A stretch of 64,000 nucleotides of DNA from Gemmataceae bacterium (GTDB lineage: Bacteria; Planctomycetota; Planctomycetia; Gemmatales; Gemmataceae), in NCBI GenBank assembly GCA_901538445.1, contig LR594584.1, forward strand, positions 3,945,051-4,009,050, written 5' to 3'. The translations under genes and the position numbers were made by a program. Under the pieces are notes generated by a model, which was not told the origin of the DNA, searched no databases, and was given only the letters and a program-made list of their open reading frames with translations. How positions within the stretch are numbered: the stretch's first letter is position 1; the number at the start of each line of letters is the position of its first letter. Shown here piece after piece: positions 1-64,000 of this stretch.

Positions 1-1171
1 TCGACGTGCGGAACATGTCGGTGACAACGCCCGAGGCGAACGGGACCGGGAGCGCCGCGCCGGGGAGCGTCGTGAAGTTCTCGGTGACCGTGAGCTTCTC
101 ACTGAAGTTCACGTACCGGTAGCCGACGAGCGCGTCGAGCCGGTGCGGGCTGCACGGGTTGCACGGGTCGCCGCCCCACAGGTTCCGGCGGTAGTTGAGT
201 TCCGCGCCCCAGAGCTGGTTCTCCAGGTGGACCTGCACCCCCCCCGTCGCCCGGGTCGAGTCCGCGACGACCTCCGAGTCGGGCCCGAAGAACGGCGTGT
301 TCGGGTTCACGTTGTTGAACGGCCGGGCCAGGAACGGGACCATCGCCGTGGTGTAGGTCGCGGTGCTGGCCGCCTGCCCGAGGAAGAACATCCGGGCCTC
401 GACCCCGCGGATCTGCTCGGCCCCGAACCACCGCCCGACGCCGAACCGGCCGCCCGAGTGGAACGTCTGCCCGAACGAGCCCGTCACCAGGGGGGTCGTG
501 TTCCCCTGACCGAGGATGCCGTTGAACTGCGGGGAACTGGTGGTCACCAGGGTCGGGACGCTGGTGGACTGGGTCCACCACATCAGGTACTCGCCCGTGG
601 CCCACCACCGGCCGGGTCCGGCGACGCGGCCGACCGCGTCACCCATCACCGGGATGCCGGGGTCGCCCACGGCCAGGCCGCAGTCGCCGCCAATGGTCAC
701 CGGCCCCTCGTACCCGGGGAGCGGCGAGCCGTACTCGGGGCCGACCGAGGGGACCACGGTGGCCCCGTTCGGGAGCGCCGTCGGGTACGTCAGTGTCCCC
801 AGGGTCGGGGTCGGCGAGGGCACCCCCCCGCGGTCCTCGACGACGCTCGGGCCCCCGATCACCCGCCCCGCGGGCTGCGGCGCGCTCATCGTCGGCGTGC
901 CCACCGGCGCGGAGCCGAGCGGCGTACTCGTGGGCCGGCCACCCACGGGCATGGCGCTGGGGACCGGGACCTCGCCCGACCTGGGGGTGACGAGGCCCGC
1001 CGGCCGCACCCCGGTGTCGACCGGGGCCGGGGCGGGGGCGTCGGACGCCGCGACCGGCCTCCCGAGCCGGGCCGCGCGCTGCTGGGGTGCGGTGCGGGCG
1101 TCCTGGCCGGCGGCGGGGGACGCGAACATCCCCAGTCCGAGAGCCAGTCCACCGAGATAGATCCGGCGCAT
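1..1171 (-). CDS. BBP7-type outer membrane beta-barrel protein (3' end beyond window)
   Basis: The frame is open from an ATG at 1171 to the left edge, at least 390 residues, with no stop. It begins MRRIYLGGLALGLGMFASPAAGQ, a signal peptide with a likely cleavage after AAG. A Pro/Ala/Thr-rich linker follows to about residue 160. The rest has the planctomycete BBP7 barrel pattern: a segment WWATGEYLMWW, then alternating aromatic strands (FGVGRWFG, LWGAELNYRRNLW, ALVGYRYVNFSEKL). The family is found in planctomycetes, and an outer-membrane location is inferred from the strand pattern. No partner gene shares its strand nearby. The family call is fairly safe, but its cargo or role is unknown. Confidence 0.75.
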   Translation of the reverse strand, partial: MRRIYLGGLALGLGMFASPAAGQDARTAPQQRAARLGRPVAASDAPAPAPVDTGVRPAGLVTPRSGEVPVPSAMPVGGRPTSTPLGSAPVGTPTMSAPQPAGRVIGGPSVVEDRGGVPSPTPTLGTLTYPTALPNGATVVPSVGPEYGSPLPGYEGPVTIGGDCGLAVGDPGIPVMGDAVGRVAGPGRWWATGEYLMWWTQSTSVPTLVTTSSPQFNGILGQGNTTPLVTGSFGQTFHSGGRFGVGRWFGAEQIRGVEARMFFLGQAASTATYTTAMVPFLARPFNNVNPNTPFFGPDSEVVADSTRATGGVQVHLENQLWGAELNYRRNLWGGDPCNPCSPHRLDALVGYRYVNFSEKLTVTENFTTLPGAALPVPFASGVVTDMFRTS

Positions 1172-1500
1172 GGGAATGAGTCCTCCTTGACGTCTCCGAC
1201 GGGCGGCCGCAATCCGAGCGGCGCGAGTCACCTTCACGGACACATTCGGCCCCCCCGCATCTCGCTCCCCACCCCGAGCCCCCCAGGTCCGCCGGTTCCC
1301 GGGCGCCGTCCGCCTCCCTTCCCTCGCCAGCGGCACCCGCGGCCCGACCCCGACAACCGGCACGTCCGCGCACGTCCCCAAACCCCGTGATCCCCGCGGA
1401 CCCGCTGCGAAATGTTGGAGCGGCGCAGCACGACGGGCCGAAGTAAGGGGCAGAACCCTAACAGTTTCGCCAGACCCGGTAGACTTGGTAGGAGGGGGCC
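1172..1500. other. Divergent intergenic region between barrel gene and PEP-CTERM gene
   Basis: These 329 bases separate two divergently transcribed genes. The only clear signal is a strong Shine-Dalgarno stretch, AGGAGGGGG, ending just before the ATG at 1501. I looked for the sigma-54 pattern (GGCAC..TTGC) reported upstream of many PEP-CTERM genes and did not find it. I see no convincing sigma-70 hexamers and no coding potential beyond shadow frames. Confidence 0.4.
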
Positions 1501-1935
1501 ATGGCCGCCCGCCGTAAGAAGCGCTGGAAGACGATTCTCCCGACGGCGACGCTGACCGCGATCCCGTTCTTCGTTAACCCGTCGGTCGCGACCGCGTTCT
1601 TCCCGCCGGTCGTGCCGCCCCCGCCGATCGTGGTGCCCCCGGTCGTGCCGCCCCCGCCGATCGTGGTGCCGCCCGTGGTGCCGCCGGTCATCGTGGTGCC
1701 CCCGGTCCCGCCGCCGCCGTTCGTGCCGCCGCCGCCGCCGCCGCCGATCGACGTGCCGCCACCGCCGCCCCCCCCGGGGCCGTGCTGTTGCGTGTCCCCG
1801 CCCCCGCCGCCGTGCAGCGTGCCGGAACCGGCCTCGATCGTGACCGGGCTGTTCGGGCTCGTTACCGCCGCGGGCTACGGGGTGTACCGCCGAAAGAGGG
1901 ACGGCACCGCGGACCCGGTCGAAGGGGTCGAGTGA
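1501..1935 (+). CDS. Proline-rich PEP-CTERM sorting-domain protein
   Basis: A 144-residue exported protein. Residues 1-32 form a basic N-terminus and hydrophobic signal (MAARRKKRWKTILPTATLTA). Residues 33-95 are almost entirely Pro/Val, with the unit PPPPIVVPPVV repeated, and a short CCC cluster follows. The C-terminus reads VPEPASIVTGLFGLVTAAGY and then RRKR. This is the three-part PEP-CTERM tag: a V-P-E-P motif, a membrane helix and an Arg-rich tail. In the known system an exosortase cleaves this tag and the product goes to the cell surface or matrix. No exosortase lies in the window. The neighbour at 2018 is a deacetylase family linked to the same system. The start is fixed by the SD 6-7 nt upstream. 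Confidence 0.8.
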   Translation: MAARRKKRWKTILPTATLTAIPFFVNPSVATAFFPPVVPPPPIVVPPVVPPPPIVVPPVVPPVIVVPPVPPPPFVPPPPPPPIDVPPPPPPPGPCCCVSPPPPPCSVPEPASIVTGLFGLVTAAGYGVYRRKRDGTADPVEGVE

Positions 1936-2017
1936 CCGCCCGGCGCGGCCGGTGGCCCCGGGCACGGTCCGGGGCTATCTCTACCTCCGGACCTATCGGG
2001 GCGTAGCTGGGGGCCGC

Positions 2018-2896
2018 GTGCGACCGTTCCACATCGCGAGTTTCGACGTCGAGGAGCACCACCGGATCGAGGCCGCTTCGGGTCTGGCGGTCTCGGTCGA
2101 GCTGAGGGCCGAGTACGGGCGGCGCATGGAGGCCGCGACGCGCCGGCTCCTCGACCACCTCGGTGCCGCGGGCGCGGTGGCGAGCTTCTACATCGTCGGC
2201 GAGATCGCCCGCACGCACCCGGCCCTGGTCCGCGACGTCCACGCCGCGGGCCACGAGGTCGGGTCGCACAGTTGGGACCACCGCCGGGTCCACCACTTCA
2301 CGCCCGGGACGTTCCGGGACGACCTGCTCGCGAGCAAGCACGCGCTCGAGGACGCGACCGGCGCACCGGTCGTGGGGTTCCGCGCGCCGACGTTCAGCGT
2401 GGTCCGCGAGACGGGCTGGGCGATCGACGTGCTGGCCGAGTGCGGGTTCGAGTACGACTCGTCGGTGTTCCCGGTCCGCCACGACCGGTACGGCGTCCCG
2501 GACGCGCCGCGGCAACCGTTCTGGGCCGTCGGGCCGTCGCGCGAGATCCTGGAGTTGCCTCCGCTCACGTACCGCGTCGGGCGGTTCAACCTGCCGGTCG
2601 CCGGGGGCGGGTACTTCCGCCTGTTCCCGCTCGGGGTGATGCGGGCCGGGATGCGGCAGATGGCGGCGGCCCCGGTGCCGGCCGTGTCGATGCTGTACTT
2701 CCACCCGTGGGAGTTCGACCCGGGCCAGCCGCGGCTGCCGCTGAAGCGCCTGTCCGCGTGGCGCACCTACGTCGGCACGCACAAGACGACGGGCCGGCTG
2801 CGCACGCTGCTGCGGGGAAACGAGTTCGCACGGGCCGTGGACGTGGCCCGTGCGATTCGCGGGAGCGGTGTCGAGCTGCCGCGGTTCCGGATGTGA
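2018..2896 (+). CDS. Polysaccharide deacetylase, PEP-CTERM/exosortase-associated type (DUF3473-like tail)
   Basis: About 292 residues. Carbohydrate esterase family 4 (NodB fold) features are visible: FDVEEHH for the metal-site Asp, a later GHEVGSHSWDHR with the conserved S/T-H-x3-H-type metal ligands, and the RAPTFS segment. The C-terminal part with YFHPWEFDP and PRLPLKRLSAWRTY matches the DUF3473 extension of the PEP-CTERM-locus subfamily. The likely role is deacetylation of an exopolysaccharide at the envelope. I chose the GTG at 2018, giving MRPFHIASFDVEEHH, because family members begin shortly before the FDVE strand; a GTG at 1952 in the same frame is the alternative. Its TGA is directly abutted by the stop of the convergent gene at 2897. 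Confidence 0.8.
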   Translation: MRPFHIASFDVEEHHRIEAASGLAVSVELRAEYGRRMEAATRRLLDHLGAAGAVASFYIVGEIARTHPALVRDVHAAGHEVGSHSWDHRRVHHFTPGTFRDDLLASKHALEDATGAPVVGFRAPTFSVVRETGWAIDVLAECGFEYDSSVFPVRHDRYGVPDAPRQPFWAVGPSREILELPPLTYRVGRFNLPVAGGGYFRLFPLGVMRAGMRQMAAAPVPAVSMLYFHPWEFDPGQPRLPLKRLSAWRTYVGTHKTTGRLRTLLRGNEFARAVDVARAIRGSGVELPRFRM

Positions 2897-4663
2897 TCAG
2901 TCGTCTTCGTCGTCCTCGTCGCCGCCCTTCGCCTTCGCCTTGACCTTTGTCTTCTCCGCCGATTCCACCTTCTCCGTCTTCGAGCCCGACTTCACGCCCT
3001 TCTTTTTCTTCTTCTTCTTCGGCTTCTCCTCGTCGCCCTTCTTCCGCAGCAGGAAGAACAGGACGAGGCCGAGCACGAGGAGCAGGACGATGCCCAGGAC
3101 GATCCAGAGCCACACACCGGAGCTTTCCTTCGGCGTCGGACTGGCCGCGGCGGCGGCCGGTTGAGCGACCGGGGCCGGCGCGGCCTTCGGCGGCGGGGGC
3201 GGGGCGTAGTCGTGCGGCATCGGTGCGACCGCGACGGGCTCGGGCTCCTGCGGCGGGTCCGGGACGAACACCGGCTCGACCGGTTTCGAGACCTTCGCGG
3301 TCAGGGCCGAGGCGTCGACGGTGAACCGCCGCGACAGGTCCGGGGTCAGGTTCGCCCGCTTCAGGAACAGCAGCGCGAACGCGGTGTTGAGCACCTCGTG
3401 CTCGCCGTGGTACCCGCCGTCGGCCCACGAGCCGTCGTCCTTCTGGTGGCAGAGCAGCACCTCGGCCCCCCACTGGTACCAGTCCTTCTTGTCGAGCTTG
3501 CCGACGTCGTAGACGACCGCGATCCGCTCCATCGCCCACATGTAGTAGAGGCCGCCAATGTTCTTGACCGGCGGCTTGTTCTCGGCCGTGCCGGTCGGCG
3601 CGCCGATGTGCTTGCTGAGCCACGTGAACCCGCCGAGGACCTTCGGGTCCTTCTCGGGCGGGACCCCGACCTCCGGATCGACGACGTGGCCGATCGCGAG
3701 GGCGAGCAGCCCCACGCACGTCATCGACCGGGTGCCGGTCGGGCCGCCGCCCTTGACGAAGTTGTACGCCCACCCGCCGTCCCGGGCCTGGCTGACGCGG
3801 AACCGCTTGGCCATCAGCGCCAGCGTCGGCTCGACCGGCACGTCGTACTTCCGGGCGGCCCACACGGCGACGATCGCGAAGTGCGTGTTCGAGTTGCAGT
3901 CGGCGATCTTCTTCTCGGGGTCGGACGCCGCGACGAGGCTCGTGGGCTGGAACACCGCCCACCCCCGCATAACCGGGGTCAGGAACTTCATCGCGTCGGC
4001 CCGGCCCCTCTCGGCGTCGAACGGCGGCGGCGGGGCCTTCGGGACCACGTCGTCGGACGCCTTGATGCACAACCCGAGCGACCCCGGGCGGTCCCGCGAA
4101 CTGGGCACGAACGGCGGCGGCGGGGGCGACATCTTCCGGAGCGCCGCGAGGGTCGCGACCGTCTCGGGGCCGGTGAGCTTGGGCACCTTGTAGGTCCACC
4201 CGCCGTTCATCGACTGGCCGGCCATGAGCCGGGCCGCGAGGTACTGGATCCGGGTGCGGTCCGCCTTGCCCCCGTTCAGGCGGTCGAGGAACAGGATCGC
4301 CAGTGAGATCTCATAGGTGTCCACGAGTTCCCCGGCGTCGGCGAACGAGCGCACGGCCTTGGCCGCCCTGACGATGCCCGGGTCGGAGACCGGGACCCCG
4401 CACTCGATGAGTGCGACGCACGCCAGTGACGTGTACCCGACGCCCCACCCCTTCCCCGGCCCGGCCCCGGTGCCCTTCCCCCAGCTCCCGTTCGGGTTCT
4501 GCGTCTCGCGGAGGTACTTCACCCCCTTGTCGATCGCCATGTCGATCGCGAGCTTGTCGGCCGGCTTGGGCGCCTGCGCCGCGGCCCGCTCGGAGAGCGA
4601 GAGCAGGTACACCACCGCGGCCGCGGCGGCGAGCCACCGACCCACCGGAATGAACGAGCGCAT
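2897..4663 (-). CDS. Membrane-anchored terpenoid-cyclase/prenyltransferase-fold repeat protein
   Basis: 588 residues starting at ATG 4663 (MRSFIPVGRWLAAAAAVVYL); the upstream in-frame extension lacks signal-peptide character. After the signal peptide come alpha/alpha-barrel repeats with QW-like motifs: NPNGSWGKGTG, NGGWTYK, DGGWAYNF and DGSWADGGYHG. This is the fold of squalene-hopene cyclase and prenyltransferases, but I see no DxDD cyclase acid motif, so enzymatic cyclisation is doubtful. After a Pro/Ala linker there is one C-terminal membrane helix (VWLWIVLGIVLLLVLGLVLF). The tail is very charged, with a run of lysines followed by a D/E-rich end. The topology suggests an exported repeat domain tethered by its C-terminus. 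Similar repeat proteins of unknown role are common in planctomycetes. Confidence 0.7.
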   Translation of the reverse strand: MRSFIPVGRWLAAAAAVVYLLSLSERAAAQAPKPADKLAIDMAIDKGVKYLRETQNPNGSWGKGTGAGPGKGWGVGYTSLACVALIECGVPVSDPGIVRAAKAVRSFADAGELVDTYEISLAILFLDRLNGGKADRTRIQYLAARLMAGQSMNGGWTYKVPKLTGPETVATLAALRKMSPPPPPFVPSSRDRPGSLGLCIKASDDVVPKAPPPPFDAERGRADAMKFLTPVMRGWAVFQPTSLVAASDPEKKIADCNSNTHFAIVAVWAARKYDVPVEPTLALMAKRFRVSQARDGGWAYNFVKGGGPTGTRSMTCVGLLALAIGHVVDPEVGVPPEKDPKVLGGFTWLSKHIGAPTGTAENKPPVKNIGGLYYMWAMERIAVVYDVGKLDKKDWYQWGAEVLLCHQKDDGSWADGGYHGEHEVLNTAFALLFLKRANLTPDLSRRFTVDASALTAKVSKPVEPVFVPDPPQEPEPVAVAPMPHDYAPPPPPKAAPAPVAQPAAAAASPTPKESSGVWLWIVLGIVLLLVLGLVLFFLLRKKGDEEKPKKKKKKKGVKSGSKTEKVESAEKTKVKAKAKGGDEDDEDD

Positions 4664-4778
4664 GGAGAACCCCAGTTCGATTCGGCCACGGGGCGAGTGC
4701 CGTGGGTGCCGGAACGGTGCGCGAACCAAAGACGTGAAACTGCCTGAGGTTACCCACAACCCCGGGGCTCGCACAAGA

Positions 4779-4829
4779 GAAAAATGGTCCCCGCGAGCGG
4801 GCGAGCGGGCAACGGGGGGCCGCCCGCTG
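4779..4829 (-). terminator. Possible terminator after the O-methyltransferase gene
   Basis: Read on the minus strand just past the stop at 4836, AGCGGGC pairs with GCCCGCT across an 11-nt loop. A second short GC hairpin (CCCGC..GCGGG) follows, and then CCATTTTTCTC. The combination of GC stem and T-run fits a rho-independent terminator, which would separate the methyltransferase gene from the downstream gene at 4663. Confidence 0.5.
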
Positions 4830-4835
4830 TTCCGG

Positions 4836-5858
4836 CTACTTCACCGCCAGGATCGCGTCCACGGGCGCGCTCGTGGTGCGGCCCTCGACGTGAGCGAACC
4901 CGGCGCTCTTCAGAAGCTGTGCGTACCCGGCCAGCGTTCGCTCCTTCCCTTCCGTGACAAGCAACATGTTCAGGTCCTGCATCTGCGCCGCGTCCGGGCC
5001 GGTGCGGTCGTCGTTGATGAGCTTCTCCGCGACCAGCAGCGCGCCGCCCTCCGGGAGTCGGGCGTGGATCTTCTTGAGCAGGAGCAGGTTCTTGTCGTCG
5101 GTCCAGTCGTGCAGGATGCGGCCGAGCGAGTAGAGGTCGGACGCGGGGAGCTCGTCGGCAAAGAAGTCGCCGCTCGCCACGTCCACGCGGGCCGCGACGT
5201 CCGAGGCGCTCACCAGTTCCCTCGCGATCGGCGTCACCTGCGGCAGGTCGAACACGGTGGCGCGGAGTGAGGTGTAGCGGCGGCACGCGGCGACCGCGAG
5301 GTGACCGGTCGCGCCGCCGAGGTCCACGAGGGTCTTGAACCGCGACAGGTCGAACGCGGCCACCACCTGCGGCGACGAGATCACGCCCATCCCGTGCATC
5401 CCCATCGTGAACTCGCGGCGGAGTTCGGGGGTGTGGAAGATCTGGTCGAAGATCGGGCCGTCCCACCCGAACGTGCGCTTCCACCCGTGCGTGCCGTCCC
5501 GGATCGCGTCGGCGAGGTTGCCCCACAGCTTCCAGAGGATCTCGTCGGTGAACCGCAGGTAGCCGGTGAGCCGCCGCGGGCTCGCCGATGTCAGGTACGC
5601 CGCCGCGGCGGGGGTGTTCGCGTAGCTCTCGCCGGTTCGCGTGAGCAGTTGCAGGCCCACCGTGGCGTCGAGCAGCCGACCGAGCGATTCGGCGTCGGCG
5701 TTCAGCTCGGTAGCAAGTGCCGCGGCGGTCTTCGGGCCGGCCTCGAGCGCGTCGAAGACGCCGAGCGTCACGCCCGCGAACATCACCTTCGACCGGCGGA
5801 ACGCCATCAGCAGGTCGAGCACGGGCGTGGGATCGGGGACCGGAGTGGTGGCGCTCAT
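4836..5858 (-). CDS. SAM-dependent O-methyltransferase (Methyltransf_2 / ASMT-like)
   Basis: 340 residues. An N-terminal winged-helix dimerisation region (about 15-95, SKVMFAGVTLGVFDAL) precedes the Rossmann methyltransferase domain. Motif I is DLGGATGHLAVA at 179-190. DFF at 231-233 and the segment SLGRILHDWTD, with the family's catalytic-base histidine at about 250, identify the class of small-molecule O-methyltransferases that includes hydroxyindole and antibiotic O-methyltransferases. The substrate cannot be read from the sequence. It stands alone, divergent from the serine hydrolase at 5949 with a 90-nt gap. ATG 5858 is the only sensible start. Confidence 0.85.
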   Translation of the reverse strand: MSATTPVPDPTPVLDLLMAFRRSKVMFAGVTLGVFDALEAGPKTAAALATELNADAESLGRLLDATVGLQLLTRTGESYANTPAAAAYLTSASPRRLTGYLRFTDEILWKLWGNLADAIRDGTHGWKRTFGWDGPIFDQIFHTPELRREFTMGMHGMGVISSPQVVAAFDLSRFKTLVDLGGATGHLAVAACRRYTSLRATVFDLPQVTPIARELVSASDVAARVDVASGDFFADELPASDLYSLGRILHDWTDDKNLLLLKKIHARLPEGGALLVAEKLINDDRTGPDAAQMQDLNMLLVTEGKERTLAGYAQLLKSAGFAHVEGRTTSAPVDAILAVK

Positions 5859-5948
5859 CAGTGCGTCTCGTGGGGTTCGGGTGAGACTACTACCTTACGT
5901 CGGCGGCCGCGTGGTACAACGGACGGACCCGTGCCACCGGAGACCGAC

Positions 5949-7463
5949 ATGCGACGGCTCGCTCTGCTCGCCCTGCTCTTGATCCCCGCTCCTGCCCGTG
6001 CCGCCGACCTCGACCCGAAGGCGCTCGACGCGGTCGTCGAGCACGCGATGAAGGAGATGAGCGTGCCGGGTGCGGCCGTGGTCGTCGTGAGGGGCGACGA
6101 GGTCGTGTACCTGAAGGGGTTCGGCGTCCGCGAGAAGGACAAGCCCGAAAAGGTCACGCCCGACACCGTGTTCCCGGTCGCTTCGTGCTCGAAGGCGTTC
6201 ACCGCGACGCTGCTCGCGATGCTCGTGGACGACGGCAAGCTGAAGTGGGACGACAAGGTCCGCGACCACCTCGACTCGTTCCGCCTGTCCGACGAACTCG
6301 CCGACCGCGAGGTCACGCTCCGCGATCTCCTGTGCCACCGCACCGGGATGCCGCGGCACGACGTGCTGTGGTCGGCGCTCAGCGAAGATCCGGGCGAGAT
6401 CATCAAGCGCTGGGGCAAGGCGAAAGCGTCCACGTCGTTCCGCAGCACGTGGGAGTACTCGAACGTGCCGTTCACGACCGCGGGGCTGATCGCCGGGCGG
6501 ATCGAAAAGGCGGACTGGGCGACCGCAACCCAGAGGCGCATCTTCGACCCGCTCGGGATGACGGCGAGTAGCTGCACGTGGAAGGCCGGCTCGTCGGCGA
6601 AGGACCACGCGACCCCGCACTACTTCGCGTTCGACAAGTCCGTGTCGCCGGTGAAGTGGGACGAGATCGACCACGCGGGCGGGGCCGGGTGCGTGAACAG
6701 CACCGCGACCGACCTTGCCAACTGGCTCCGGTTCCAGCTCGCGGGCGGCAAGTTCGACGGCAAGCGGCTCGTCCCCGAGCGGCTCCTGAAAGAGACGCAC
6801 GCCCCGCAGATGCTGTTCAAGCCGGAAGGGGCCTTCGCGCTGTACTACCCGAAGAAGGCGACGCGGTTCAGCAGCTACGGGCTCGGGTGGTTCGCGCACG
6901 ACTACCGCGGGTTCGACTGCGTCTCGCACGGCGGCACGCTCACCGGGTTTCGTGCACAGTGCATGATGATCCCCGACAAGAAGGTCGGCGTGTTCGTCGT
7001 GTGCAACCTCCGACCGTCACTGTTCGCGGAAGCGGTCGCGAAATCCGCCCTCGACCAACTGCTCGGGCTCCCGAGCGAGGACTGGGTGAAGGACGGGAAG
7101 GCGTCGCTCGAACTTCTCGACTTCACCACCGCCGTGCGGCTGACGAAGCGAAAGACCGACCGCAAGCCCGACACGAAGCCGAGCCTGCCGCTCAAGAGCT
7201 ACGCGGGAAGCTACACCGAGCCGGCCTACGGCCGCGCCGAGGTGTCGCTCGACGGCGAGCAGTTGAAGGCGAACTTCGGCAAGCTCGTGTTCCGGCTGGA
7301 GCACTACCACTTCGACACGTTCACGGCGGTGCCGGTCGAGCCGGCCGACGAGGTGCGGACCTTCGACCGCACGACGTTCGACGTGCTGTTCCGCCTGAGC
7401 GCCGCCGGCGAGGTCGAGGGCATGCGGTTCCTGGAGCAGGACTTCACCCGCACCAGGAAGTAA
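5949..7463 (+). CDS. Secreted serine hydrolase, beta-lactamase/class C PBP family
   Basis: 504 residues from ATG 5949 (MRRLALLALLLIPAPARAAD), a clean signal peptide. The serine beta-lactamase-like triad is complete: SCSK at 79-82 (nucleophile and general base), YSN at 170-172 and HGG at 327-329. The C-terminal part (about 400-504, YAGSYTEPAYGRAEV) resembles the DUF3471 domain often fused to these esterase/peptidase-like enzymes. It probably acts in the periplasm or paryphoplasm on an ester or peptide. The family includes esterases, D-aminopeptidases and PBPs, so the exact substrate is open. The gene at 7499 starts 35 nt downstream and may be cotranscribed. Confidence 0.85.
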   Translation: MRRLALLALLLIPAPARAADLDPKALDAVVEHAMKEMSVPGAAVVVVRGDEVVYLKGFGVREKDKPEKVTPDTVFPVASCSKAFTATLLAMLVDDGKLKWDDKVRDHLDSFRLSDELADREVTLRDLLCHRTGMPRHDVLWSALSEDPGEIIKRWGKAKASTSFRSTWEYSNVPFTTAGLIAGRIEKADWATATQRRIFDPLGMTASSCTWKAGSSAKDHATPHYFAFDKSVSPVKWDEIDHAGGAGCVNSTATDLANWLRFQLAGGKFDGKRLVPERLLKETHAPQMLFKPEGAFALYYPKKATRFSSYGLGWFAHDYRGFDCVSHGGTLTGFRAQCMMIPDKKVGVFVVCNLRPSLFAEAVAKSALDQLLGLPSEDWVKDGKASLELLDFTTAVRLTKRKTDRKPDTKPSLPLKSYAGSYTEPAYGRAEVSLDGEQLKANFGKLVFRLEHYHFDTFTAVPVEPADEVRTFDRTTFDVLFRLSAAGEVEGMRFLEQDFTRTRK

Positions 7464-7498
7464 CGGGCGGCGTGGTAAGATGACCCCGGAGGTGCGAG

Positions 7499-8194
7499 AT
7501 GCCGCTACACGACTGGGCCGACGACCGCGGGTGGAACAGCTTGCACATCGTCTGGCAAAACGAACTTCTCGAACTCATTCAGCAACGGTTGCCGCCGGGG
7601 TACCGGGCGTACATCGGCTCGGTTCCCGCGCTGACCGTCGACGCCCCCAACGGGCGTCCCGACCTCAACGTTCGGACCTGGGAGGGTGAGCCGGGGGGCA
7701 CCGAGGCACAGACCGCAAGCGACCCCACCGCGCCCGACACCGAGACCGTTGCGGTGTTCGACCTCGACCCACAGACGGCCCTGCACATCGACCTGCACGG
7801 CCAACTCGTCGCGGCCATCGAGATCGTCTCGCCGCGAAACAAGGACCGGCCGTCGGCCCGCGAACGGTACGCGAGCCGGTACCTCACTTATGTTCGGCAG
7901 GGCGTCCACCTGATGCTGATCGACGTGCTCCCGCGGCCGGTCGGGTTCTCCTTCGCCGACGTGATCGCCGCGAACCTCGCGTTCGAGCAGCCGCCGTGCC
8001 CGGTGCCGTTCGCGGTGAGCTACCGCGTCGGGGAGAGCGTCCCGGGCGGGACGCTGCTCGCAGTGTGGCGACGGCCACTCGCCGCGGGGCAACCGCTCGC
8101 GGCCATTCCGCTGCCGCTGACGGTCGAACACGCGATCACGATCGACCTGGAAACGACTTACCGCGAGGCCGCGCGCCGCGTGTACCTGAAGTGA
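7499..8194 (+). CDS. DUF4058-like protein
   Basis: 231 residues beginning MPLHDWADDRGWNSLHIVWQ, with a good SD (GGAGGTG) 4-10 nt upstream. The segments LVAAIEIVSPRNKDRPSARE and YLTYVRQGVHLMLIDVL fit the DUF4058 family, whose E-x-VSP-x-NK core looks nuclease-like (PD-(D/E)xK-type) but has no established function. There is no signal peptide, so the protein is probably cytoplasmic. Such genes are numerous in planctomycetes and cyanobacteria. The gene follows the serine hydrolase at a short distance and converges on the sulfatase gene, with 3 nt between the two stops. Confidence 0.65.
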   Translation: MPLHDWADDRGWNSLHIVWQNELLELIQQRLPPGYRAYIGSVPALTVDAPNGRPDLNVRTWEGEPGGTEAQTASDPTAPDTETVAVFDLDPQTALHIDLHGQLVAAIEIVSPRNKDRPSARERYASRYLTYVRQGVHLMLIDVLPRPVGFSFADVIAANLAFEQPPCPVPFAVSYRVGESVPGGTLLAVWRRPLAAGQPLAAIPLPLTVEHAITIDLETTYREAARRVYLK

Positions 8195-8197
8195 CGG

Positions 8198-9742
8198 TCA
8201 CTTCCGGCGGATCGTCACCGGCGTCGTGTTCTGCTGCGGCTTGCCGGGGGTGCTGCGGCCGTCGGCGACCCACTTCTCCAACTGCTTCGTCAGCCGCTCG
8301 ACGACCTCCGGGTGCTTGTCCTGGAGGTTGGTCTTCTCGGCGACGTCGGCCTCCAGGTCGTAGAGCTGCACCGCGGGCAGGCCGGCCTCGTCCTTGCCGG
8401 GCCGCGGCGCGCTCCACCCGCCGGACCCCGGGCACAGGCACAGCTTCCACTTCCCCTCGCGGACCGCGAACGAGCCGTTCACCGACTGCACCACCAGCCC
8501 CGTGCGGGCCGCCGGCTCCTTCGGCGACGCCCACGCGGCCGCGAAGCTGATGCTGTCCTCGCCGACGTCGTCAGGGAGCTTCGCACCGGCCAGTTCGGCG
8601 CACGTCGCCGTGACGTCGGTGAGGCACACGGTGCGGTCGGTCTTCGCGCCCGCGGGAACCTTGCCGGGCCACCTCACGATGAACGGGACGCGGTGCCCGC
8701 CCTCGAAGATGTCGGCCTTGTGGCCGCGGAACACGTGGCTCGGGTTGTGCCCGAGCTTCACCAGCGCCGGGATGTCGGCCTGCGGCGAGCACCCGTTGTC
8801 GCTGGTGAAGACCACGAGCGTGTTCTCCTCCAGGCCGTTCGCCTTCAGCGCCGCGAGCACCTCGCCGACGGCCGCGTCGGTCGCCATCACGAAGTCGGTG
8901 TAGGGGGTCAGCCCGGACTTCCCCTGCCAGTCCTTCGTCGGCAGGATCGGCGTGTGTGGGGAGGCCAGCGGCACGTAGAGGAAGAACGGCGTCTTCGCCC
9001 TCGCCCGCTCGCCGAGGTACGCGACCGCCCGCTTGGTGAGTTCCGGCAGGACGTTCTCGGCCTCGAACCCCGGGGCGGCCGGCCCATTGCGGCACCGAGG
9101 GCCGGTGGTGCGGCCGGGGAGGAACGGGAAGTCGCGGTCCTCGGTCGGGTCCGCGGTCACCTTGTCGTTCTCGATGAACGTGTACGGCACCATGTCGAGC
9201 GACGCCGAGATGCCGAAGTAGTAGTCGAACCCCACCGCGGTCGGACCGTTCTTGATCGGCCGGTCGTACTCGACGTTGAACACCTGCTCGCGGGGCTCGA
9301 TGCCGAGTTCGGTCACCTTCTTGTCGGGCTTGAGCTGCCAGTCCATGCCGAGGTGCCACTTGCCGACGCACGCGGTGTGGTAGCCGCGGTCCTTGAGCAA
9401 CTGGGCGACGGTCACGCGGCCGGGCTCGATGAGCCGCGGGCTCAGGCCGCCGAGGACGCCGCTCTTGAGCTTCGACCGCCAGGCGTACCGGCCGGTGATG
9501 AGCCCGTACCGCGTCGGCGAGCACACCCCGCTCGGCGTGTTCGCGTCCGTGAACACCATCCCGCTCGCGGCGAGGCGGTCGATGTTCGGCGTCGGTATCT
9601 TGCCATCGGGGTTCAGGCACTTCACGTCGCCGTAGCCGAGGTCGTCGGCCAGGATGACGACGACGTTCGGCTTGTCGGCGGCGGAGACCGGCCCCGCGAG
9701 TGCGAGGGCAGTCAGGGCAGCGAGTGCGACGCCGAGAGGCAT
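8198..9742 (-). CDS. Secreted sulfatase (formylglycine type)
   Basis: 514 residues from ATG 9742 (MPLGVALAALTALALAGPVSA), a typical signal peptide; an in-frame start 39 nt upstream would bury it. NVVVILADDLGYGD carries the calcium-binding Asp pair. The CSPTR motif at 74-78 contains the cysteine that is converted to formylglycine, so it is expected to be an active sulfatase of family S1. GKWHLG follows as the second conserved motif. It likely removes sulfate from a polysaccharide or other ester outside the cytoplasm. Planctomycetes encode many paralogues. The minus-strand neighbour at 9816 ends 73 nt upstream and may be in the same transcript. Confidence 0.9.
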   Translation of the reverse strand: MPLGVALAALTALALAGPVSAADKPNVVVILADDLGYGDVKCLNPDGKIPTPNIDRLAASGMVFTDANTPSGVCSPTRYGLITGRYAWRSKLKSGVLGGLSPRLIEPGRVTVAQLLKDRGYHTACVGKWHLGMDWQLKPDKKVTELGIEPREQVFNVEYDRPIKNGPTAVGFDYYFGISASLDMVPYTFIENDKVTADPTEDRDFPFLPGRTTGPRCRNGPAAPGFEAENVLPELTKRAVAYLGERARAKTPFFLYVPLASPHTPILPTKDWQGKSGLTPYTDFVMATDAAVGEVLAALKANGLEENTLVVFTSDNGCSPQADIPALVKLGHNPSHVFRGHKADIFEGGHRVPFIVRWPGKVPAGAKTDRTVCLTDVTATCAELAGAKLPDDVGEDSISFAAAWASPKEPAARTGLVVQSVNGSFAVREGKWKLCLCPGSGGWSAPRPGKDEAGLPAVQLYDLEADVAEKTNLQDKHPEVVERLTKQLEKWVADGRSTPGKPQQNTTPVTIRRK

Positions 9743-9815
9743 CGGGCGGGCTCCGGATGGAGGGCAGCGTGTCGGGGGCAACGGATTGAACCCGCACGGG
9801 CGGCGGCGGTGCCGG

Positions 9816-11063
9816 TCAGTCCTTCTTCGGCTTCGGGATTTCGCCCGTCGCCGGCCCCCACTCCGTCGGGGCGTACTTGATCGCGAGGTGCGGGGTCTCG
9901 ACCCGCTTGCCGCCGGCGTGGTGGCTCGTCATGACAGCGTCAAGTACGCCCGTCGTCAGCAGCGTGCGCTCGACGGGGTATGCGGCGTGGCCGGTCCGCA
10001 CCATCGAGTCGATCGCTTTCGTCAGTTCCGCGAAGTGCGCGAACGGGTCGGGTTGCTGGAGGTAGAACTGGCATGCGTCGGGCTTGTCGGCCCCCTTCCG
10101 CTGTCCGGCGAAGACGAACGCGCCGCCGTCGCCCTCGTGGACCCAGCCGTTCGGCACGACCACGAACGCCCGCAGCCCGTCGCGGTACTCCACCTCGATC
10201 ACCCCCGAGTCCTTGGCCGCGGCCGCGATCCGCCGCATGTCGCCGGCCGCGTGCGCCGTGACGTGCTTCAACCCTGCCTCCAGCAGCGACCCGGCAAACG
10301 GGTGCTTGTCGAACGCCTCCCACATCGCCTCGCGCCGGGCGGCGCGAGCGGCCGGGCCGCCGAGCGCCCACAAGCGGCCCTCCATCGCACCGAGTATCTC
10401 GCCGCTGCTGTGGCAGGTCACTGCGGTTACGCCCGTCTCGCCGCCGGCGCGCCGCTCGACCATGCACTGCATCGCTTCGAGCGCGTGGAACCCGTACCCC
10501 TCGAACGGGCCGTACCCGATCTGCACCACCCCGGTGAGTTCGCACCCCTTCGGTAGCACCAGGTTCGGCTTCCGCCACGTCACCGGGAGCGACGACCCGG
10601 CCATGAGCGGGAACATGAGCTTCCGCGCCCGGTCGTACATCCACTTCGCGTCGTCCCAGGTCGCGGCGAGGTGCTTGTCGTTGAACACCGGGACCGCGGT
10701 GCCGGTCTTCTCAAACGTCGCGGTGATCTCCTCGAAGAACCGCCGCCGGGGGTACAGGAGCTGGCCCTTCTCGTTCGTCGGGTACTTGCCGTGCTCGCCG
10801 ATCGAGAGTACTGCGTCCACCGCGAGGGTCTTGCCGCCGAGCGTGAGGCACTCGGCGATCGTGTCGCAGATTTTGAACCCGTGCTGCTTCGCCAGGCCGC
10901 GGCTCATGTCGTTCTTCGGCACCTGGTCGGTGAAAAGCGACACGAGTTGCATCTCGGGCCGCGTGCCGTCGGGATAGCCGTCGAGCAGGTTGCGGAGGAT
11001 CACGTCGGCGTGCGACCACTTGCGGTACTCGGTCACGACCGCTGCGACTTTCTTGACGGGCAT
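9816..11063 (-). CDS. Conserved planctomycete protein of unknown function
   Basis: 415 residues, starting MPVKKVAAVVTEYRKWSHAD with no signal peptide. The first 130 residues look like a Rossmann-type alpha/beta domain (VAAVVTEY, LVSLFTDQVPKNDMSRGLAK, VDAVLSIGEHGKYP), resembling NAD-dependent oxidoreductase-like proteins but lacking a clear GxGxxG. Histidine- and acid-containing segments follow (VFNDKHLAATWDDAKWM, EGYGFHALEAMQCMVERR), then a C-terminal part with DGLRAFVVVPNGWVHEGDGG. I do not recognise a characterised family. Its placement upstream of the sulfatase on the same strand allows cotranscription but does not define a role. Confidence 0.6.
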   Translation of the reverse strand: MPVKKVAAVVTEYRKWSHADVILRNLLDGYPDGTRPEMQLVSLFTDQVPKNDMSRGLAKQHGFKICDTIAECLTLGGKTLAVDAVLSIGEHGKYPTNEKGQLLYPRRRFFEEITATFEKTGTAVPVFNDKHLAATWDDAKWMYDRARKLMFPLMAGSSLPVTWRKPNLVLPKGCELTGVVQIGYGPFEGYGFHALEAMQCMVERRAGGETGVTAVTCHSSGEILGAMEGRLWALGGPAARAARREAMWEAFDKHPFAGSLLEAGLKHVTAHAAGDMRRIAAAAKDSGVIEVEYRDGLRAFVVVPNGWVHEGDGGAFVFAGQRKGADKPDACQFYLQQPDPFAHFAELTKAIDSMVRTGHAAYPVERTLLTTGVLDAVMTSHHAGGKRVETPHLAIKYAPTEWGPATGEIPKPKKD

Positions 11064-11209
11064 GGGTCCACCGGGGGTGCATCGAGGAAGGACGTGCAGC
11101 GTACCCGGAGCGCGGCCGGCGTGGTAGGAGAAGTTCGGAGCGGCCCCGCCCCGGTTGCCCGGCCCCGCGCCGGCCGGTAAAGTGGGTTCTCACCCGGTGG
11201 GGCGACCGC

Positions 11210-13612
11210 ATGCCGATCCCCGAGAGCCTGTGCTGCCTGCTGCTCAACCAGCTCGACGTTCACCCGGTCCTCGCGGTGATCCGGGTCTCGGCGAGCGCCG
11301 GGGCCGCCCGGTTCACGGACCAGTCGCGGGCGCTGCTCGACGCGCTGGAGCGGTCGAACCGCAAGGCGTGGAAGGCGCTGGAGGTGGCGCTCGCCGGCGA
11401 GGGGCTGTGGTCCCGGCTGGACCGGGCCGACGTGCGGGCGCTCCGGGCACAGATCCGCACGTTCCTCGACGCCGCCCCTCTCCCCGAACTCACCGGCAAG
11501 GCCGAGTACCGCAAGCGGTGCCTCACCGAACTCCGGCAGGCGCTCGGCAAGGGCGTGCTGCTCGGGAAGCTCGTCGCCGGTGACCTCGCCGATAAGACCG
11601 GCCACTTCGCGGCGTACACGGACCCGAGCGCGCTCCTACGGGCCGAGAAGGCAGCGCTGACGCGCCTCGGCAAGGAGGTGCAGGACGCCGGGTTCAAGGC
11701 GCTCGGCTGGCTCCTCGCGCAGCCGGCCCACGGGGCCGAGTCGGTCGTGGTGGTCTCGGCCCGGTACTTCTTCCGCCGCGAGGTCGAGACCGACGCGGAG
11801 CTGTTTCGCGGGCTCCAGTTCGTCGCGGTCGAGGCGCTCGGCGAGTCGCAGCGCGACGGGTTCCGCGGGCTCGACGAGTCGCTGGCGGCCGCCGCGGACC
11901 GACTCGAAACGGCCCTCGACGAGGTCGCCGCGGAGTTGCTCGAAGCGGTCGCGGTGGTCCAGTCCGAGGTGCAGGCGGCGCACGACTCAGTGAGGGCCGC
12001 GCACGAGACCGCGAAGGCGGCGCACGACTCGGTGCAGGCCCTGGTGGCCGAGATGCGGGCGCAACTCGCGACCGTGCTGGCGAAGCTCGACATGGCCGAC
12101 AAGCCGGTTCAACCGGAGCACAGCCTGTCGGTGCGGACCGACCGCGAGCGCGAGCAGGTCCGCGAGTTGCTCAAACGGATCCGCACGGCCCCGGAGGCGG
12201 CCCAGCGGGAACTCGCGGGCGAGGCCGGCAAGCTCCAGGTGGCGATCGGCGACTTCGCCGGGGCGGCCGCGTCGTTCGCCACCGCCGCGGTCTCGGCCGC
12301 GTCCGACCGCGAGAAGGCCGAGGCGTACCACAACTCGTACCGCGCCCGGCTCGAGGAGCGCGACTACGCCGGGGCCGCCCGCGACCTCAAAAAAGCGGTC
12401 CACCTCGACCCCGGACGGTTCGCCCCGTTCCCGACCGACAAGTACGAACTGACCCGCGTCCTCGGGGCCGGCGGGTTCGGGGTCACGTTCGAGTGCAAGC
12501 ACGCGCTGACGGAAGGCCCGGTCGCGGTGAAGTCACTGACCGACCATAACCTCGACCACGACGTCGGGGCCGTGCTCCGCGAGGCGCACGCGCTCGACAA
12601 GCTCAAGCACCGGGCCATCATCGGGCTCCGCGACTGCGGGTACGCCGACGCCGCGAACAAGCGCCGCCCGTACCTCGTGATGGAGTACTTCGACGGGCAG
12701 ACGCTCCAGCAGTACGTCGAGGAGCACGGCCCGCTCGCTCTCGCCGACGCGCTGCCGCTCGCGCGCACGCTCGCCGAGGCGCTCGCCGCGGCGCACGGGG
12801 AGAACGTGCTGCACCGCGACGTGAAGCCAGCGAACGTGATGGTGCGGCGCGCGAAGACCGGGTGGGAGGTGCGGCTCATCGACTTCGGACTGGCGATGCG
12901 GTCGAGCGTGCTGACCGGGGCGCTCTCCACGGCCCGCGGCGACACGGTGCTGGGCTCGTCCATCGCCGGCACGATCGACTACGCGGCCCCCGAACAGCTC
13001 GGAAAATTGCCCGGCGTGAAGGTCGGGTTCCCCGCCGACGTCTACGGGTTCGCGAAGACGCTGTGCTTCGCGCTGTTCCAGACGACCGAGCCGACAATGC
13101 GGCACTACAAAGCGCTGCCCGAGGCGACCGCGGACCTCATCGGCCGGTGCCTGAGCCGCGACCCGGGCGAGCGGCCCCAGTCGTTCGCCGAGGTGCTCAA
13201 CGGGCTGAGCGGCCCGCCGGCCCGAGCCGCGGCCCGGCCGGACCTGTTCCCGCCCGGCCCGAGCAAGAAGCCGCCCGGCCGCCCCGAGACCATCTGGCCA
13301 AAGGGGGACGACGGGGACGGACCGACCCGCCGCCGGCCGCCCCGCACCGACGGGGCCGAGCGGGTGCCGACGATCGACACCGGGACGCGGGTCACGCACG
13401 CCCTGCTGGCGTTCTTCCTCGGAACGTTCGGGGCCCACAAGTTCGCCCAGGACAACGCCGCCAACGGCGGGCTCCGGCTCCTGATCCTGCTCTCGTGTGT
13501 CGGTCTGTACTGGAACCTGTTCGTCGGCATGGTGGAGTGCGTGCAGTACCTGATGTTGTCCAACGAAGAGTACACCCGCACGTACCTCGTTCAGAAGAAG
13601 AACTGGTTCTGA
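11210..13612 (+). CDS. Hanks-type Ser/Thr kinase with novel N-terminal domain, coiled coil and TM2 tail
   Basis: 800 residues. Residues 1-160 form an alpha-helical module I cannot assign (LLDALERSNRKAWKALEVAL). Residues 225-300 are a long coiled coil with the repeated pattern AAHDSV/AAHETAK. Residues 310-400 look TPR-like (GDFAGAAASFATAA, RDYAGAARDLKKA). The kinase domain spans about 407-665, with glycine loop GAGGFG, VAVKSL, HRDVKPANV near 535 and a canonical DFG near 559. After a Pro-rich linker the last 75 residues are a TM2 domain (ALLAFFLGTFGAHKF plus a second helix). The kinase is expected to be catalytically competent and membrane-tethered. Such N-terminal modules recur in planctomycete multidomain signalling proteins. 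Confidence 0.8.
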   Translation: MPIPESLCCLLLNQLDVHPVLAVIRVSASAGAARFTDQSRALLDALERSNRKAWKALEVALAGEGLWSRLDRADVRALRAQIRTFLDAAPLPELTGKAEYRKRCLTELRQALGKGVLLGKLVAGDLADKTGHFAAYTDPSALLRAEKAALTRLGKEVQDAGFKALGWLLAQPAHGAESVVVVSARYFFRREVETDAELFRGLQFVAVEALGESQRDGFRGLDESLAAAADRLETALDEVAAELLEAVAVVQSEVQAAHDSVRAAHETAKAAHDSVQALVAEMRAQLATVLAKLDMADKPVQPEHSLSVRTDREREQVRELLKRIRTAPEAAQRELAGEAGKLQVAIGDFAGAAASFATAAVSAASDREKAEAYHNSYRARLEERDYAGAARDLKKAVHLDPGRFAPFPTDKYELTRVLGAGGFGVTFECKHALTEGPVAVKSLTDHNLDHDVGAVLREAHALDKLKHRAIIGLRDCGYADAANKRRPYLVMEYFDGQTLQQYVEEHGPLALADALPLARTLAEALAAAHGENVLHRDVKPANVMVRRAKTGWEVRLIDFGLAMRSSVLTGALSTARGDTVLGSSIAGTIDYAAPEQLGKLPGVKVGFPADVYGFAKTLCFALFQTTEPTMRHYKALPEATADLIGRCLSRDPGERPQSFAEVLNGLSGPPARAAARPDLFPPGPSKKPPGRPETIWPKGDDGDGPTRRRPPRTDGAERVPTIDTGTRVTHALLAFFLGTFGAHKFAQDNAANGGLRLLILLSCVGLYWNLFVGMVECVQYLMLSNEEYTRTYLVQKKNWF

Positions 13613-13643
13613 CCACGAATCGCGCCCAACCCCGAGGTTCCCG

Positions 13644-14936
13644 ATGGACTATCCTCTCCCGCCGGTCGGCGAAGGGCTGTTCGAGGTCGAGTTGGTCCGC
13701 TGGCTGGTCCGGCCCGGCGACGCCGTCGCCCCGGGCCAGGGGCTCGCCGAGGTGATGTCGGACAAGGCGAGCATGGAGGTCCACGCCCGCTTCTCGGGGA
13801 CGATCACGGCACTCGCCGCGGTGCCCGGGACCAAGGTGAAGGTCGGGCAGGTCGTGCTCTCCTACGAGCCGGTCGGCGAGCTGGTCGAGACCGGGGCCGC
13901 GGCCGCCCGCCCCGCAACCGCCCGGCCGCCCGTCGTGACCGCGGCCAGCGCGTCCCCGGGAGGCGACGGGGCCGCGGCTCGCACCGACACGCCCCGCACC
14001 AACGGCCACGGGCACCCCGCGCCCGCGAAGCTCCCGCCCGCGGCCCCGTCGGTGCGGCTCCTGGCCCGGAAGCTCGGCCTCGACCTCGCCCGGGTCACCG
14101 GCACCGGCCCCGGCGGCCGCATTCTCGTCGAGGACCTCGCCCCGCTCATCAAGCCCCGGCCCGGGGCGGCCGACCGACCCCCGGCGTCGAAGACCGACAC
14201 CTCGAAGCTCGACTTCGGGATCGCCGGCACGCGGCAGAAGATGGTCGGCATGCGGCGGAAGATCGCCGAGCACCTCGTGGACTCGAAGCGCCGCATCCCG
14301 CACTACTCGTACATCGACGAGTGCGACCTGACGGACCTGGTGCGGCTCCGGAACCAGCTCCGCGAGCCGCTCAACGCCAGCGGGGTGAAGCTCACGTACC
14401 TCGCGTTCTTCGTGAAGGCCGTGGCCCGGTCGCTCAAGGAGGTGCCGATCGTCAACAGCACCTACGACGAGGCCGCGGGCGAGGTGGTGCTCCACGACCG
14501 GTACAACGTCGGCATCGCGGTCGCCGCCCCGGCCGGGCTCCTGGTCCCGGTCATCAAGGGGGCCGACAAGAAGGACGTGGTCGCGATCGCGGCCGAGATC
14601 GACCGGCTGAGCCGCGACGCGAAGGCCGGAAAGAGCAAGCTCGAGGACCTGCGGGGCGGCACGTTCACGGTCACCTCCGTGGGCGGCATCGGCGGGCTCA
14701 TCTCGACGCCGATCATCAACCACCCGGAGGTCGGCATCATGGGCGTGGGCCGGGTCGTGAAGCGGCCGGTGTACGACGCGCACGGCGACCTGCGGCCGGC
14801 CGACATCCTGTTCCTGTCGTTCTCGTTCGACCACCGCGTGGTGGACGGTGCGGTCGGGGCCGCGTTCGGCAACGCGGTGCTCCGGTACCTCCAGGCGCCC
14901 GCCCTGCTGCTCCTGCCGGAGAAGATCGGTGACTGA
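13644..14936 (+). CDS. 2-oxo acid dehydrogenase E2 component (dihydrolipoamide acyltransferase)
   Basis: 430 residues with the full E2 layout. A lipoyl domain occupies 1-76, with lipoyl-lysine K41 in SDKASMEV. A Pro/Ala linker leads to a peripheral subunit-binding domain at about 134-167 (VRLLARKLGLDLARVTGTGP). The acyltransferase domain runs from about 195 to the end, with the catalytic DHRVVDG near 396. It transfers acyl groups from the E1 to CoA in the pyruvate, branched-chain or 2-oxoglutarate dehydrogenase complex. No E1 or E3 gene is adjacent, so the substrate class is uncertain. It starts 31 nt after the kinase and overlaps the next gene by 8 nt. Confidence 0.9.
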   Translation: MDYPLPPVGEGLFEVELVRWLVRPGDAVAPGQGLAEVMSDKASMEVHARFSGTITALAAVPGTKVKVGQVVLSYEPVGELVETGAAAARPATARPPVVTAASASPGGDGAAARTDTPRTNGHGHPAPAKLPPAAPSVRLLARKLGLDLARVTGTGPGGRILVEDLAPLIKPRPGAADRPPASKTDTSKLDFGIAGTRQKMVGMRRKIAEHLVDSKRRIPHYSYIDECDLTDLVRLRNQLREPLNASGVKLTYLAFFVKAVARSLKEVPIVNSTYDEAAGEVVLHDRYNVGIAVAAPAGLLVPVIKGADKKDVVAIAAEIDRLSRDAKAGKSKLEDLRGGTFTVTSVGGIGGLISTPIINHPEVGIMGVGRVVKRPVYDAHGDLRPADILFLSFSFDHRVVDGAVGAAFGNAVLRYLQAPALLLLPEKIGD

Positions 14937-16239
14937 CGCGCCCCCGCCCGCGGCCCACCCCGTGCCGCGGTGGCCGGCCGCCGCCGCCGCGGCCTTGTTC
15001 TTCGTCATGGCCCTCGCCCGCGCCCTCGGGCCGCCCGACGGGTATCCCCGCGACCTGTTCATCTACCGGCTCGGGGCCGAACTCGCGTTGCGCGGCGAGA
15101 ACCCCTACGACATCCCGAAGGTCCGCGGGCGCGTCGCCGCGGAGTTCACGCCCGACGAGGCGTTCAAGGCGTACACGAACACCCACCTCCTCGCGGGGGG
15201 CGACCTCGCCGAGTGGGTGGTGCGGCTCTGGACCGACACCGCCGTCAACAGCTTCCCGCTCAACTGCGGGTACTTCATGCCCCCGATGGGGGTCGTGCTG
15301 TACCTCCCGTTCGCGCTGCTCCCGTGGGAGGGGGCAATGGTCCTGTGGGCGGTCGCGAACGGGGCCGCCGGGTACGCCGTCGGCCGCGTGGTGACCGTCC
15401 TGCGACCGCCGGGGGTGCCCGTGCCGGTGTTCCTCGCGCTCGTCGGCCCGTTCCTGCTCCTGCTGAACCCGATCACGCCGATCATCGCCTTCCCCGCGGG
15501 GCAGACAAGCGTCGTGTGCCTCGGGTGCGTCGTCGCCGGGCTGATCGCACGCGACCGCGGCCGGCCGTACCTGATGGCCGCGCTGTGGGCCGTGCCGTTC
15601 GTGAAGCCGCACCTCGCCCTCTCCCTGGTCCCGCTCTGCTACTTCCTGAGCGGGTGGCGGCCGACGGCGCTGCTGATCGTGCTCGTCGCGGCGCTCAACG
15701 CGCTCGGGGCCACGATCGTCGGCGGCTCGCCGGCGTTCCTCAAGGAGTACCTCGACTTCCTCCCGCAGGTGCGCGACGCGGTGCGGTACAACCGGGTCCA
15801 GTTGAACCACGGGCTCTCCAGTTGGAACCGGCTCCTGTACGGGTGCGGCGGCCCGCTCATCGAACTGAGTCTCGCGACCACGCTCGCCGGGTACCTGGTG
15901 TGGTACGCGCTCCTGATCGGGCGGTGGGCGGTCACAGGGGTGCGGCCGTCCGCGGCGTGGGCGGTCGCCGCCAGCGCGGCCGGGGCCGCGGTCTGCTGCC
16001 AGGTGCTCGTGTACGAGTTGATGGTCCTGGTAATCGCCGTGCCGTGGCTCCGCGACCTGTTCGTGGGCGGCTACCGCACCTGGGGCCTCGCGGGGGCCGT
16101 GCTGCTGGGGGCGCACCTCGCCCCGCGACCGTTCGTGGAGGGCCTCGGAATCGTCGGGCACAATTCGATCGCCGTCGCGCTGTTCGCGCTCGTCGTGCTG
16201 GTGGGTCCGGCCGATCCGCTCCGGCCGGCCGCCCGGTGA
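14929..16239 (+). CDS. Polytopic membrane glycosyltransferase, GT87/DUF2029-like
   Basis: 436 residues from GTG 14929 (MTDAPPPAAHPVPRW), overlapping the end of the E2 gene by 8 nt, which suggests coupled translation. There are about ten hydrophobic helices. An early loop after helix 1 carries the conserved pattern of the family (RDLFIYRLGAELALRGENPY), where a loop acid acts as catalytic residue in GT-C enzymes. Such enzymes use polyprenyl-phosphate sugars at the outer face of the membrane, for example in glycan or mannan building. The specific sugar is unknown. It converges on another polytopic protein with only 7 nt between the stops. Confidence 0.7.
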   Translation: MTDAPPPAAHPVPRWPAAAAAALFFVMALARALGPPDGYPRDLFIYRLGAELALRGENPYDIPKVRGRVAAEFTPDEAFKAYTNTHLLAGGDLAEWVVRLWTDTAVNSFPLNCGYFMPPMGVVLYLPFALLPWEGAMVLWAVANGAAGYAVGRVVTVLRPPGVPVPVFLALVGPFLLLLNPITPIIAFPAGQTSVVCLGCVVAGLIARDRGRPYLMAALWAVPFVKPHLALSLVPLCYFLSGWRPTALLIVLVAALNALGATIVGGSPAFLKEYLDFLPQVRDAVRYNRVQLNHGLSSWNRLLYGCGGPLIELSLATTLAGYLVWYALLIGRWAVTGVRPSAAWAVAASAAGAAVCCQVLVYELMVLVIAVPWLRDLFVGGYRTWGLAGAVLLGAHLAPRPFVEGLGIVGHNSIAVALFALVVLVGPADPLRPAAR

Positions 16240-16246
16240 CGCCCGC

Positions 16247-17659
16247 TCACCCCGCCGCGGGCGACCCGGGTGGCCCGTCCGGCGGCGGTCCGTCCGCCTC
16301 CCGGTTGAGCGCGGCGAGGCCCGCGGCGGCGCAGCCCACGACCAGGAAGTAGTGGTTACAGAAGGCGTGCCGCGAGAACGCGAAGAACACCACCACCACC
16401 AGCGCCGCCGAGAGCGCGAACCCCGCCGGGCCGCGGGCCGCCCGCGCCCACGCCAGCGCGTAGACCGGCACGAGCATCGCGAACTGGAGCCACTGCGACA
16501 GAGGCGGGGGGGTGCCGGCGGCGGCGGCGTACGCGGAGAGGAGCGTCAGCGACTCGTACCGGAAGGGGAGGCCGCTGGCCATGAGCGAGCCGAGGATCGC
16601 CCGCGGGTCCCACAGGAACCACGGCAGGTTGACGGCCGCGGCCGCGACCGCGGCGGGCACGAAGAACGCCGCCAGTTTCCTGCGGTCCCACGGGGGCGGC
16701 ACGAGCAGCAGCCCCAACGGGATGAGGAAGATCATGTACTGCTTGCTGACGACGGCGACCCCGAACGCCCACGGCGTGAGCCGCGACGACCGCGAGGCGA
16801 GGTAGACGGTCACCGCCACGAGGCCCAGGCAGAACGTGTCGGTCAGGGACTGCTGCACCATCAGGAACACCCGCGGCGAGGTGAGCAGCAGGGCCGCGGC
16901 GAGGGCGGCGAACCGGCCCCGGCACCCGAGCAGGGCGAGGCCGCTGGCGACGAACATGGCGACGTGCGCCCACCGGATCTCGCCCGTCACGTACCCCGCC
17001 CCCGCGGCGACGAGCAGCACCGGCGGGTAAACGTACCCGCTCTGGATCCATTGCCCGTCGGGCGTCACCGGCCGGCCGTAGATGTTGCCGCCGTCCCGGT
17101 GCCGGATGTCGTCCGCGTACAGGTTCGGCATCCACGCGGCGTAGGGGTTCCGCCCGTCCGCCAGCACGTCGAGGGAGTACTTCGTCCACGTGTACACGTC
17201 GATGAACGGGTCCGGGGTCACCCGCACGATCCAGACGGCCAGCACCGCGAACGCGGCGAGCCACCCGGCGGTGTACGCCCACCGGAGCGCCGGGAGCCGC
17301 AGCACCAGCGGGACCGTGAGCACCTCGAACGCGGTCAGCGCGGCGAGGTAGGTTCCCATCGGCTGCGTGTGGAGGTCCCAGCCCGGGGGCTCGGTCGTGA
17401 GCTGGTAGAACTGGTACACGAGGCCGGTCACCCCGAGACCGGTGGCCGCCGCCGCGGCCCGTCCCGACACCACGACCCGGGAGGAGGCCGCGACCGCCAG
17501 GACGAGGGCCGCGAGCCCGACGACCAGGAACGCGACCGCCGCGGGGTCGTAGTTGCCGCTCTTGATCTGGACCGCCCGGCCGACGAACACGACGCCGGCG
17601 ACCGCGAACGGGGCGGCCCACGTTCCCGCCACCGACCGGTCCCGAAGTGCCTGCGTCAT
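16247..17659 (-). CDS. Polytopic membrane protein, probable GT-C glycosyltransferase
   Basis: 470 residues from ATG 17659 (MTQALRDRSVAGTWAAPFAV). It has about eleven hydrophobic segments. A loop after the fourth contains WIVRVTPDPFIDVYTWTKYS and then DGRNPYAAWMPNLY, resembling the acidic first periplasmic loop and 'GxNPY' segment of DUF2029/GT87 proteins and of its convergent neighbour. The shared NPY element suggests the two are distant relatives. It is probably a membrane glycan-building enzyme, but no donor or acceptor can be inferred. An in-frame upstream start would add a non-hydrophobic arginine-rich extension and was rejected. Confidence 0.6.
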   Translation of the reverse strand: MTQALRDRSVAGTWAAPFAVAGVVFVGRAVQIKSGNYDPAAVAFLVVGLAALVLAVAASSRVVVSGRAAAAATGLGVTGLVYQFYQLTTEPPGWDLHTQPMGTYLAALTAFEVLTVPLVLRLPALRWAYTAGWLAAFAVLAVWIVRVTPDPFIDVYTWTKYSLDVLADGRNPYAAWMPNLYADDIRHRDGGNIYGRPVTPDGQWIQSGYVYPPVLLVAAGAGYVTGEIRWAHVAMFVASGLALLGCRGRFAALAAALLLTSPRVFLMVQQSLTDTFCLGLVAVTVYLASRSSRLTPWAFGVAVVSKQYMIFLIPLGLLLVPPPWDRRKLAAFFVPAAVAAAAVNLPWFLWDPRAILGSLMASGLPFRYESLTLLSAYAAAAGTPPPLSQWLQFAMLVPVYALAWARAARGPAGFALSAALVVVVFFAFSRHAFCNHYFLVVGCAAAGLAALNREADGPPPDGPPGSPAAG

Positions 17660-17850
17660 GCAATTCCCCTGTTCAACCGCGCGAACAGCCGTGACCGACC
17701 TCGGCCCGGGTCGAAGTGAATAACTACGGGTCGGTGAAGTCCCGGCCAACCCGACGCCCCCGCGTCTGGCACGCCGGTTGCTTAGAACTTGTGGTGTCGG
17801 CCGCCCGCGGTCGGCACACTCGAAGCCCTCCTCCGACCGGAGTTCTCCAT

Positions 17851-17982
17851 ATGACGCAGCACGAACAACCCATGACTCGCCTGGGCAAGATCCGCTACGG
17901 TCTCGCAGCGCTCCTGCTCGGGCTGCCGCTCCCGATCGTCCTCATCGCGTTCCTCATGCCCGGTTGCGGCGGGAGCCGCTGA
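17851..17982 (+). CDS. Small membrane protein, 43 residues
   Basis: An ATG at 17851 preceded by CCGGAG encodes MTQHEQPMTRLGKIRYGLAA followed by one strong helix (LLLGLPLPIVLIAFLMPG) and a short CGGSR end. The charge pattern, basic before the helix, predicts N-in topology. It has no recognisable family. It sits 45 nt upstream of a second tiny membrane-peptide frame on the same strand, and the pair is followed by a strong hairpin. That makes a small transcript plausible. Expression is not shown by the sequence alone. Confidence 0.45.
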   Translation: MTQHEQPMTRLGKIRYGLAALLLGLPLPIVLIAFLMPGCGGSR

Positions 17983-18026
17983 CGGCCTGAGCGAACGGCC
18001 CGCCCGGTTCTCGCCAGGAGAGACCA

Positions 18027-18137
18027 ATGGCCGCGCACGACTCCTCTGTTCCCGCCCGTCGCGACGTCCCGATGATGGTAATCGTCTTCGCGAGTGCCTT
18101 GCTCGCGCTGGCGCTCGCCTTCACCCGGCCGGGTTGA
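18027..18137 (+). CDS. Small membrane protein, 36 residues
   Basis: An ATG at 18027 with a good SD (AGGAGAG, 6-12 nt upstream) encodes 36 residues: MAAHDSSVPARRDVPMM, then one helix (VIVFASALLALALAF) and the end TRPG. The SD is better than that of most genes in the window, and the stop is followed 17 nt later by a long inverted repeat. Together with the 43-residue frame at 17851 it may form a two-peptide unit. Function is unknown. Single-helix peptides of this size can be regulatory partners of membrane complexes, but nothing here identifies a partner. Confidence 0.45.
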   Translation: MAAHDSSVPARRDVPMMVIVFASALLALALAFTRPG

Positions 18138-18154
18138 ACCGGCGGCCAATCAGA

Positions 18155-18199
18155 AAACGAAGCCGCCGCGAGGAGCGCCTCCCGGCGGCTCGTTCGTTT
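18155..18199. terminator. Bidirectional terminator-like hairpin
   Basis: AGCCGCCG (18161-18168) pairs perfectly with CGGCGGCT (18183-18190). A nested GAGG..CCTC lies in the loop, and flanking AAACGA/TCGTTT sequences extend the stem. It lies between the small peptide gene (plus) and the end of the kinase gene (minus). A-rich and T-rich flanks on both sides make it suitable for either strand. Confidence 0.6.
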
Positions 18200-18213
18200 C
18201 CGTGCGGTCCGAT

Positions 18214-20523
18214 TCACGGTGCCACGGGTGGGTTCATTGTCGTTCGCGGGGGCGGGGGAACCGTGCGGGCGCGCCACTCGGCGGCCCGCTTCGCGTCACC
18301 GGTCACTGTGTACAACTCGACCACCCGATCAATTGCTTTTTGGATCGCCCCGTAGTCCTCGGTGGGGATTGCGTTGTGGCTCGCGATCAACTCCTCGGCG
18401 CCGCCCACGAGGAGCGGTTCGGCGGCGGCGTACTTCTTCTGGCTCGTCAGCACCCCCCCGAGCACGCTCCGGGTCGCGGCGACGACCCACGGGCCCCGCG
18501 ACCCCGGTCGCCCGAGGAGCCCCTCGCGGATGGAAAGGCACTCGCGCAACGCCGCCTCGGCCCGGTCCCATTTGCCGTGGTCCGCGAGGGCCGCCGCGTA
18601 CCGGGCCAGCGCGTCGGCGACGGGTTCGCTGGTGGCCCCGTACTTCAGCCCGGTGACGCGGACCAGCTCCCGAAGGTACTCCTCCTCCCGCTCGGCCAGG
18701 CTCAGGTGGTGGGCCGCCGTCGCCCCGAGTCCGAGGAAGTCGAGGACGTCGACGGCGTCGGGGCCGCGGGCGCTGCGGAGGTCGGCCACGGCGGCGTCGC
18801 AGATGTCGAACGACTTGCGGTGCAACCGCAGGACCCCGTAGGTGCGGGCCAGCGCCTTCTTGCCCTCCAGGGTGGCCGGGTCGGTGGGTCCGAGGTACTT
18901 CACCTGCAACCGGACGGCCTCGGTCAGGAGGCTCAACCCCTTCTCGGTCTCGCCCGCGAGGAGGTACACCTGGCCCAGGTTGGTCATCGCGGTCAGGGTC
19001 TCGCGGTGGGAGTCCCCGTACAGCTTCCGGCACGCGCGCTCCATCTGTTCGACGATCGGCACGGCCTCCCCGGCCCGGCCGCACGCCGCGTACATGATCC
19101 CGACCATCTGGAGCATCCCGACGCGGACCCGGAGGTTCTCGCCCGGCACGGGCTCGGCGAACTTGCGGACGTCCGCGAGAAGGGCCGGGATGTCGATGGT
19201 CGCGCCGTTGGAGCGGGCCGCGTTCTCGCGCAGCAGGTGGACCAGCGTCGAGATCACGATCCGCAGGTCCGTGTCGTTCTCGACGGCCTCGACCCGGAGC
19301 GCCCGCTCGGACTCGCGGGCCCGGTCCTTCTCGTCCCGCTCGCGGCGGGCGTCGGCGAGGGCGGCGACCAACTGGAGCGACCGGAGCCGCTCGGACCGCT
19401 CGGCCGCGAGGGCCGCGTTCCGCTCCACGCGGAGCCGGTCCGTGAACCACGCGGCCCCGGCGACCAGGGCGAGGGTCACGACGGCGCTGGTCGCGAGCAG
19501 CGCGGCGGCCGTGGGGCGGCGCCGGGCCCACTTCCACGCCCGCTCCGGGAGGCCGACCGGGCGGGCCAGGATGGGCTCGCCGTTCAGGAACCGCCGCAGG
19601 TCGTCGGCCAGCGCCGCGGCCGAGGCGTACCGCCGGGCCGGGTCCTTGTGGAGGCACTTCAGGCAGATCGTTTCCAGGTCCGGGGGCGTCGCCGGGACCA
19701 GGTACGTCGGGCGGACCGGGTCGTCGTTGAGCACCTGGACGATGGTGTCCATCGCGGTCGCGGCGCGGAACGGCGGGCGGCCGGTGACCGCGGCGTAGAG
19801 GATCGCGCCGAGCGCGTACACGTCGGCCAGGTGGCCGACCTCCTTGTGCTTCCCGGCGGCCTGCTCGGGGGCCATGTAGCTCGGGGTGCCGAGCACCGCG
19901 CCGCTCGCGGTCAGGTCGCTCGCGCCCTCCCCGACCCGCTTGGCGAGACCGAAGTCGGTGACCTTCGGGGAGCCGTCGGCCGCGAGGAGCACGTTCTGCG
20001 GCTTCAGGTCGCGGTGGACGATGCCCGCGTCGTGCGCCACCTGCATCGCCCGTGCGAGGGTCTCGACGAGAACGGCGGCGTCGCGGGGCGGGAGCGGGTG
20101 CCCCCCGAGTTTGGCGTCGAGCGCCCCGCCCTCGCAGAACTCGAGGGTGAAGAACGGGCAGTCGTTGTGGGTGCCGATCTCGTAGAGCTGGACGATGTTC
20201 GGGTGCCGCAGCCGGGCGATGGCCTCGGCCTCGGCCAGGAACCGGAGCCGCTCCCCCACCGCGGAGTGGTCGCCGCTCAGGATCATCTTGAGCGCGACGG
20301 CGCGGTTCAGCGCCAGGTGCCGGGCGAGGTACACGACGCCCATGCCGCCCCGTCCCAGCTCGCGCTCGATCACGTACCCGGGGACGGCGACCGCCCCGCC
20401 GCCCGCGGGCTCCCTCGACCGTGCGGCCGCGCCGGCGGCGTCGTCCGGCGACTGGGCGACGGTCTCGGAACCGGCGTCGGTCGCACCGGCGGGCGGGGGC
20501 GGGTCGGGAACGGTATCGGGCAT
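18214..20523 (-). CDS. Membrane Ser/Thr kinase with C-terminal TPR region (PknB-like)
   Basis: 769 residues, starting at ATG 20523; a GTG one codon earlier is also possible. A Pro/Ala-rich head of about 48 residues precedes the kinase domain (about 50-320), with glycine loop GRGGMG, ALKMI, HRDLKPQN at 170-177 and canonical DFG at 190-192. One membrane helix lies near 345-370 (AAALLATSAVVTLALVAGAAW). A charged coiled coil and then TPR-type repeats fill the remainder (about 440-760; LTAMTNLGQVYLLAGETEKG). The repeats resemble those of the Kinesin-light-chain-like TPR family and would sit outside the cytoplasm as a ligand- or protein-binding sensor. Confidence 0.85.
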   Translation of the reverse strand: MPDTVPDPPPPAGATDAGSETVAQSPDDAAGAAARSREPAGGGAVAVPGYVIERELGRGGMGVVYLARHLALNRAVALKMILSGDHSAVGERLRFLAEAEAIARLRHPNIVQLYEIGTHNDCPFFTLEFCEGGALDAKLGGHPLPPRDAAVLVETLARAMQVAHDAGIVHRDLKPQNVLLAADGSPKVTDFGLAKRVGEGASDLTASGAVLGTPSYMAPEQAAGKHKEVGHLADVYALGAILYAAVTGRPPFRAATAMDTIVQVLNDDPVRPTYLVPATPPDLETICLKCLHKDPARRYASAAALADDLRRFLNGEPILARPVGLPERAWKWARRRPTAAALLATSAVVTLALVAGAAWFTDRLRVERNAALAAERSERLRSLQLVAALADARRERDEKDRARESERALRVEAVENDTDLRIVISTLVHLLRENAARSNGATIDIPALLADVRKFAEPVPGENLRVRVGMLQMVGIMYAACGRAGEAVPIVEQMERACRKLYGDSHRETLTAMTNLGQVYLLAGETEKGLSLLTEAVRLQVKYLGPTDPATLEGKKALARTYGVLRLHRKSFDICDAAVADLRSARGPDAVDVLDFLGLGATAAHHLSLAEREEEYLRELVRVTGLKYGATSEPVADALARYAAALADHGKWDRAEAALRECLSIREGLLGRPGSRGPWVVAATRSVLGGVLTSQKKYAAAEPLLVGGAEELIASHNAIPTEDYGAIQKAIDRVVELYTVTGDAKRAAEWRARTVPPPPRTTMNPPVAP

Positions 20524-20602
20524 CACCGGGCTCGCGGGACTGGGGCGGCGGGGTCACACCGGGCGAGTGTGATGATACCCGCGGGCCGCACCCGCGGGCA
20601 CC

Positions 20603-22699
20603 CTACGGCTTCTTCCACTTCCCCTTGCCCTTCTTCTTCCCCGTCGGCTGGCTAACGGGAACGGCCTTGCCGCCCAGCGCGCTCGGGACCGCGGCCTCGC
20701 CGTACTTCTTCCGCAGGTCGGCTTCGAGCTTCACGATCTGGTCGCGGAGCAGTTGGGCGCGCTCGAAGTCGAGCGCCTTTGCGGTCTCGAGCATCTCGGC
20801 GTAGAGTTGCTGGACGTACTCGAGGGCGACCGTCAGTTCCATCTCGGCCGGGCCGCCCGCGGTGCCGGTGGCCGCGGCCTGCGCCAACTGGTGCGACTCG
20901 ATCTCCTCCTCGATCGCGTTCTTGATCGCCGTCGTCACCGTCTTCGGCGTGATGCCGTGCTCCTTGTTGTAAGCGAGCTGGATCTCGCGGCGGCGGTTCG
21001 TCTCGTTCATGGCCCGGCTCATCGAGTCGGTGACCGTGTCGGCGTACAGGATCACCTCGGCGTTCACGTTCCGGGCCGCCCGGCCCATCGTCTGGATCAG
21101 CGACTTGTCGGACCGCAGGAACCCCTCCTTGTCGGCGTCCAGGATCGCGACCAGCGACACCTCGGGCAGGTCGAGCCCCTCGCGGAGCAGGTTCACACCG
21201 ATGAGCACGTCGAACGCCCCCTCGCGGAGTTCGCGGAGCACGGTGATGCGCTCGATGGCATCGAGTTCCGAGTGGAGCCACTTGCACCGCATCCCGGCGT
21301 CGCGGAAGTACGTCGTCAGGTCTTCCGCCATGCGCTTGGTGAGCACGGTGACGAGCGTGCGCTCGCCCTTCGACGCTCGCGCCCGGACCTCCGCTTCGAG
21401 ATCCTTCACCTGCCCGCGGGCAGCCTTGATGTGGATAACCGGGTCCACGAGCCCGGTCGGGCGGATCACCTGCTCGACCACCTCGCCGCCGACCTTCTCC
21501 AACTCGTAGGGGCCGGGGGTGGCCGAGAGGCACAGGCAGCACTTCATGCGGCCCTCGAACTCGTCGAACTTCAGCGGCCGGTTGTCGAGCGCCGACGGGA
21601 GCCGGAACCCGTGCTCGACGAGCGTCTCCTTGCGGCTCCGGTCCCCGAAGTACATCCCGCGGACCTGCGGGAGGCTGACGTGCGACTCGTCCACGACCAT
21701 GAAGAAGTCGTCGGGGAAGAAGTCGATGAGGGTGTACGGCGGCTCGCCCGGCATGCGGCCCGAGAACCACCGGGCGTAGTTCTCGATGCCCGAGCAGTAC
21801 CCGGCCTCGCGGAGCATGTCGAGGTCGTACCGGCACCGGGCCTTGAGCCGCTCGGCCTCGAGCAGCTTGCCCTCGGTCTTGAACTGTTCGAGCCGCGCGT
21901 TCAGCTCCTCCTCGATCCCCTTGATGGCGTCCTTCACCCGCTCCTCGGGGGTGACGAAGTGCTTCGCCGGGTAGACGTACAGCTCCTCCAGCACCTTGAT
22001 CGTCTCGCCGGTGAGCGGGTGGATCACCGACACCGCGTCCACCTCGTCGCCGAACAGCTCGATGCGGTACGCGGTCTCCTCGGACGCGGGCCAGATGTCG
22101 ATGGTGTCGCCGCGGACCCGGAACGTGCCCCGCTCGAACGCGATGTCGTTCCGCTTGTACTGGATGTCGATGAGCCGGAGCAGCAGGTTGTCGCGGTCGA
22201 TGACCTCGCCCTTCGGGACGTACACCATCATCCGCTTGTAGTCCGACGGCGAGCCGAGGCCGTAGATGCACGACACCGACGCGACGATGATGACGTCCTC
22301 GCGGCTCACGAGGGCCGACGTCGCGGCGAGCCGGAGCCGGTCGATGTTCTCGTTGACTGACGAGTCCTTCTCGATGTAGATGTCGCGCTGCGGGATGTAC
22401 GCTTCGGGCTGGTAGTAGTCGTAGTAGCTGACGAAGTAGTGGACCGCGTTGTTGGGGAAGAACCCCTTGAACTCCTTGTAGAGCTGGGCCGCGAGCGTCT
22501 TGTTGTGCGCGAGCACGAGGGTCGGCTTGCCGAGGTTCGCGATCACGTTGCTCGCGGTGAACGTCTTCCCGGTGCCGGTCGCGCCGAGGAGTACCTGGAC
22601 CTTCTTGCCGGCGACGAACCCGGCGGTGAGCGCCTCGATGGCCTTCGGCTGGTCCCCGGCCGGGGTGTACTCGGTCGAGATCTGGAACTTGGCGGCCAT
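20603..22699 (-). CDS. uvrB: UvrABC excinuclease subunit B
   Basis: 698 residues, full length for UvrB, with an SD (GGAG) before ATG 22699. The Walker A motif GATGTGKT is at 39-46. The damage-probing beta-hairpin follows (about 93-123, [20 protein letters not shown]). The helicase motifs DESH (in [19 protein letters not shown]) and QTMGRAARN are intact. The C-terminal UVR motif that contacts UvrC ([18 protein letters not shown]) is followed by an unusual Lys/Gly-rich tail. The protein carries damage recognition and strand separation in nucleotide excision repair. No SOS box is evident upstream; a TACAAT hexamer (complement of 22738-22743) is a weak -10 candidate. Confidence 0.97.
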
Positions 22700-22981
22700 T
22701 GGCGCACTCCGGAACCGGCGACCCTCGCGACCCGGCTATTGTACGCGCGGCCACCAGATCCGCGAGGGCGGTTGCCGCGGGCCACGGTCGCCAAACCTTG
22801 TGGGGCGCGTGCGACAATCTCTGGCGCGACACGAGCGCGTTCCCCCGTCGCGGGAGAAGCCGAGCGGCGCACGGGCGCAGACCTCACCCACTTCAAGAAG
22901 ATTGCGCTATCCCACCCCGGGGTCGCTGATTAGGATTCTCCACACCCTCCCACAACATTCCAGTGACCCGAGGCTCGGTTA

Positions 22982-24523
22982 ATGTCAAAGCCGTATCAGA
23001 TCATGCTCATCGCCTGGGTGGTGGTGGGCATCTGGGTGGCCTTCGTGATTTACGTCAATCGCAAGGCTCACCCGAAGGCGCTGTTCTTCCTGTTCATGGT
23101 CGAACTCTGGGAGCGGTTCAGCTACTACGGGATGCGGGCGCTCCTTGTGCTGTACCTGACCTCGGAGACACTCAAGGGGGGGTTCGCGTTCGCGGAGAAA
23201 TCGGCCTACGGCATCTACGCCGCATACGGGGCGCTCGTGTACCTCACACCACTCGCCGGTGGCTACATCGCCGACAAGATCCTCGGCTTCCGGCGGTCTA
23301 TTGTCTGGGGTGCCATCTTGATGGCGGCCGGCCAGTTCACCCTTTCGACCAGCGCCGGAAGTACGCCGCTCCTGTACGCGGGCCTCGCGCTGCTTGTGAT
23401 CGGCAATGGGTTCTTCAAGCCGAACATCTCGAGCCTCATCGGCCGCTTCTACGCCCAGGGCGACCCCCGCCGCGACGGGGCGTTCACGATCTTCTACATG
23501 GGCATCAACATCGGGGCGTTCCTCACCCCGCTGACCTGTGGAACGATCGGCGAACTCGAGGGCTGGAACTACGGTTTCCTCTGCGCCGGGATCGGGATGG
23601 TCGTCGGACTGGGCATCTTCCTTTACACCGCGTCGCAGGGGTACCTGGAGCACCACGCCGACCCGCCCGCTGAGGCCGCGGGGTTGAGGGTCGCCGGCGC
23701 ACCGGCCGCCTACGCGGTGTACCTCGGCACGCTCCTGTTCATCCCCGTGGCGGGCCTGCTGATCCACCAGAACGACGTGATGGACTACCTTCTCGGGGCC
23801 GTCGGGATCTCGGCCATCGGGTACATGGTCTACCTGTCCTTTCAGTTCCCGATCGAGGAGCGCCAGCGGATCTGGGTCGTCATTACCCTGCTGTTCTTCA
23901 CGACGGTGTTCTGGACGTTCTTCGAACTCGCCGGCAGCGCGCTGAACCTGTTCACCCTGCGCAACGTGGACAAGACGATTCTTGGCATCGAGTTCACAAC
24001 GAGTAGCTTCCAGGCGGTCAACGCCTTCTTCATCATGCTGTTCGCACCCGTGTTCTCGGTCATGTGGGTGTGGCTCGCGAAGAAGGGATGGGAGCCGAAC
24101 GCCGCGGTGAAGTTCGCGATCGGGCTCCTGCTGCTCGGGGCCGGCTTCCTCGTCCTCAACCTCGGCAAGGCCGCCGCGGTGAACGCGATGGTTCCCGCGA
24201 TCTTCTTGATTCTCCTGTACCTGCTGCACACCCTCGGGGAGCTGGCCCTCTCGCCTGTCGGCCTGTCGCTCGTCACGAAGCTCGCCCCCGTGAAGGTCGC
24301 GGGCTTCATGATGGGGTTCTGGTTCCTGTCCTCGGCGATCGCGCACCAAGCCGGGAAGTGGATCGCCGGTGAGACGGCGGCCGACAAGGACGCGACCCCG
24401 GAACAGACCCTCGACCTGGCCCTGGGTGTCTTCAACCAGGTCGGGATGTTCGCGCTCGGGTCGGGCGTGCTCCTCTTGCTGCTGTCGCCGGTCATCAAGA
24501 AGTGGATGCACGGGGTGAAGTAG
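22982..24523 (+). CDS. Proton-dependent oligopeptide transporter (POT/PTR2 family)
   Basis: 513 residues with 12-14 hydrophobic helices. The E-x-x-E-R-F-x-Y-Y signature of POT carriers appears as ELWERFSYYGMRALLVLYL near residues 41-59. The PTR2 motif region follows (GGYIADKILGFRR, and later FFKPNISSLIGRFY and GAFTIFYMGINIGAFLTPL). The protein imports di- and tripeptides with protons across the inner membrane, as in DtpA/YdgR. It stands alone, with 282 bases separating it from divergent uvrB. It converges on the rhodanese gene with 5 nt between the stops. Confidence 0.93.
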   Translation: MSKPYQIMLIAWVVVGIWVAFVIYVNRKAHPKALFFLFMVELWERFSYYGMRALLVLYLTSETLKGGFAFAEKSAYGIYAAYGALVYLTPLAGGYIADKILGFRRSIVWGAILMAAGQFTLSTSAGSTPLLYAGLALLVIGNGFFKPNISSLIGRFYAQGDPRRDGAFTIFYMGINIGAFLTPLTCGTIGELEGWNYGFLCAGIGMVVGLGIFLYTASQGYLEHHADPPAEAAGLRVAGAPAAYAVYLGTLLFIPVAGLLIHQNDVMDYLLGAVGISAIGYMVYLSFQFPIEERQRIWVVITLLFFTTVFWTFFELAGSALNLFTLRNVDKTILGIEFTTSSFQAVNAFFIMLFAPVFSVMWVWLAKKGWEPNAAVKFAIGLLLLGAGFLVLNLGKAAAVNAMVPAIFLILLYLLHTLGELALSPVGLSLVTKLAPVKVAGFMMGFWFLSSAIAHQAGKWIAGETAADKDATPEQTLDLALGVFNQVGMFALGSGVLLLLLSPVIKKWMHGVK

Positions 24524-24528
24524 CCCCG

Positions 24529-24855
24529 TCAGTACCGCGGCACGGCGGGGTCGACCGACAGCGACCACAGGTCGATCCCGCCGGCCATCGAGGCCACGTT
24601 GTCCACGCCGGCCTGCTTCAGCAGGGCCGCGCCGCTCAGGCTCCGCACCCCGTGGTGGCAGTACACCACCACGAGCGCGTCGGCCGGCGGCTCGATCTCA
24701 CCGGCCCGCGCCCGCAGTTCGCCGAGCGGCACCAAGAGGCTCCCGGGCAGGGCGCAGAACGCGTGCTCCTCGGGCTGCCGCACGTCCACGAGGAGCACGG
24801 GCGAGCCCGCGTCAATGAGAGCCTTCACGTCGGTCGGGTGGATTTGCTGGATCAT
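24529..24855 (-). CDS. Single-domain rhodanese-like protein
   Basis: 108 residues forming one complete rhodanese domain. LLVDVRQPEEHAFCALPGSL is the CH2A-like segment. The active-site loop is CHHGVRS, with the catalytic cysteine near residue 70, so sulfurtransferase activity is plausible. MAGGIDLWS is the conserved C-terminal element. There is no signal peptide, so it should act in the cytoplasm, moving sulfane sulfur or serving in cyanide/thiosulfate or tRNA-thiolation relays. The neighbours do not suggest a pathway. Confidence 0.85.
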   Translation of the reverse strand: MIQQIHPTDVKALIDAGSPVLLVDVRQPEEHAFCALPGSLLVPLGELRARAGEIEPPADALVVVYCHHGVRSLSGAALLKQAGVDNVASMAGGIDLWSLSVDPAVPRY

Positions 24856-24939
24856 TCGGGCCTACCATCAGGGAACGCTGGCGGGGATGCACTAACGATA
24901 GCAGGCGGCCACCCGCCGAAAATGCCACCGCAATTTCAT

Positions 24940-24969
24940 GAGACAAAAGAACCAGTATCATGCTATAAT
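24940..24969 (+). promoter_or_regulatory. Sigma-70-like promoter for the winged-helix-like gene
   Basis: A perfect TATAAT lies at 24964-24969 in a locally AT-rich patch. GAGACA at 24940-24945, with 18-nt spacing, matches four of six -35 bases. It lies 92 bases before ATG 25061 and points into that gene. Confidence 0.45.
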
Positions 24970-25060
24970 CGGCTAGACCATACTCAGAGAGAGATCCGCC
25001 ATCGTTTGCCCGCCGATGGCACAAGCCGGACTGCGGGGCTACTCCGACCCACGCGCTGCC

Positions 25061-25369
25061 ATGCCCGTTCTCCCCGTGACCCACAACCAGTGGCAAGTCC
25101 TCCGGGCCGTCAAGCGGAGCCGCAAGCCCCCGTGCGGCCGCGACCTGCGGCTCTCACCCACCCGCGGCACCAAGGACGGCTCGTTCCTCACCGTCATGGT
25201 GCGGCTCGGCCTGCTCGAGCGGGTCTCCGGCACCGAGAAGGAGCCGTTCGAGGCGACCTACTCGCTCACCGAGTCCGGCAAGCACGCCGCCGAGTACGGC
25301 GAGTGCGAGTTCCCCTCGGGCATCCTCAACTCGCAGCAGGCCAACCCGAAGCAGCCGAGCAAGGGGTAG
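25061..25369 (+). CDS. Small winged-helix-like protein, putative
   Basis: 102 residues from ATG 25061 (MPVLPVTHNQWQVLRAVKRS); an in-frame ATG at 25016 would add 15 residues and cannot be excluded. The pattern helix-helix-TLTVMVRLGLLERVSGTEK-strand-SLTESGKHAAEYG, with a 'GLL..Y.LTESGK' wing, is like MarR/PadR-type winged helices. The recognition helix region carries SPTRGTKDGSFLTV. It could bind nucleic acid, but no family is certain. A good -10 box lies upstream. Its 3' end has the polar sequence NSQQANPKQPSKG. Confidence 0.55.
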   Translation: MPVLPVTHNQWQVLRAVKRSRKPPCGRDLRLSPTRGTKDGSFLTVMVRLGLLERVSGTEKEPFEATYSLTESGKHAAEYGECEFPSGILNSQQANPKQPSKG

Positions 25370-25452
25370 CGGCCATTTGCGTGTGGCGGGCGGGGCCGCG
25401 GCGCGGCTAGAATCGGCGGCCCCCTCCCCCGTCGCGCCCCGGGACCGCTGCC

Positions 25453-27540
25453 ATGCCGAAACCACTCACGCGCCGCCAGTGGCTCGCGGCGACCGCCGCG
25501 TCGCCGCTCGCCCTCCAACTCCCCGCACCGGCACCCGCCGGGCAAGCGCCGCAAGCCCCGGCCACACTCCCGCCCCTGAACCGCTTCCCGCGGATGGTGC
25601 AGGAATTCTACGTCGAGCAGGTGCGGGCCGCCGAGAAGAAGGGGGCCGAGCTCCGGGCGGCGCTCAAGACGAAGGCCGACGCCACCACTTACGTCGCGGA
25701 CGTGCGCGAGAAAATCGCCAAGTGCTTCGGCCCGTTCCCCGCCAAGACGCCGCTCAACGCGAAGGTCACCGGCACGCTCGACCGCGACGCCTACACCGTC
25801 GAGAAGGTCGTCTTCGAGAGCCGCCCGCAGTTCTTTGTCACCGCGAACCTCTACCTCCCGAAGGGCGCGAAGGGACCGCGGCCGGGGGTCGTCGGCTCGT
25901 GCGGGCACTCCGACGACGGCAAGGCGGCCCCGGCGTACCAATCCTTTGCTCAGGGGCTCGCGAGACTGGGGTACGTGTGCCTCATCTTCGACCCGATCGG
26001 CCAGGGGGAGCGGTCGCAGTACCCGCACGTCGAGAAGCCGGACCGCCCGCGGCTCGGCGTCGGCGAGCACCTCCTCGCCGGGAACCAGCAGTTCCTCGTC
26101 GGCGAGTTCTTCGGGAGCTGGCGGGCGTGGGACGGCATCCGCGCCCTCGACTACCTGCTCTCGCGCCCGGAGGTGGACCCGAAGCACGTCGGCATCACCG
26201 GAAACTCCGGCGGCGGCACGATGACGACTTGGCTGTGCGGGCTCGACCAGCGTTGGACGATGGCCGCTCCGAGTTGCTTCGTCACCACGTTCCGCCGCAA
26301 CCTGGAGAACGAACTCCCGGCCGACACCGAACAGTGCCCCCCGCACTGCCTCGCGCTCGGGCTCGACCACGCCGACTTCCTCGCCGCAATGGCCCCGAAA
26401 CCGGTCGCGATCCTCGCCCAGGAACGCGACTTCTTCGACGTCCGCGGCTCGGAGGAAGCGTACCGGCGGCTCAAGCACCTGTACGGATTGCTCGGTGCCG
26501 AGGAGAACGTGAAACTGCACATCGGCCCGCAGGGCCACGGCTACAGCGTCGAGAACCGCGAGGCAATGTACCAGTGGTTCAACAAGGCGACCGGACTCTC
26601 CGACGCGAAGACCGAACCGAAGCTGGTAATTGAGAAAGAAGCCGACTTGTGGGCCGCCCCGAAGGGACAGGTGAGCGAACTGAAGTCGCGCACCGTGTTC
26701 TCGTTCACAACGCGCCAAGCTCAGGCCGGGCAACTGTGGCGACACTTCTTGACCAGGAACGGGCCGTTTCCTTCCAAGTATTTGAGGGGGGTGCTGGAGG
26801 AGGACTTGAAACTCACACAGCACGAGGGCGCACCAGACTTCCGCATCCTCCGGAACGTCGGCAACCGCAAGTACCCGAGGCCGCACGCGACGGGTTACGC
26901 CGTCGAGACCGAGAAGGGCGTGTTCGCGGTCGTGTACCGCCTCGCGGACGAGGCGCACATCGCCCGCCCGCCCAGGACCGACGCGCCGGCGATCCTGTAC
27001 GTCTCGCACCACAGCGCTGACGCGGAACTGCGTGACGAACCGCTCCTCGCGGAAATGATCAAAGCTGAGCCGAAGGCGGTGTTCTACGCGATGGACGTGC
27101 GGGGCGTCGGCGAGTCGCGGCCGGACACCTGCGGGGGCACGAACCAGTTCCTCACTCCGTACGGCAGCGACTACTTCTACGCGATCCACGGCATCATGCT
27201 CGACCGGCCGTACGTGGGGCAGAAGACGCTCGACGTGCTCCGCGTGCTGGCGTGGCTCACCGACATCGGCCACAAGGAAATACACCTCGTCGCGAAGGGG
27301 TGGGGCGCGATCCCGGCCACGTTCGCGGCCGTGATCTCGGACGCGGTGAAGCAGGTGACGCTCAAGAACTCGCTGACGAGTTATCGCGACGTGGCGATGA
27401 CCGAAACGTACAACTGGCCGCTTTCATCGTTCGTGCCCGGCGTGCTGTCCGCGTTCGACCTGCCCGATTGCTACAAAGTGTTGGAGGCGAAGGGCTTGAA
27501 CCAGATCGAACCCGTTGGGGCAAACGGGAAGATGCCGTGA
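25453..27540 (+). CDS. Secreted alpha/beta hydrolase, acetyl-xylan-esterase-like
   Basis: 695 residues. The N-terminus MPKPLTRRQWLAATAASPLA has a Tat-like twin-arginine and a hydrophobic stretch. The first domain (about 100-400) is a dienelactone-hydrolase/AXE1-type alpha/beta hydrolase: GVVGSCGHSDDGK, IFDPIGQGERSQY, the nucleophile elbow GITGNSGGGT, an acid near QERDFFDVRG and a histidine in GPQGHGYS. The second half (about 430-695) looks like a further, probably degenerate hydrolase-type domain (VSHHSADAEL, AMDVRGVGESRP). It likely removes acyl groups from polysaccharides outside the cytoplasm. The array of 20-bp repeats follows shortly after its stop. Confidence 0.75.
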   Translation: MPKPLTRRQWLAATAASPLALQLPAPAPAGQAPQAPATLPPLNRFPRMVQEFYVEQVRAAEKKGAELRAALKTKADATTYVADVREKIAKCFGPFPAKTPLNAKVTGTLDRDAYTVEKVVFESRPQFFVTANLYLPKGAKGPRPGVVGSCGHSDDGKAAPAYQSFAQGLARLGYVCLIFDPIGQGERSQYPHVEKPDRPRLGVGEHLLAGNQQFLVGEFFGSWRAWDGIRALDYLLSRPEVDPKHVGITGNSGGGTMTTWLCGLDQRWTMAAPSCFVTTFRRNLENELPADTEQCPPHCLALGLDHADFLAAMAPKPVAILAQERDFFDVRGSEEAYRRLKHLYGLLGAEENVKLHIGPQGHGYSVENREAMYQWFNKATGLSDAKTEPKLVIEKEADLWAAPKGQVSELKSRTVFSFTTRQAQAGQLWRHFLTRNGPFPSKYLRGVLEEDLKLTQHEGAPDFRILRNVGNRKYPRPHATGYAVETEKGVFAVVYRLADEAHIARPPRTDAPAILYVSHHSADAELRDEPLLAEMIKAEPKAVFYAMDVRGVGESRPDTCGGTNQFLTPYGSDYFYAIHGIMLDRPYVGQKTLDVLRVLAWLTDIGHKEIHLVAKGWGAIPATFAAVISDAVKQVTLKNSLTSYRDVAMTETYNWPLSSFVPGVLSAFDLPDCYKVLEAKGLNQIEPVGANGKMP

Positions 27541-27618
27541 CGATCCGCGATCAATCCGGGCAGCATGTTGAGGCCCGACACGAAAAACATCTCAACCGCT
27601 TCAGCTTTTCCACGGTTG

Positions 27619-27740
27619 GTTCTGGAGAAGTCGGGTTGGTTCTGAGGAGTTGGACCTTGATTCTGGGGCATTCCGTCTCATTCTGAGGCAATCCGTCTCA
27701 TTAGCGAGTCTCTGAAGAGTTTTCGTTGATTCTGGAGACC
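27619..27740 (+). repeat. Intergenic array of ~20-bp-period repeats (TTCTGAGGAGTT family), copy A
   Basis: Degenerate copies of TTCTG(A/G)(G/A)G(A/C).. begin at 27620, 27640, 27661, 27681, about 27710 and 27730, spaced 20, 21, 20, 29 and 20 bases. The clearest units read TTCTGAGGAGTTGG, TTCTGGGGCATTCCGTCTCA and TTCTGAGGCAATCCGTCTCA, and the array ends ATTCTGGAGACC. The same terminal unit and period occur in opposite orientation at 52664-52736. The array lies between the hydrolase stop and the GNAT gene end. The period is not a multiple of three, so it is not coding. Confidence 0.7.
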
Positions 27741-27809
27741 CCACCCCCCGAATCGGCCAGAACCATTTTCGACCCGAGGCACCCGGCGTGAGCAGCCCCC
27801 TCACACCCA

Positions 27810-28433
27810 TTATACCACAGGAGCGACCGGGAGCGGCTTCCGTACAAGTTCGTAGTGCCGCGTTCCGGCCGGGATCTCGCTCTCGCCGGCCAGTTCGAAC
27901 CCGAGCTTCTTGTAGATCTCGACGTTCGCCGGTGTCATCGTCTCGAGGTACACGGGCACCTTGTGGCGGTCGGCGGCCGCGAACATCGGCGTGAACAAGG
28001 CCCGCGTCAGCCCCTTGCGCTGCATGTCGGGCCGCACGCCGAGGAGCGGGACGTACCAGTGCGGCCCGCCGCAGTGCTTCACGCGGGCGAGGTCGAACCC
28101 CCGCTCCAGCTCGAACAGCAGCCGGCTCCCACTCCAACCATAAGTCGCAAGGAGCCCGAGCCCGCCGGACAGGAAGGCGGTCCACCGGCCCGGCCACTCC
28201 TGTCCCGGGAGCCACGTACACATCACCGCGGCCCTGTCCGGCGTGGCGAACACGCCCTCGCACCGCACCGACACGCGGAACACATACCGGCAGAACACCT
28301 CGACGGCCTTCGACCGCTTCGCCGCGTCCGGGCACAGCAGCGTGAATAGCGGGTACTCGGCGAACGCCGCCGCGAGGGTCGCGACGGCCGCGGGCTCGTC
28401 GCCGGGGGTCAGTTGGTCGATGGTCATACACAT
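27810..28433 (-). CDS. GNAT-family N-acetyltransferase
   Basis: 207 residues from ATG 28433 (MCMTIDQLTPGDEPAAVATL); a second ATG two codons later is equally possible. The acetyl-CoA-binding motif A is clear: WYVPLLGVRPDMQRKGLTRA, followed by VPVYLETMTPANVEIYKKLG, where the Asn and Tyr are typical of the C-terminal motif B. It transfers acetyl from acetyl-CoA to an unknown amine. It starts 10 nt after the stop of the oxidoreductase gene on the same strand, so the two are probably cotranscribed. A CACCCATTATACCACAGG patch overlaps its end. Confidence 0.85.
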   Translation of the reverse strand: MCMTIDQLTPGDEPAAVATLAAAFAEYPLFTLLCPDAAKRSKAVEVFCRYVFRVSVRCEGVFATPDRAAVMCTWLPGQEWPGRWTAFLSGGLGLLATYGWSGSRLLFELERGFDLARVKHCGGPHWYVPLLGVRPDMQRKGLTRALFTPMFAAADRHKVPVYLETMTPANVEIYKKLGFELAGESEIPAGTRHYELVRKPLPVAPVV

Positions 28434-28443
28434 TACCGGAAGC

Positions 28444-30690
28444 TCACGCCGTCCGGGTCGCCTCCACTTCCACAAGGTTGTCGAAGAACGTTGCGCCGCC
28501 GCCCAGGTCGGTCGGTGCGGTGCTGGTCGTGGTGTTGCAGTTCGCGCCGTCGTCGGTCCACTTCCGCCACCACAGCCCGAGCGACACCACCACCCCCGGC
28601 TTCACGGTCTCGCCGACCACCGCACGCGCCCGGAACCGCCCGCGGCCGTTGTAAACGCTCACCGTCGCGCCGTCGGCGATGCCGCGCTTCGCGGCGTCGA
28701 CCGGGTGGATCTCCAGCGTGCGCTCCCCTGCCTCGCGGCGGGCGTGGTCCAGATTGGCGAACGTCGAGTTCAAGAACGACGGGGCAGGCGGGGTCAACAA
28801 CTGCAACGGGTACTTCGCCGCCAGTTCGGGCTGGGTCTGCGGGTCCTCGTGCGGGGGCACGTAGTGTGGGAGCGGGTCGCGGCCGGCCCGCCCCTCGCGC
28901 TCCGAGTACAGTTCGCACTTGCCGGATGGCGTCGGGAACTTCCCTTCGGCAAACGGCGCCCACCCCCGCGGCACGTTGAACCGCACCGGCCCGGCCTTGG
29001 TCGCCTCCAGCGTGATGCCCGCGAGCGCCGGGTGCTGGGTCTGGCCCTCGCCCCTTGCGGGACAGGGTGGCGGCGCTTCGCCGACGGGTGAGGGGTGCGC
29101 CTCACCTGCCCCGTGCGCTTCACCCCTCACCCGGCCGCTCGAAGACTCGCGGCCACCCTCTCCCGCAAGGGGAGAGGGCAAAGACCCACCCATGCACCGC
29201 CGCGCGAGTTCCTCGTCCGTCTCGGCGAACAACTCCGGCTCGAACCCCATCGCCGCGCCGAGCAGCCGGAACACCTCGGTATTCGGCTTCGCCTCGCCGA
29301 GCGGCGCGATCGCCGGGTTGTTGGCCTGCACGTAGAGGTGCCCGTAGGTCGCGTGCAGGTCAAAGTGCTCCAACTGCGTCGTGGCGGGCAGCACGATGTC
29401 GGCGTAGTCGGCCGTGTCGGTCTGAAACTGGTCGTGGACGACCGTGAACAGATCGTCGCGCATCAGTCCCGAGAGCACCCGCGACTGGTCCGGGGCGACT
29501 GCGGCCGGGTTCGAGTTGTACACGAACAGCGCCTTCACCGGGGGCCCCGGGAGTTCGCCGTGCAGCGCTTCGGCGAGCTGGATCATGTTGACCGTGCGGG
29601 TTCCCTTCGGGATCAGGTCCGGGCGCGTGAGGTAGGCGTCGTCGAACGCCGCGACCTTGCTCGTGCTGAGGAACGCGCCGGCCCCGGGGTAGCGCCAGTC
29701 GCCGGTGAGCGCCGGCAGGCACACGATGGTGCGGACCGCGGTGCCGCCGCCGCCGTGCCGCTGGAGGCCGTAGTTGAGCCGGATCAGAGCCGGCCCGCCG
29801 AACAGTTCCCGAGAGCGGGCGTACTCCCGCGCGAACCGCTCGATCACGGCTCCCGACAGGCCGGTGATTTGGGAGACGCGCGAAACCGGGTACTCGCGCA
29901 TCACCCGGTCGCGGAGCGGCCCGGCCCCGACGCAGTGGTTGTTCAGGTAGTCGTCGTCCTGCCAGCCCTCGCGCCAGATGACGTGCATGACGCCGAGCGC
30001 CAGCGCCCCGTCGGTGCCGGGCCGAACCGGGAGCCACCAGTCCGACTTCGCGGCCGTCGGCGACTTGTACGGGTCGATGGTGACGATCCGCGCGCCGCGC
30101 TTGCGGGCCTCGTGCTCGATCCGCCAGAAGTGCGTGTTCGTGACGGAGGTGTTCGAGCCCCAGTTCACGATGTACCGGGCGTGGACGGCGTCCTCGGGGT
30201 CGATCACCGCCCGCGTGCCGAGCGTCACGTCGCACCCGGCGGCCCCGGCGGTCGCGCAGATCGTGCGATCGAGCAGGGACGCCCCGAGCCGGTGGAAGAA
30301 CCGCCGGTCGAGGCTGCCGTACATGAGCTTGCCCATCGTGCCGGCGTAGCTGTACGGGAGCACCGCTTGCGGCCCGTGCTCGGACGCCGCGATCGCCCTG
30401 AAGCGGTCGGCGATCTCGCGGACCGCGGCCTCCCAGCTCACGCGCTCGAACCTGCCCTCGCCCTTCTTCCCGACCCGCCGGAGCGGGTGCGCGAGCCGGT
30501 CCGGGTGGTACACGCGGTCGAGGTAGGGGGCGACCTTCTGGCACAGGAACCCGCGGGTGAACGGGTGGTCGCGGTCGCCCCGCAACGCAACGGCCCGCCC
30601 GGTCGCGTCGTCCACTCCGACGACGATGCCGCACGTGTCGGGGCAGTCGTGGGGGCACACGGCCTTCACCGTTCGCAATTCTCGGCGCAT
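28444..30690 (-). CDS. Molybdopterin-dependent oxidoreductase with an in-frame palindromic insertion
   Basis: 748 residues of the DMSO-reductase superfamily. The N-terminal 4Fe-4S cysteines are in VCPHDCPDTCG, with the fourth in RGFLCQK. Molybdopterin segments include WGSNTSVTNTH and VTIDPYKSPTAA. The C-terminal molydopterin-dinucleotide-binding domain starts near 610 (LLTPPAPSFLNSTF) and includes LEIHPVDAAKRGI. No Tat signal is seen, so it is probably cytoplasmic, as in formate-dehydrogenase-like or nitrate-reductase-like proteins. The substrate is unknown. Residues about 504-549, Pro/Gly/Glu-rich with LPSPLAGEGG, are encoded by a nested palindromic DNA element. They interrupt the protein between conserved parts without a frameshift. 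Confidence 0.85.
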   Translation of the reverse strand: MRRELRTVKAVCPHDCPDTCGIVVGVDDATGRAVALRGDRDHPFTRGFLCQKVAPYLDRVYHPDRLAHPLRRVGKKGEGRFERVSWEAAVREIADRFRAIAASEHGPQAVLPYSYAGTMGKLMYGSLDRRFFHRLGASLLDRTICATAGAAGCDVTLGTRAVIDPEDAVHARYIVNWGSNTSVTNTHFWRIEHEARKRGARIVTIDPYKSPTAAKSDWWLPVRPGTDGALALGVMHVIWREGWQDDDYLNNHCVGAGPLRDRVMREYPVSRVSQITGLSGAVIERFAREYARSRELFGGPALIRLNYGLQRHGGGGTAVRTIVCLPALTGDWRYPGAGAFLSTSKVAAFDDAYLTRPDLIPKGTRTVNMIQLAEALHGELPGPPVKALFVYNSNPAAVAPDQSRVLSGLMRDDLFTVVHDQFQTDTADYADIVLPATTQLEHFDLHATYGHLYVQANNPAIAPLGEAKPNTEVFRLLGAAMGFEPELFAETDEELARRCMGGSLPSPLAGEGGRESSSGRVRGEAHGAGEAHPSPVGEAPPPCPARGEGQTQHPALAGITLEATKAGPVRFNVPRGWAPFAEGKFPTPSGKCELYSEREGRAGRDPLPHYVPPHEDPQTQPELAAKYPLQLLTPPAPSFLNSTFANLDHARREAGERTLEIHPVDAAKRGIADGATVSVYNGRGRFRARAVVGETVKPGVVVSLGLWWRKWTDDGANCNTTTSTAPTDLGGGATFFDNLVEVEATRTA
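29044..29179. repeat. Nested palindromic (REP/BIME-like) element inside the oxidoreductase gene
   Basis: The outer arms 29044-29070 and 29153-29179 are inverted repeats matching at 25 of 27 positions. The right arm alone also forms a hairpin (CCCTCTCCCGCAAGGGGAGAGGG has a CTCTCCC..GGGGAGAG stem). Inner arms CGGGTGAGGGGTG (29085-29097) and CACCCCTCACCCG (29121-29133) pair perfectly. The 136-bp unit resembles the palindromic 'CCCTCTCCC-GCAAG-GGGAGAGGG' intergenic repeats common in several high-GC bacteria. Here it lies within a reading frame that stays open. Confidence 0.8.
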
Positions 30691-30967
30691 GGATTTCCCT
30701 CGGAAACCGGTGACGCGCTATGATACCACCGGGAGCGGTGGTGCGGCACTCGCGGTCTGAAACGGACGCGCGGGCCGCGCCGCCCGGGCGCGGCCCGCGG
30801 GGGTCGAATTCCGCCCAAAATTCCAACCGGTCTATTGCTCTCCACCGCCCGCCCGCACAGAGTAAACAACACCCCCGGCGGATCCGGTCTTCTTTGCCCC
30901 GTTTGCCGTGGGACACGACGAGCGCCTCCGGCGGGACACCGTGGCCCCCGCGGGACGAGGACAGCAC
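30691..30967. other. Divergent intergenic region before the tandem kinases
   Basis: 277 bases between the oxidoreductase gene (minus) and the kinase gene (plus). A TATCAT hexamer (complement of 30720-30725) could serve as -10 for the oxidoreductase, but no good -35 accompanies it. The rest is GC-rich with no evident gene or hairpin. Confidence 0.3.
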
Positions 30968-32569
30968 ATGCCCGCCCCTTCGACCGCGCCCGAGTTTCTG
31001 GACATCCTCCGGAAGAGCGGGCTCGTTCCACCGGACAAGCTGGACCCGCTCCTCGAGCGGCACCAGGCGGCCGGCACCCCGCTTCATACGGTCGACCAGG
31101 TCGCCAACCTCTTCGTCCGCGAGTCGCTCCTCACGTTCTTCCAGGCCAAGCAACTCCGCCTCGGCCGGTACAAGCGGTTCACGATCGGGGCCAAGTACCG
31201 GCTGCTCGAGTTGATCGGCGCGGGCGGCATGGGCGCGGTGTACCTGTGCGAGCACACGATGATGCGGCGGCTCGTCGCGCTCAAAGTGCTCCCGGTCGAG
31301 AAACTGGAGGACAAGTCGAACGAGGAGCGGTTCTACCGCGAGGCCCGGGCCGTCGCCGCTCTGGACCACCCGAACATCGTCCGCGCCTACGACATCGATC
31401 ACTACGAGAAGCTCCACTTCCTCGTGATGGAGTACGTGGACGGCACGAGTTTGCAGGAAATCATCGCAAGGTACATCGTCGAGAAGAAGCCGTTCGACCC
31501 GGTCCGGGCCGCCCACTACATCGCCCAGTCGGCCGTCGGCATGCAGCACGGGCACGAACTGGGCATGGTCCACCGCGACATCAAGCCCGGCAACCTGCTC
31601 CTCGACCGCGGCGGGGTCATCAAGGTCCTCGACATGGGCCTGGCCCGGTTCTTCAACAAGCAGCAGGACAGCGTCACCGAGAAGTACGACGACAAGTGCG
31701 TGCTGGGCACGGCCGACTACCTCGCCCCTGAGCAGGCCGTCAGCAACATGGTGGACATCCGGGCCGACATCTACGCGCTGGGCGGGACCTTCTACTTCAT
31801 GCTCACCGGGCAGACCCCGTTCCCGGACGGGACGATCGCGGCGAAGCTCGTCGCCCACCAGACGAAGGAGCCGCGGCCGGTCGAGTCGTTCCGGGCCGAC
31901 GTGCCCCCCGCGATGCTCGCGGTCCTGCGGAAGATGATGGCGAAGCACCCGAAGGACCGGTACCAGGAGCCGATCGAGGTGGCCGAGGCGCTGGCCGAGT
32001 GGGCCGAGGAGCCGGTCCCCCCGCCGGCCGCCCGGGAGATGCCGATCCACTGCCCGCTCGTGCAGTCGCTGGCGGCCCCGAACCTGTCGGCGTCCGGCGC
32101 GTCGCTGCCACTGGCCCGGGTGCTGTTCGGGTCGGGACGCGGGGCGCTGGCCCGGTCCTCGGGGTCCAATTCGTCGGTCCGGACGACGACCAGGGCCGGG
32201 GCGCTCGGCACCAACGCCCCGCCCGGCGCGAGCATCGGGACCGGCGAGCCCCCGAACTACACCGGTCGCAACGGCCGGTCCCGCGTCGGCACCGAGTCCA
32301 CCGGCCGCGGGCTGAGCGCCCCGACCACCCCAATCCCGACCCGCCGCGATTCGGATCACGACCACGAGGAGGGCGACGACTCGGGTGCGGAGCGGGACGC
32401 CCCCCGCACCCGGCGCGGCCGCGGCACCCCGGCGAAGCGGACCGGGTTTTCGATCCTCGTCGGCGTGCTGCTCGGCCTGATCTTCGTCGCCGGGTTGGTC
32501 GGTGCGTACCTCCTGGGCAAGGGCGACCAGCAGGCCGCGCCCGCGTCGAACCGCGCGGCCGACCGGTGA
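30968..32569 (+). CDS. Membrane Ser/Thr kinase, planctomycete type with DMG motif (tandem copy 1)
   Basis: 533 residues from ATG 30968 (MPAPSTAPEFLDILRKSGLV). Residues 10-72 form a planctomycete pre-kinase module ending LLTFFQAKQLRLGRYKRFTI. The kinase domain spans about 76-345: GAGGMG at 84-89, lysine K106 in VALKVL, HRDIKPGN at 202-209. The metal-binding motif is DMG at 222-224 instead of DFG, and the Asp is retained. A long Ser/Thr/Pro linker leads to one membrane helix near 496-517 (ILVGVLLGLIFVAGLVGAYL) and a short outer tail. It is a clear tandem paralogue of the gene at 32750. Phosphorylation targets are unknown. Confidence 0.85.
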   Translation: MPAPSTAPEFLDILRKSGLVPPDKLDPLLERHQAAGTPLHTVDQVANLFVRESLLTFFQAKQLRLGRYKRFTIGAKYRLLELIGAGGMGAVYLCEHTMMRRLVALKVLPVEKLEDKSNEERFYREARAVAALDHPNIVRAYDIDHYEKLHFLVMEYVDGTSLQEIIARYIVEKKPFDPVRAAHYIAQSAVGMQHGHELGMVHRDIKPGNLLLDRGGVIKVLDMGLARFFNKQQDSVTEKYDDKCVLGTADYLAPEQAVSNMVDIRADIYALGGTFYFMLTGQTPFPDGTIAAKLVAHQTKEPRPVESFRADVPPAMLAVLRKMMAKHPKDRYQEPIEVAEALAEWAEEPVPPPAAREMPIHCPLVQSLAAPNLSASGASLPLARVLFGSGRGALARSSGSNSSVRTTTRAGALGTNAPPGASIGTGEPPNYTGRNGRSRVGTESTGRGLSAPTTPIPTRRDSDHDHEEGDDSGAERDAPRTRRGRGTPAKRTGFSILVGVLLGLIFVAGLVGAYLLGKGDQQAAPASNRAADR

Positions 32570-32610
32570 CGATGCCCGCTCCCGTACCGGCCCGACGGGG
32601 CCGGACAAAT

Positions 32611-32637
32611 CCCCCACTCTCACATCGAGAATGGGGG
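32611..32637. repeat. Hairpin between the tandem kinase genes
   Basis: CCCCCA (32611-32616) pairs with TGGGGG (32632-32637), with a TCTC/GAGA extension separated by one mismatch and a 5-nt loop. It is followed on the plus strand by CAAAAATA rather than a T-run, so it is not a standard terminator for the upstream kinase. It may attenuate or stabilise a transcript of the downstream gene. Confidence 0.4.
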
Positions 32638-32749
32638 CAAAAATATCTCCCAATTGAAGTGCGGTTGACCTATACTTAGGCCTGTAACTCCCCTCTTTTC
32701 CTTTAACGGCCTCCGTTCCGGGTTCCCCGCCCCCGCGGAGAGGTTCACA

Positions 32750-35335
32750 ATGCCCCCCCCCGCCAACGCCGACGAACTCCTGGAACTGGTCCAGCGGAGC
32801 GGGGTTGCCGACGAGGCCAAGCTCCGGTCCTGCCTCCAGAAGTTGAACGGCACCGGGGGCGTCCCGCCCGACCCGCAGCGACTGGCCGGCGTCCTCGTCA
32901 AGGACGGCATCCTCACCTACTTTCAGGCCGAGCAGCTCCTCCAGGGCAAGTACAAGCGGTTCACGATCGGCAAGTACAAGGTGCTCGAGAAGCTCGGGGC
33001 CGGTGGCATGGCCCAGGTGTTCCTCTGCGAGCACAAGATGATGCGGCGGCGGGTCGCCATCAAGGTGCTCCCGACCGCCAAGGCCGACGACCCGTCCAGC
33101 CTCGAACGGTTCTACCGCGAGGCCCGCGCCGTCGCCGCCGTGGACCACCCGAACATCGTCCGCGCCTACGACATCGACCAGGACGAGAACCTCCACTTCC
33201 TCGTCATGGAGTACGTGGACGGCACCAACCTCCAGGACCTCGTCAAGAAGTTCGGCCAGCTCGACATGCTCCGGGCGTGCCACTACATCTACGCCTCGGC
33301 CGTCGGCCTCCAGCACGCCCACGAGATGGGCCTGATCCACCGCGACATCAAGCCCGGCAACATCCTCCTCGACCGCACCGGGGTCGTGAAGATCCTCGAC
33401 ATGGGCCTGGCCCGGTTCTTCTACGACGAGGAGGACAACGTCACCAAGAAGTACGACGAGAACGTCCTCGGCACCGCCGACTACCTCGCCCCCGAGCAGG
33501 CCCTCGACAGCCACACCGTCGACATCCGGGCCGACATCTATTCCCTGGGCGCGACGTTCTACTTCTTGCTCACCGGCAGCGCCGTGTTCCCCGAGGGCTC
33601 GGTCGCCCAGAAGCTGATCTGGCACCAGAACCGCCAGCCGAAGTCCATCAAGACGTTCCGGGCCGACGTGCCCGACGAGGTCATCGCCATCGTCGACAAG
33701 ATGATGGCCAAGAAGGTCGAGAACCGCTACCAGACCCCGGCCGAGGTGATGGCGGCCCTGGCCCCGTGGGTTGCGACCCCGATCCCGCCCCCGGCCGAGC
33801 GCGAGATGCCACAGGTGTCGGCCGCGGCCCGGGGCGACGCCCGCGTCGGACCGACCACCAGCGCCATCTCAACGGCCGCCATGACCCTCCCGCGGCCGTC
33901 GCACCAGTCGGTAAACCTGCCCCCCGGCATGTCGCCGATGGCGACGCAACCGGCGATGGCCGCGCTGCCGACCGTGGCCCCCACCGCCCCGCGTTCCGAG
34001 CCCGACCCGCAACCGTTCGCCGACTTCGGCGACGACCTCAACACGCCCACCACGACGAACGCGAACACGCAGCGGCCGTCCCCGAGTTCCGCCGTCAACA
34101 AGCGTGGTGCGAGGACCAGCCAGTCGATCCGAGTCCCGGCGAACAAGCAGGCCAAGCAACCGCCGCGGTCCGGCCGCCGCCCCCCGGTCCCGGAGGAACC
34201 GGTCGGCAGCAACAAGGTGCTCCTCGGCGCGCTCGGTCTGCTCCTGCTCGTGGCCGCAGGCGTCGGGGCGTACTTCGCCTTCTTCCACGGTTCGAACACA
34301 ACGACCACTCAGACCGACAACGGCCCCAAAAAGTGGACCGTCGGCGAGGGCGAGGACCCGGCCACGACCGTTGCCACGCTCGGCGACGCGCTGAACCGGT
34401 ATCAGCCCGGCGACACCATCGTCATCGCCAAGCCGAAGCTCGTGACCGGGGCCATCCGGCTCGACCCGAAGAAGCACAAGGACCTGACGATCGAGGGCGT
34501 GGTGCGGGACGGGAAGCCGACGGTGCTGGAGGCCAAGGACAACGCCGAGTTCCTGCTCAACGCCAACAGCATCGACGGCCTCAAGATCCGCAACCTCGAG
34601 TTCGATGGGGCCGGCAAAGCCAAGTACGCCGTCCAGGTGAACGGCTCGTGCCCCGGGCTCACGCTCGAGTCCGTCGTCGTGCGCGGGGCCGCAGTGGTCG
34701 GCGTCCGGTTCGTCAACGCCGCCGGTGCCGACGGCCGCCCCCTGCTGGTCGATCACGCCCGCTTCTACCTGGGTGCGGGCCAAACGGGCATCACCCTGGA
34801 ATCGACCGGGGCCACCAACGACACGCGGCGGCTCGTCGTCCGGAACTCGCGGTTCGAGGGGACCGTCGGCTCCCACGCCGGAAAGGGCGTCCGGTTCGAC
34901 GCCGCCACGACCGACATCGAGGTGACCGGCAACCGGTTCGCGAACCTCGAATCGGCCGTGTCGTTCCTCCGCCCGCTGAACAAGTCGATCAAGGCCCAGG
35001 TCACCTCGAACACCGTCTTTGACTCCCGCATCGGGCTGGAGTTCGACCTGAACAACGTGCTGCCGAACACCTACGAACTGACCGTCCGGCAGAACTACTT
35101 CGCCAAGGTGCAGGACTGCGGGAAGGGCAATGGTGGCGGCGGTAACATCCCGGGCACGACCGCCGACACCAACGCCCACGGTCCGGACGCGGGCGGCGGC
35201 AACGTGGACCTCAAGCTCGCGCGGCTCGAGAACCCGCAACTGCCGACCCCGCCCAACCCGGCCGACGACGCCACCTTCCTCCGCTTCCCGGGCGGCCCGC
35301 CTGAAGTGAACGGCAAGAAGGTCGGGGCTCCGTGA
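32750..35335 (+). CDS. Transmembrane Ser/Thr kinase with extracytoplasmic beta-helix domain (tandem copy 2)
   Basis: 861 residues. The N-terminal module (10-72, LTYFQAEQLLQGKYKRFTI) and kinase domain (about 75-340) closely match the upstream paralogue: GAGGMA loop, VAIKVLP, HRDIKPGN at 197-204, and DMG at 217-219 in place of DFG. The linker at 350-485 is Thr/Pro/Ala-rich. One helix near 487-510 (VLLGALGLLLLVAAGVGAYF) crosses the membrane. Residues 540-830 then form a right-handed parallel beta-helix: repeats such as KDLTIEGVV, DGLKIRNLEFDGAG, CPGLTLESVVVRGA and TDIEVTGNRFANLESAV. That fold binds glycans in pectate lyases and phage spikes, so a cell-wall or polysaccharide-sensing kinase is a reasonable inference. 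Confidence 0.88.
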   Translation: MPPPANADELLELVQRSGVADEAKLRSCLQKLNGTGGVPPDPQRLAGVLVKDGILTYFQAEQLLQGKYKRFTIGKYKVLEKLGAGGMAQVFLCEHKMMRRRVAIKVLPTAKADDPSSLERFYREARAVAAVDHPNIVRAYDIDQDENLHFLVMEYVDGTNLQDLVKKFGQLDMLRACHYIYASAVGLQHAHEMGLIHRDIKPGNILLDRTGVVKILDMGLARFFYDEEDNVTKKYDENVLGTADYLAPEQALDSHTVDIRADIYSLGATFYFLLTGSAVFPEGSVAQKLIWHQNRQPKSIKTFRADVPDEVIAIVDKMMAKKVENRYQTPAEVMAALAPWVATPIPPPAEREMPQVSAAARGDARVGPTTSAISTAAMTLPRPSHQSVNLPPGMSPMATQPAMAALPTVAPTAPRSEPDPQPFADFGDDLNTPTTTNANTQRPSPSSAVNKRGARTSQSIRVPANKQAKQPPRSGRRPPVPEEPVGSNKVLLGALGLLLLVAAGVGAYFAFFHGSNTTTTQTDNGPKKWTVGEGEDPATTVATLGDALNRYQPGDTIVIAKPKLVTGAIRLDPKKHKDLTIEGVVRDGKPTVLEAKDNAEFLLNANSIDGLKIRNLEFDGAGKAKYAVQVNGSCPGLTLESVVVRGAAVVGVRFVNAAGADGRPLLVDHARFYLGAGQTGITLESTGATNDTRRLVVRNSRFEGTVGSHAGKGVRFDAATTDIEVTGNRFANLESAVSFLRPLNKSIKAQVTSNTVFDSRIGLEFDLNNVLPNTYELTVRQNYFAKVQDCGKGNGGGGNIPGTTADTNAHGPDAGGGNVDLKLARLENPQLPTPPNPADDATFLRFPGGPPEVNGKKVGAP

Positions 35336-35343
35336 CTCGCAAC

Positions 35344-35367
35344 ACCGGCGACCGCAAGGTCGCCGGT
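35344..35367. terminator. Terminator hairpin between convergent genes
   Basis: ACCGGCGACC (35344-35353) and GGTCGCCGGT (35358-35367) form a perfect 10-bp stem around a GCAA tetraloop, followed by TCCGTTTCC on the plus strand. It lies 8 bases after the kinase stop and 11 before the stop of the convergent gene. Confidence 0.65.
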
Positions 35368-35378
35368 TCCGTTTCCGC

Positions 35379-36035
35379 TCACTCCTTCCGCACCCCCGCG
35401 ACGGTCACCGCGAACCCGAGCGTCGTCTTGCCGCCGTCGGCCGCCACGGACCGCCGCACCGTCGCGACCAGCACGCCGCCGCCCTTGTCGAGCACCTTCA
35501 CGCCGACGTCCTTGCCGTTGTTCGGCCAGAGGAGTAGCACCGCCGGGTGCCGGCCCTCGTTCACCTTGCTGCTCACCTCGATGAGCTTCTTCTTCTCGAC
35601 CGGCTCGGCGTCCTTGTCGTCGGCCGCACGGCTCAGGAGGCAGAAGTCCGGGTGCGGGCTGGTGCCGGTGTGGTCGCCGATGTCGGGCTGCACCGCGAAC
35701 CGCAGCGTGTAGGTGCCGGCGGCGAGTTCCTGCTTGCGGAAGTCGGTGAACGCCTCGGGGAACTCGATCGCGCCGACGAGCGTGCCCTCGGGGATCTCGC
35801 GGTAGGTGATGCCGTTCTTGACCTGGTCCTCGTTGGCCTTGGCTGGGATCTCCGCGACGAACCACACCCGCATCACGACGGCGTCGCCGTTCCGCACCAC
35901 GAGCGCCTGCGGGTCGAGCGCCTTGCGGACCACCTCGGCGAGCGCCGCCGGCGGATCGACCTTCTCGACCTTGGCGGAGTACGCTTGCGGCGCGGCGACC
36001 GCGAACAGGGCGGCAACCGACATGACGAATTGCAT
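35379..36035 (-). CDS. Secreted protein of unknown function
   Basis: 218 residues from ATG 36035, with an SD (GGAGTGG) about 8 nt upstream. MQFVMSVAALFAVAAPQAYS is a signal peptide, and the upstream frame extension is shadow sequence. The mature part (VVMRVWFVAEIPAKANEDQV; AAGTYTLRFAVQPDIGDHTG; HPAVLLLWPNNGKDVGVKVL) looks like a beta-sandwich of the kind found in many planctomycete exported proteins of unknown role. It has no cysteine pair or catalytic motif. The TIGR02996 gene ends 31 nt upstream on the same strand, so it may be the last gene of the argC transcript. Confidence 0.65.
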   Translation of the reverse strand: MQFVMSVAALFAVAAPQAYSAKVEKVDPPAALAEVVRKALDPQALVVRNGDAVVMRVWFVAEIPAKANEDQVKNGITYREIPEGTLVGAIEFPEAFTDFRKQELAAGTYTLRFAVQPDIGDHTGTSPHPDFCLLSRAADDKDAEPVEKKKLIEVSSKVNEGRHPAVLLLWPNNGKDVGVKVLDKGGGVLVATVRRSVAADGGKTTLGFAVTVAGVRKE

Positions 36036-36066
36036 CAATCCACTCCAATGCGGTGACTCCACCAAC

Positions 36067-36873
36067 TCACTCGACAACGTCCTCTCCGAAGCGTTCAAGA
36101 AGTTGCCGCCACACCTTACCGTGGAGCCGATTACCTTCGAGCAGGCGAACCCGCTGGAGGTTATCCAGGTACGGGGACCGGAGGAGTGCCCGTGCTGCGT
36201 CGTTATCGAGGTTGTTGTTTCGGAGGTCGAGCGTCGCGATACGACTCGCACCACGGTGGCGCACCAAGGAATCAACTGCGCTCGTTGTTACCACGGGGTT
36301 GATGACAAGATCGCCCGAGTGATACGCGTAGAACGCCTGGAAATACTCGTTCTCGGGCGGGTACTCAAATATCTCAGTATGTCCAGAAAGATCCCACCCG
36401 CTGACTTGCGAGAGGAAAGGGAGCGCCCACATTCCCTGCCCGAAGTGCTTCAGAGGACGCACACTGGGCCGCACGTAAAGTTTGGTTTCGCCGTACCACG
36501 CGGGGTTCACACGCACGACCCACTCGCGGAACTTGAGCGGGTTGTCGAGGTCTTCTGCGGTGACTGCCACCCCCTCGGCGAACGACTCGCGCCACAGTCC
36601 GCGGTTGAACGTCACGCCGTTGCCGGTCGGAACCTCGTCCCACGGCACCGCGGCCTGCGACAGCCACTGGTTCCGCTCTTCGAGCGCCGCCCAGCGACCG
36701 GGATCACAGTCGTCGTCCAGCCTCGCAAGTTCGCACTGCACGCGGATCAACTCGGCCCGCACGTCCTCGCCGTTCTCCTGAAGGAAGTCCGCGTACACGA
36801 GGCGCGGGGTGTCGTCGTCGGGGGCGTCGAAGATCGCCCGCAGGAACGCCTCGTGTTGCGCGAGCAGGTCCAT
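36067..36873 (-). CDS. TIGR02996 (Gemmata repeat-companion) domain protein with leucine-rich segment
   Basis: 268 residues. The N-terminal 55 residues are the TIGR02996 domain: MDLLAQHEAFLRAIFDAPDD, then PRLVYADFLQENGEDVRAEL with the conserved YADFLQE core. This domain was described from Gemmata obscuriglobus and usually precedes leucine-rich repeats. The C-terminal part has an LRR-like stretch (IATLDLRNNNLDNDAARALL; LDNLQRVRLLEGNRL). Function is unknown; protein interaction is likely. Its ATG shares one base with the argC stop (TGATG at 36871-36875), so translation is coupled to argC. Confidence 0.85.
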   Translation of the reverse strand: MDLLAQHEAFLRAIFDAPDDDTPRLVYADFLQENGEDVRAELIRVQCELARLDDDCDPGRWAALEERNQWLSQAAVPWDEVPTGNGVTFNRGLWRESFAEGVAVTAEDLDNPLKFREWVVRVNPAWYGETKLYVRPSVRPLKHFGQGMWALPFLSQVSGWDLSGHTEIFEYPPENEYFQAFYAYHSGDLVINPVVTTSAVDSLVRHRGASRIATLDLRNNNLDNDAARALLRSPYLDNLQRVRLLEGNRLHGKVWRQLLERFGEDVVE

Positions 36874-37886
36874 CACAGCAACCCGGTGCGTTCGTCGAAG
36901 CCGTACATGCGGTTGAAGTTCTGCACCGCCACGCCCGACGCGCCGCGGACGAGGTTGTCTTCGGCCGCGACCACCACCGCCCGGCCGCGGACCACCTTCG
37001 CGCACACGTCGAGGAAGTTCGTGCCGCTCGTGTCCTTTGTCGCGGGGGGTGTGGTCCGCACGCGAACGAACGGCTGGCCGGCGTAATACTCGCGGTAGAG
37101 CTGCGTCAGTTCGGCGTCGGTCGCGGGCCGCGTGAGCGGGGCGTAGCACGTGCTCAGGATGCCCCGGTCCATTGGAATCAGGTGCGGGGTGAAGATCACC
37201 GACACCGGTTTGCCGGCGACGGCGCCGAGCGCCTGCTCGATCTCGGGCGTGTGGCGGTGGGTGCCGATGCCGTAGGCCGACACGCTCTCGTTGCACTCCG
37301 GAAAGTGCGTCGTGAGTTTCGGCGTGCGGCCGGCCCCGCTCACGCCGCTCTTGCTGTCCACGATGATCGCGCTCAGGTCGATCAGCCCCTTCGCCGCGAG
37401 CGGGGCGAGGCCGAGGATCGCCGACTGCGGGTAGCACCCCGGGTTCGCGATGAGCTTCGCGGAGTTGATCGCGTCGCCGTACACCTCGGGCAGCCCGTAC
37501 ACCGCGTGCGCGAGGTTCGCGGTGTCCTGGTGCTTCTCCTTGTACCACTCCTCGTAGACCTTCACGTCGCGGAGGCGGTAGTCGGCGCTGAGGTCGACGA
37601 CGCGGATGCCGCGGTCGAGCAGCGGCGGGATGCTCTCCATGCTGTTGCCGTGCGGGAGGCACGCGAACGCAAGCTGCACGCCCTTCGCCTTGAGCGCGTC
37701 GGGGTTGAACGGTTCGCACCGCAGGTCGATGCGGCCGAGCAGGCTCGGGTGCAGGTCGGCGATGTGCTCGTCCTGCCGCGACGTGGCGGCGACGACCTCG
37801 GCGTGCGGGTGCCGCAGCAGGATCTTCAGCAGTTCGACCGCCGTGTACCCCGACCCGCCCAGGATCGCGACCTTCACCTTGCTCAT
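36873..37886 (-). CDS. argC: N-acetyl-gamma-glutamyl-phosphate reductase
   Basis: 337 residues from ATG 37886. The Rossmann motif GGSGYTAVEL is at 10-19. NPGCYPQSA carries the catalytic cysteine C151. FTPHLIPMDRGILSTCY and AVVVAAEDNLVRGASGVAVQ are the conserved C-terminal segments. It catalyses NADPH-dependent reduction of N-acetyl-glutamyl phosphate to the semialdehyde, the third step of arginine synthesis, in the cytoplasm. No other arg gene is nearby. A TATACT hexamer (complement of 37923-37928) may be its -10 box in the 48-bp gap to the divergent amidase gene. The TIGR02996 gene overlaps its stop. Confidence 0.96.
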   Translation of the reverse strand: MSKVKVAILGGSGYTAVELLKILLRHPHAEVVAATSRQDEHIADLHPSLLGRIDLRCEPFNPDALKAKGVQLAFACLPHGNSMESIPPLLDRGIRVVDLSADYRLRDVKVYEEWYKEKHQDTANLAHAVYGLPEVYGDAINSAKLIANPGCYPQSAILGLAPLAAKGLIDLSAIIVDSKSGVSGAGRTPKLTTHFPECNESVSAYGIGTHRHTPEIEQALGAVAGKPVSVIFTPHLIPMDRGILSTCYAPLTRPATDAELTQLYREYYAGQPFVRVRTTPPATKDTSGTNFLDVCAKVVRGRAVVVAAEDNLVRGASGVAVQNFNRMYGFDERTGLL

Positions 37887-37934
37887 CGCGCGTGTTCTCC
37901 CCCGTGCTGTGTTCTGCGGTAAAGTATATCCACC

Positions 37935-39293
37935 ATGCCAGAACCAACGACAATCACCGCGGCCGCCGGGTTCATTCGCAGCGGCGACCTCACGCCCGTG
38001 GATCTGCTCGACCAGTGCGTCGCACGCATCGAGCGCTACGAGGAGCGCGTTCGCGCCTGGGCGTACCTCGACACCGACTGCGCCCGCGAGCAGGCCGAGC
38101 GCCTCACCGCCGAACTGAAGGCCGGCCAGTACCGCGGCCCGCTGCACGGCGTCCCGGTCGGCATCAAGGACATCATCGACGTCTTCGACATGCCGACGGG
38201 GTGCGGCTCAAAGCGGTGGGCGAATAGCTACGCCCGCCGTGACGCGACCTGCGTGGCGCGGTTGCGGCAGGCCGGTGCGATCATCCTCGGCAAAACGGTG
38301 ACGACCGCCTACGCGAGCTTCGACCCGCCCGTCACGCGGAACCCGTGGAACCTGACCCGCACGCCCGGCGGGAGTTCGAGTGGGTCGGCGGCCGCGGTCG
38401 CGTGCGGGATGTGCCTCGGGGCACTCGCGACGCAGACAGGCGGGTCGATCACGCGGCCGGCGAGTTACTGCGGCGTGTACAGCCTCAAGCCGACCTACGG
38501 CCGCGTGAGCGTCGACGGCGTGCTGCCGCTCGCCCCGAGCCTCGACCACGTCGGCGCGATGGCGAACTGCGTCCGCGACCTGGCGATCCTGCTCCAGCCG
38601 CTCGCCCGGGTCAACGACGACCCGAGGGGCGGCCCGCCGCTCCCGTACCACTACCACGCCGAGATCGACAACACGCTGTACTACGACCGCCGCAAGTTCC
38701 TCGCGTTCCTCCCCGACTTCCAACCCGCGAAAGTGGACCCGGTCCTGGCCCGCGAGATCGACCGGCTCCGCGAGCGGACGGAGTCGGGGCACGACTGGTC
38801 GTGGTCACCGCTGCCGCTCCCGCCCTCGTTCGGCGACGTGCCGCGGTTCCACCACGCCGTCATGGCCGTCGAGGCGGCCGCGTACCACGCCGACCGGATG
38901 CGCCGGCACCCGGACGACTACCCGCCGAACGTCCGGGCGCTGATCGAACACGGGTTGTCGTGGCCGGCCGTCGAGTACACCCGGGTGACGGCGCACCTGG
39001 AGGCGTTCCGCGAGGAGATCGAGTCGTCGTTCGTGGACGGATACCGAACGCTTCTCACCCCGGCGACCACCGGCCCCGCCCCGACGGCCGAGACGACGGG
39101 CAGCCCGGCGTTCAACTCGCCGTGGAGCTACTCCGGCCTCCCCACGGTGTCACTCCCCTTCGCCTGGACCGATGACGGGCTGCCGCTCGCGGTGCAACTC
39201 AGCGGCCAGCAATGGTGCGAAGCCGACCTCCTCGCGGTCGCCGCGATGCTCGAAGCGGACATCGGTTTCGAGCGGCGGCCGCTTCCGTTATGA
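37935..39293 (+). CDS. Amidase, amidase-signature family
   Basis: 452 residues with the Ser-cisSer-Lys catalytic set: K78 in VGIKDIID, cis-Ser in PGGSSSGSAAAVA (145-155) and nucleophile S171 in TGGSITRPASYCG. The last part (SPWSYSGLPTVSLPFAWTDD; GLPLAVQLSGQQWCEADLLA) is the typical C-terminal end of the family. It hydrolyses a small amide; GatA is unlikely because no gatB/C neighbours exist and its C-terminal region is shorter. It is the first gene of a compact plus-strand run (amidase, pseudouridine synthase, DUF4392, DUF1445) with a 7-nt gap and then overlaps. No signal peptide is present. Confidence 0.9.
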   Translation: MPEPTTITAAAGFIRSGDLTPVDLLDQCVARIERYEERVRAWAYLDTDCAREQAERLTAELKAGQYRGPLHGVPVGIKDIIDVFDMPTGCGSKRWANSYARRDATCVARLRQAGAIILGKTVTTAYASFDPPVTRNPWNLTRTPGGSSSGSAAAVACGMCLGALATQTGGSITRPASYCGVYSLKPTYGRVSVDGVLPLAPSLDHVGAMANCVRDLAILLQPLARVNDDPRGGPPLPYHYHAEIDNTLYYDRRKFLAFLPDFQPAKVDPVLAREIDRLRERTESGHDWSWSPLPLPPSFGDVPRFHHAVMAVEAAAYHADRMRRHPDDYPPNVRALIEHGLSWPAVEYTRVTAHLEAFREEIESSFVDGYRTLLTPATTGPAPTAETTGSPAFNSPWSYSGLPTVSLPFAWTDDGLPLAVQLSGQQWCEADLLAVAAMLEADIGFERRPLPL

Positions 39294-39300
39294 TGTCCCC

Positions 39301-40035
39301 ATGTCATTCGCCGACGCCCTCGACATCCTCTACGAAGACAACCACTGCCTCGCGCTGAACAAGCCGGCCGGGTGGCCGACGACGCACTTCGACGGCAAGG
39401 ACGAGACCGTCGACCGCCTCGCCAAGTCGTACCTCAAGGAGAAGTACGGCAAGCCCGGCAACGTGTTTCTCGGTGTCGTCCACCGCCTCGACAAGCCGGT
39501 GAGCGGGGTACTACTGTTCGCCCGCACGAGCAAGGCCGCGGCGCGGCTCAGCGAGCAGTTCCGCGAGGGGATGGTCGAGAAGCAATACTGGGCGGTGGTC
39601 GAAGACGCACCACCGGGGAGCCGCGGCCGCGACCTCGTCCCGTGGCTCAAGAGTGGCACCGGTTCGCTCGAAGACTACTTGAAGAAGTCCGAGCCGAACG
39701 CCCGCGTTGAGGTGGTGCCGAAGGACACGCCGGGGGCACAGTTCGCGCGGCTGTTGTTCGTGGTCCGCGGCCGGCACAACGGGCTGACATGGCTCGAACT
39801 CCGCCCGCACACCGGCCGCAAGCACCAACTCCGCGTCCAGCTCGCGAGCCGCGCGTGCCCGATCTACGGCGACCTCAAGTACGGCAGCGACCAGGTGCTC
39901 GGCCACAACATCGGGCTGCACGCCCGCAGCCTGACGTTCCTGCACCCGACGTCGAAGGAACCGATCACGGTCAAGGCCGACGTGCCGAAGATCTGGCGCG
40001 GCCGCTTCGCACACCTCCTCGCTTCAACCACATGA
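39301..40035 (+). CDS. RluA-family RNA pseudouridine synthase
   Basis: 244 residues from ATG 39301, 7 nt after the amidase stop. The catalytic motif GVVHRLDKPVSG has Asp D64. The family also shows ALNKPAGWPTTHF, FREGMVEKQYWAVVE and RPHTGRKHQLRVQLA. There is no S4 domain, so it resembles the short RluA/TruC type. It isomerises a uridine in rRNA or tRNA; the target cannot be read from the sequence. Its TGA overlaps the next ATG (ATGA at 40032-40035). Confidence 0.92.
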   Translation: MSFADALDILYEDNHCLALNKPAGWPTTHFDGKDETVDRLAKSYLKEKYGKPGNVFLGVVHRLDKPVSGVLLFARTSKAAARLSEQFREGMVEKQYWAVVEDAPPGSRGRDLVPWLKSGTGSLEDYLKKSEPNARVEVVPKDTPGAQFARLLFVVRGRHNGLTWLELRPHTGRKHQLRVQLASRACPIYGDLKYGSDQVLGHNIGLHARSLTFLHPTSKEPITVKADVPKIWRGRFAHLLASTT

Positions 40036-40943
40036 CCACCGACGAGAAACTCGCCGCGATCCTGGCGGCCGTGCAGACCGACCCCGGCAACCGCGGCCTC
40101 GCCCGCGACCTACACGACAACCTGTTCACCGCAACCAAAGGCGACTTCGAGGCCGCCTGCCGTAGCATTGCGACCGATCAGCACGCGATCATTGACGTCG
40201 TGACGGGCTTCCTCATTCCGACCGGAGACCAGCCCGCACAGGAGACCGACGGGCCGCTCGGTGCTGTGTTCCTGGCACGGGCTTTGGAACCAATTCGATA
40301 CCGGGTCTGGGTGTCGATCGACACGGTCGCCAGCCGTGGCGTTGAGGCTGGGCTGCGAGTCGGTGGTTTGACATCCCACCTTCGCAAAGGGGGCACCAAG
40401 TGGGCAGTCTGGTCGCGGGACGAGGTTTGGGAAGAGAGCCTCTCTGGTACACCTGTGCGACGCATCGCACTCGAACGGGTCGGGCCGGGGACAGACCACT
40501 GTTGCCGCACAATGCGGGGGTTGAACATCACCGACTTGATGTACAAAGCGGAAAAGCTGTTCATGCAGCGGAAGACCAGCATCGGCATTGGCGACGGCGG
40601 GAACGAGATCGGTATGGGGAAGATTCCGCACGAGACGATCGTGAAGAACATCCCCAACGGTGACCTCATCCACTGCCGCGTGCCGACCGATCACCTCATC
40701 GTCGCCGGCGTGAGCAACTGGGGTGCGTACGCACTCGCCGCGGGGGTGTATGTTCTGCGAGGTGTGAAGCCGCCGGCCGACCTGTTCGACCCGGACCGAG
40801 AGCGCGAGATTCTCGAAGTGATGGTCCGCGAAGGGCCGCTCGTCGATGGCGTGACTGGCCAGCAGACCGCGACCGTGGACGGGCTGTCGTGGGAGGAATA
40901 CGCCAAGCCGCTCATCCGCATTCGCGAGATTCTGGAGTCGTGA
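40032..40943 (+). CDS. DUF4392 protein, D-glutamate cyclase C-terminal-type domain
   Basis: 303 residues from ATG 40032, overlapping the pseudouridine synthase stop by 4 nt. The DUF4392 pattern is clear: [20 protein letters not shown], then [14 protein letters not shown] and [20 protein letters not shown]. In mammals this domain is fused C-terminally to DUF1445 in DGLUCY, an enzyme that cyclises D-glutamate to 5-oxo-D-proline. Here the DUF1445 partner is the next gene, overlapping by one base. The inferred role is D-glutamate turnover as a two-subunit enzyme. GGNE and the NWGAYA loop are probably in the active site, by family conservation only. Confidence 0.85.
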
Positions 40944-41737
40944 TGGGCGCAGATCTGCGAAACGCCACTGGAGTCGAGGTGCGAGCGGCGTGTCGCCGCA
41001 GCGAGCTCATGGGACCGACGCCGGGCCTCGCGCTCGGGTTCGTGCAGGCAAACCTCGTCGTGCTGCCGCGGGAGTGGGCGTTCGACTTCCTCTTGTTCTG
41101 CCAGCGAAACCCAAAACCCTGCCCGCTGCTCGACGTGACCGAGCCCGGTGATCCCGAAGCGAAGTTCGTTGCGCCGGGAAGTGACTTGCGAACTGACCTC
41201 CCGGCCTACCGTATCTGGCGGAACGGCGAACTGGTAGAGGAGTCCGTCGACATCACGGCGCACTGGCGAGACGACCTCGTTTCGTTCGTGATCGGCTGCT
41301 CGTTCACGTTCGAGAATGCGCTCCTGACCGCTGGGGTTCCCGTGCGGCACATCGAGCAGGACGTGAACGTCCCGATGTACCGCACGAACATTGCGTGTCG
41401 GCCCGCGGGTCGGTTCTCGGGGCCGCTGGTCGTCTCGATGCGGCCGCTCCTCCCTGGCCACGCCGTGAAGGCAACTCAGATCTGCTCGCGCTTCCCGCGG
41501 GCGCACGGTGCGCCAGTTCACTTCGGTGATCCAGCAGCTATCGGCATCGCGGATGTCGCACGGCCGGACTTCGGAGACGCTGTCGAACTGCAAGCGGGGG
41601 AGTTGCCGGTATTTTGGGCGTGCGGAGTGACACCGCAAGCGGCAGTGATGCAGGCACGGCCGCCGTTCGCGATCACACACAAACCGGGTCATATGTTCCT
41701 GACGGACCTTCGCGACGTGGAACTGGAAGGCGAATGA
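40943..41737 (+). CDS. Putative hydro-lyase / D-glutamate cyclase family protein (DUF1445, YcsI-like)
   Basis: 264 residues from ATG 40943, which shares its A with the preceding TGA (TGATG). This is the usual length for the bacterial family. Recognisable segments are [70 protein letters not shown] and the C-terminal [20 protein letters not shown] then [13 protein letters not shown]. Family members are annotated as hydro-lyases, and the mammalian homologous domain belongs to D-glutamate cyclase. Strict coupling to the DUF4392 gene supports a joint enzyme. A strong terminator follows 38 bases after the stop. Confidence 0.9.
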
Positions 41738-41775
41738 AATCTGACGGGCCGCTGACGTGAGCGGGATAAGAAAGC

Positions 41776-41816
41776 AAAACACCCCCGCAGGTTACCCTGC
41801 GGGAGTGTTTGTGTTT
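41776..41816. terminator. Strong bidirectional terminator between DUF1445 gene and 5S rRNA
   Basis: AAACACCCCCGCAGG pairs with CCTGCGGGAGTGTTT across a TTAC loop, giving 15 bp with one mismatch. Plus-strand transcripts then read TTTGTGTTT and minus-strand transcripts read GCTTTTCTT after the stem. It can end both the amidase-DUF1445 operon and the rRNA operon. Confidence 0.85.
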
Positions 41817-41819
41817 AAA

Positions 41820-41928
41820 GCCGGCGATACCTACTCTCGCGCTGGACGCACTACCATCGGCCCCAACAGTTTCACGGCCGTGTTCGGAATGGGAACGGGT
41901 GTTTCCAGTTGGGTGTGGTCACCGGCAA
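41820..41928 (-). rRNA. rrf: 5S ribosomal RNA
   Basis: On the minus strand the RNA begins near TTGCCGGTGACCACA and ends near GGTATCGCCGGC. The conserved core includes ACACCCGTTCCCATTCCGAA and GTAGTGCGTCCAGCGCGAGA. The terminal GCCGG/CCGGC helix closes the molecule. It follows 23S by about 105 bases and precedes the terminator. The ends are estimated to within a few bases. Confidence 0.93.
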
Positions 41929-42033
41929 GTCGCGTGGCGTCCCGGCCGGCCCGTGTGGCGGGTCGGCGGGGTTGCCGTGTATCTTGGCAACTTGATGAAC
42001 ACGAAGTCGACACGAGCGAGAAGGGGAACAATG

Positions 42034-44795
<2,762 letters not shown>

Positions 44796-44864
44796 ACTGC
44801 TCCCGCCCTCCACCCGTGTCGCCACGCCTGAAGAACGAAAGCCACTTGACTCAGCTAGACTTCC

Positions 44865-44889
44865 CCCGGTCCGCGGGATGCGGACCGGG
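44865..44889 (-). other. Perfect hairpin in the 23S leader
   Basis: CCCGGTCCGC and GCGGACCGGG form a perfect 10-bp stem with a 5-nt loop, about 70 bases upstream of the 23S 5' end in the direction of transcription. It could be a processing or folding element of the precursor. Confidence 0.5.
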
Positions 44890-45038
44890 TCGACGATGCT
44901 GCCCTTCTTCTTTTCTTCTAAGGCTCGTGTCTTGATCGCTACCGCGTGCCCCACGCCGACCGGACCCGGAACCGCTACGCGGCCCCCGACCCGATCACGC
45001 GACGCACGCAATCGCTGATGCAACTTCGTGTTCACCAA

Positions 45039-45052
45039 GTTGTCAAAGAGCT
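45039..45052 (-). promoter_or_regulatory. boxA-like rRNA antitermination site
   Basis: The minus strand reads AGCTCTTTGACAAC, close to the E. coli rrn boxA TGCTCTTTAACAA. Its place between tRNA-Ala and 23S matches the spacer boxA of classical rRNA operons, where NusB/NusE load to prevent premature termination. Confidence 0.6.
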
Positions 45053-45171
45053 GGATAAGCTCAGCTCGCTCTCGCGAACCTCACTCGCCGAACCTATACG
45101 GCCCGGCATCTCGTCTTAAATCACAACCCAAGCCCTTAACAGCTCAGGTGTTGCGATCTTTGGTATCGAGA

Positions 45172-45200
45172 ATCTTAGTGGTGCCACTCCGACCTGTCAA
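45172..45200 (-). promoter_or_regulatory. Possible internal promoter upstream of 23S
   Basis: The minus strand has a perfect TTGACA (complement of 45195-45200), a 17-nt spacer and TAAGAT (complement of 45172-45177), four of six -10 matches. It lies after the tRNAs and would allow 23S-5S transcription independent of them. Confidence 0.4.
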
Positions 45201-45292
45201 CCCGGCGGACAAGATTTTTCTTCTTGCTTGCCACTTTTTCCTTGCAATCCTCATTGAGAACTGCTCGAAGGGTTAACAGCGTCGCACCGGTG

Positions 45293-45365
45293 TGGAGAAG
45301 AGGGGAGTCGAACCCCTGACATCCTGCTTGCAAAGCAGGCGCTCTACCAACTGAGCTACTTCCCC
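45293..45365 (-). tRNA. tRNA-Ala (UGC)
   Basis: The 73-base cloverleaf starts GGGGAAGTAGCTCAGTTGG, with a 7-bp acceptor stem GGGGAAG/CTTCTCC including one G-U. The anticodon stem is CCTGC/GCAGG around TTTGCAA, giving anticodon TGC. The T loop reads GGTTCGACTCC. CCA is not encoded. It sits 32 bases after tRNA-Ile in the transcript. Confidence 0.96.
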
Positions 45366-45397
45366 GAACTCACAGGCCTCGGCAACCGCCAACTGAG

Positions 45398-45471
45398 TGC
45401 GCGTACTTGGATTTGAACCAAGGACCTCGTCGTTATCAGCGACGCGCTCTAGCCAACTGAGCTATACGCGC
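45398..45471 (-). tRNA. tRNA-Ile (GAU)
   Basis: The 74-base cloverleaf starts GCGCGTATAGCTCAGTTGGC, with a perfect 7-bp acceptor stem GCGCGTA/TACGCGC. The anticodon stem is CGTCG/CGACG around CTGATAA, giving anticodon GAT. The T loop reads GGTTCAAATCC. CCA is not encoded. Ile-Ala is the order normally found in the 16S-23S spacer. Confidence 0.96.
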
Positions 45472-45498
45472 AAAACCCGCCACATCAGACCCACATGC

Positions 45499-45537
45499 TC
45501 GCATCAAATGCGAAGGCCAAACCGATTTGGTTTGGCC
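45499..45537 (-). other. Two adjacent hairpins in the operon leader
   Basis: TCGCAT-CAA-ATGCGA (45499-45513) is a 6-bp stem. GGCCAAACC-GATTT-GGTTTGGCC (45515-45537) is a perfect 9-bp stem. They lie 28-66 bases upstream of tRNA-Ile in the transcript and may be processing signals of the leader RNA. Confidence 0.45.
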
Positions 45538-45656
45538 CCGTCCGACATCCCGTTGGTTGCGTCGGCAAGGCTACCCGCACTGCGGCGGAATCATTGCGTA
45601 CAGGGCAACGGGAATCGTGGTCATGCACACCTCACGGGTGGTACTTGCACTCAGAG

Positions 45657-45684
45657 ATTCTAAGCGGCCCGCCGGGAGTGTCAA
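45657..45684 (-). promoter_or_regulatory. Strong sigma-70-like promoter of the tRNA-23S-5S operon
   Basis: The minus strand has a perfect -35 TTGACA (complement of 45679-45684), a 16-nt spacer and -10 TAGAAT (complement of 45657-45662), five of six matches. Transcription would start near 45650, about 180 bases before tRNA-Ile. Confidence 0.65.
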
Positions 45685-45783
45685 GATGCCGGTCGCCTGA
45701 CGGTCCACCGTGTGCCGTTTCAAGGCTTCCCGGCGCTATGCCAATCAACGACTTCCGGCGAATCCGTTGGTTCAGAAAATTCT

Positions 45784-45811
45784 TTGTTGCGACGCGCCAC
45801 GGGACTATTAT
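45784..45811 (+). promoter_or_regulatory. Possible promoter of prpB
   Basis: TTGTTG (45784-45789), a 16-nt spacer and TATTAT (45806-45811, five of six matches) lie about 45 bases before ATG 45855. The -35 is weak. Confidence 0.4.
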
Positions 45812-45854
45812 GCGCTGTTCTGGCCGGTCACGATACGGGTCTTGAGAGGTTCCG

Positions 45855-46766
45855 ATGTCGACACATTCCAGCCCCACAGCCCACTCGACTTCTCGCACCT
45901 CGCCCGGGGCGGTACTTCGGGCGGCCTGGGAATCCGGGCCGGTTGTGCTCCCGGGGGTGTTCTCTCCGCTGGTCGCGAAGCTCGCCGAGAGGATCGGCTT
46001 TCGTGCGGTGTACCTCTCGGGCGGCGCCCTCTCGGCCGGCAACGGCGTTCCCGATATCGGGCTGCTCACGCTCACCGAGTTCGCGACGGCGGCCCAGCTA
46101 ACCGCACAGGCCACCTCGCTTCCCCTTTTGTGCGATGCGGACACGGGATTTGGCGAGTCGCTCAACGTCGAGCGAACCGTCGCCATGTTCGAGGCCGCCG
46201 GAGCTGCGGGTATTCACCTCGAAGACCAGGAGATGCCGAAGCGCTGCGGCCACCTCTCGGGTAAGTCGCTCGTTGCTCCTGAGGAAATGGCCGCAAAGAT
46301 CCGCGCCGCCGTGGCGGCCCGACGCGACCCAAACTTCGTGATCGTTGCCCGCACCGACGCCCGCGGGGTGACCAGTTTCGACGACGCGGTGACGCGAGCC
46401 AAACTCTACCTCGATGCCGGGGCCGACGCGATGTTCCCGGAGGCGATGCAGTCGGCCGACGAGTTCGCCCGGTTCGCGAAACTGGTCCCGTGCCCTCTTC
46501 TGGCGAACATGACGGAGTTCGGAAAGGGGCCGCTGATCGACGTGAAGACGCTTGGCGAGATGGGCTACCGGATGGTGCTGTTCCCGCTCACGGCGTTCCG
46601 GGTCGCGATGAGGGCGGCGGTGGACACGCTCACTGAGTTGTTCCGCACGGGGACACAAGCCACGTCGGTTCCGAAGATGATGACGCGAGCCGAACTCTAC
46701 GACGCGCTGGGCTACACGAGCTACGAGCAGCGCGACCGGGCGTACTTCGGCGAGAACCGGCAGTAG
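45855..46766 (+). CDS. prpB: Methylisocitrate lyase / ICL-PEPM family lyase
   Basis: 303 residues, with GAGAGG before ATG 45855. The isocitrate-lyase/PEP-mutase barrel is complete: LSGGALSAGNGVPDIGLLTL, the metal site DADTGFGES, EDQ near 123-125 and the catalytic loop PKRCGH at 128-133 with C131. RTDARG follows. It cleaves 2-methylisocitrate to pyruvate and succinate in the methylcitrate cycle for propionyl-CoA disposal. The next gene is a citrate-synthase-family enzyme, which supports prpB over other lyases of the family. The N-terminal 15 residues are Ser/Thr-rich. Confidence 0.88.
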   Translation: MSTHSSPTAHSTSRTSPGAVLRAAWESGPVVLPGVFSPLVAKLAERIGFRAVYLSGGALSAGNGVPDIGLLTLTEFATAAQLTAQATSLPLLCDADTGFGESLNVERTVAMFEAAGAAGIHLEDQEMPKRCGHLSGKSLVAPEEMAAKIRAAVAARRDPNFVIVARTDARGVTSFDDAVTRAKLYLDAGADAMFPEAMQSADEFARFAKLVPCPLLANMTEFGKGPLIDVKTLGEMGYRMVLFPLTAFRVAMRAAVDTLTELFRTGTQATSVPKMMTRAELYDALGYTSYEQRDRAYFGENRQ

Positions 46767-46808
46767 CGGTGTTCACCTTCCCGAGCGGCCCCCTGTCCCG
46801 AGGTCACC

Positions 46809-47936
46809 ATGACTACCCCCGCGCTTCCGTACTCCCCGGGCCTTGAGGGCGTGGTCGCCGGCGAGACGAAGATCTGCACCGTCGAGCACGGGCTGAGTTA
46901 CCGCGGGTACACCGTCGACGACCTGGCGGACCACTGCTCGTTTGACGAGGTGGCCTACTTGCTGCTGCACGGGGAGTTGCCAAACGCCAGGGAATTGCAG
47001 GCGTTCATCGCGCGCGTCGCGGCGGTCCGGCAACTCCCGCCGGTGCTGCCCGACCTGTTCGCCGGGCTTCCGAAGGGGGTGGCGCCGCTCGATGCGCTCC
47101 GCACCGCTGTGTCGGTTCTTGGGCACTTCGACCCGGACGCGGCCGACAACTCGCACGACGCCAACTTGCGGAAGGCGGAGCGGCTCGTCGCGCAAATCCC
47201 CGTGGCGATCGCCACCCAACACCGGATCGCGAAGGGGCTGAAGCCGGTTGCGGCCCGGCCGGACCTCGGGCAGGCGGCGAACTTCCTATACGTGCTCCGC
47301 GGCTCGGAGTCATCGCCGGAGGAGGTGAAGGCGCTCGATGTATCGCTGATCCTTTACGCCGAGCACGAGTTCAACGCGAGCACGTTCGCGGCGCGCGTCA
47401 TCGTCTCGTCGCTGTCCGACATCCACTCGGGCGTGACCGGCGCGATCGGTGCGCTGAAGGGGCCGCTGCACGGCGGCGCGAACGAGAAGGTGATGGACAT
47501 CCTGATTGCGGCCGGCGGCCCCGAGAACGCCGAGGCGTGGGTCCGGGCGGCGCTGGCTCGCAAGGAGCGGATCATGGGGTTCGGTCACCGCGTCTACAAG
47601 GCCGGCGACGTGCGGGCCGGCATCCTGCGGAAGTACGCCCGTGCCGCCGCAGAGGCGGCCGGCGCGACGACGTGGGAGGACACCGCCGACATCATCGAGC
47701 GGGTGATGGTCGCCGAGAAGGGGATGTACCCGAACCTGGACTGGCCGGCCGGCCGGCTGTACCACGCGATGAAGCTGGAGATCCCGCTGTACACGCCGAT
47801 CTTCGCGATGTCGCGGATCACGGGCTGGGCCGCGCACGTGATCGAGCAACTTGACAACAACCGCCTCATCCGCCCGCGGGCGCTGTACAAGGGGCCGGTG
47901 CCCCGGAGCGTGACGCCGATCAGCGGCCGCGGGTAA
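46809..47936 (+). CDS. prpC: 2-methylcitrate synthase / citrate synthase
   Basis: 375 residues, the short bacterial type. The active-site histidines are present: H221 in GPLHGGANE and H260 in GFGHRVYK. HEFNAS at 186-191 and the catalytic Asp region (MYPNLDWPAGRLYHAM) are intact. It condenses propionyl-CoA (or acetyl-CoA) with oxaloacetate. Placement 42 nt after prpB favours 2-methylcitrate synthase, but a general citrate synthase is possible. No prpD or acnD lies nearby, so the dehydratase step must be encoded elsewhere. It converges with the amidohydrolase gene, 3 nt between stops. Confidence 0.88.
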   Translation: MTTPALPYSPGLEGVVAGETKICTVEHGLSYRGYTVDDLADHCSFDEVAYLLLHGELPNARELQAFIARVAAVRQLPPVLPDLFAGLPKGVAPLDALRTAVSVLGHFDPDAADNSHDANLRKAERLVAQIPVAIATQHRIAKGLKPVAARPDLGQAANFLYVLRGSESSPEEVKALDVSLILYAEHEFNASTFAARVIVSSLSDIHSGVTGAIGALKGPLHGGANEKVMDILIAAGGPENAEAWVRAALARKERIMGFGHRVYKAGDVRAGILRKYARAAAEAAGATTWEDTADIIERVMVAEKGMYPNLDWPAGRLYHAMKLEIPLYTPIFAMSRITGWAAHVIEQLDNNRLIRPRALYKGPVPRSVTPISGRG

Positions 47937-47939
47937 TGG

Positions 47940-48872
47940 TCAGCCCCGCGGCGTGAGCTGGTAGGCGGTCACGGCGTTCGTGCCGAACACCTTGGCGAAC
48001 GCGGCGTCGCCCTTCCCCTTCGCGTACTTCGCGGCGAGCGGGAAGACGGTGTCGAACGATGCGAAGTGGTCGCTCACCGGCCAGTTCGAGCCGAACACGA
48101 GGCGGTCGGCCCCGAAAGCGGTCCACAGCACATCGAGCGTCGGCTTGTAGAAGGCGAGGTCGGCCGGTGCCTTGCCCTCGCGCAGGCGGCTGCCCTCGGC
48201 GAGCGCCGAGAGCTTGCAGAACACGTTCGCGCCGGCGGCACCGCCCGCGGCGACCGCCTCCCGCCACTCGGCGGCCGGCTCCTTCCCGTCGATCGTCGGG
48301 TTGCCCATGTGGTTCACGACGACGCGGAGCTTCGGCAACTTATCGGCAACCTTCGCGGCGAGCAGAAACGTCTCGGCCCCGCCGTTGATGTCGAGTGACA
48401 GCCCGCTGTCACTTAGCGCTTTCACCCGGTCGAATTGTGCCCCGTCCGCGAGGGCGGCGTTGAGGTCGGGCGCGTTGACGCGAATCCCGCGAAACAGCGT
48501 GTTCTTCGCGAACCGGGCGAGGTGTTTGGCGAAGTCGGCGTCCTTGAGCGACAGGTTGCCGACGACGCCGAGAATGAACGGCTCGTCCTTCGCGAGGTCG
48601 AGGAGCCACTGGTTGTCCTCGACCCACGGGCTCGCCTCAACCACGACCGTACCCATGACGCCGTGCAGGGCCGCCAGCTTCTTGTACTCGGCCGGCAGGA
48701 CGGGGCGGTACAGCAGCTTGTCGCCCTTCCCCGGCCACGGCACGCCCTCCTTGCGGCTCGGGTCGTAGAAGTGCGTGTGCGTGTCGATCACCTGCGGCCT
48801 CTCGTCGGCCGCCGAAGTAACCCCGGCCGCGACAGCAACCCCGGCGGCGAGCGCCTCGCGGCGGGTGATCAT
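47940..48872 (-). CDS. Amidohydrolase (amidohydro-rel/TIM-barrel metal-dependent hydrolase), exported
   Basis: 310 residues from ATG 48872, overlapping the preceding gene's stop by 4 nt (ATGA). MITRREALAAGVAVAAGVTS is a Tat-like signal with two arginines. The metal site HTHFYDPS opens the barrel, NHMGNP carries the strand-5/6 histidine, and FGSNWPVSD supplies the late Asp/Ser region of the amidohydrolase_2 family. The family includes lactonases and decarboxylases. The substrate is unknown. In planctomycetes such proteins are often encoded next to DUF1501 genes, as here. Confidence 0.8.
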   Translation of the reverse strand: MITRREALAAGVAVAAGVTSAADERPQVIDTHTHFYDPSRKEGVPWPGKGDKLLYRPVLPAEYKKLAALHGVMGTVVVEASPWVEDNQWLLDLAKDEPFILGVVGNLSLKDADFAKHLARFAKNTLFRGIRVNAPDLNAALADGAQFDRVKALSDSGLSLDINGGAETFLLAAKVADKLPKLRVVVNHMGNPTIDGKEPAAEWREAVAAGGAAGANVFCKLSALAEGSRLREGKAPADLAFYKPTLDVLWTAFGADRLVFGSNWPVSDHFASFDTVFPLAAKYAKGKGDAAFAKVFGTNAVTAYQLTPRG

Positions 48873-50293
48873 GCGAGCGCCCCCTTGATGACCTTGCCGA
48901 ACACGTCGGTGAGGCGGAAGTCGCGGCCGGCGTGGCGGTACGTCAGCTTCTCGTGGTCGAGGCCGAGGCAGTGGAGGATCGTCGCCTGCACGTCGTGGAT
49001 GTGGACGCCGCCCTCGACCGGGTGGAACCCCAACTCGTCGGTCGCGCCAAGCGACACACCACGTTTGGTGCCGCCGCCGGCCATCCAGATCGTGAACGCC
49101 TGCGGGTGGTGGTCGCGGCCCAGACTGCGGCCGAGGAGCGCGTTCGACTCGACCATCGGCGTGCGACCGAACTCCCCGCCCCACACGACCAGCGTGCTGT
49201 CGAGCATCCCGAGGCGCTTCAGGTCCGCGACGAGCGCGGCGCTCGCCTTGTCGGTCGCCTCGCAGTTCTTTTTGTGGTTGCCGGACACGTCCGAGTGCGC
49301 GTCCCAGCCCTCGTGGTAGATGTTCACGAACCGCACGCCGCGCTGCACCATCCGGCGCGCAAGCAGGCACGCCCGAGCGAACGACGGCTTGGCCGGGTCG
49401 CAGCCGTACAGTTCCAGCGTTTCCTTCGGCTCCTTCTTGAGGTCAGTAAGTTCGGGTGCGGCGGTCTGGAGCCGACCGGCCATCTCGTAGGCGGCGGTGC
49501 GGGTCGCGATCTCGGGGTCACCGACGACGCCGAGCCGACTCTTGTTCATCTCGGTGACGAGGTCGAGCGTGTCCTTCTCGGTCTCGGCGTCGAAACCGGG
49601 CGGCGACGACACGTTCAGGATCGGGTCGCCCTGGTTGCGGAACCGCACGCCGGTGTACACGGTCGGCAGGAACCCGCTGCTCCAGTTCGCGCTGCCGCCG
49701 CTGATCCCCGCCCCGGTGGACATCACCACGAACGCGGGCAGATCCCTCGTCTCGCACCCCAGCCCATAGGTGACCCAGCTCCCGATGCTCGGCCGGCCGG
49801 GTTGGCCGAACCCCGTGTTGAAGAAGATCTGCGCCGGCGCGTGGTTGAACTGGTCGGTGTGGACGGCCTTCAGGAAGGTCACGTCGTCCACGACCTTCGC
49901 GAGGTGCGGGAGCATTTCCGAAAGTTCCGCCCCGCACTTGCCGTGCCTGGCGAACTTGAACCGCGGGCCGAGGACGGCGGCGTCCGGCCGGATGAAGGCG
50001 TAGCGCTGGCCCTTGGTGACCTCGGGCGGGATCGGCTTCCCTTCGAGCCTGCTCAGCTCCGGCTTGTGGTCGAACAGGTCGAGCTGGCTCGGCGCGCCGG
50101 CCATGAACAGGTGGATGACCGCCTTCGCCTTCGCCGGGGAGTGTGGGGGCTTCGGAGCGAACGGGTCGGACCTGGGCAACACCTCGGCGGCCCGCGCCTC
50201 GTTCGCGAGCAGCGAGGCAAGAGCGATCTTGCCGACGCCGTACCCGCAGTCGCGGAGGAAGTGCCGGCGGGCGACGTGTTCGGTGTGGCTCAT
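48869..50293 (-). CDS. DUF1501 protein with Tat signal (sulfatase-like fold)
   Basis: 474 residues from ATG 50293 (MSHTEHVARRHFLRDCGYGV), a typical planctomycete Tat leader with RRHFLRDCG. Family marks include VIHLFMAGAPSQLDLFDHKP, FNHAPAQIFFNTG, RGVRFVNIYHEGWDAHSDV, VVWGGEFGRTPM and GRDHHPQAFTIWMAGGG. The alkaline-phosphatase/sulfatase superfamily fold is inferred from the family, and metal-type residues (D, H, H) are kept. Genes of this family usually pair with DUF1549/DUF1553 cytochrome-c-like genes, but here the partner is an amidohydrolase, overlapping by 4 nt. Its biochemical role is not established. Confidence 0.88.
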   Translation of the reverse strand: MSHTEHVARRHFLRDCGYGVGKIALASLLANEARAAEVLPRSDPFAPKPPHSPAKAKAVIHLFMAGAPSQLDLFDHKPELSRLEGKPIPPEVTKGQRYAFIRPDAAVLGPRFKFARHGKCGAELSEMLPHLAKVVDDVTFLKAVHTDQFNHAPAQIFFNTGFGQPGRPSIGSWVTYGLGCETRDLPAFVVMSTGAGISGGSANWSSGFLPTVYTGVRFRNQGDPILNVSSPPGFDAETEKDTLDLVTEMNKSRLGVVGDPEIATRTAAYEMAGRLQTAAPELTDLKKEPKETLELYGCDPAKPSFARACLLARRMVQRGVRFVNIYHEGWDAHSDVSGNHKKNCEATDKASAALVADLKRLGMLDSTLVVWGGEFGRTPMVESNALLGRSLGRDHHPQAFTIWMAGGGTKRGVSLGATDELGFHPVEGGVHIHDVQATILHCLGLDHEKLTYRHAGRDFRLTDVFGKVIKGALA

Positions 50294-50353
50294 TGAAGCA
50301 CTGTACCGCACGCCGCGGGGCCGGGGCAAGCGTCGGGCGTGCGGCACCTCGAC

Positions 50354-50381
50354 TTGACACCAATTCCCGACCCGGTATCAG
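50354..50381 (+). promoter_or_regulatory. Sigma-70-like promoter of the secretin gene
   Basis: Perfect TTGACA at 50354-50359, a 16-nt spacer, then TATCAG at 50376-50381 (four of six matches). It would give a leader of about 115 bases before ATG 50502. Confidence 0.5.
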
Positions 50382-50501
50382 ACGGCCCTCACACACAGTC
50401 GTTGCCGCGCCGGGGGAACATCGCGCGGCTCTGCGACAGCAGCTCGACCGGCGGGTACGCCGACCGGGCGCGACAGCCTACGGGCGGGTGAAGGGGGACA
50501 C

Positions 50502-52601
50502 ATGGCATCCGACGACACCGCCGCCGGCCTCACGAACGCCGGCCGCACGCACCGGCGACGGGGCCGCTTCGCCGCGGCCGCGGCCGTCCTGTGTCTCGGC
50601 CTGGGTGCCGTCCTCGCGGACCCGCCGGCTGCGCCCGGCCCGCTCGCGCCCGCGATGCCACTGCCGCCCGTCGCGCCACCGCCGCAGGCCCAGTCTCCGC
50701 AGCAGGCGGCGAAGCCGAACCCGAACTACCCGGTCATCGTGCGGTCCGGCGGCATCTCGACGATGCAGCCCGCGCCGACGTCCACCGCGCCGGCACAGGT
50801 GACGCCCGCACAGTCGGTGAGCGCCCCCGGCGCGCCGCACGCGGTCACGCAGGCAGCGACGACCGCACCAAAGCCCATCTCCGCACCGCCCACCGGCGGC
50901 GTGCGGCCGGTTCCGGTCCCGCCCCCGGGCGCGAGCCAGCCGAACCCGCTCCCGCTGCCGGTCGTGAGCAGCGCCGCAGAGCAACCGGCGGTCGGCGCGA
51001 CCCCGAAGACCACCCAGGCGACCCGCGAGAAGATGGCGAAGTACGTCGCCAAGCTCATAGACCCCGAAACCACGCTCGACCTCGTCGTCGGCCAGTCGCG
51101 GGTGCTCGTGTTCAAGGACGCGCCGTTCCGCATCCAGACCGGCAACGAGCAGGTGCTGTCGTTCAACCCGGCCACGCCCCGCGAACTGCTGCTCCAGGGC
51201 AAGGCCGTCGGCGCGACCGTGCTCACGCTCTGGTTCGGCGACCGCAACGACCCGGCCAAGCAGGAGACGCTCAGCTACCTCGTGCGGATCTTCCCGGACC
51301 CGGACGCCAAGGACCGCGTCGAGAAGGCGTACAAGGCGCTTGAGGACGACATCAACAAGCACTTCCGCGACACCTCGGTCCGGCTCAAGGTGCTCGGCGA
51401 CAAGCTCGTCGTGTCGGGCCGGGTGCGGGACTTCGTGCAGGGCGGGCAGATCCTCCAGATCATCCGCTCGAACCCGGTGGTGAACCCGAACGCCGGACCC
51501 GTGAACGGGGCCGGGGCGGGCGGCGAGGACGCCGGCAAGATCCCGATCGTCCCCGCGGGCGGCTTCCTCCCGGACGCCATCCCGCCGGCGCAGCCGATGA
51601 ACCAGGAGGCGTTCCAGGCCGCGGGCGGCCCGAACGTCATCAACCTGCTCGAAGTCGCCGGCGAGCAGCAGGTCATGCTGCGGGTCATCGTCGCGGAAGT
51701 GAACCGGGCCGCGGCCCGCAGCATCGGAATGAACTTCGCGGTGCAGAACAACCAGGGGCTCACCGTGTTCGCCAATGCGACCGGGCTGCTCACCGGGTTC
51801 ACCGGCATCGGCGGCAGCACGAACCTGCTCGGGGCCGGGCCGCCCAACGTGTTCGCCCGGTTCGATGCCGGCCGTGTCCCGGTCGCCATCAAGGCGCTGA
51901 AGTCGCTCCAGTACGCCAAGTCGCTCGCCGAGCCGACGCTGGTGACGATGAACGGCCAGACCGCCGACTTCCGCGCCGGCGGGCAGTTCCCAGTCCCGGT
52001 GATCGGCGGGTTCAATGGCCTCGCCGGCGGGCTCCAGGGCGTGTCCTACGTGCCGTTCGGCGTGCAACTCAGCTTCACCCCGTTCGTCACCGACCGCGAC
52101 AAGGTCCGGCTCGTCCTCTCGGCGAACGTCAGCAACCGCGACACCACCACTGGCACGACCATCGGCGGCGCTGCGGTGCCGGGGATGAACACGCGGAACG
52201 TCAACACCACGGTTGAACTACGCCAGGGCGAGACTCTCGCCGTCGCCGGGCTAATCGAGACGAGTCTGAGCGGGGATCGGAACAGCCTGCCGTTCATCGG
52301 CGACATTCCCGGGCTCAACGTGCTCACCGGCCTCCAGCGGGTGCAGGCGACCGAGCGCGAGTTGGTCATCTTTATCACACCGGAACTTGCCCGGCCTATG
52401 GACCCCGGCCAGACCCCGGCCCTGCCCGGCTGTGAGATCCTCGACCCGAGCGACGTTGAACTCTACTTGATGGGCCGGATCGAGGGCCACTGCCGCGACT
52501 TCCGCAGCCCGATCCGCACCGACCTGAGCCGCATCCGCATGTACTCGCGGACGGAGGCGGTGAACGTGGCGGGGCCGTCGGGGTACACTCCCCTGCCCTG
52601 A
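50502..52601 (+). CDS. Secretin, CpaC/RcpA-like (type II/III/Tad outer-membrane channel)
   Basis: 699 residues. A signal helix near 22-40 (RFAAAAAVLCLGLGAVLAD) is followed by a long Pro/Ala/Gln linker to about 185. Residues 190-275 (TTLDLVVGQSRVLVFKDAPF) are the N-terminal pilus-secretin domain, and 285-330 is BON-like (VRLKVLGDKLVVSGRV). The secretin domain is at about 390-640, with EVNRAAARSIGMNF, SLAEPTLVTMNGQTADFRAG, LSFTPFV and DRNSLPFIGDIPGLNVLTGL, ending VIFITPELARPM. It forms a ring channel in the outer membrane. No Tad ATPase or pilin gene is adjacent apart from the TPR lipoprotein downstream. Confidence 0.9.
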   Translation: MASDDTAAGLTNAGRTHRRRGRFAAAAAVLCLGLGAVLADPPAAPGPLAPAMPLPPVAPPPQAQSPQQAAKPNPNYPVIVRSGGISTMQPAPTSTAPAQVTPAQSVSAPGAPHAVTQAATTAPKPISAPPTGGVRPVPVPPPGASQPNPLPLPVVSSAAEQPAVGATPKTTQATREKMAKYVAKLIDPETTLDLVVGQSRVLVFKDAPFRIQTGNEQVLSFNPATPRELLLQGKAVGATVLTLWFGDRNDPAKQETLSYLVRIFPDPDAKDRVEKAYKALEDDINKHFRDTSVRLKVLGDKLVVSGRVRDFVQGGQILQIIRSNPVVNPNAGPVNGAGAGGEDAGKIPIVPAGGFLPDAIPPAQPMNQEAFQAAGGPNVINLLEVAGEQQVMLRVIVAEVNRAAARSIGMNFAVQNNQGLTVFANATGLLTGFTGIGGSTNLLGAGPPNVFARFDAGRVPVAIKALKSLQYAKSLAEPTLVTMNGQTADFRAGGQFPVPVIGGFNGLAGGLQGVSYVPFGVQLSFTPFVTDRDKVRLVLSANVSNRDTTTGTTIGGAAVPGMNTRNVNTTVELRQGETLAVAGLIETSLSGDRNSLPFIGDIPGLNVLTGLQRVQATERELVIFITPELARPMDPGQTPALPGCEILDPSDVELYLMGRIEGHCRDFRSPIRTDLSRIRMYSRTEAVNVAGPSGYTPLP

Positions 52602-52663
52602 CCCGAAGATGACCGAATCGAGTTCAGGGCGGGCGCGATGGTTCTGGCGCAAACGGGGGGAGC

Positions 52664-52736
52664 GGTCTCCAGAATGAGCCCGAACTCCCCAGAATGACCC
52701 TCAACTCCTCAGAAGCAACGCCGACTCCTCAGACAC
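52664..52736 (-). repeat. Intergenic array of 20-bp-period repeats (TTCTGAGGAGTT family), copy B
   Basis: AGA(A/C) occurs at 52671, 52691, 52711 and 52731, a perfect 20-base period. The units read TCTCCAGAAT, AACTCCCCAGAAT, AACTCCTCAGAA and GACTCCTCAGAC. On the minus strand this is TTCTGAGGAGTT.. ending ATTCTGGAGACC, the same family, terminal unit and period as 27619-27740 but in the opposite orientation. It lies between the secretin stop and the TPR lipoprotein gene. The related 10-mer CCTCAACTCC recurs at 52699, 52784 and 53724. Confidence 0.75.
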
Positions 52737-52828
52737 AAGAGCCATTTTGGGGCATCCACGCTCAGGTGACACATTAATTCACTCCTCAACTCCGGTTCAG
52801 CCGGCTCAAGAGGGGCCACGGAACGGGA

Positions 52829-53584
52829 ATGTCGATCATGCGAATCAGCCTGATGACGGTCCTCATCGCCGCTGCCGCCACCGGGTGTACGCACACTCCC
52901 CCCAAGAAGGCCAGTGCGTTGCTCGGCAACACCGAGCCGCATACCCTGCCGACCGGCGGCGGTCACACGCCCGCGTCCGAGTCCGCGTCGGGCGATTTGC
53001 CGGCGAAGCACTCGGCGGCACTGTGTCTCGTGATGGCCGAGGATCTTGAAAAGGCCGACAAGGACGCCGAGGCGGTCGCGTACTACGAGCGTGCTCGGGA
53101 ACTCGACCCGGCCATTACCGAGCGTGCTGGCCGGCGACTCGCGGTCCTTTACGACAAGATCGACCAGCAGGCGAAAGCCATGACCGAGTACCAGGAGTTG
53201 CTGAAGAAGCACCCGAAGGACGCCGGGTTGCTCAACGACCTGGGCTACAGCTACTACAACCGCGGCCAGTGGGCCGAGGCCGAGTCGCACCTCCTGCGGG
53301 CGGTCGCCGCTGACAAGACGAGCAAGCGCGCGTGGGTGAACCTCGGCATGACCCAGGCGCAACTCGGCCGCGGGGTGGAGGCGGTCGCGTCGTTCGAAAA
53401 GGCGGTGTCGCCAGCCGAGGCGCAGGCGAACCTCGCATTCGTACTGGCGACCCGCGGGGACCGCGACGGCGCGCTCGCGGCCTACCGCCGGGCGCTGGCG
53501 ATGGAACCGACGCTGCCGGTCGCACAGGCGGCGATCATGCGCCTGGAGCAGAACGGTCCCGCGGTGACCCACCCTCAACCGTAA
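52829..53584 (+). CDS. TPR-repeat lipoprotein (TadD-like)
   Basis: 251 residues from ATG 52829; an ATG three codons later is the alternative. MSIMRISLMTVLIAAAATGC ends in a lipobox, with the lipidated cysteine at residue 20. Residues 60-240 are TPR repeats: AEAVAYYERARELDP, KAMTEYQELLKKHP, YYNRGQWAEAESHLLRAV, LGRGVEAVASFEKA and GALAAYRRALAMEP. In Tad systems a TPR lipoprotein, TadD, supports assembly of the CpaC/RcpA secretin. Its position 227 nt after the secretin gene fits that role. No other tad gene is present. Confidence 0.8.
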   Translation: MSIMRISLMTVLIAAAATGCTHTPPKKASALLGNTEPHTLPTGGGHTPASESASGDLPAKHSAALCLVMAEDLEKADKDAEAVAYYERARELDPAITERAGRRLAVLYDKIDQQAKAMTEYQELLKKHPKDAGLLNDLGYSYYNRGQWAEAESHLLRAVAADKTSKRAWVNLGMTQAQLGRGVEAVASFEKAVSPAEAQANLAFVLATRGDRDGALAAYRRALAMEPTLPVAQAAIMRLEQNGPAVTHPQP

Positions 53585-53907
53585 TTGCACGCAGTTCCGC
53601 GGCCGGCGATCCGGCACAACCCGCACCACTCCAACCGGACCGGCGCGAACCACATCTCGCTCGAAACTCCGTCGCACACATCTGGATTTTGTTCTCGCAT
53701 CCAGGCGAGGATATTGCGATAATCCTCAACTCCCGTTAACTTCGGTAATCTGCGCGACTTTTTCGGGCCGCTCTTCCGGTCCGCGCGCCACCCCGTTTGG
53801 AGCGTTTCTCCCGGGGACAGGTTCCGGCGTTAAACTTCGTGAACTACCAGAACGCGCACGGCCGATGTCGGCGAACCGCCCCCAACACCACCTGAGCGAC
53901 ACCCTCG
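53585..53907. other. Intergenic region before the giant Ig-repeat gene
   Basis: 323 bases. It contains GAGGAT-(9)-ATCCTC, a short hairpin at 53708-53728, and a copy of CCTCAACTCC at 53724-53733 shared with the 20-bp repeat region. TTGTTC and TATTGC with 17-nt spacing form a weak promoter candidate. No gene is seen. Confidence 0.4.
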
Positions 53908-56900
53908 ATGCCCAACCTCATTCGCCGTGTGATGCTCCGGGCCCTGACCCGCCGCACCGTGACGATCGACAACCGCCACCCGGCGCGCCCGAACCTCCGA
54001 CTCGAGGCCCTCGAGGACCGCACCGTCCCGGCCACCTACACAGTCGACGCGTTCAGCGTGACCGGCGGGACCCAGACCGCGACCGACAACGACTACACCC
54101 GCATCAACAACGCCATCCAGGGGCTGGCCGACGATGACACGGTCGTCCTGAACGGAACGTTTAACTGGGGCAATTCGTTCGCACTCGCGAGTTGGGCACT
54201 GGGCAGCGACGGCGAGGCGGACACGTTCGACGAGTACTCGATCTACGTCCAGCCCGACCTGGACAACGTGACGATCACCGCGGCCGCGCCGGTCAACGGG
54301 GTCTACGGCGCGGTCATCAAGGCACCGGGCGAGTTGGTGGGGGTGGACGCCGAGGGGTTCCTCTACTTCGGCACCGACGAGCCCGGCACGAACCAGGGCT
54401 GGACCATCTCGAACCTCCAGATCGAGGGGTTCGACAGCGCGATCCAGATGTACAACTTCGAGGGCGGGTCGGCCGACGCCTACAGCGGGACGCAGATCAC
54501 CAACAACAAGATCATCGTCCCGGCCGACGCCGACACCGCGGCCGACGAGAGCGGCAACGTCGGCATCCTGCTCGGGTTCGGCACGGACCAGGTCGTCTCC
54601 GGCAACGTCATCCTGCTCGCCGGGACCGGGAAGAGCGTCTCGGCCAACCTCGCGTCCTCCACGGGCATCCAGACCCAGACCGGGGCCCCGGGTGACCTGT
54701 ACGACGGGCTCGAGATTACGGGCAACGTCATCTCGGTGTCCGGGCCGCCGAACGCGACCGCGGCCGCGACCGAGGTGGTGGTCGGGGTGTGGGAGAACAG
54801 CAACGCCACCGGCAGCAACATCACGGTCAGCGGCAACACGTTCACCGGGTCGCCGAGCGCCCCGGCCGCGAACCGCGAGCGGGGGTTCATCGTCACGTCG
54901 CACAGCAGCGGCGGTGCAACCGTGACCTACTCGAACAACACGGTCACGCGGGCGAACATCGGGTTCCAGTGGCTCCCCGCCAGCTTCGGGGCCGACTTCA
55001 GCGGGGCCGACCCGATCGTGTTCACGGGCAACCTGGTCACCGGGACCGGGACCGGCGTGCTCGTCCAGTCGAACGGGATCGTCGACCTGACCCGGAACAC
55101 CTTTTCCAACAACACCACGGCCGTGCGGGTGGAGACCGGCTCCCTGACCGGGTTCACGCGGAACACCGTCACCGGGAACGCGACCGGGATCGTGATCGGC
55201 CCGAACGCGGGGGCGACCGGAGCGATCGAGTACAACAACCTGGGCGGGAACCCCGGGCTCGCACTGGTGAACCAGACCGGCGTCGAGGTCGACGCGGGTG
55301 ACAACTGGTGGGGCACCACCGACCCGCTCGGCATCGACGCGGAGCACACGACCGGCGTCGACGACTCGGACGCCCAGGCCGCTCCGCTCGGCCCGACGGT
55401 CACCAGCGCCGCCACCGCCACCTTCGCCAAGACCCGGCCGAACACCTTCACCGTCACCACCTCGTCGGTCGGCTCGGTCACCCTTTCGGCACCCGACGCC
55501 CTCCCAGCCGGTGTCGAATTCGTGGACAACCTGGACGGGACCGCCACGCTGAGCGGGACCCCGACCACGATGAACGGCACGTTCACGTTCGCCATTCTGA
55601 TCGACGACGGGACCAACGCGGTCGTGCGGCAGACGTTCGCCCTCACGGTCGTGACCCCGCCGACGTTCACCAGCGCGGCCACGACCACGTTCTCTCTCAA
55701 CACGGCCAACACCTTCAACGTAATCACCCAGGCCGGCTTCCCGGCGGGCACCACGCTGACCCGGACCGGGGCGCTCCCCACCGGGGTCACGTTCAACACG
55801 ACCACCGGGCTCCTGAGCGGCACCCCGGCGGCCGGCACCGGCGGCGTGTACGTGCTGACGTTCACCGCCAGCAACGGTCCCAACTCCAGTACGTCCCAAA
55901 CGTTCACCCTGAACGTCACCGGTTCGCCCGTGTTCACCAGCCCGAACGCCAAGGCGTTCGAACTGAACCAGCCGGGCAGCTTCACGGTCGTCACCCGCGG
56001 GTACTCGCCGACGAACTCGACCGCGATCACGATCACCGCCGGCACGCTCCCGGCCGGGCTCGCGTTCGTTGACAATGGGGACGGGACCGCCACGATCAGT
56101 GGCACCCCGACGGGCTCGACCGGGGTCACGGCCATCACGCTGACCGCGTCCAACGGGGTCGGCACCGCCGGGACGCAGGTCCTGAACATCACGGTCGGCA
56201 CCGCGCCCACGATCACGAGCGACCCGGTCGCCGGGTTCACGATCGGGACCAGCGGGTCGTTCTCGTTCACCGCCGACCCCGGGTTCCCGACGGCCACCAC
56301 GTTCAGCCTCTCTGGCGCGTTGCCGGCCGGGGTCTCGTTCAACCCGGCGACGGGAACGCTCAGCGGCACCCCGGCGGCCGGCACCGGCGGCACTTACGAG
56401 TTGGTCGTCACCGCGAGCAACGCGGCGGCGGCCACCACGCAGACCTTCACGCTGACGGTCCTCGGCAAGCCGACGATCAACAGCCCCAACACGGCCTCGT
56501 TCGTGAACGGGGTCGCGGGCAGCTTCACCGTGACGGCGACCGGCTCGCCGCTGCCGACGCTCACCACGTTCGGGCTCCCGGCGTGGCTGACGGTGACCGA
56601 CAACCTCGACGGGACGTTCACCCTCTCCGGCACCCCGACCGAGGGGGGCACGTTCCAGGTCACGCTGGTCGCCAAGAACACGGCGGCCGGGAACCCGAAC
56701 ACGGGCAGCGCGACCCAGGTGCTGACGATCACGGTCGCGGACCCGGCCGTCATCACCAGCGCGGCGAGCGCGTCGTTCACGACCGGGACGGCGGGGAGCT
56801 TCCAGGTCACGGCGACGGGCACCCCGGCCCCGACCGTGACCGTCACCGGCACGCTGCCCGCGGGGGTCACGTTCAACCCCGCGACCCGGCAGTTCACCGG

Positions 56901-58692
56901 TACGCCCGCCCCCACCGCGGGGGGCACGTACAAACTGGTCGTCACGGCGACCGGGGCCGGTTCGCCGGCGGTCCAGAACTTCACCCTCACGGTCAACCAG
57001 CCCCCGCGGGTGACGAGTGCGGCGGCCGCGACGTTCCGGATCGGGACCGCGGGCACGTTCACGATCTCGACCACCGGGTTTCCGGCGGCCACCATCACGT
57101 CGTCGGCGCTGCCGGCGGGGCTGAGCCTGGTGGACAACGGCGACGGGACCGCGACCATCTCGGGCACGCCCACGGGCTCGGGCGCGGCTTACCAGATCAC
57201 CCTTGTGGCCAGCAACGGTGTGACGGTCCCGGCCACCCAGACCCTCACCCTGACCGTGGGCGAGGCCCCGGCCATCACCAGCGGGTCGAGCACCACGTTC
57301 TTCGCGGGCGCGGCGAGCCAGTTCCAGGTCCGGACCACCGGGTTCGCGGCCCCGACCGTCACCCTCACCGGGGCGCCGGGCTGGCTGACCTACAACGCGA
57401 CCACGGGGCGGTTGCAGGGCACCCCGCCGGCCGCGGCGCTGGGTGACTTCACGTTCACGATCACCGCGACCAACGGCGTCGGGACGCCCGCGACCCAGAC
57501 GTTCACGCTGACCGTGGTCGGGCCGCCGGTGTTCGGGCCGATCTCCGTCCCGGCCCTGACGGTCGGGGTTCCGATGGCCCCGGTGACCGTGACCGTCTTC
57601 GGTGAACTGACCAGCCCGGTCGCCGAGACGAACGTCACCACCCCGACCGTCCCGGGCCTCCCGCCGGGCCTGACCGTGGTGGACAACGGAGACGGGACCG
57701 CGACCATCTCCGGCACCCCGACCGCGCCCGGCACCACCGCCGGGATCACCCTGACCGCGGGCAACGACTTCGGCAACTCGACGAGCGCGGCGTTCGCGGT
57801 GACCGTCGTGCAGGCCCCGGTGTTCACGAGCGGCACCACCGCGAACTTCTCCCGCGGGGTGCAGAACGTGTTCCCCGTTCGCGTGACGCCCGGCTTCCCG
57901 GCGAACACGACGTTCGCCGCGACCCTCGGCAACGGGGCCGCCCTGCCGACCTGGCTGAGTCTGGTCCGGGTCTCCAACGGGCAGGCCAACCTCGTCGGCA
58001 CCCCGCCGGCCACGTTTGCCGGGCCGATCAACGTGCGGATCGTCGCGACGAACGGGCTCCCGGTCACGAACGACGCCCGCCGGGTGGCCGTCCAGGTCCT
58101 CAACGTCCGCTTCTTCACCCGGGCCGCACCGGCCTTCGTGGCCGCGTCGGTGCCCTCCTCGACCGTGGTGACCCAGGGGGTGGCCATGACCCCGATCGTG
58201 GTCCGCACGAGCGGGTTCCCGTTCGCCGCGATCACCTCGATCGGCAGCGCGCTGCCGGCCGGGCTGACCCTGACCTCCAACGGGAACGGGACGGCGACCA
58301 TCTCCGGCACCCCGACCACAACCGGTGCCAACGGCGGCCTCAAGCTCCGCGCGACCAACGCCCTGGGCACGGCGGTCTCGGCGACGTTCTCGATCACCGT
58401 CGCCGCGCCGGTCGCGAGCCCGGCCCCGGTGTTCCTGAGCCCGCCCTCGGCCACGCTCGCGGCAGGAGCGGCGGGAACGTTCACCGTGACGACCGCCGGG
58501 TACCCGAGGCCCACGATCACCCGAACGGCGGGCACGCTGCCGGTCGGGCTGACGTTCACGGACAAGGGGAACGGCACGGCGACTTTTGAAGCCACTGCCG
58601 CGACCCCGACCGGGGAGTACTCCTTCACCCTGAAGGCGTCGAACGGCTCCGCCCCCGACGTGTTCCAAACGTTTACGCTGACGATCGCGTGA
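53908..58692 (+). CDS. Giant secreted protein: beta-helix head plus 12 Ig-like (He_PIG) repeats
   Basis: 1594 residues. The N-terminus lacks a classical signal peptide but carries NLRLEALEDRTVPATY at about 30-45, a motif frequent in large planctomycete exported proteins and probably part of their sorting signal. Residues 50-485 are beta-helix repeats with Asn/Thr ladders (ITNNKIIVPAD, VTYSNNTVTRANIGFQW, TGFTRNTVTGNATGIVI). From about 490 to the end there are twelve repeats of about 85-100 residues of the He_PIG/cadherin-like type. Each has the core LPAG..F or LPTGV, then DGTATISGTPT or TGTLSGTPAAG, and ends QTFTLTV. It is likely a cell-surface adhesin or matrix protein. The last repeat ends TFTLTIA, so the gene is complete. 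Confidence 0.88.
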   Translation: MPNLIRRVMLRALTRRTVTIDNRHPARPNLRLEALEDRTVPATYTVDAFSVTGGTQTATDNDYTRINNAIQGLADDDTVVLNGTFNWGNSFALASWALGSDGEADTFDEYSIYVQPDLDNVTITAAAPVNGVYGAVIKAPGELVGVDAEGFLYFGTDEPGTNQGWTISNLQIEGFDSAIQMYNFEGGSADAYSGTQITNNKIIVPADADTAADESGNVGILLGFGTDQVVSGNVILLAGTGKSVSANLASSTGIQTQTGAPGDLYDGLEITGNVISVSGPPNATAAATEVVVGVWENSNATGSNITVSGNTFTGSPSAPAANRERGFIVTSHSSGGATVTYSNNTVTRANIGFQWLPASFGADFSGADPIVFTGNLVTGTGTGVLVQSNGIVDLTRNTFSNNTTAVRVETGSLTGFTRNTVTGNATGIVIGPNAGATGAIEYNNLGGNPGLALVNQTGVEVDAGDNWWGTTDPLGIDAEHTTGVDDSDAQAAPLGPTVTSAATATFAKTRPNTFTVTTSSVGSVTLSAPDALPAGVEFVDNLDGTATLSGTPTTMNGTFTFAILIDDGTNAVVRQTFALTVVTPPTFTSAATTTFSLNTANTFNVITQAGFPAGTTLTRTGALPTGVTFNTTTGLLSGTPAAGTGGVYVLTFTASNGPNSSTSQTFTLNVTGSPVFTSPNAKAFELNQPGSFTVVTRGYSPTNSTAITITAGTLPAGLAFVDNGDGTATISGTPTGSTGVTAITLTASNGVGTAGTQVLNITVGTAPTITSDPVAGFTIGTSGSFSFTADPGFPTATTFSLSGALPAGVSFNPATGTLSGTPAAGTGGTYELVVTASNAAAATTQTFTLTVLGKPTINSPNTASFVNGVAGSFTVTATGSPLPTLTTFGLPAWLTVTDNLDGTFTLSGTPTEGGTFQVTLVAKNTAAGNPNTGSATQVLTITVADPAVITSAASASFTTGTAGSFQVTATGTPAPTVTVTGTLPAGVTFNPATRQFTGTPAPTAGGTYKLVVTATGAGSPAVQNFTLTVNQPPRVTSAAAATFRIGTAGTFTISTTGFPAATITSSALPAGLSLVDNGDGTATISGTPTGSGAAYQITLVASNGVTVPATQTLTLTVGEAPAITSGSSTTFFAGAASQFQVRTTGFAAPTVTLTGAPGWLTYNATTGRLQGTPPAAALGDFTFTITATNGVGTPATQTFTLTVVGPPVFGPISVPALTVGVPMAPVTVTVFGELTSPVAETNVTTPTVPGLPPGLTVVDNGDGTATISGTPTAPGTTAGITLTAGNDFGNSTSAAFAVTVVQAPVFTSGTTANFSRGVQNVFPVRVTPGFPANTTFAATLGNGAALPTWLSLVRVSNGQANLVGTPPATFAGPINVRIVATNGLPVTNDARRVAVQVLNVRFFTRAAPAFVAASVPSSTVVTQGVAMTPIVVRTSGFPFAAITSIGSALPAGLTLTSNGNGTATISGTPTTTGANGGLKLRATNALGTAVSATFSITVAAPVASPAPVFLSPPSATLAAGAAGTFTVTTAGYPRPTITRTAGTLPVGLTFTDKGNGTATFEATAATPTGEYSFTLKASNGSAPDVFQTFTLTIA

Positions 58693-58704
58693 GCCGCGAG
58701 TGGC

Positions 58705-58771
58705 CCCAGGAAGCGCAACGCGCGGGCCGGGTGGTTGGTGCCACCCGGCCCGCGGCGTTGCGCTTCCTGGG
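58705..58771. terminator. 67-nt near-perfect hairpin between convergent genes
   Basis: The arms 58705-58734 and 58741-58771 pair over 30 bp with one bulged G, closing a TTGGTG loop. The arm begins CCCAGGAAGCGCAACGC. It lies 12 bases after the giant gene's stop and 5 before the convergent stop. No T-run follows on either strand, so it may terminate by stem strength alone or protect 3' ends. Confidence 0.6.
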
Positions 58772-58776
58772 ACACG

Positions 58777-60207
58777 TTAGCGGTACAGCGCGAACGGGCC
58801 GAACGTCGTGTACGCCCCGTAGGTCGCGCCGGCCCCGCCGACGCCGTACCCGCCGAAGCTGTACCGGACGAACGCGGGCTCGATGTCCGTCGCCGGCATC
58901 CCCTCGGCACGCGACACGCCGCCCTGCACCCGGCTCGCGGCCACCTGCACCGGAACGCCCGCCTTCGTCAGCGCCGAGATCACCGTCGAGGTGCGGCGCA
59001 GGTCGAGGGCGGGGTCGCCGGTCGGCTCGACCTTCACCGGGCCGCGGGTCTGGTCGAACCGCCGCGCGATCCCCGCGACGTGCCGCTCCCCGGTCGGGTT
59101 CAGGCGGTCCGTGCCGGCGTCGAAGTCCTCGCAGTAGATCACCGTCGAGTCGTCGAGCGCGTTGGCCCGCTGGGTCGCGAACGCGGCCCGCACCGACGCG
59201 CCGACCGGCGGCGGAACGGTCGCCGGCACGCACACGCAGCACGAGTGCCCCTTCCCGCACCTCGCACACGACGCCCCCGGCTCCTCGTCGGCGACGACGG
59301 CAGGTTCGTCGGCTTGCGACGCAACGGGGGCGGGCGACACGGGGTTGCGCACGGTCGGGACCACGCCCGGCGTCGGCGAGGCCTGCGCGACCGGGGCCGG
59401 CGGAACCCGGGGTGCGGTCGGCACGACCGGTGTTTGTGCGGCCGGGACCGGCGCGAGAAGGACCGGCGGCGAGGGGACGCCCGGCACCTTGACAGCGGCG
59501 GGCGGAGCGGCCGGAAGATCGGCAGCCGCGGTCTGCGTCGAACGTGCCTCAACGATCACCCGCGGCTTCGCAAGCGCAGCTTCGGGCGCGACCAACGCGT
59601 TCAGACTTGCGGCCGGCGGGGCCACGGGCTTCGGCGCTTGCGGGGCCGGCACGGTCGCCGCGACGGGGGCGAGCGGCCCCTCGGAGACCGCCGCTTGCGT
59701 GGTCGCGGGCGGGGCGAGTCCCGCGGGCGGGAGCGGCGCGAGCGGCATCTGCTCGCGGACGAACTCAACCGGCGGGGTCGGCGCGGCCGGAACTGGCTTC
59801 GCGGAAACGGCGGGTGCGGCGATCAAGGCCGGGGGTTTCGGGGGCACGGCCGGCGCGGTCGCGACGGAAGCAGTAGGCGCGGCGGGCGGCACGGGAACGC
59901 CGGGCAGAACGCCGGGCTTCGCGGCGACCGGGGCGACGTGCGACGCCGGCGTCAGCGGCGCGACCGGGGCCGGCTCGCGGGCGACGACCGGCGGGTCGGC
60001 CGGTTGCACGGGCACGCCCGGGATCACGGTCGGCGGGAGGTACGCGGCCGGCGTCGGGCCGGCGACCTCGTACACGCCCGGCGTCCCGCTCGACTTCACG
60101 ACGAGCGGCGGCTTGGGTTGCTGTGCGGTCGCGTACACCCCGAGCCCGCCCAGGCCGATGAGGGCCGCGATGGCCCGGCGTGCCGTCCGACCGGTTCCGT
60201 TCGTCAT
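58777..60207 (-). CDS. Proline/alanine-rich exported protein with possible OmpA-like C-terminal domain
   Basis: 476 residues from ATG 60207, SD GAGGG. MTNGTGRTARRAIAALIGLG begins a signal segment. Residues 30-310 are low-complexity Pro/Ala/Val with repeats of the type PVPPAAP. A cysteine cluster follows (CARCGKGHSCCVC, about 327-339), a possible metal or disulfide knot. Residues 365-440 (VIYCEDFDAGTDRLNPTGER, then ALDLRRTSTVISALTKAGV) resemble a divergent OmpA-like peptidoglycan-binding fold, including the Asp and the Arg-Arg that replace the usual ligand residues. The end is Gly/Tyr/Phe-rich. It follows the actin-like gene by 78 nt on the same strand. Assignment is tentative. Confidence 0.55.
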   Translation of the reverse strand: MTNGTGRTARRAIAALIGLGGLGVYATAQQPKPPLVVKSSGTPGVYEVAGPTPAAYLPPTVIPGVPVQPADPPVVAREPAPVAPLTPASHVAPVAAKPGVLPGVPVPPAAPTASVATAPAVPPKPPALIAAPAVSAKPVPAAPTPPVEFVREQMPLAPLPPAGLAPPATTQAAVSEGPLAPVAATVPAPQAPKPVAPPAASLNALVAPEAALAKPRVIVEARSTQTAAADLPAAPPAAVKVPGVPSPPVLLAPVPAAQTPVVPTAPRVPPAPVAQASPTPGVVPTVRNPVSPAPVASQADEPAVVADEEPGASCARCGKGHSCCVCVPATVPPPVGASVRAAFATQRANALDDSTVIYCEDFDAGTDRLNPTGERHVAGIARRFDQTRGPVKVEPTGDPALDLRRTSTVISALTKAGVPVQVAASRVQGGVSRAEGMPATDIEPAFVRYSFGGYGVGGAGATYGAYTTFGPFALYR

Positions 60208-60285
60208 CGCAGTTCCCTCACGGGCCGCCTGGAGTGCTTGAAAGTGGCGAGCGGCGCGGCGTGAGCCCGCCGGTGGTTCCCAGCC

Positions 60286-61395
60286 TCACGCCGCGGCGGC
60301 CATCGGCACGGCCTTCGGGGCCGGGCCGGGCGCGGCTTTCGTCTTCGCGGACAGTGCCGTCCACCCCGCGGCGGGCATGTTCATCGCGAGCTTCAGCGCG
60401 CCGACCGAGCCTGCGTGGGTGGCGTCGGTCACGCGGGTCACGCGGCCCCCGCCGTACTCGGCCAGCGCGACCTCGATGACGCGGTCCAGCCCCTTGAGCT
60501 GGCTCCCGCCGCCGCCGAGGATGATGTTCTGCCGCAGCCGCTGCTGGAACTCGGGGTCGAACTTCGCGATCAGGTTGCACACGGCCTCGACGACCGGCTT
60601 CACCAGCGCCGAGCACGCGGCCTTGAGCGGCTCGGTCACGTCGATGGGGGTCGGCTTGCCGTCAACGGGCAGCGACACCACCGCCTTCTCGCCCACGTCG
60701 CTGACGAACCCGTACTTCTCCTTGATCTCGCGGACCATGTTCCGCGACGCCTGGACCCGCGGGTGCCGGGCCTTCAGGAGCTTCTCGAACTCCTCGTCCA
60801 CCGCGTCGCCGCCGATGGGCAGCGTGACCTGCTCGTCGTCGGCCGGGTACACGCCGTAGATCGGGCAGATGTCGATGGTGCCGGCCCCGATGTCGATCAC
60901 CAGCGTGTCGGTGAGCCGGTTCATGCCGTAGGCGATGGTGAACGGCTCGGACACGATGGCGACCGCGTCGAACACGCCGGCCGCCGCGTCCATCACGAAC
61001 TGCTTGTTCTTCATCCCGGCCTGCGACGGCACGCCGATGACGCCGTACACCGGGGTGCCCGCGTCGCCGCGGGCCGGGTTCACCATGCCGACCGCGTACT
61101 CGATCACGAGCCTGGTCGCGGTCGCGTGCTTCTCGATCTGCTGGGCGGTCAGCCCGCAGTTGGCCGCGTCGCCGTACTTGAGCACGCCCTTCTCGAACGG
61201 GCGCACGAGGTCGAGCGCGAGCCGGTGCTCGGCGAGGTCCTTGCCGAACACCACGTCGCGCCCGAGGACGGTGCGGGCGATGTGGTCCTTCGGCCACCCG
61301 ACGGCCGTCGGGATCACGTCGCGGTACCCGGCCGAGCTGGCGACCGAGGTCTTGAACGTGCCGAGGTCCATGCCGACAAACACCGGGTTCGCCAT
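60286..61395 (-). CDS. Actin-like ATPase, MamK/MreB/ParM superfamily
   Basis: 369 residues, SD GGAGG before ATG 61395. All actin-fold nucleotide motifs are present: phosphate-1 FVGMDLGTFKTSVA (D10), phosphate-2 VIDIGAGTIDI near 168-178, and the adenosine motif IILGGGGSQLKGL near 292-304. The connect-region EKLLKARHP and IKEKYGF fit the prokaryotic filament-forming group. MreB is unlikely since its usual mreC/mreD partners are absent. The C-terminus adds an Ala/Pro/Lys tail (KTKAAPGPAPKAVPMAAAA). The gene lies between two proline-rich envelope protein genes on the same strand. It is probably a cytoskeletal filament with a membrane adaptor. Confidence 0.88.
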   Translation of the reverse strand: MANPVFVGMDLGTFKTSVASSAGYRDVIPTAVGWPKDHIARTVLGRDVVFGKDLAEHRLALDLVRPFEKGVLKYGDAANCGLTAQQIEKHATATRLVIEYAVGMVNPARGDAGTPVYGVIGVPSQAGMKNKQFVMDAAAGVFDAVAIVSEPFTIAYGMNRLTDTLVIDIGAGTIDICPIYGVYPADDEQVTLPIGGDAVDEEFEKLLKARHPRVQASRNMVREIKEKYGFVSDVGEKAVVSLPVDGKPTPIDVTEPLKAACSALVKPVVEAVCNLIAKFDPEFQQRLRQNIILGGGGSQLKGLDRVIEVALAEYGGGRVTRVTDATHAGSVGALKLAMNMPAAGWTALSAKTKAAPGPAPKAVPMAAAA

Positions 61396-61440
61396 CGTCC
61401 GTCCTCCGTGAGAAGCCGTGAGAGTCGTTGCGTGGGTCGG

Positions 61441-62559
61441 TTACTCGGCGGCCGGGGCCGCGGGCGCGTCGGCGGCGGGGCCGGCGAACGCGGCCTGGAG
61501 CGCGAGGTTCTGCGCCAGGATGAACTCGAGAACCGCGGTCTGGTTCTCGGCCTCCTGCTGCTTCTTCTGCTCCTGCTCGTCGTGGTAGCTCGGGCCGAGG
61601 TCGAACTTCTCGGCCAGTTCGGGCCGCGGCCCGGCGTACATCCCGTTCGACAGGACGATGCCGTCCTGCGGGCGCTGGGCCGGCGACGGTAGTTCGACCG
61701 CCGCCGCGGCACCGGCTTCCGCCTTCTTCTTGCGGTTCGTCCTGAGCCAGCCCATCAGCCCGACGCCGAGGCCGAGCGCGCCGACGCCGAAGCCGAGCAG
61801 AGATTCAGGCGCGAACGCGGGGCGGGCGGCTTCAACCGGCGCGGGTGCGACCGGGGCCGCGACCACCTGGAGCGGGGCCGGCGGGGCCGGTTCGCGGACG
61901 ACGATGATCGTGGGCTGGATCGGCGCGGCGGGTTGCGTCACGGCGGCCGAGACCGGGGCGACCGCGTGCGGCGGGAACGTCGGCAGCGTGCCCGGAACCG
62001 CGACCGCCCACGGCGGCACCTGCGGGTAGTACGCCGGCTGTGGCGGGACCACCGGGGCCGGGACCGACACCGTGATCGGGAAGATCGCCCGCGGCTCCGC
62101 GGGTGCGGATGGGGCCGCCGGAGCCTTCATCCACGTTCCGACCTGGCCGAGCAGCACCGCGGCCGCGGTCGAGACGCGCCGGGTGTCGTCGCGGACCGTG
62201 GCGAGCGTGTCGACGACCGCGTCGCTCACCCGCGTGTCGGGTGCGACCGGGGCGGGCACCACCGGCGCCCGTGCCTCGACCTGCACCACGGGCGGTTCGG
62301 GCGGCGGCACCATCTCGACGGCCGGCGGCCGCATCGCGGGAGCGGGCGGGGCAGGCGGGGTCATCGGGTTCACGCGGACGGTGCCGTGGAACCGCTCGAT
62401 CTCGGGCTGCGGCGGCGGGGCCGCGGCGGGCTCGGTGTGGACCGCGGGCAGCACGGGAAGCGGGGCCGGGGGCTCGGCGGCGGGCGCCCGGTCGGCGGCG
62501 AGTGCGACGAGCCCGAGCGCGAACGTCCCCCCCATGCGGGGCCAGAATTGCGGGCTCAT
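61441..62559 (-). CDS. Proline-rich single-pass membrane protein upstream of the actin-like gene
   Basis: 372 residues from ATG 62559, SD GGAGGG 8 nt upstream. A signal peptide (MSPQFWPRMGGTFALGLVAL) is followed by about 210 residues of Pro/Ala/Val-rich sequence with a helical stretch at about 105-135 (SDAVVDTLATVRDDTRRVST). One membrane helix is at about 262-280 (LLGFGVGALGLGVGLMGWL), followed by the basic stop RTNRKKK. A cytoplasmic tail then has a Gln/Glu coiled-coil (YHDEQEQKKQQEAENQTAVL). It ends 45 nt before the actin-like gene. Topology suggests an envelope-spanning anchor whose cytoplasmic coiled coil could contact the filament. No family was recognised. Confidence 0.6.
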   Translation of the reverse strand: MSPQFWPRMGGTFALGLVALAADRAPAAEPPAPLPVLPAVHTEPAAAPPPQPEIERFHGTVRVNPMTPPAPPAPAMRPPAVEMVPPPEPPVVQVEARAPVVPAPVAPDTRVSDAVVDTLATVRDDTRRVSTAAAVLLGQVGTWMKAPAAPSAPAEPRAIFPITVSVPAPVVPPQPAYYPQVPPWAVAVPGTLPTFPPHAVAPVSAAVTQPAAPIQPTIIVVREPAPPAPLQVVAAPVAPAPVEAARPAFAPESLLGFGVGALGLGVGLMGWLRTNRKKKAEAGAAAAVELPSPAQRPQDGIVLSNGMYAGPRPELAEKFDLGPSYHDEQEQKKQQEAENQTAVLEFILAQNLALQAAFAGPAADAPAAPAAE

Positions 62560-62945
62560 CCGTGACCCTCCGGGGTGGCGCGGCGGCACCGGGGCCGGTC
62601 CGCTTCTTCTCCGCGGGACTGGTATCGGCCCGCGACACCAGAAGAATCCACACAATCCGGGCGACCGCTTCAACCGCTACGCACTTCCCACCTTGCCGGG
62701 GGCTTCCCATTCGCACGGCACTTCACCGAATGGGCAACAGATTCCGGCCCGAGCGCCCGTCGCGGTTGCGCGCGACTCGCGGCGTTCCGGCATTGCGCGC
62801 CCGCTGAGCGAAGTTCACCCAACGGATGTGCCCCGATTCCCCTGGCGTGTCCCGGGTTCGCGTGGAAGTGTTGTGCGTCGCAGGGACCGCGGACGAGGAT
62901 TGGCCTTGGCCCGGCCCCCGAGATGACCCGCACGGATTCGCGCCA
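62560..62945. other. Divergent intergenic region
   Basis: 386 bases between the proline-rich membrane protein gene (minus) and a secreted protein gene (plus). No promoter hexamers, RNA or repeat stand out; the upstream SD of the minus gene is the only clear signal. Confidence 0.3.
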
Positions 62946-63566
62946 ATGAGACGCACCTCGATTCCCGCCCTGCTGGCGGTCCCGCTCCTGCTCGCGATAC
63001 CCGGAACGAGCGACGCCAACCCCGGCGCGTTCATGGGCCACTACGGCTGCGCGTCGTGCGTGGGGCGGTTCCAGAAGCTCCACCAGCACGGCCCGCTGTT
63101 CAACTACGGTCCGTACTACGGCTACCCGCCGTTCGAGCCGTACGGCCCGTGGAACGCCTACCTGCAGTACAACCCGTACTACTACGGCACCGGCGGCGGG
63201 CACTCCTGGGGCTCGCGCCTCGGGGGCCACTGCGGGACCAATTGCGGGATCGGCGGCCACGGCGGGTTGCACTCGGCCTGGGGGCACGGCGGGTGGTTCA
63301 AGGGCCACGGGTGCCTGAGCTGCGGGCACGAGAAGGGGTGCAAGGAGCCGCGGGCCGGCCACTCGTTGTTCCACGGGCACAAGAAGTCGTGCGGGGCCGA
63401 GTGCGCCGCCCCGGCGTCCGGGTGCCAACAGGTCGGGTACGAGACCACCGAAGTGACGACCCGGTACGCGGGGTTCGGGTCGGTCGAGCAGACGGCGGTG
63501 TTCTACGCAGGCCTGCCGACCATCGACCCGAACGCGCCCACCTCGGTCGTCCCCGCGGGCCGCTGA
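62946..63566 (+). CDS. Small secreted Gly/His/Tyr/Cys-rich protein
   Basis: 206 residues from ATG 62946 (MRRTSIPALLAVPLLLAIPG), a clear signal peptide ending near TSDA. The mature part is rich in aromatic and glycine residues (YGPYYGYPPFEPYGPWNAYL) and then in His/Gly/Cys (GGHCGTNCGIGGHGG; GHGCLSCGHEKGC). The paired cysteines and histidines suggest disulfides or metal binding. The C-terminal part (YETTEVTTRYAGFGSVEQTA) is more ordinary. It resembles structural or surface proteins of planctomycetes, with no known function. A perfect hairpin follows, then another secreted protein gene on the same strand. Confidence 0.6.
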   Translation: MRRTSIPALLAVPLLLAIPGTSDANPGAFMGHYGCASCVGRFQKLHQHGPLFNYGPYYGYPPFEPYGPWNAYLQYNPYYYGTGGGHSWGSRLGGHCGTNCGIGGHGGLHSAWGHGGWFKGHGCLSCGHEKGCKEPRAGHSLFHGHKKSCGAECAAPASGCQQVGYETTEVTTRYAGFGSVEQTAVFYAGLPTIDPNAPTSVVPAGR

Positions 63567-63583
63567 TCGGACGTGACTGAGCC

Positions 63584-63610
63584 GCGGCCGGGTGCCAGTC
63601 GCCCGGCCGC
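63584..63610. terminator. Terminator-like hairpin
   Basis: GCGGCCGGG (63584-63592) and CCCGGCCGC (63602-63610) form a perfect 9-bp stem with a 9-nt loop, 18 bases after the upstream stop. No T-run follows, so termination would be weak or dependent on stem strength. Confidence 0.4.
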
Positions 63611-63673
63611 AGCGACCCTCGGTGCGCTCGCGGAGCAGAGCATCGAGTCACCCAAGGAAAGGAGATCGCCGAG

Positions 63674-64000
63674 ATGACGAAGATCCGCTCGATCGCACTG
63701 GCCCTCGCCGCCGTCGGGGCGCTCGCCGCCACCGCCGGGACCGCCTCCGCGTGGGGCGCGTGGAAGGGGCCGTTCAACAACCAGAGCCCGTACCCGAAGA
63801 ACTCGTCGCTGTTCGGCAGCCACCACCAGGCCCCGACGTACCAGGCCGCCCCGTGGTACCTGTACTGGCCGTACGACGGCCACTTCCAGACCCCGGCCCC
63901 GGTCACCGGCGCGTTCTACGGCCCGCCGGCGGCCGGGAACTTCCCGGTGAACCCGTACTACCCCGGCCCGAACTACGGCTACCAGTACGGCCCCGGAGGC
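63674..64000 (+). CDS. Secreted Tyr/Pro/Gly-rich protein (3' end beyond window)
   Basis: The frame is open from ATG 63674 to the window edge, 109 codons. A near-perfect SD (AAAGGAGAT) lies 8-16 nt upstream, among the best in the window, suggesting high expression. MTKIRSIALALAAVGALAAT begins a signal peptide cleaved near ASA. The mature part is aromatic and proline-rich (WYLYWPYDGHFQTPAP; FPVNPYYPGPNYGYQYGPGG), similar in composition to the preceding secreted protein. Function is unknown; a surface or matrix structural role is an inference. Confidence 0.65.
   Translation, partial: MTKIRSIALALAAVGALAATAGTASAWGAWKGPFNNQSPYPKNSSLFGSHHQAPTYQAAPWYLYWPYDGHFQTPAPVTGAFYGPPAAGNFPVNPYYPGPNYGYQYGPGG

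Follow-up and report, generated by a model that had tools for sequence, protein, structure and literature searches.

The 20-bp-period array that we followed here is one copy of a family with around 110 copies in its host genome, the array-less sister family being counted in, and we interpret it, with moderate confidence, as a lineage-specific, BOX-like, dispersed non-coding repeat whose units are putative protein-binding sites on DNA. Each element comprises a leader, usually four to six units of 20 bp (fewer or more in some copies) and a closing hairpin. Close neighbours along the chromosome tend to face each other, a long-range order that came as a surprise, as it is unexpected for a dispersed repeat.

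Copies A and B

The window, which is the whole stretch of 64,000 nucleotides that was analysed, lies within contig C3 of a four-contig assembly of 7.86 Mb and 95% completeness. It holds two copies, named A and B, with the following features:

27616-27766, plus strand: copy A, whole element, six units and closing hairpin
27616-27659, plus strand: copy A, units 1 and 2, TTGGTTCTGGAGAAGTCGGG and TTGGTTCTGAGGAGTTGGACC, with spacings of 20 and 21
27660-27709, plus strand: copy A, units 3 and 4, a variant form with the end CCGTCTCA, then the 29-bp step that holds TTAGCGAGT
27710-27729, plus strand: copy A, unit 5, CTCTGAAGAGTTTTCGTTGA
27727-27766, plus strand: copy A, closing hairpin, TGATTCTGG AGACCCCACCCCCCGAATCGG CCAGAACCA T; full module TGATTCTGGAGACCCCACCCCCCGAATCGGCCAGAACCAT
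27767-52638, no strand: stretch between copies A and B, ordinary chromosome outside the element
41819-41926, minus strand: 5S rRNA, between copies A and B
42033-44793, minus strand: 23S rRNA, between copies A and B
52639-52742, minus strand: copy B, the facing partner of copy A, four units (steps of 20, 20 and 20) and closing hairpin
52639-52677, minus strand: copy B, closing hairpin

The TTCTG-type units of copy A start at 27620, 27640, 27661, 27681, 27710 and 27730, which gives exactly the six units and the spacings of 20, 21, 20, 29 and 20 that a preliminary description had read from the letters. The extent proposed there, 27619-27740, stops short of the hairpin in which every copy ends, and copy A has to be extended to around 27766. 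Its closing module finishes with ten bases that, read as reverse complement, give the usual unit start ATGGTTCTGG. The 29-bp step with CATTAGCGAG is also present in five other copies (L085, L101, L139, L140 and L142). Unit variants based on CCGTCTCATTA were found at the same 20-bp step in L103 (near 4000), at 27660-27709 of the window and in L139, and suggest that this spacing accommodates a second unit sequence.

The recurrence in the opposite orientation about 25 kb away, also proposed at the outset, corresponds to copy B, which has the same plan as copy A and lies 24.9 kb from it; both are members of flank-less subfamilies. Two genes converge on copy A, a hydrolase gene (25453-27540, plus strand) and a gene on the minus strand (27810-28475), called acetyltransferase-like from the look of its sequence. 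The interval between the two copies also contains two tRNA genes, which together with the 23S and 5S genes occupy positions 41819-45471; a 16S gene was not found within the window, so that the rRNA operon may be unlinked or split, or a match to the 16S model may have been missed.

The family across the host genome

The genome-wide motif search suggested by the preliminary description gave counts far above chance, with 290 matches to the paired-unit motif against 0 for the reversed-pattern control, and around 100 matches to the closing module TTCTGGAGACCNCNCCCCCC against 3 for the control. A scan with the single degenerate 13-mer, limited to the window, was not significant (17 matches, 13.5 expected). 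Since the closing hairpin served to locate copies, those that have diverged escape the count; 94 array copies were read individually. In these, the 20-bp unit consists of TTCTGRRGAGTT, 5-6 variable bases and TG, the spacers being variable, yet position-specific, and the closing hairpin follows the pattern TGGTTCTGGAG...CCCCC...CCAGAACCAT. A typical copy has a 21-bp first unit, four or five units of TTCTGGAGAGTTNNNNNTGR and the closing hairpin. Terminal inverted repeats, as in MITEs, are present (TGGTTCTGG...CCAGAACCA), although their left arm recurs in every unit. Longer flanks are common to class 1, which has 46 copies, about half of those read.

L139 (C2:1562896-1570915) and L140 (C2:1589320-1597339) have the same orientation, 26 kb apart, and hundreds of bases of their flanks are nearly identical; judged from these flanks, the pair is a recent segmental duplication.

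The early statement that the array is not coding agrees with the position of 93 of the 94 copies outside genes, as predicted by codon-usage calls made in this analysis. Gaps between convergent genes hold 32 of the 94 copies, gaps between divergent genes are under-represented (12 of about 93), and the array lies 3' of a co-directional gene in 60 of 93 copies. No TATAAT-like promoter was found at a fixed place on either strand, such sequences being rare and unpositioned (3-7 per flank set).

Apparent constraint on the unit core and spacing

Among 347 units of twenty bases, there is almost no variation at positions 1-5, 8, 10-12 and 18, a purine stands at positions 6 and 7, and the sequence varies at positions 13-17 and 20. 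Steps of exactly 20 bp make up 347 of 423 overall, and 314 of 330 when first steps are set aside. Adjacent units of one array differ at 0.076 per core site versus 0.614 per spacer site, and gaps per substitution amount to 0.016 in the arrays versus 0.19-0.21 in flanking sequence from the same copies (class 1), a 12-fold difference, although both the core and the gap figures are approximate and lean towards constraint, since the indel alignments are partly anchored by the repeats themselves and the core consensus was used to find the units.

The low core difference and the depletion of gaps make both the core and the 20-bp spacing look constrained. A free spacer of fixed length next to a constrained core is what would be expected of equally spaced sites for a DNA-binding protein, and we infer such sites from this pattern. 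The two-turn spacing is kept far more strictly than the sequence, in line with the idea of a protein reading one face of the DNA, and the binding itself is a prediction. Arrays without function, produced by passive tandem duplication and decaying since, would keep their period only through youth; units within one array are indeed alike and the family is limited to one lineage, as such an origin would have it. This explanation is disfavoured by the contrast between spacer and core (61% versus 8% differences) and by indels 12-fold depleted with respect to the flanks, and it does not account for the facing order described below, so that we consider it improbable.

Folding and a possible role as RNA

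A structured RNA had been offered as the other explanation of the period. When whole arrays were folded and compared with shuffled sequences, the mean z was around 0 on the plus strand and 0.3 on the minus strand, with no excess of structure, and Rfam covariance models gave nothing at the gathering score over the elements. A structured RNA for the entire array was set aside on these two results. Only the closing hairpin stands out, with a mean folding z of -2.7 (plus strand) and -1.9 (minus strand) for the terminal segment over 40 copies.

The element could still act as RNA in a narrower sense, either as a transcription terminator or as a CsrA-type decoy with repeated GGA motifs, which we consider unlikely, though less so than the other rivals of the preferred reading. 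In the terminator reading, the plus-strand hairpin GGUUCUGG...CCAGAACC is followed by AUUUU, and the minus-strand array, C-rich and G-poor, resembles a Rho loading site. Consistent with this, the stable plus-strand hairpin is often followed by T-rich sequence, convergent-gene positions are frequent, and C minus G reaches 0.25 in the minus-strand array, a value matched by only 0.3-0.5% of 100-nt stretches. GGA, the motif that CsrB/RsmZ-type RNAs present in hairpin loops, occurs in 92% of the units, but the folding gives no support for loops around it. Against a role as RNA, whole arrays show no excess of structure and have no match in Rfam. Moreover, the T tract is missing from the array-less S family, the position 3' of a co-directional gene is inconsistent, and neither the strict 20-nt spacing nor the facing pairs would find a reason in an RNA.

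The array-less sister family has 15 intergenic copies (L241-L255) with the same hairpin, its loop being GAGAGGGGTCCCCC, and around 450 bp of non-coding sequence, 82-87% conserved, around or before it. These copies carry TATAAT-like sequences and a CCAAGAT...ATCTTGG stem, gave nothing at the gathering score in Rfam, and may represent either a family of non-coding RNA genes or a mobile element. As the hairpin is shared without the array, it is the common part, and the array is one of two attachments.

Facing pairs along the chromosome

The orientation of neighbouring copies was then compared, with a limit of 25 kb that was set after inspection of the data. Among the first 94 copies, 20 of 26 neighbours within this limit face each other and none face apart; of the 9 close pairs in which a later-found copy takes part, 7 follow the same rule (p 0.0013). 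With all copies, 27 of 35 neighbours face each other, again with none facing apart, a result that 0 of 50,000 strand permutations matched, and when three apparently recent duplicate pairs are left out the ratio is 24 of 32. Distances within facing pairs range from 6.1 to 24.9 kb, the pair of copies A and B being the longest of the set, and no neighbours lie closer than 6 kb, against 9.1 expected (P 0.0002). Beyond 25 kb there is no surplus of facing neighbours. Clustering as such was rejected, since counts of neighbours less than 15 kb apart are close to random, unlike their orientation. Facing pairs include 54 of 112 copies.

A strand bias relative to replication, which had been proposed for analysis, is not present: the strands interleave along the contigs, which rules such a bias out, and the orientation is set in facing pairs. 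The partners of a pair are as dissimilar as random copies (mean percentile 0.56). Pair interiors are ordinary unrelated genes, and no shared cargo or gene function was found inside them. Diverged partners were sought in the 20-kb stretches inward of 20 unpaired copies, where a single hairpin was found, of the sister family; two further unpaired copies have a sister-family partner just past the stretch searched. A comparison of intergenic sequences gave no dominant second repeat family as partner.

Functional pairs are conceivable if an architectural protein binds the oriented arrays and these, acting as oriented boundary sites, enclose domains of 6-25 kb. With a DNA-binding protein sitting on its equally spaced sites, an array would serve as a boundary or anchor a loop in a way that depends on its direction, and would be the bacterial equivalent of convergent boundary sites. 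The facing rule, with its absence of pairs facing apart, the failure of permutations to reproduce it and its persistence in later-found copies, points in this direction, as do the lack of neighbours under 6 kb, the independence of the partners and the ancestral gene order inside L211, the single pair for which both boundaries were compared. However, around half of the copies have no partner facing them within 25 kb, none was found in most of the 20 inward stretches, the interiors have no gene content in common, and the family hardly extends beyond one species, so that we hold this role to be doubtful, at the same level as passive decay.

Distribution and array-free orthologous sites

Among 94 other genomes of the family Gemmataceae (18 congeneric and 76 other), true arrays were found only in G016, which has two. 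The expectation of a feature general to Gemmata-type genomes is not supported by these relatives. In a collection of 84,980 other species genomes, from which the genome of the window is itself absent, only the metagenome bin DS2.012 was positive, with two arrays, and this congeneric bin fits G016. No array was found in the viral contigs scanned.

Three orthologous regions in G016 are array-free, with the gene order kept, and give empty sites of the kind expected for MITEs. At the site of copy A, the hydrolase and acetyltransferase-like genes are around 6 bp apart, as against 269 bp here; the L083 site lacks the array; and in the region of the L211 pair both boundaries and the interior are collinear and the arrays absent. 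These sites imply that arrays came to lie between genes that were neighbours already; their loss from the relatives is a less likely alternative. For the L207 pair, the interior genes are scattered or multi-copy in relatives.

Three other observations were made at these and related loci. In another species, the site orthologous to that of copy A (L194, G019:C81:8800-9400) has a long, near-perfect inverted repeat, CGCCGCTTGCGGCGTAGCGCTC...GAGCGCTACGCCGCAAGCGG, between convergent genes. The L083 site of another species, L199 (G015:C206:900-1300), has intergenic heptamer repeats of the GACTCCTGACCCCTGAC type on both strands. A segment of around 170 bp in a predicted gene (L214:10013-10185) has dozens of matches in every congeneric genome searched and is possibly the N-terminal part of the DUF1559 family.

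The ends of Tn7- and Tn5053-type transposons have TG...CA termini and several binding sites of about 20 bp in direct repeat, and the array may likewise work as iterated protein sites. Each pair could represent the termini of one large transposon or island, the array being bound by a transposase, and several direct repeats of around 20 bp that look like binding sites, TG...CA-type ends, the inward orientation and the spacing of 6-25 kb all fit. Against this, the interior has not moved with the ends: gene order across the ends and inside L211 is unchanged in the array-free relative, and the genes that flank copy A adjoin there. Interiors are unrelated ordinary genes, pair ends are no more similar than random copies, and a target duplication was not seen. 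The large transposon was rejected on synteny and on the random similarity of partners; it is largely refuted, and we regard it as the least probable of the explanations considered.

Discussion

The closest likeness is to the BOX elements of Streptococcus pneumoniae, in which end modules surround a variable tandem array (PMC3049150). Both families have around 100 intergenic copies with boundary modules, variable tandem inner modules and inverted-repeat ends, and both are nearly restricted to one species and a close relative. The likeness is one of modular order; a relation in sequence is not expected, the host phylum being unrelated. Differences are the inner unit of 20 bp, the closing hairpin at one end only and the target duplication, which BOX elements cause and which was not found here; BOX elements also fold as a whole, a fold unsupported for our elements, and are not reported in facing pairs (PMC3049150), whereas ours face each other at 6-25 kb.

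REP, BIME and REPIN sequences (PMC2817692, PMC3733652, PMC3116915) share the short palindrome, the copy number of around 100 and the intergenic location, but here an asymmetric hairpin follows a direct-repeat array and the pairing occurs at 6-25 kb, not in adjacent mosaics. The TAACTGA repeats of Beggiatoaceae (PMC4679880) likewise occur between genes as numerous small groups of direct repeats whose function is unknown; those are heptamers found mostly just upstream of start codons in several phyla, in contrast to the 20-bp units with a hairpin, free of any start-codon position and present in one lineage, described here. REP-type palindromes thus resemble the hairpin and the TAACTGA repeats the array, and neither has the combination. 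A search of open-licence papers gave no description of the family.

In the BOX-like reading that we prefer, each copy combines a leader with a tandem array of 20-bp direct repeats, variable in number, and ends in a closing module that is in inverted repeat with the unit core. Each unit would be the site of a DNA-binding protein, and with one protein per unit, successive proteins would sit nearly on the same face of the DNA. The family may have spread as a non-autonomous mobile element, the evidence for mobility being its distribution and the array-free sites only, and its copies would be tolerated mainly away from promoters. Neither a target-site duplication at either end nor sharp common outer ends were found in the copies read. 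Against this BOX-like reading, facing pairs of mutually dissimilar members are not predicted by simple local transposition. As a first guess, copies may insert in connection with a replication or repair event, on whose two sides the target strands would be mirror images; a passage of PMC6006769 describes some bacterial elements as targeting the lagging-strand template. Facing order between independent partners, with gene order unchanged, could arise from such mirror-image-strand insertion around one event, or could reflect selection for oriented boundaries. In our ranking, the BOX-like repeat with protein-binding units comes first, followed by a role as RNA, then by passive decay and domain borders at one level, and last by transposon ends.

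Dispersed bacterial repeats are usually viewed as selfish elements or as scattered terminators, a view that predicts neither the fixed spacing of a constrained site nor a rule that turns neighbours towards one another and never away. This leaves two readings, one in which an insertion process places copies as mirror-image pairs about some event and one in which oriented arrays serve the cell in organising its chromosome; to our knowledge, neither has been described for a bacterial repeat, and both are testable.
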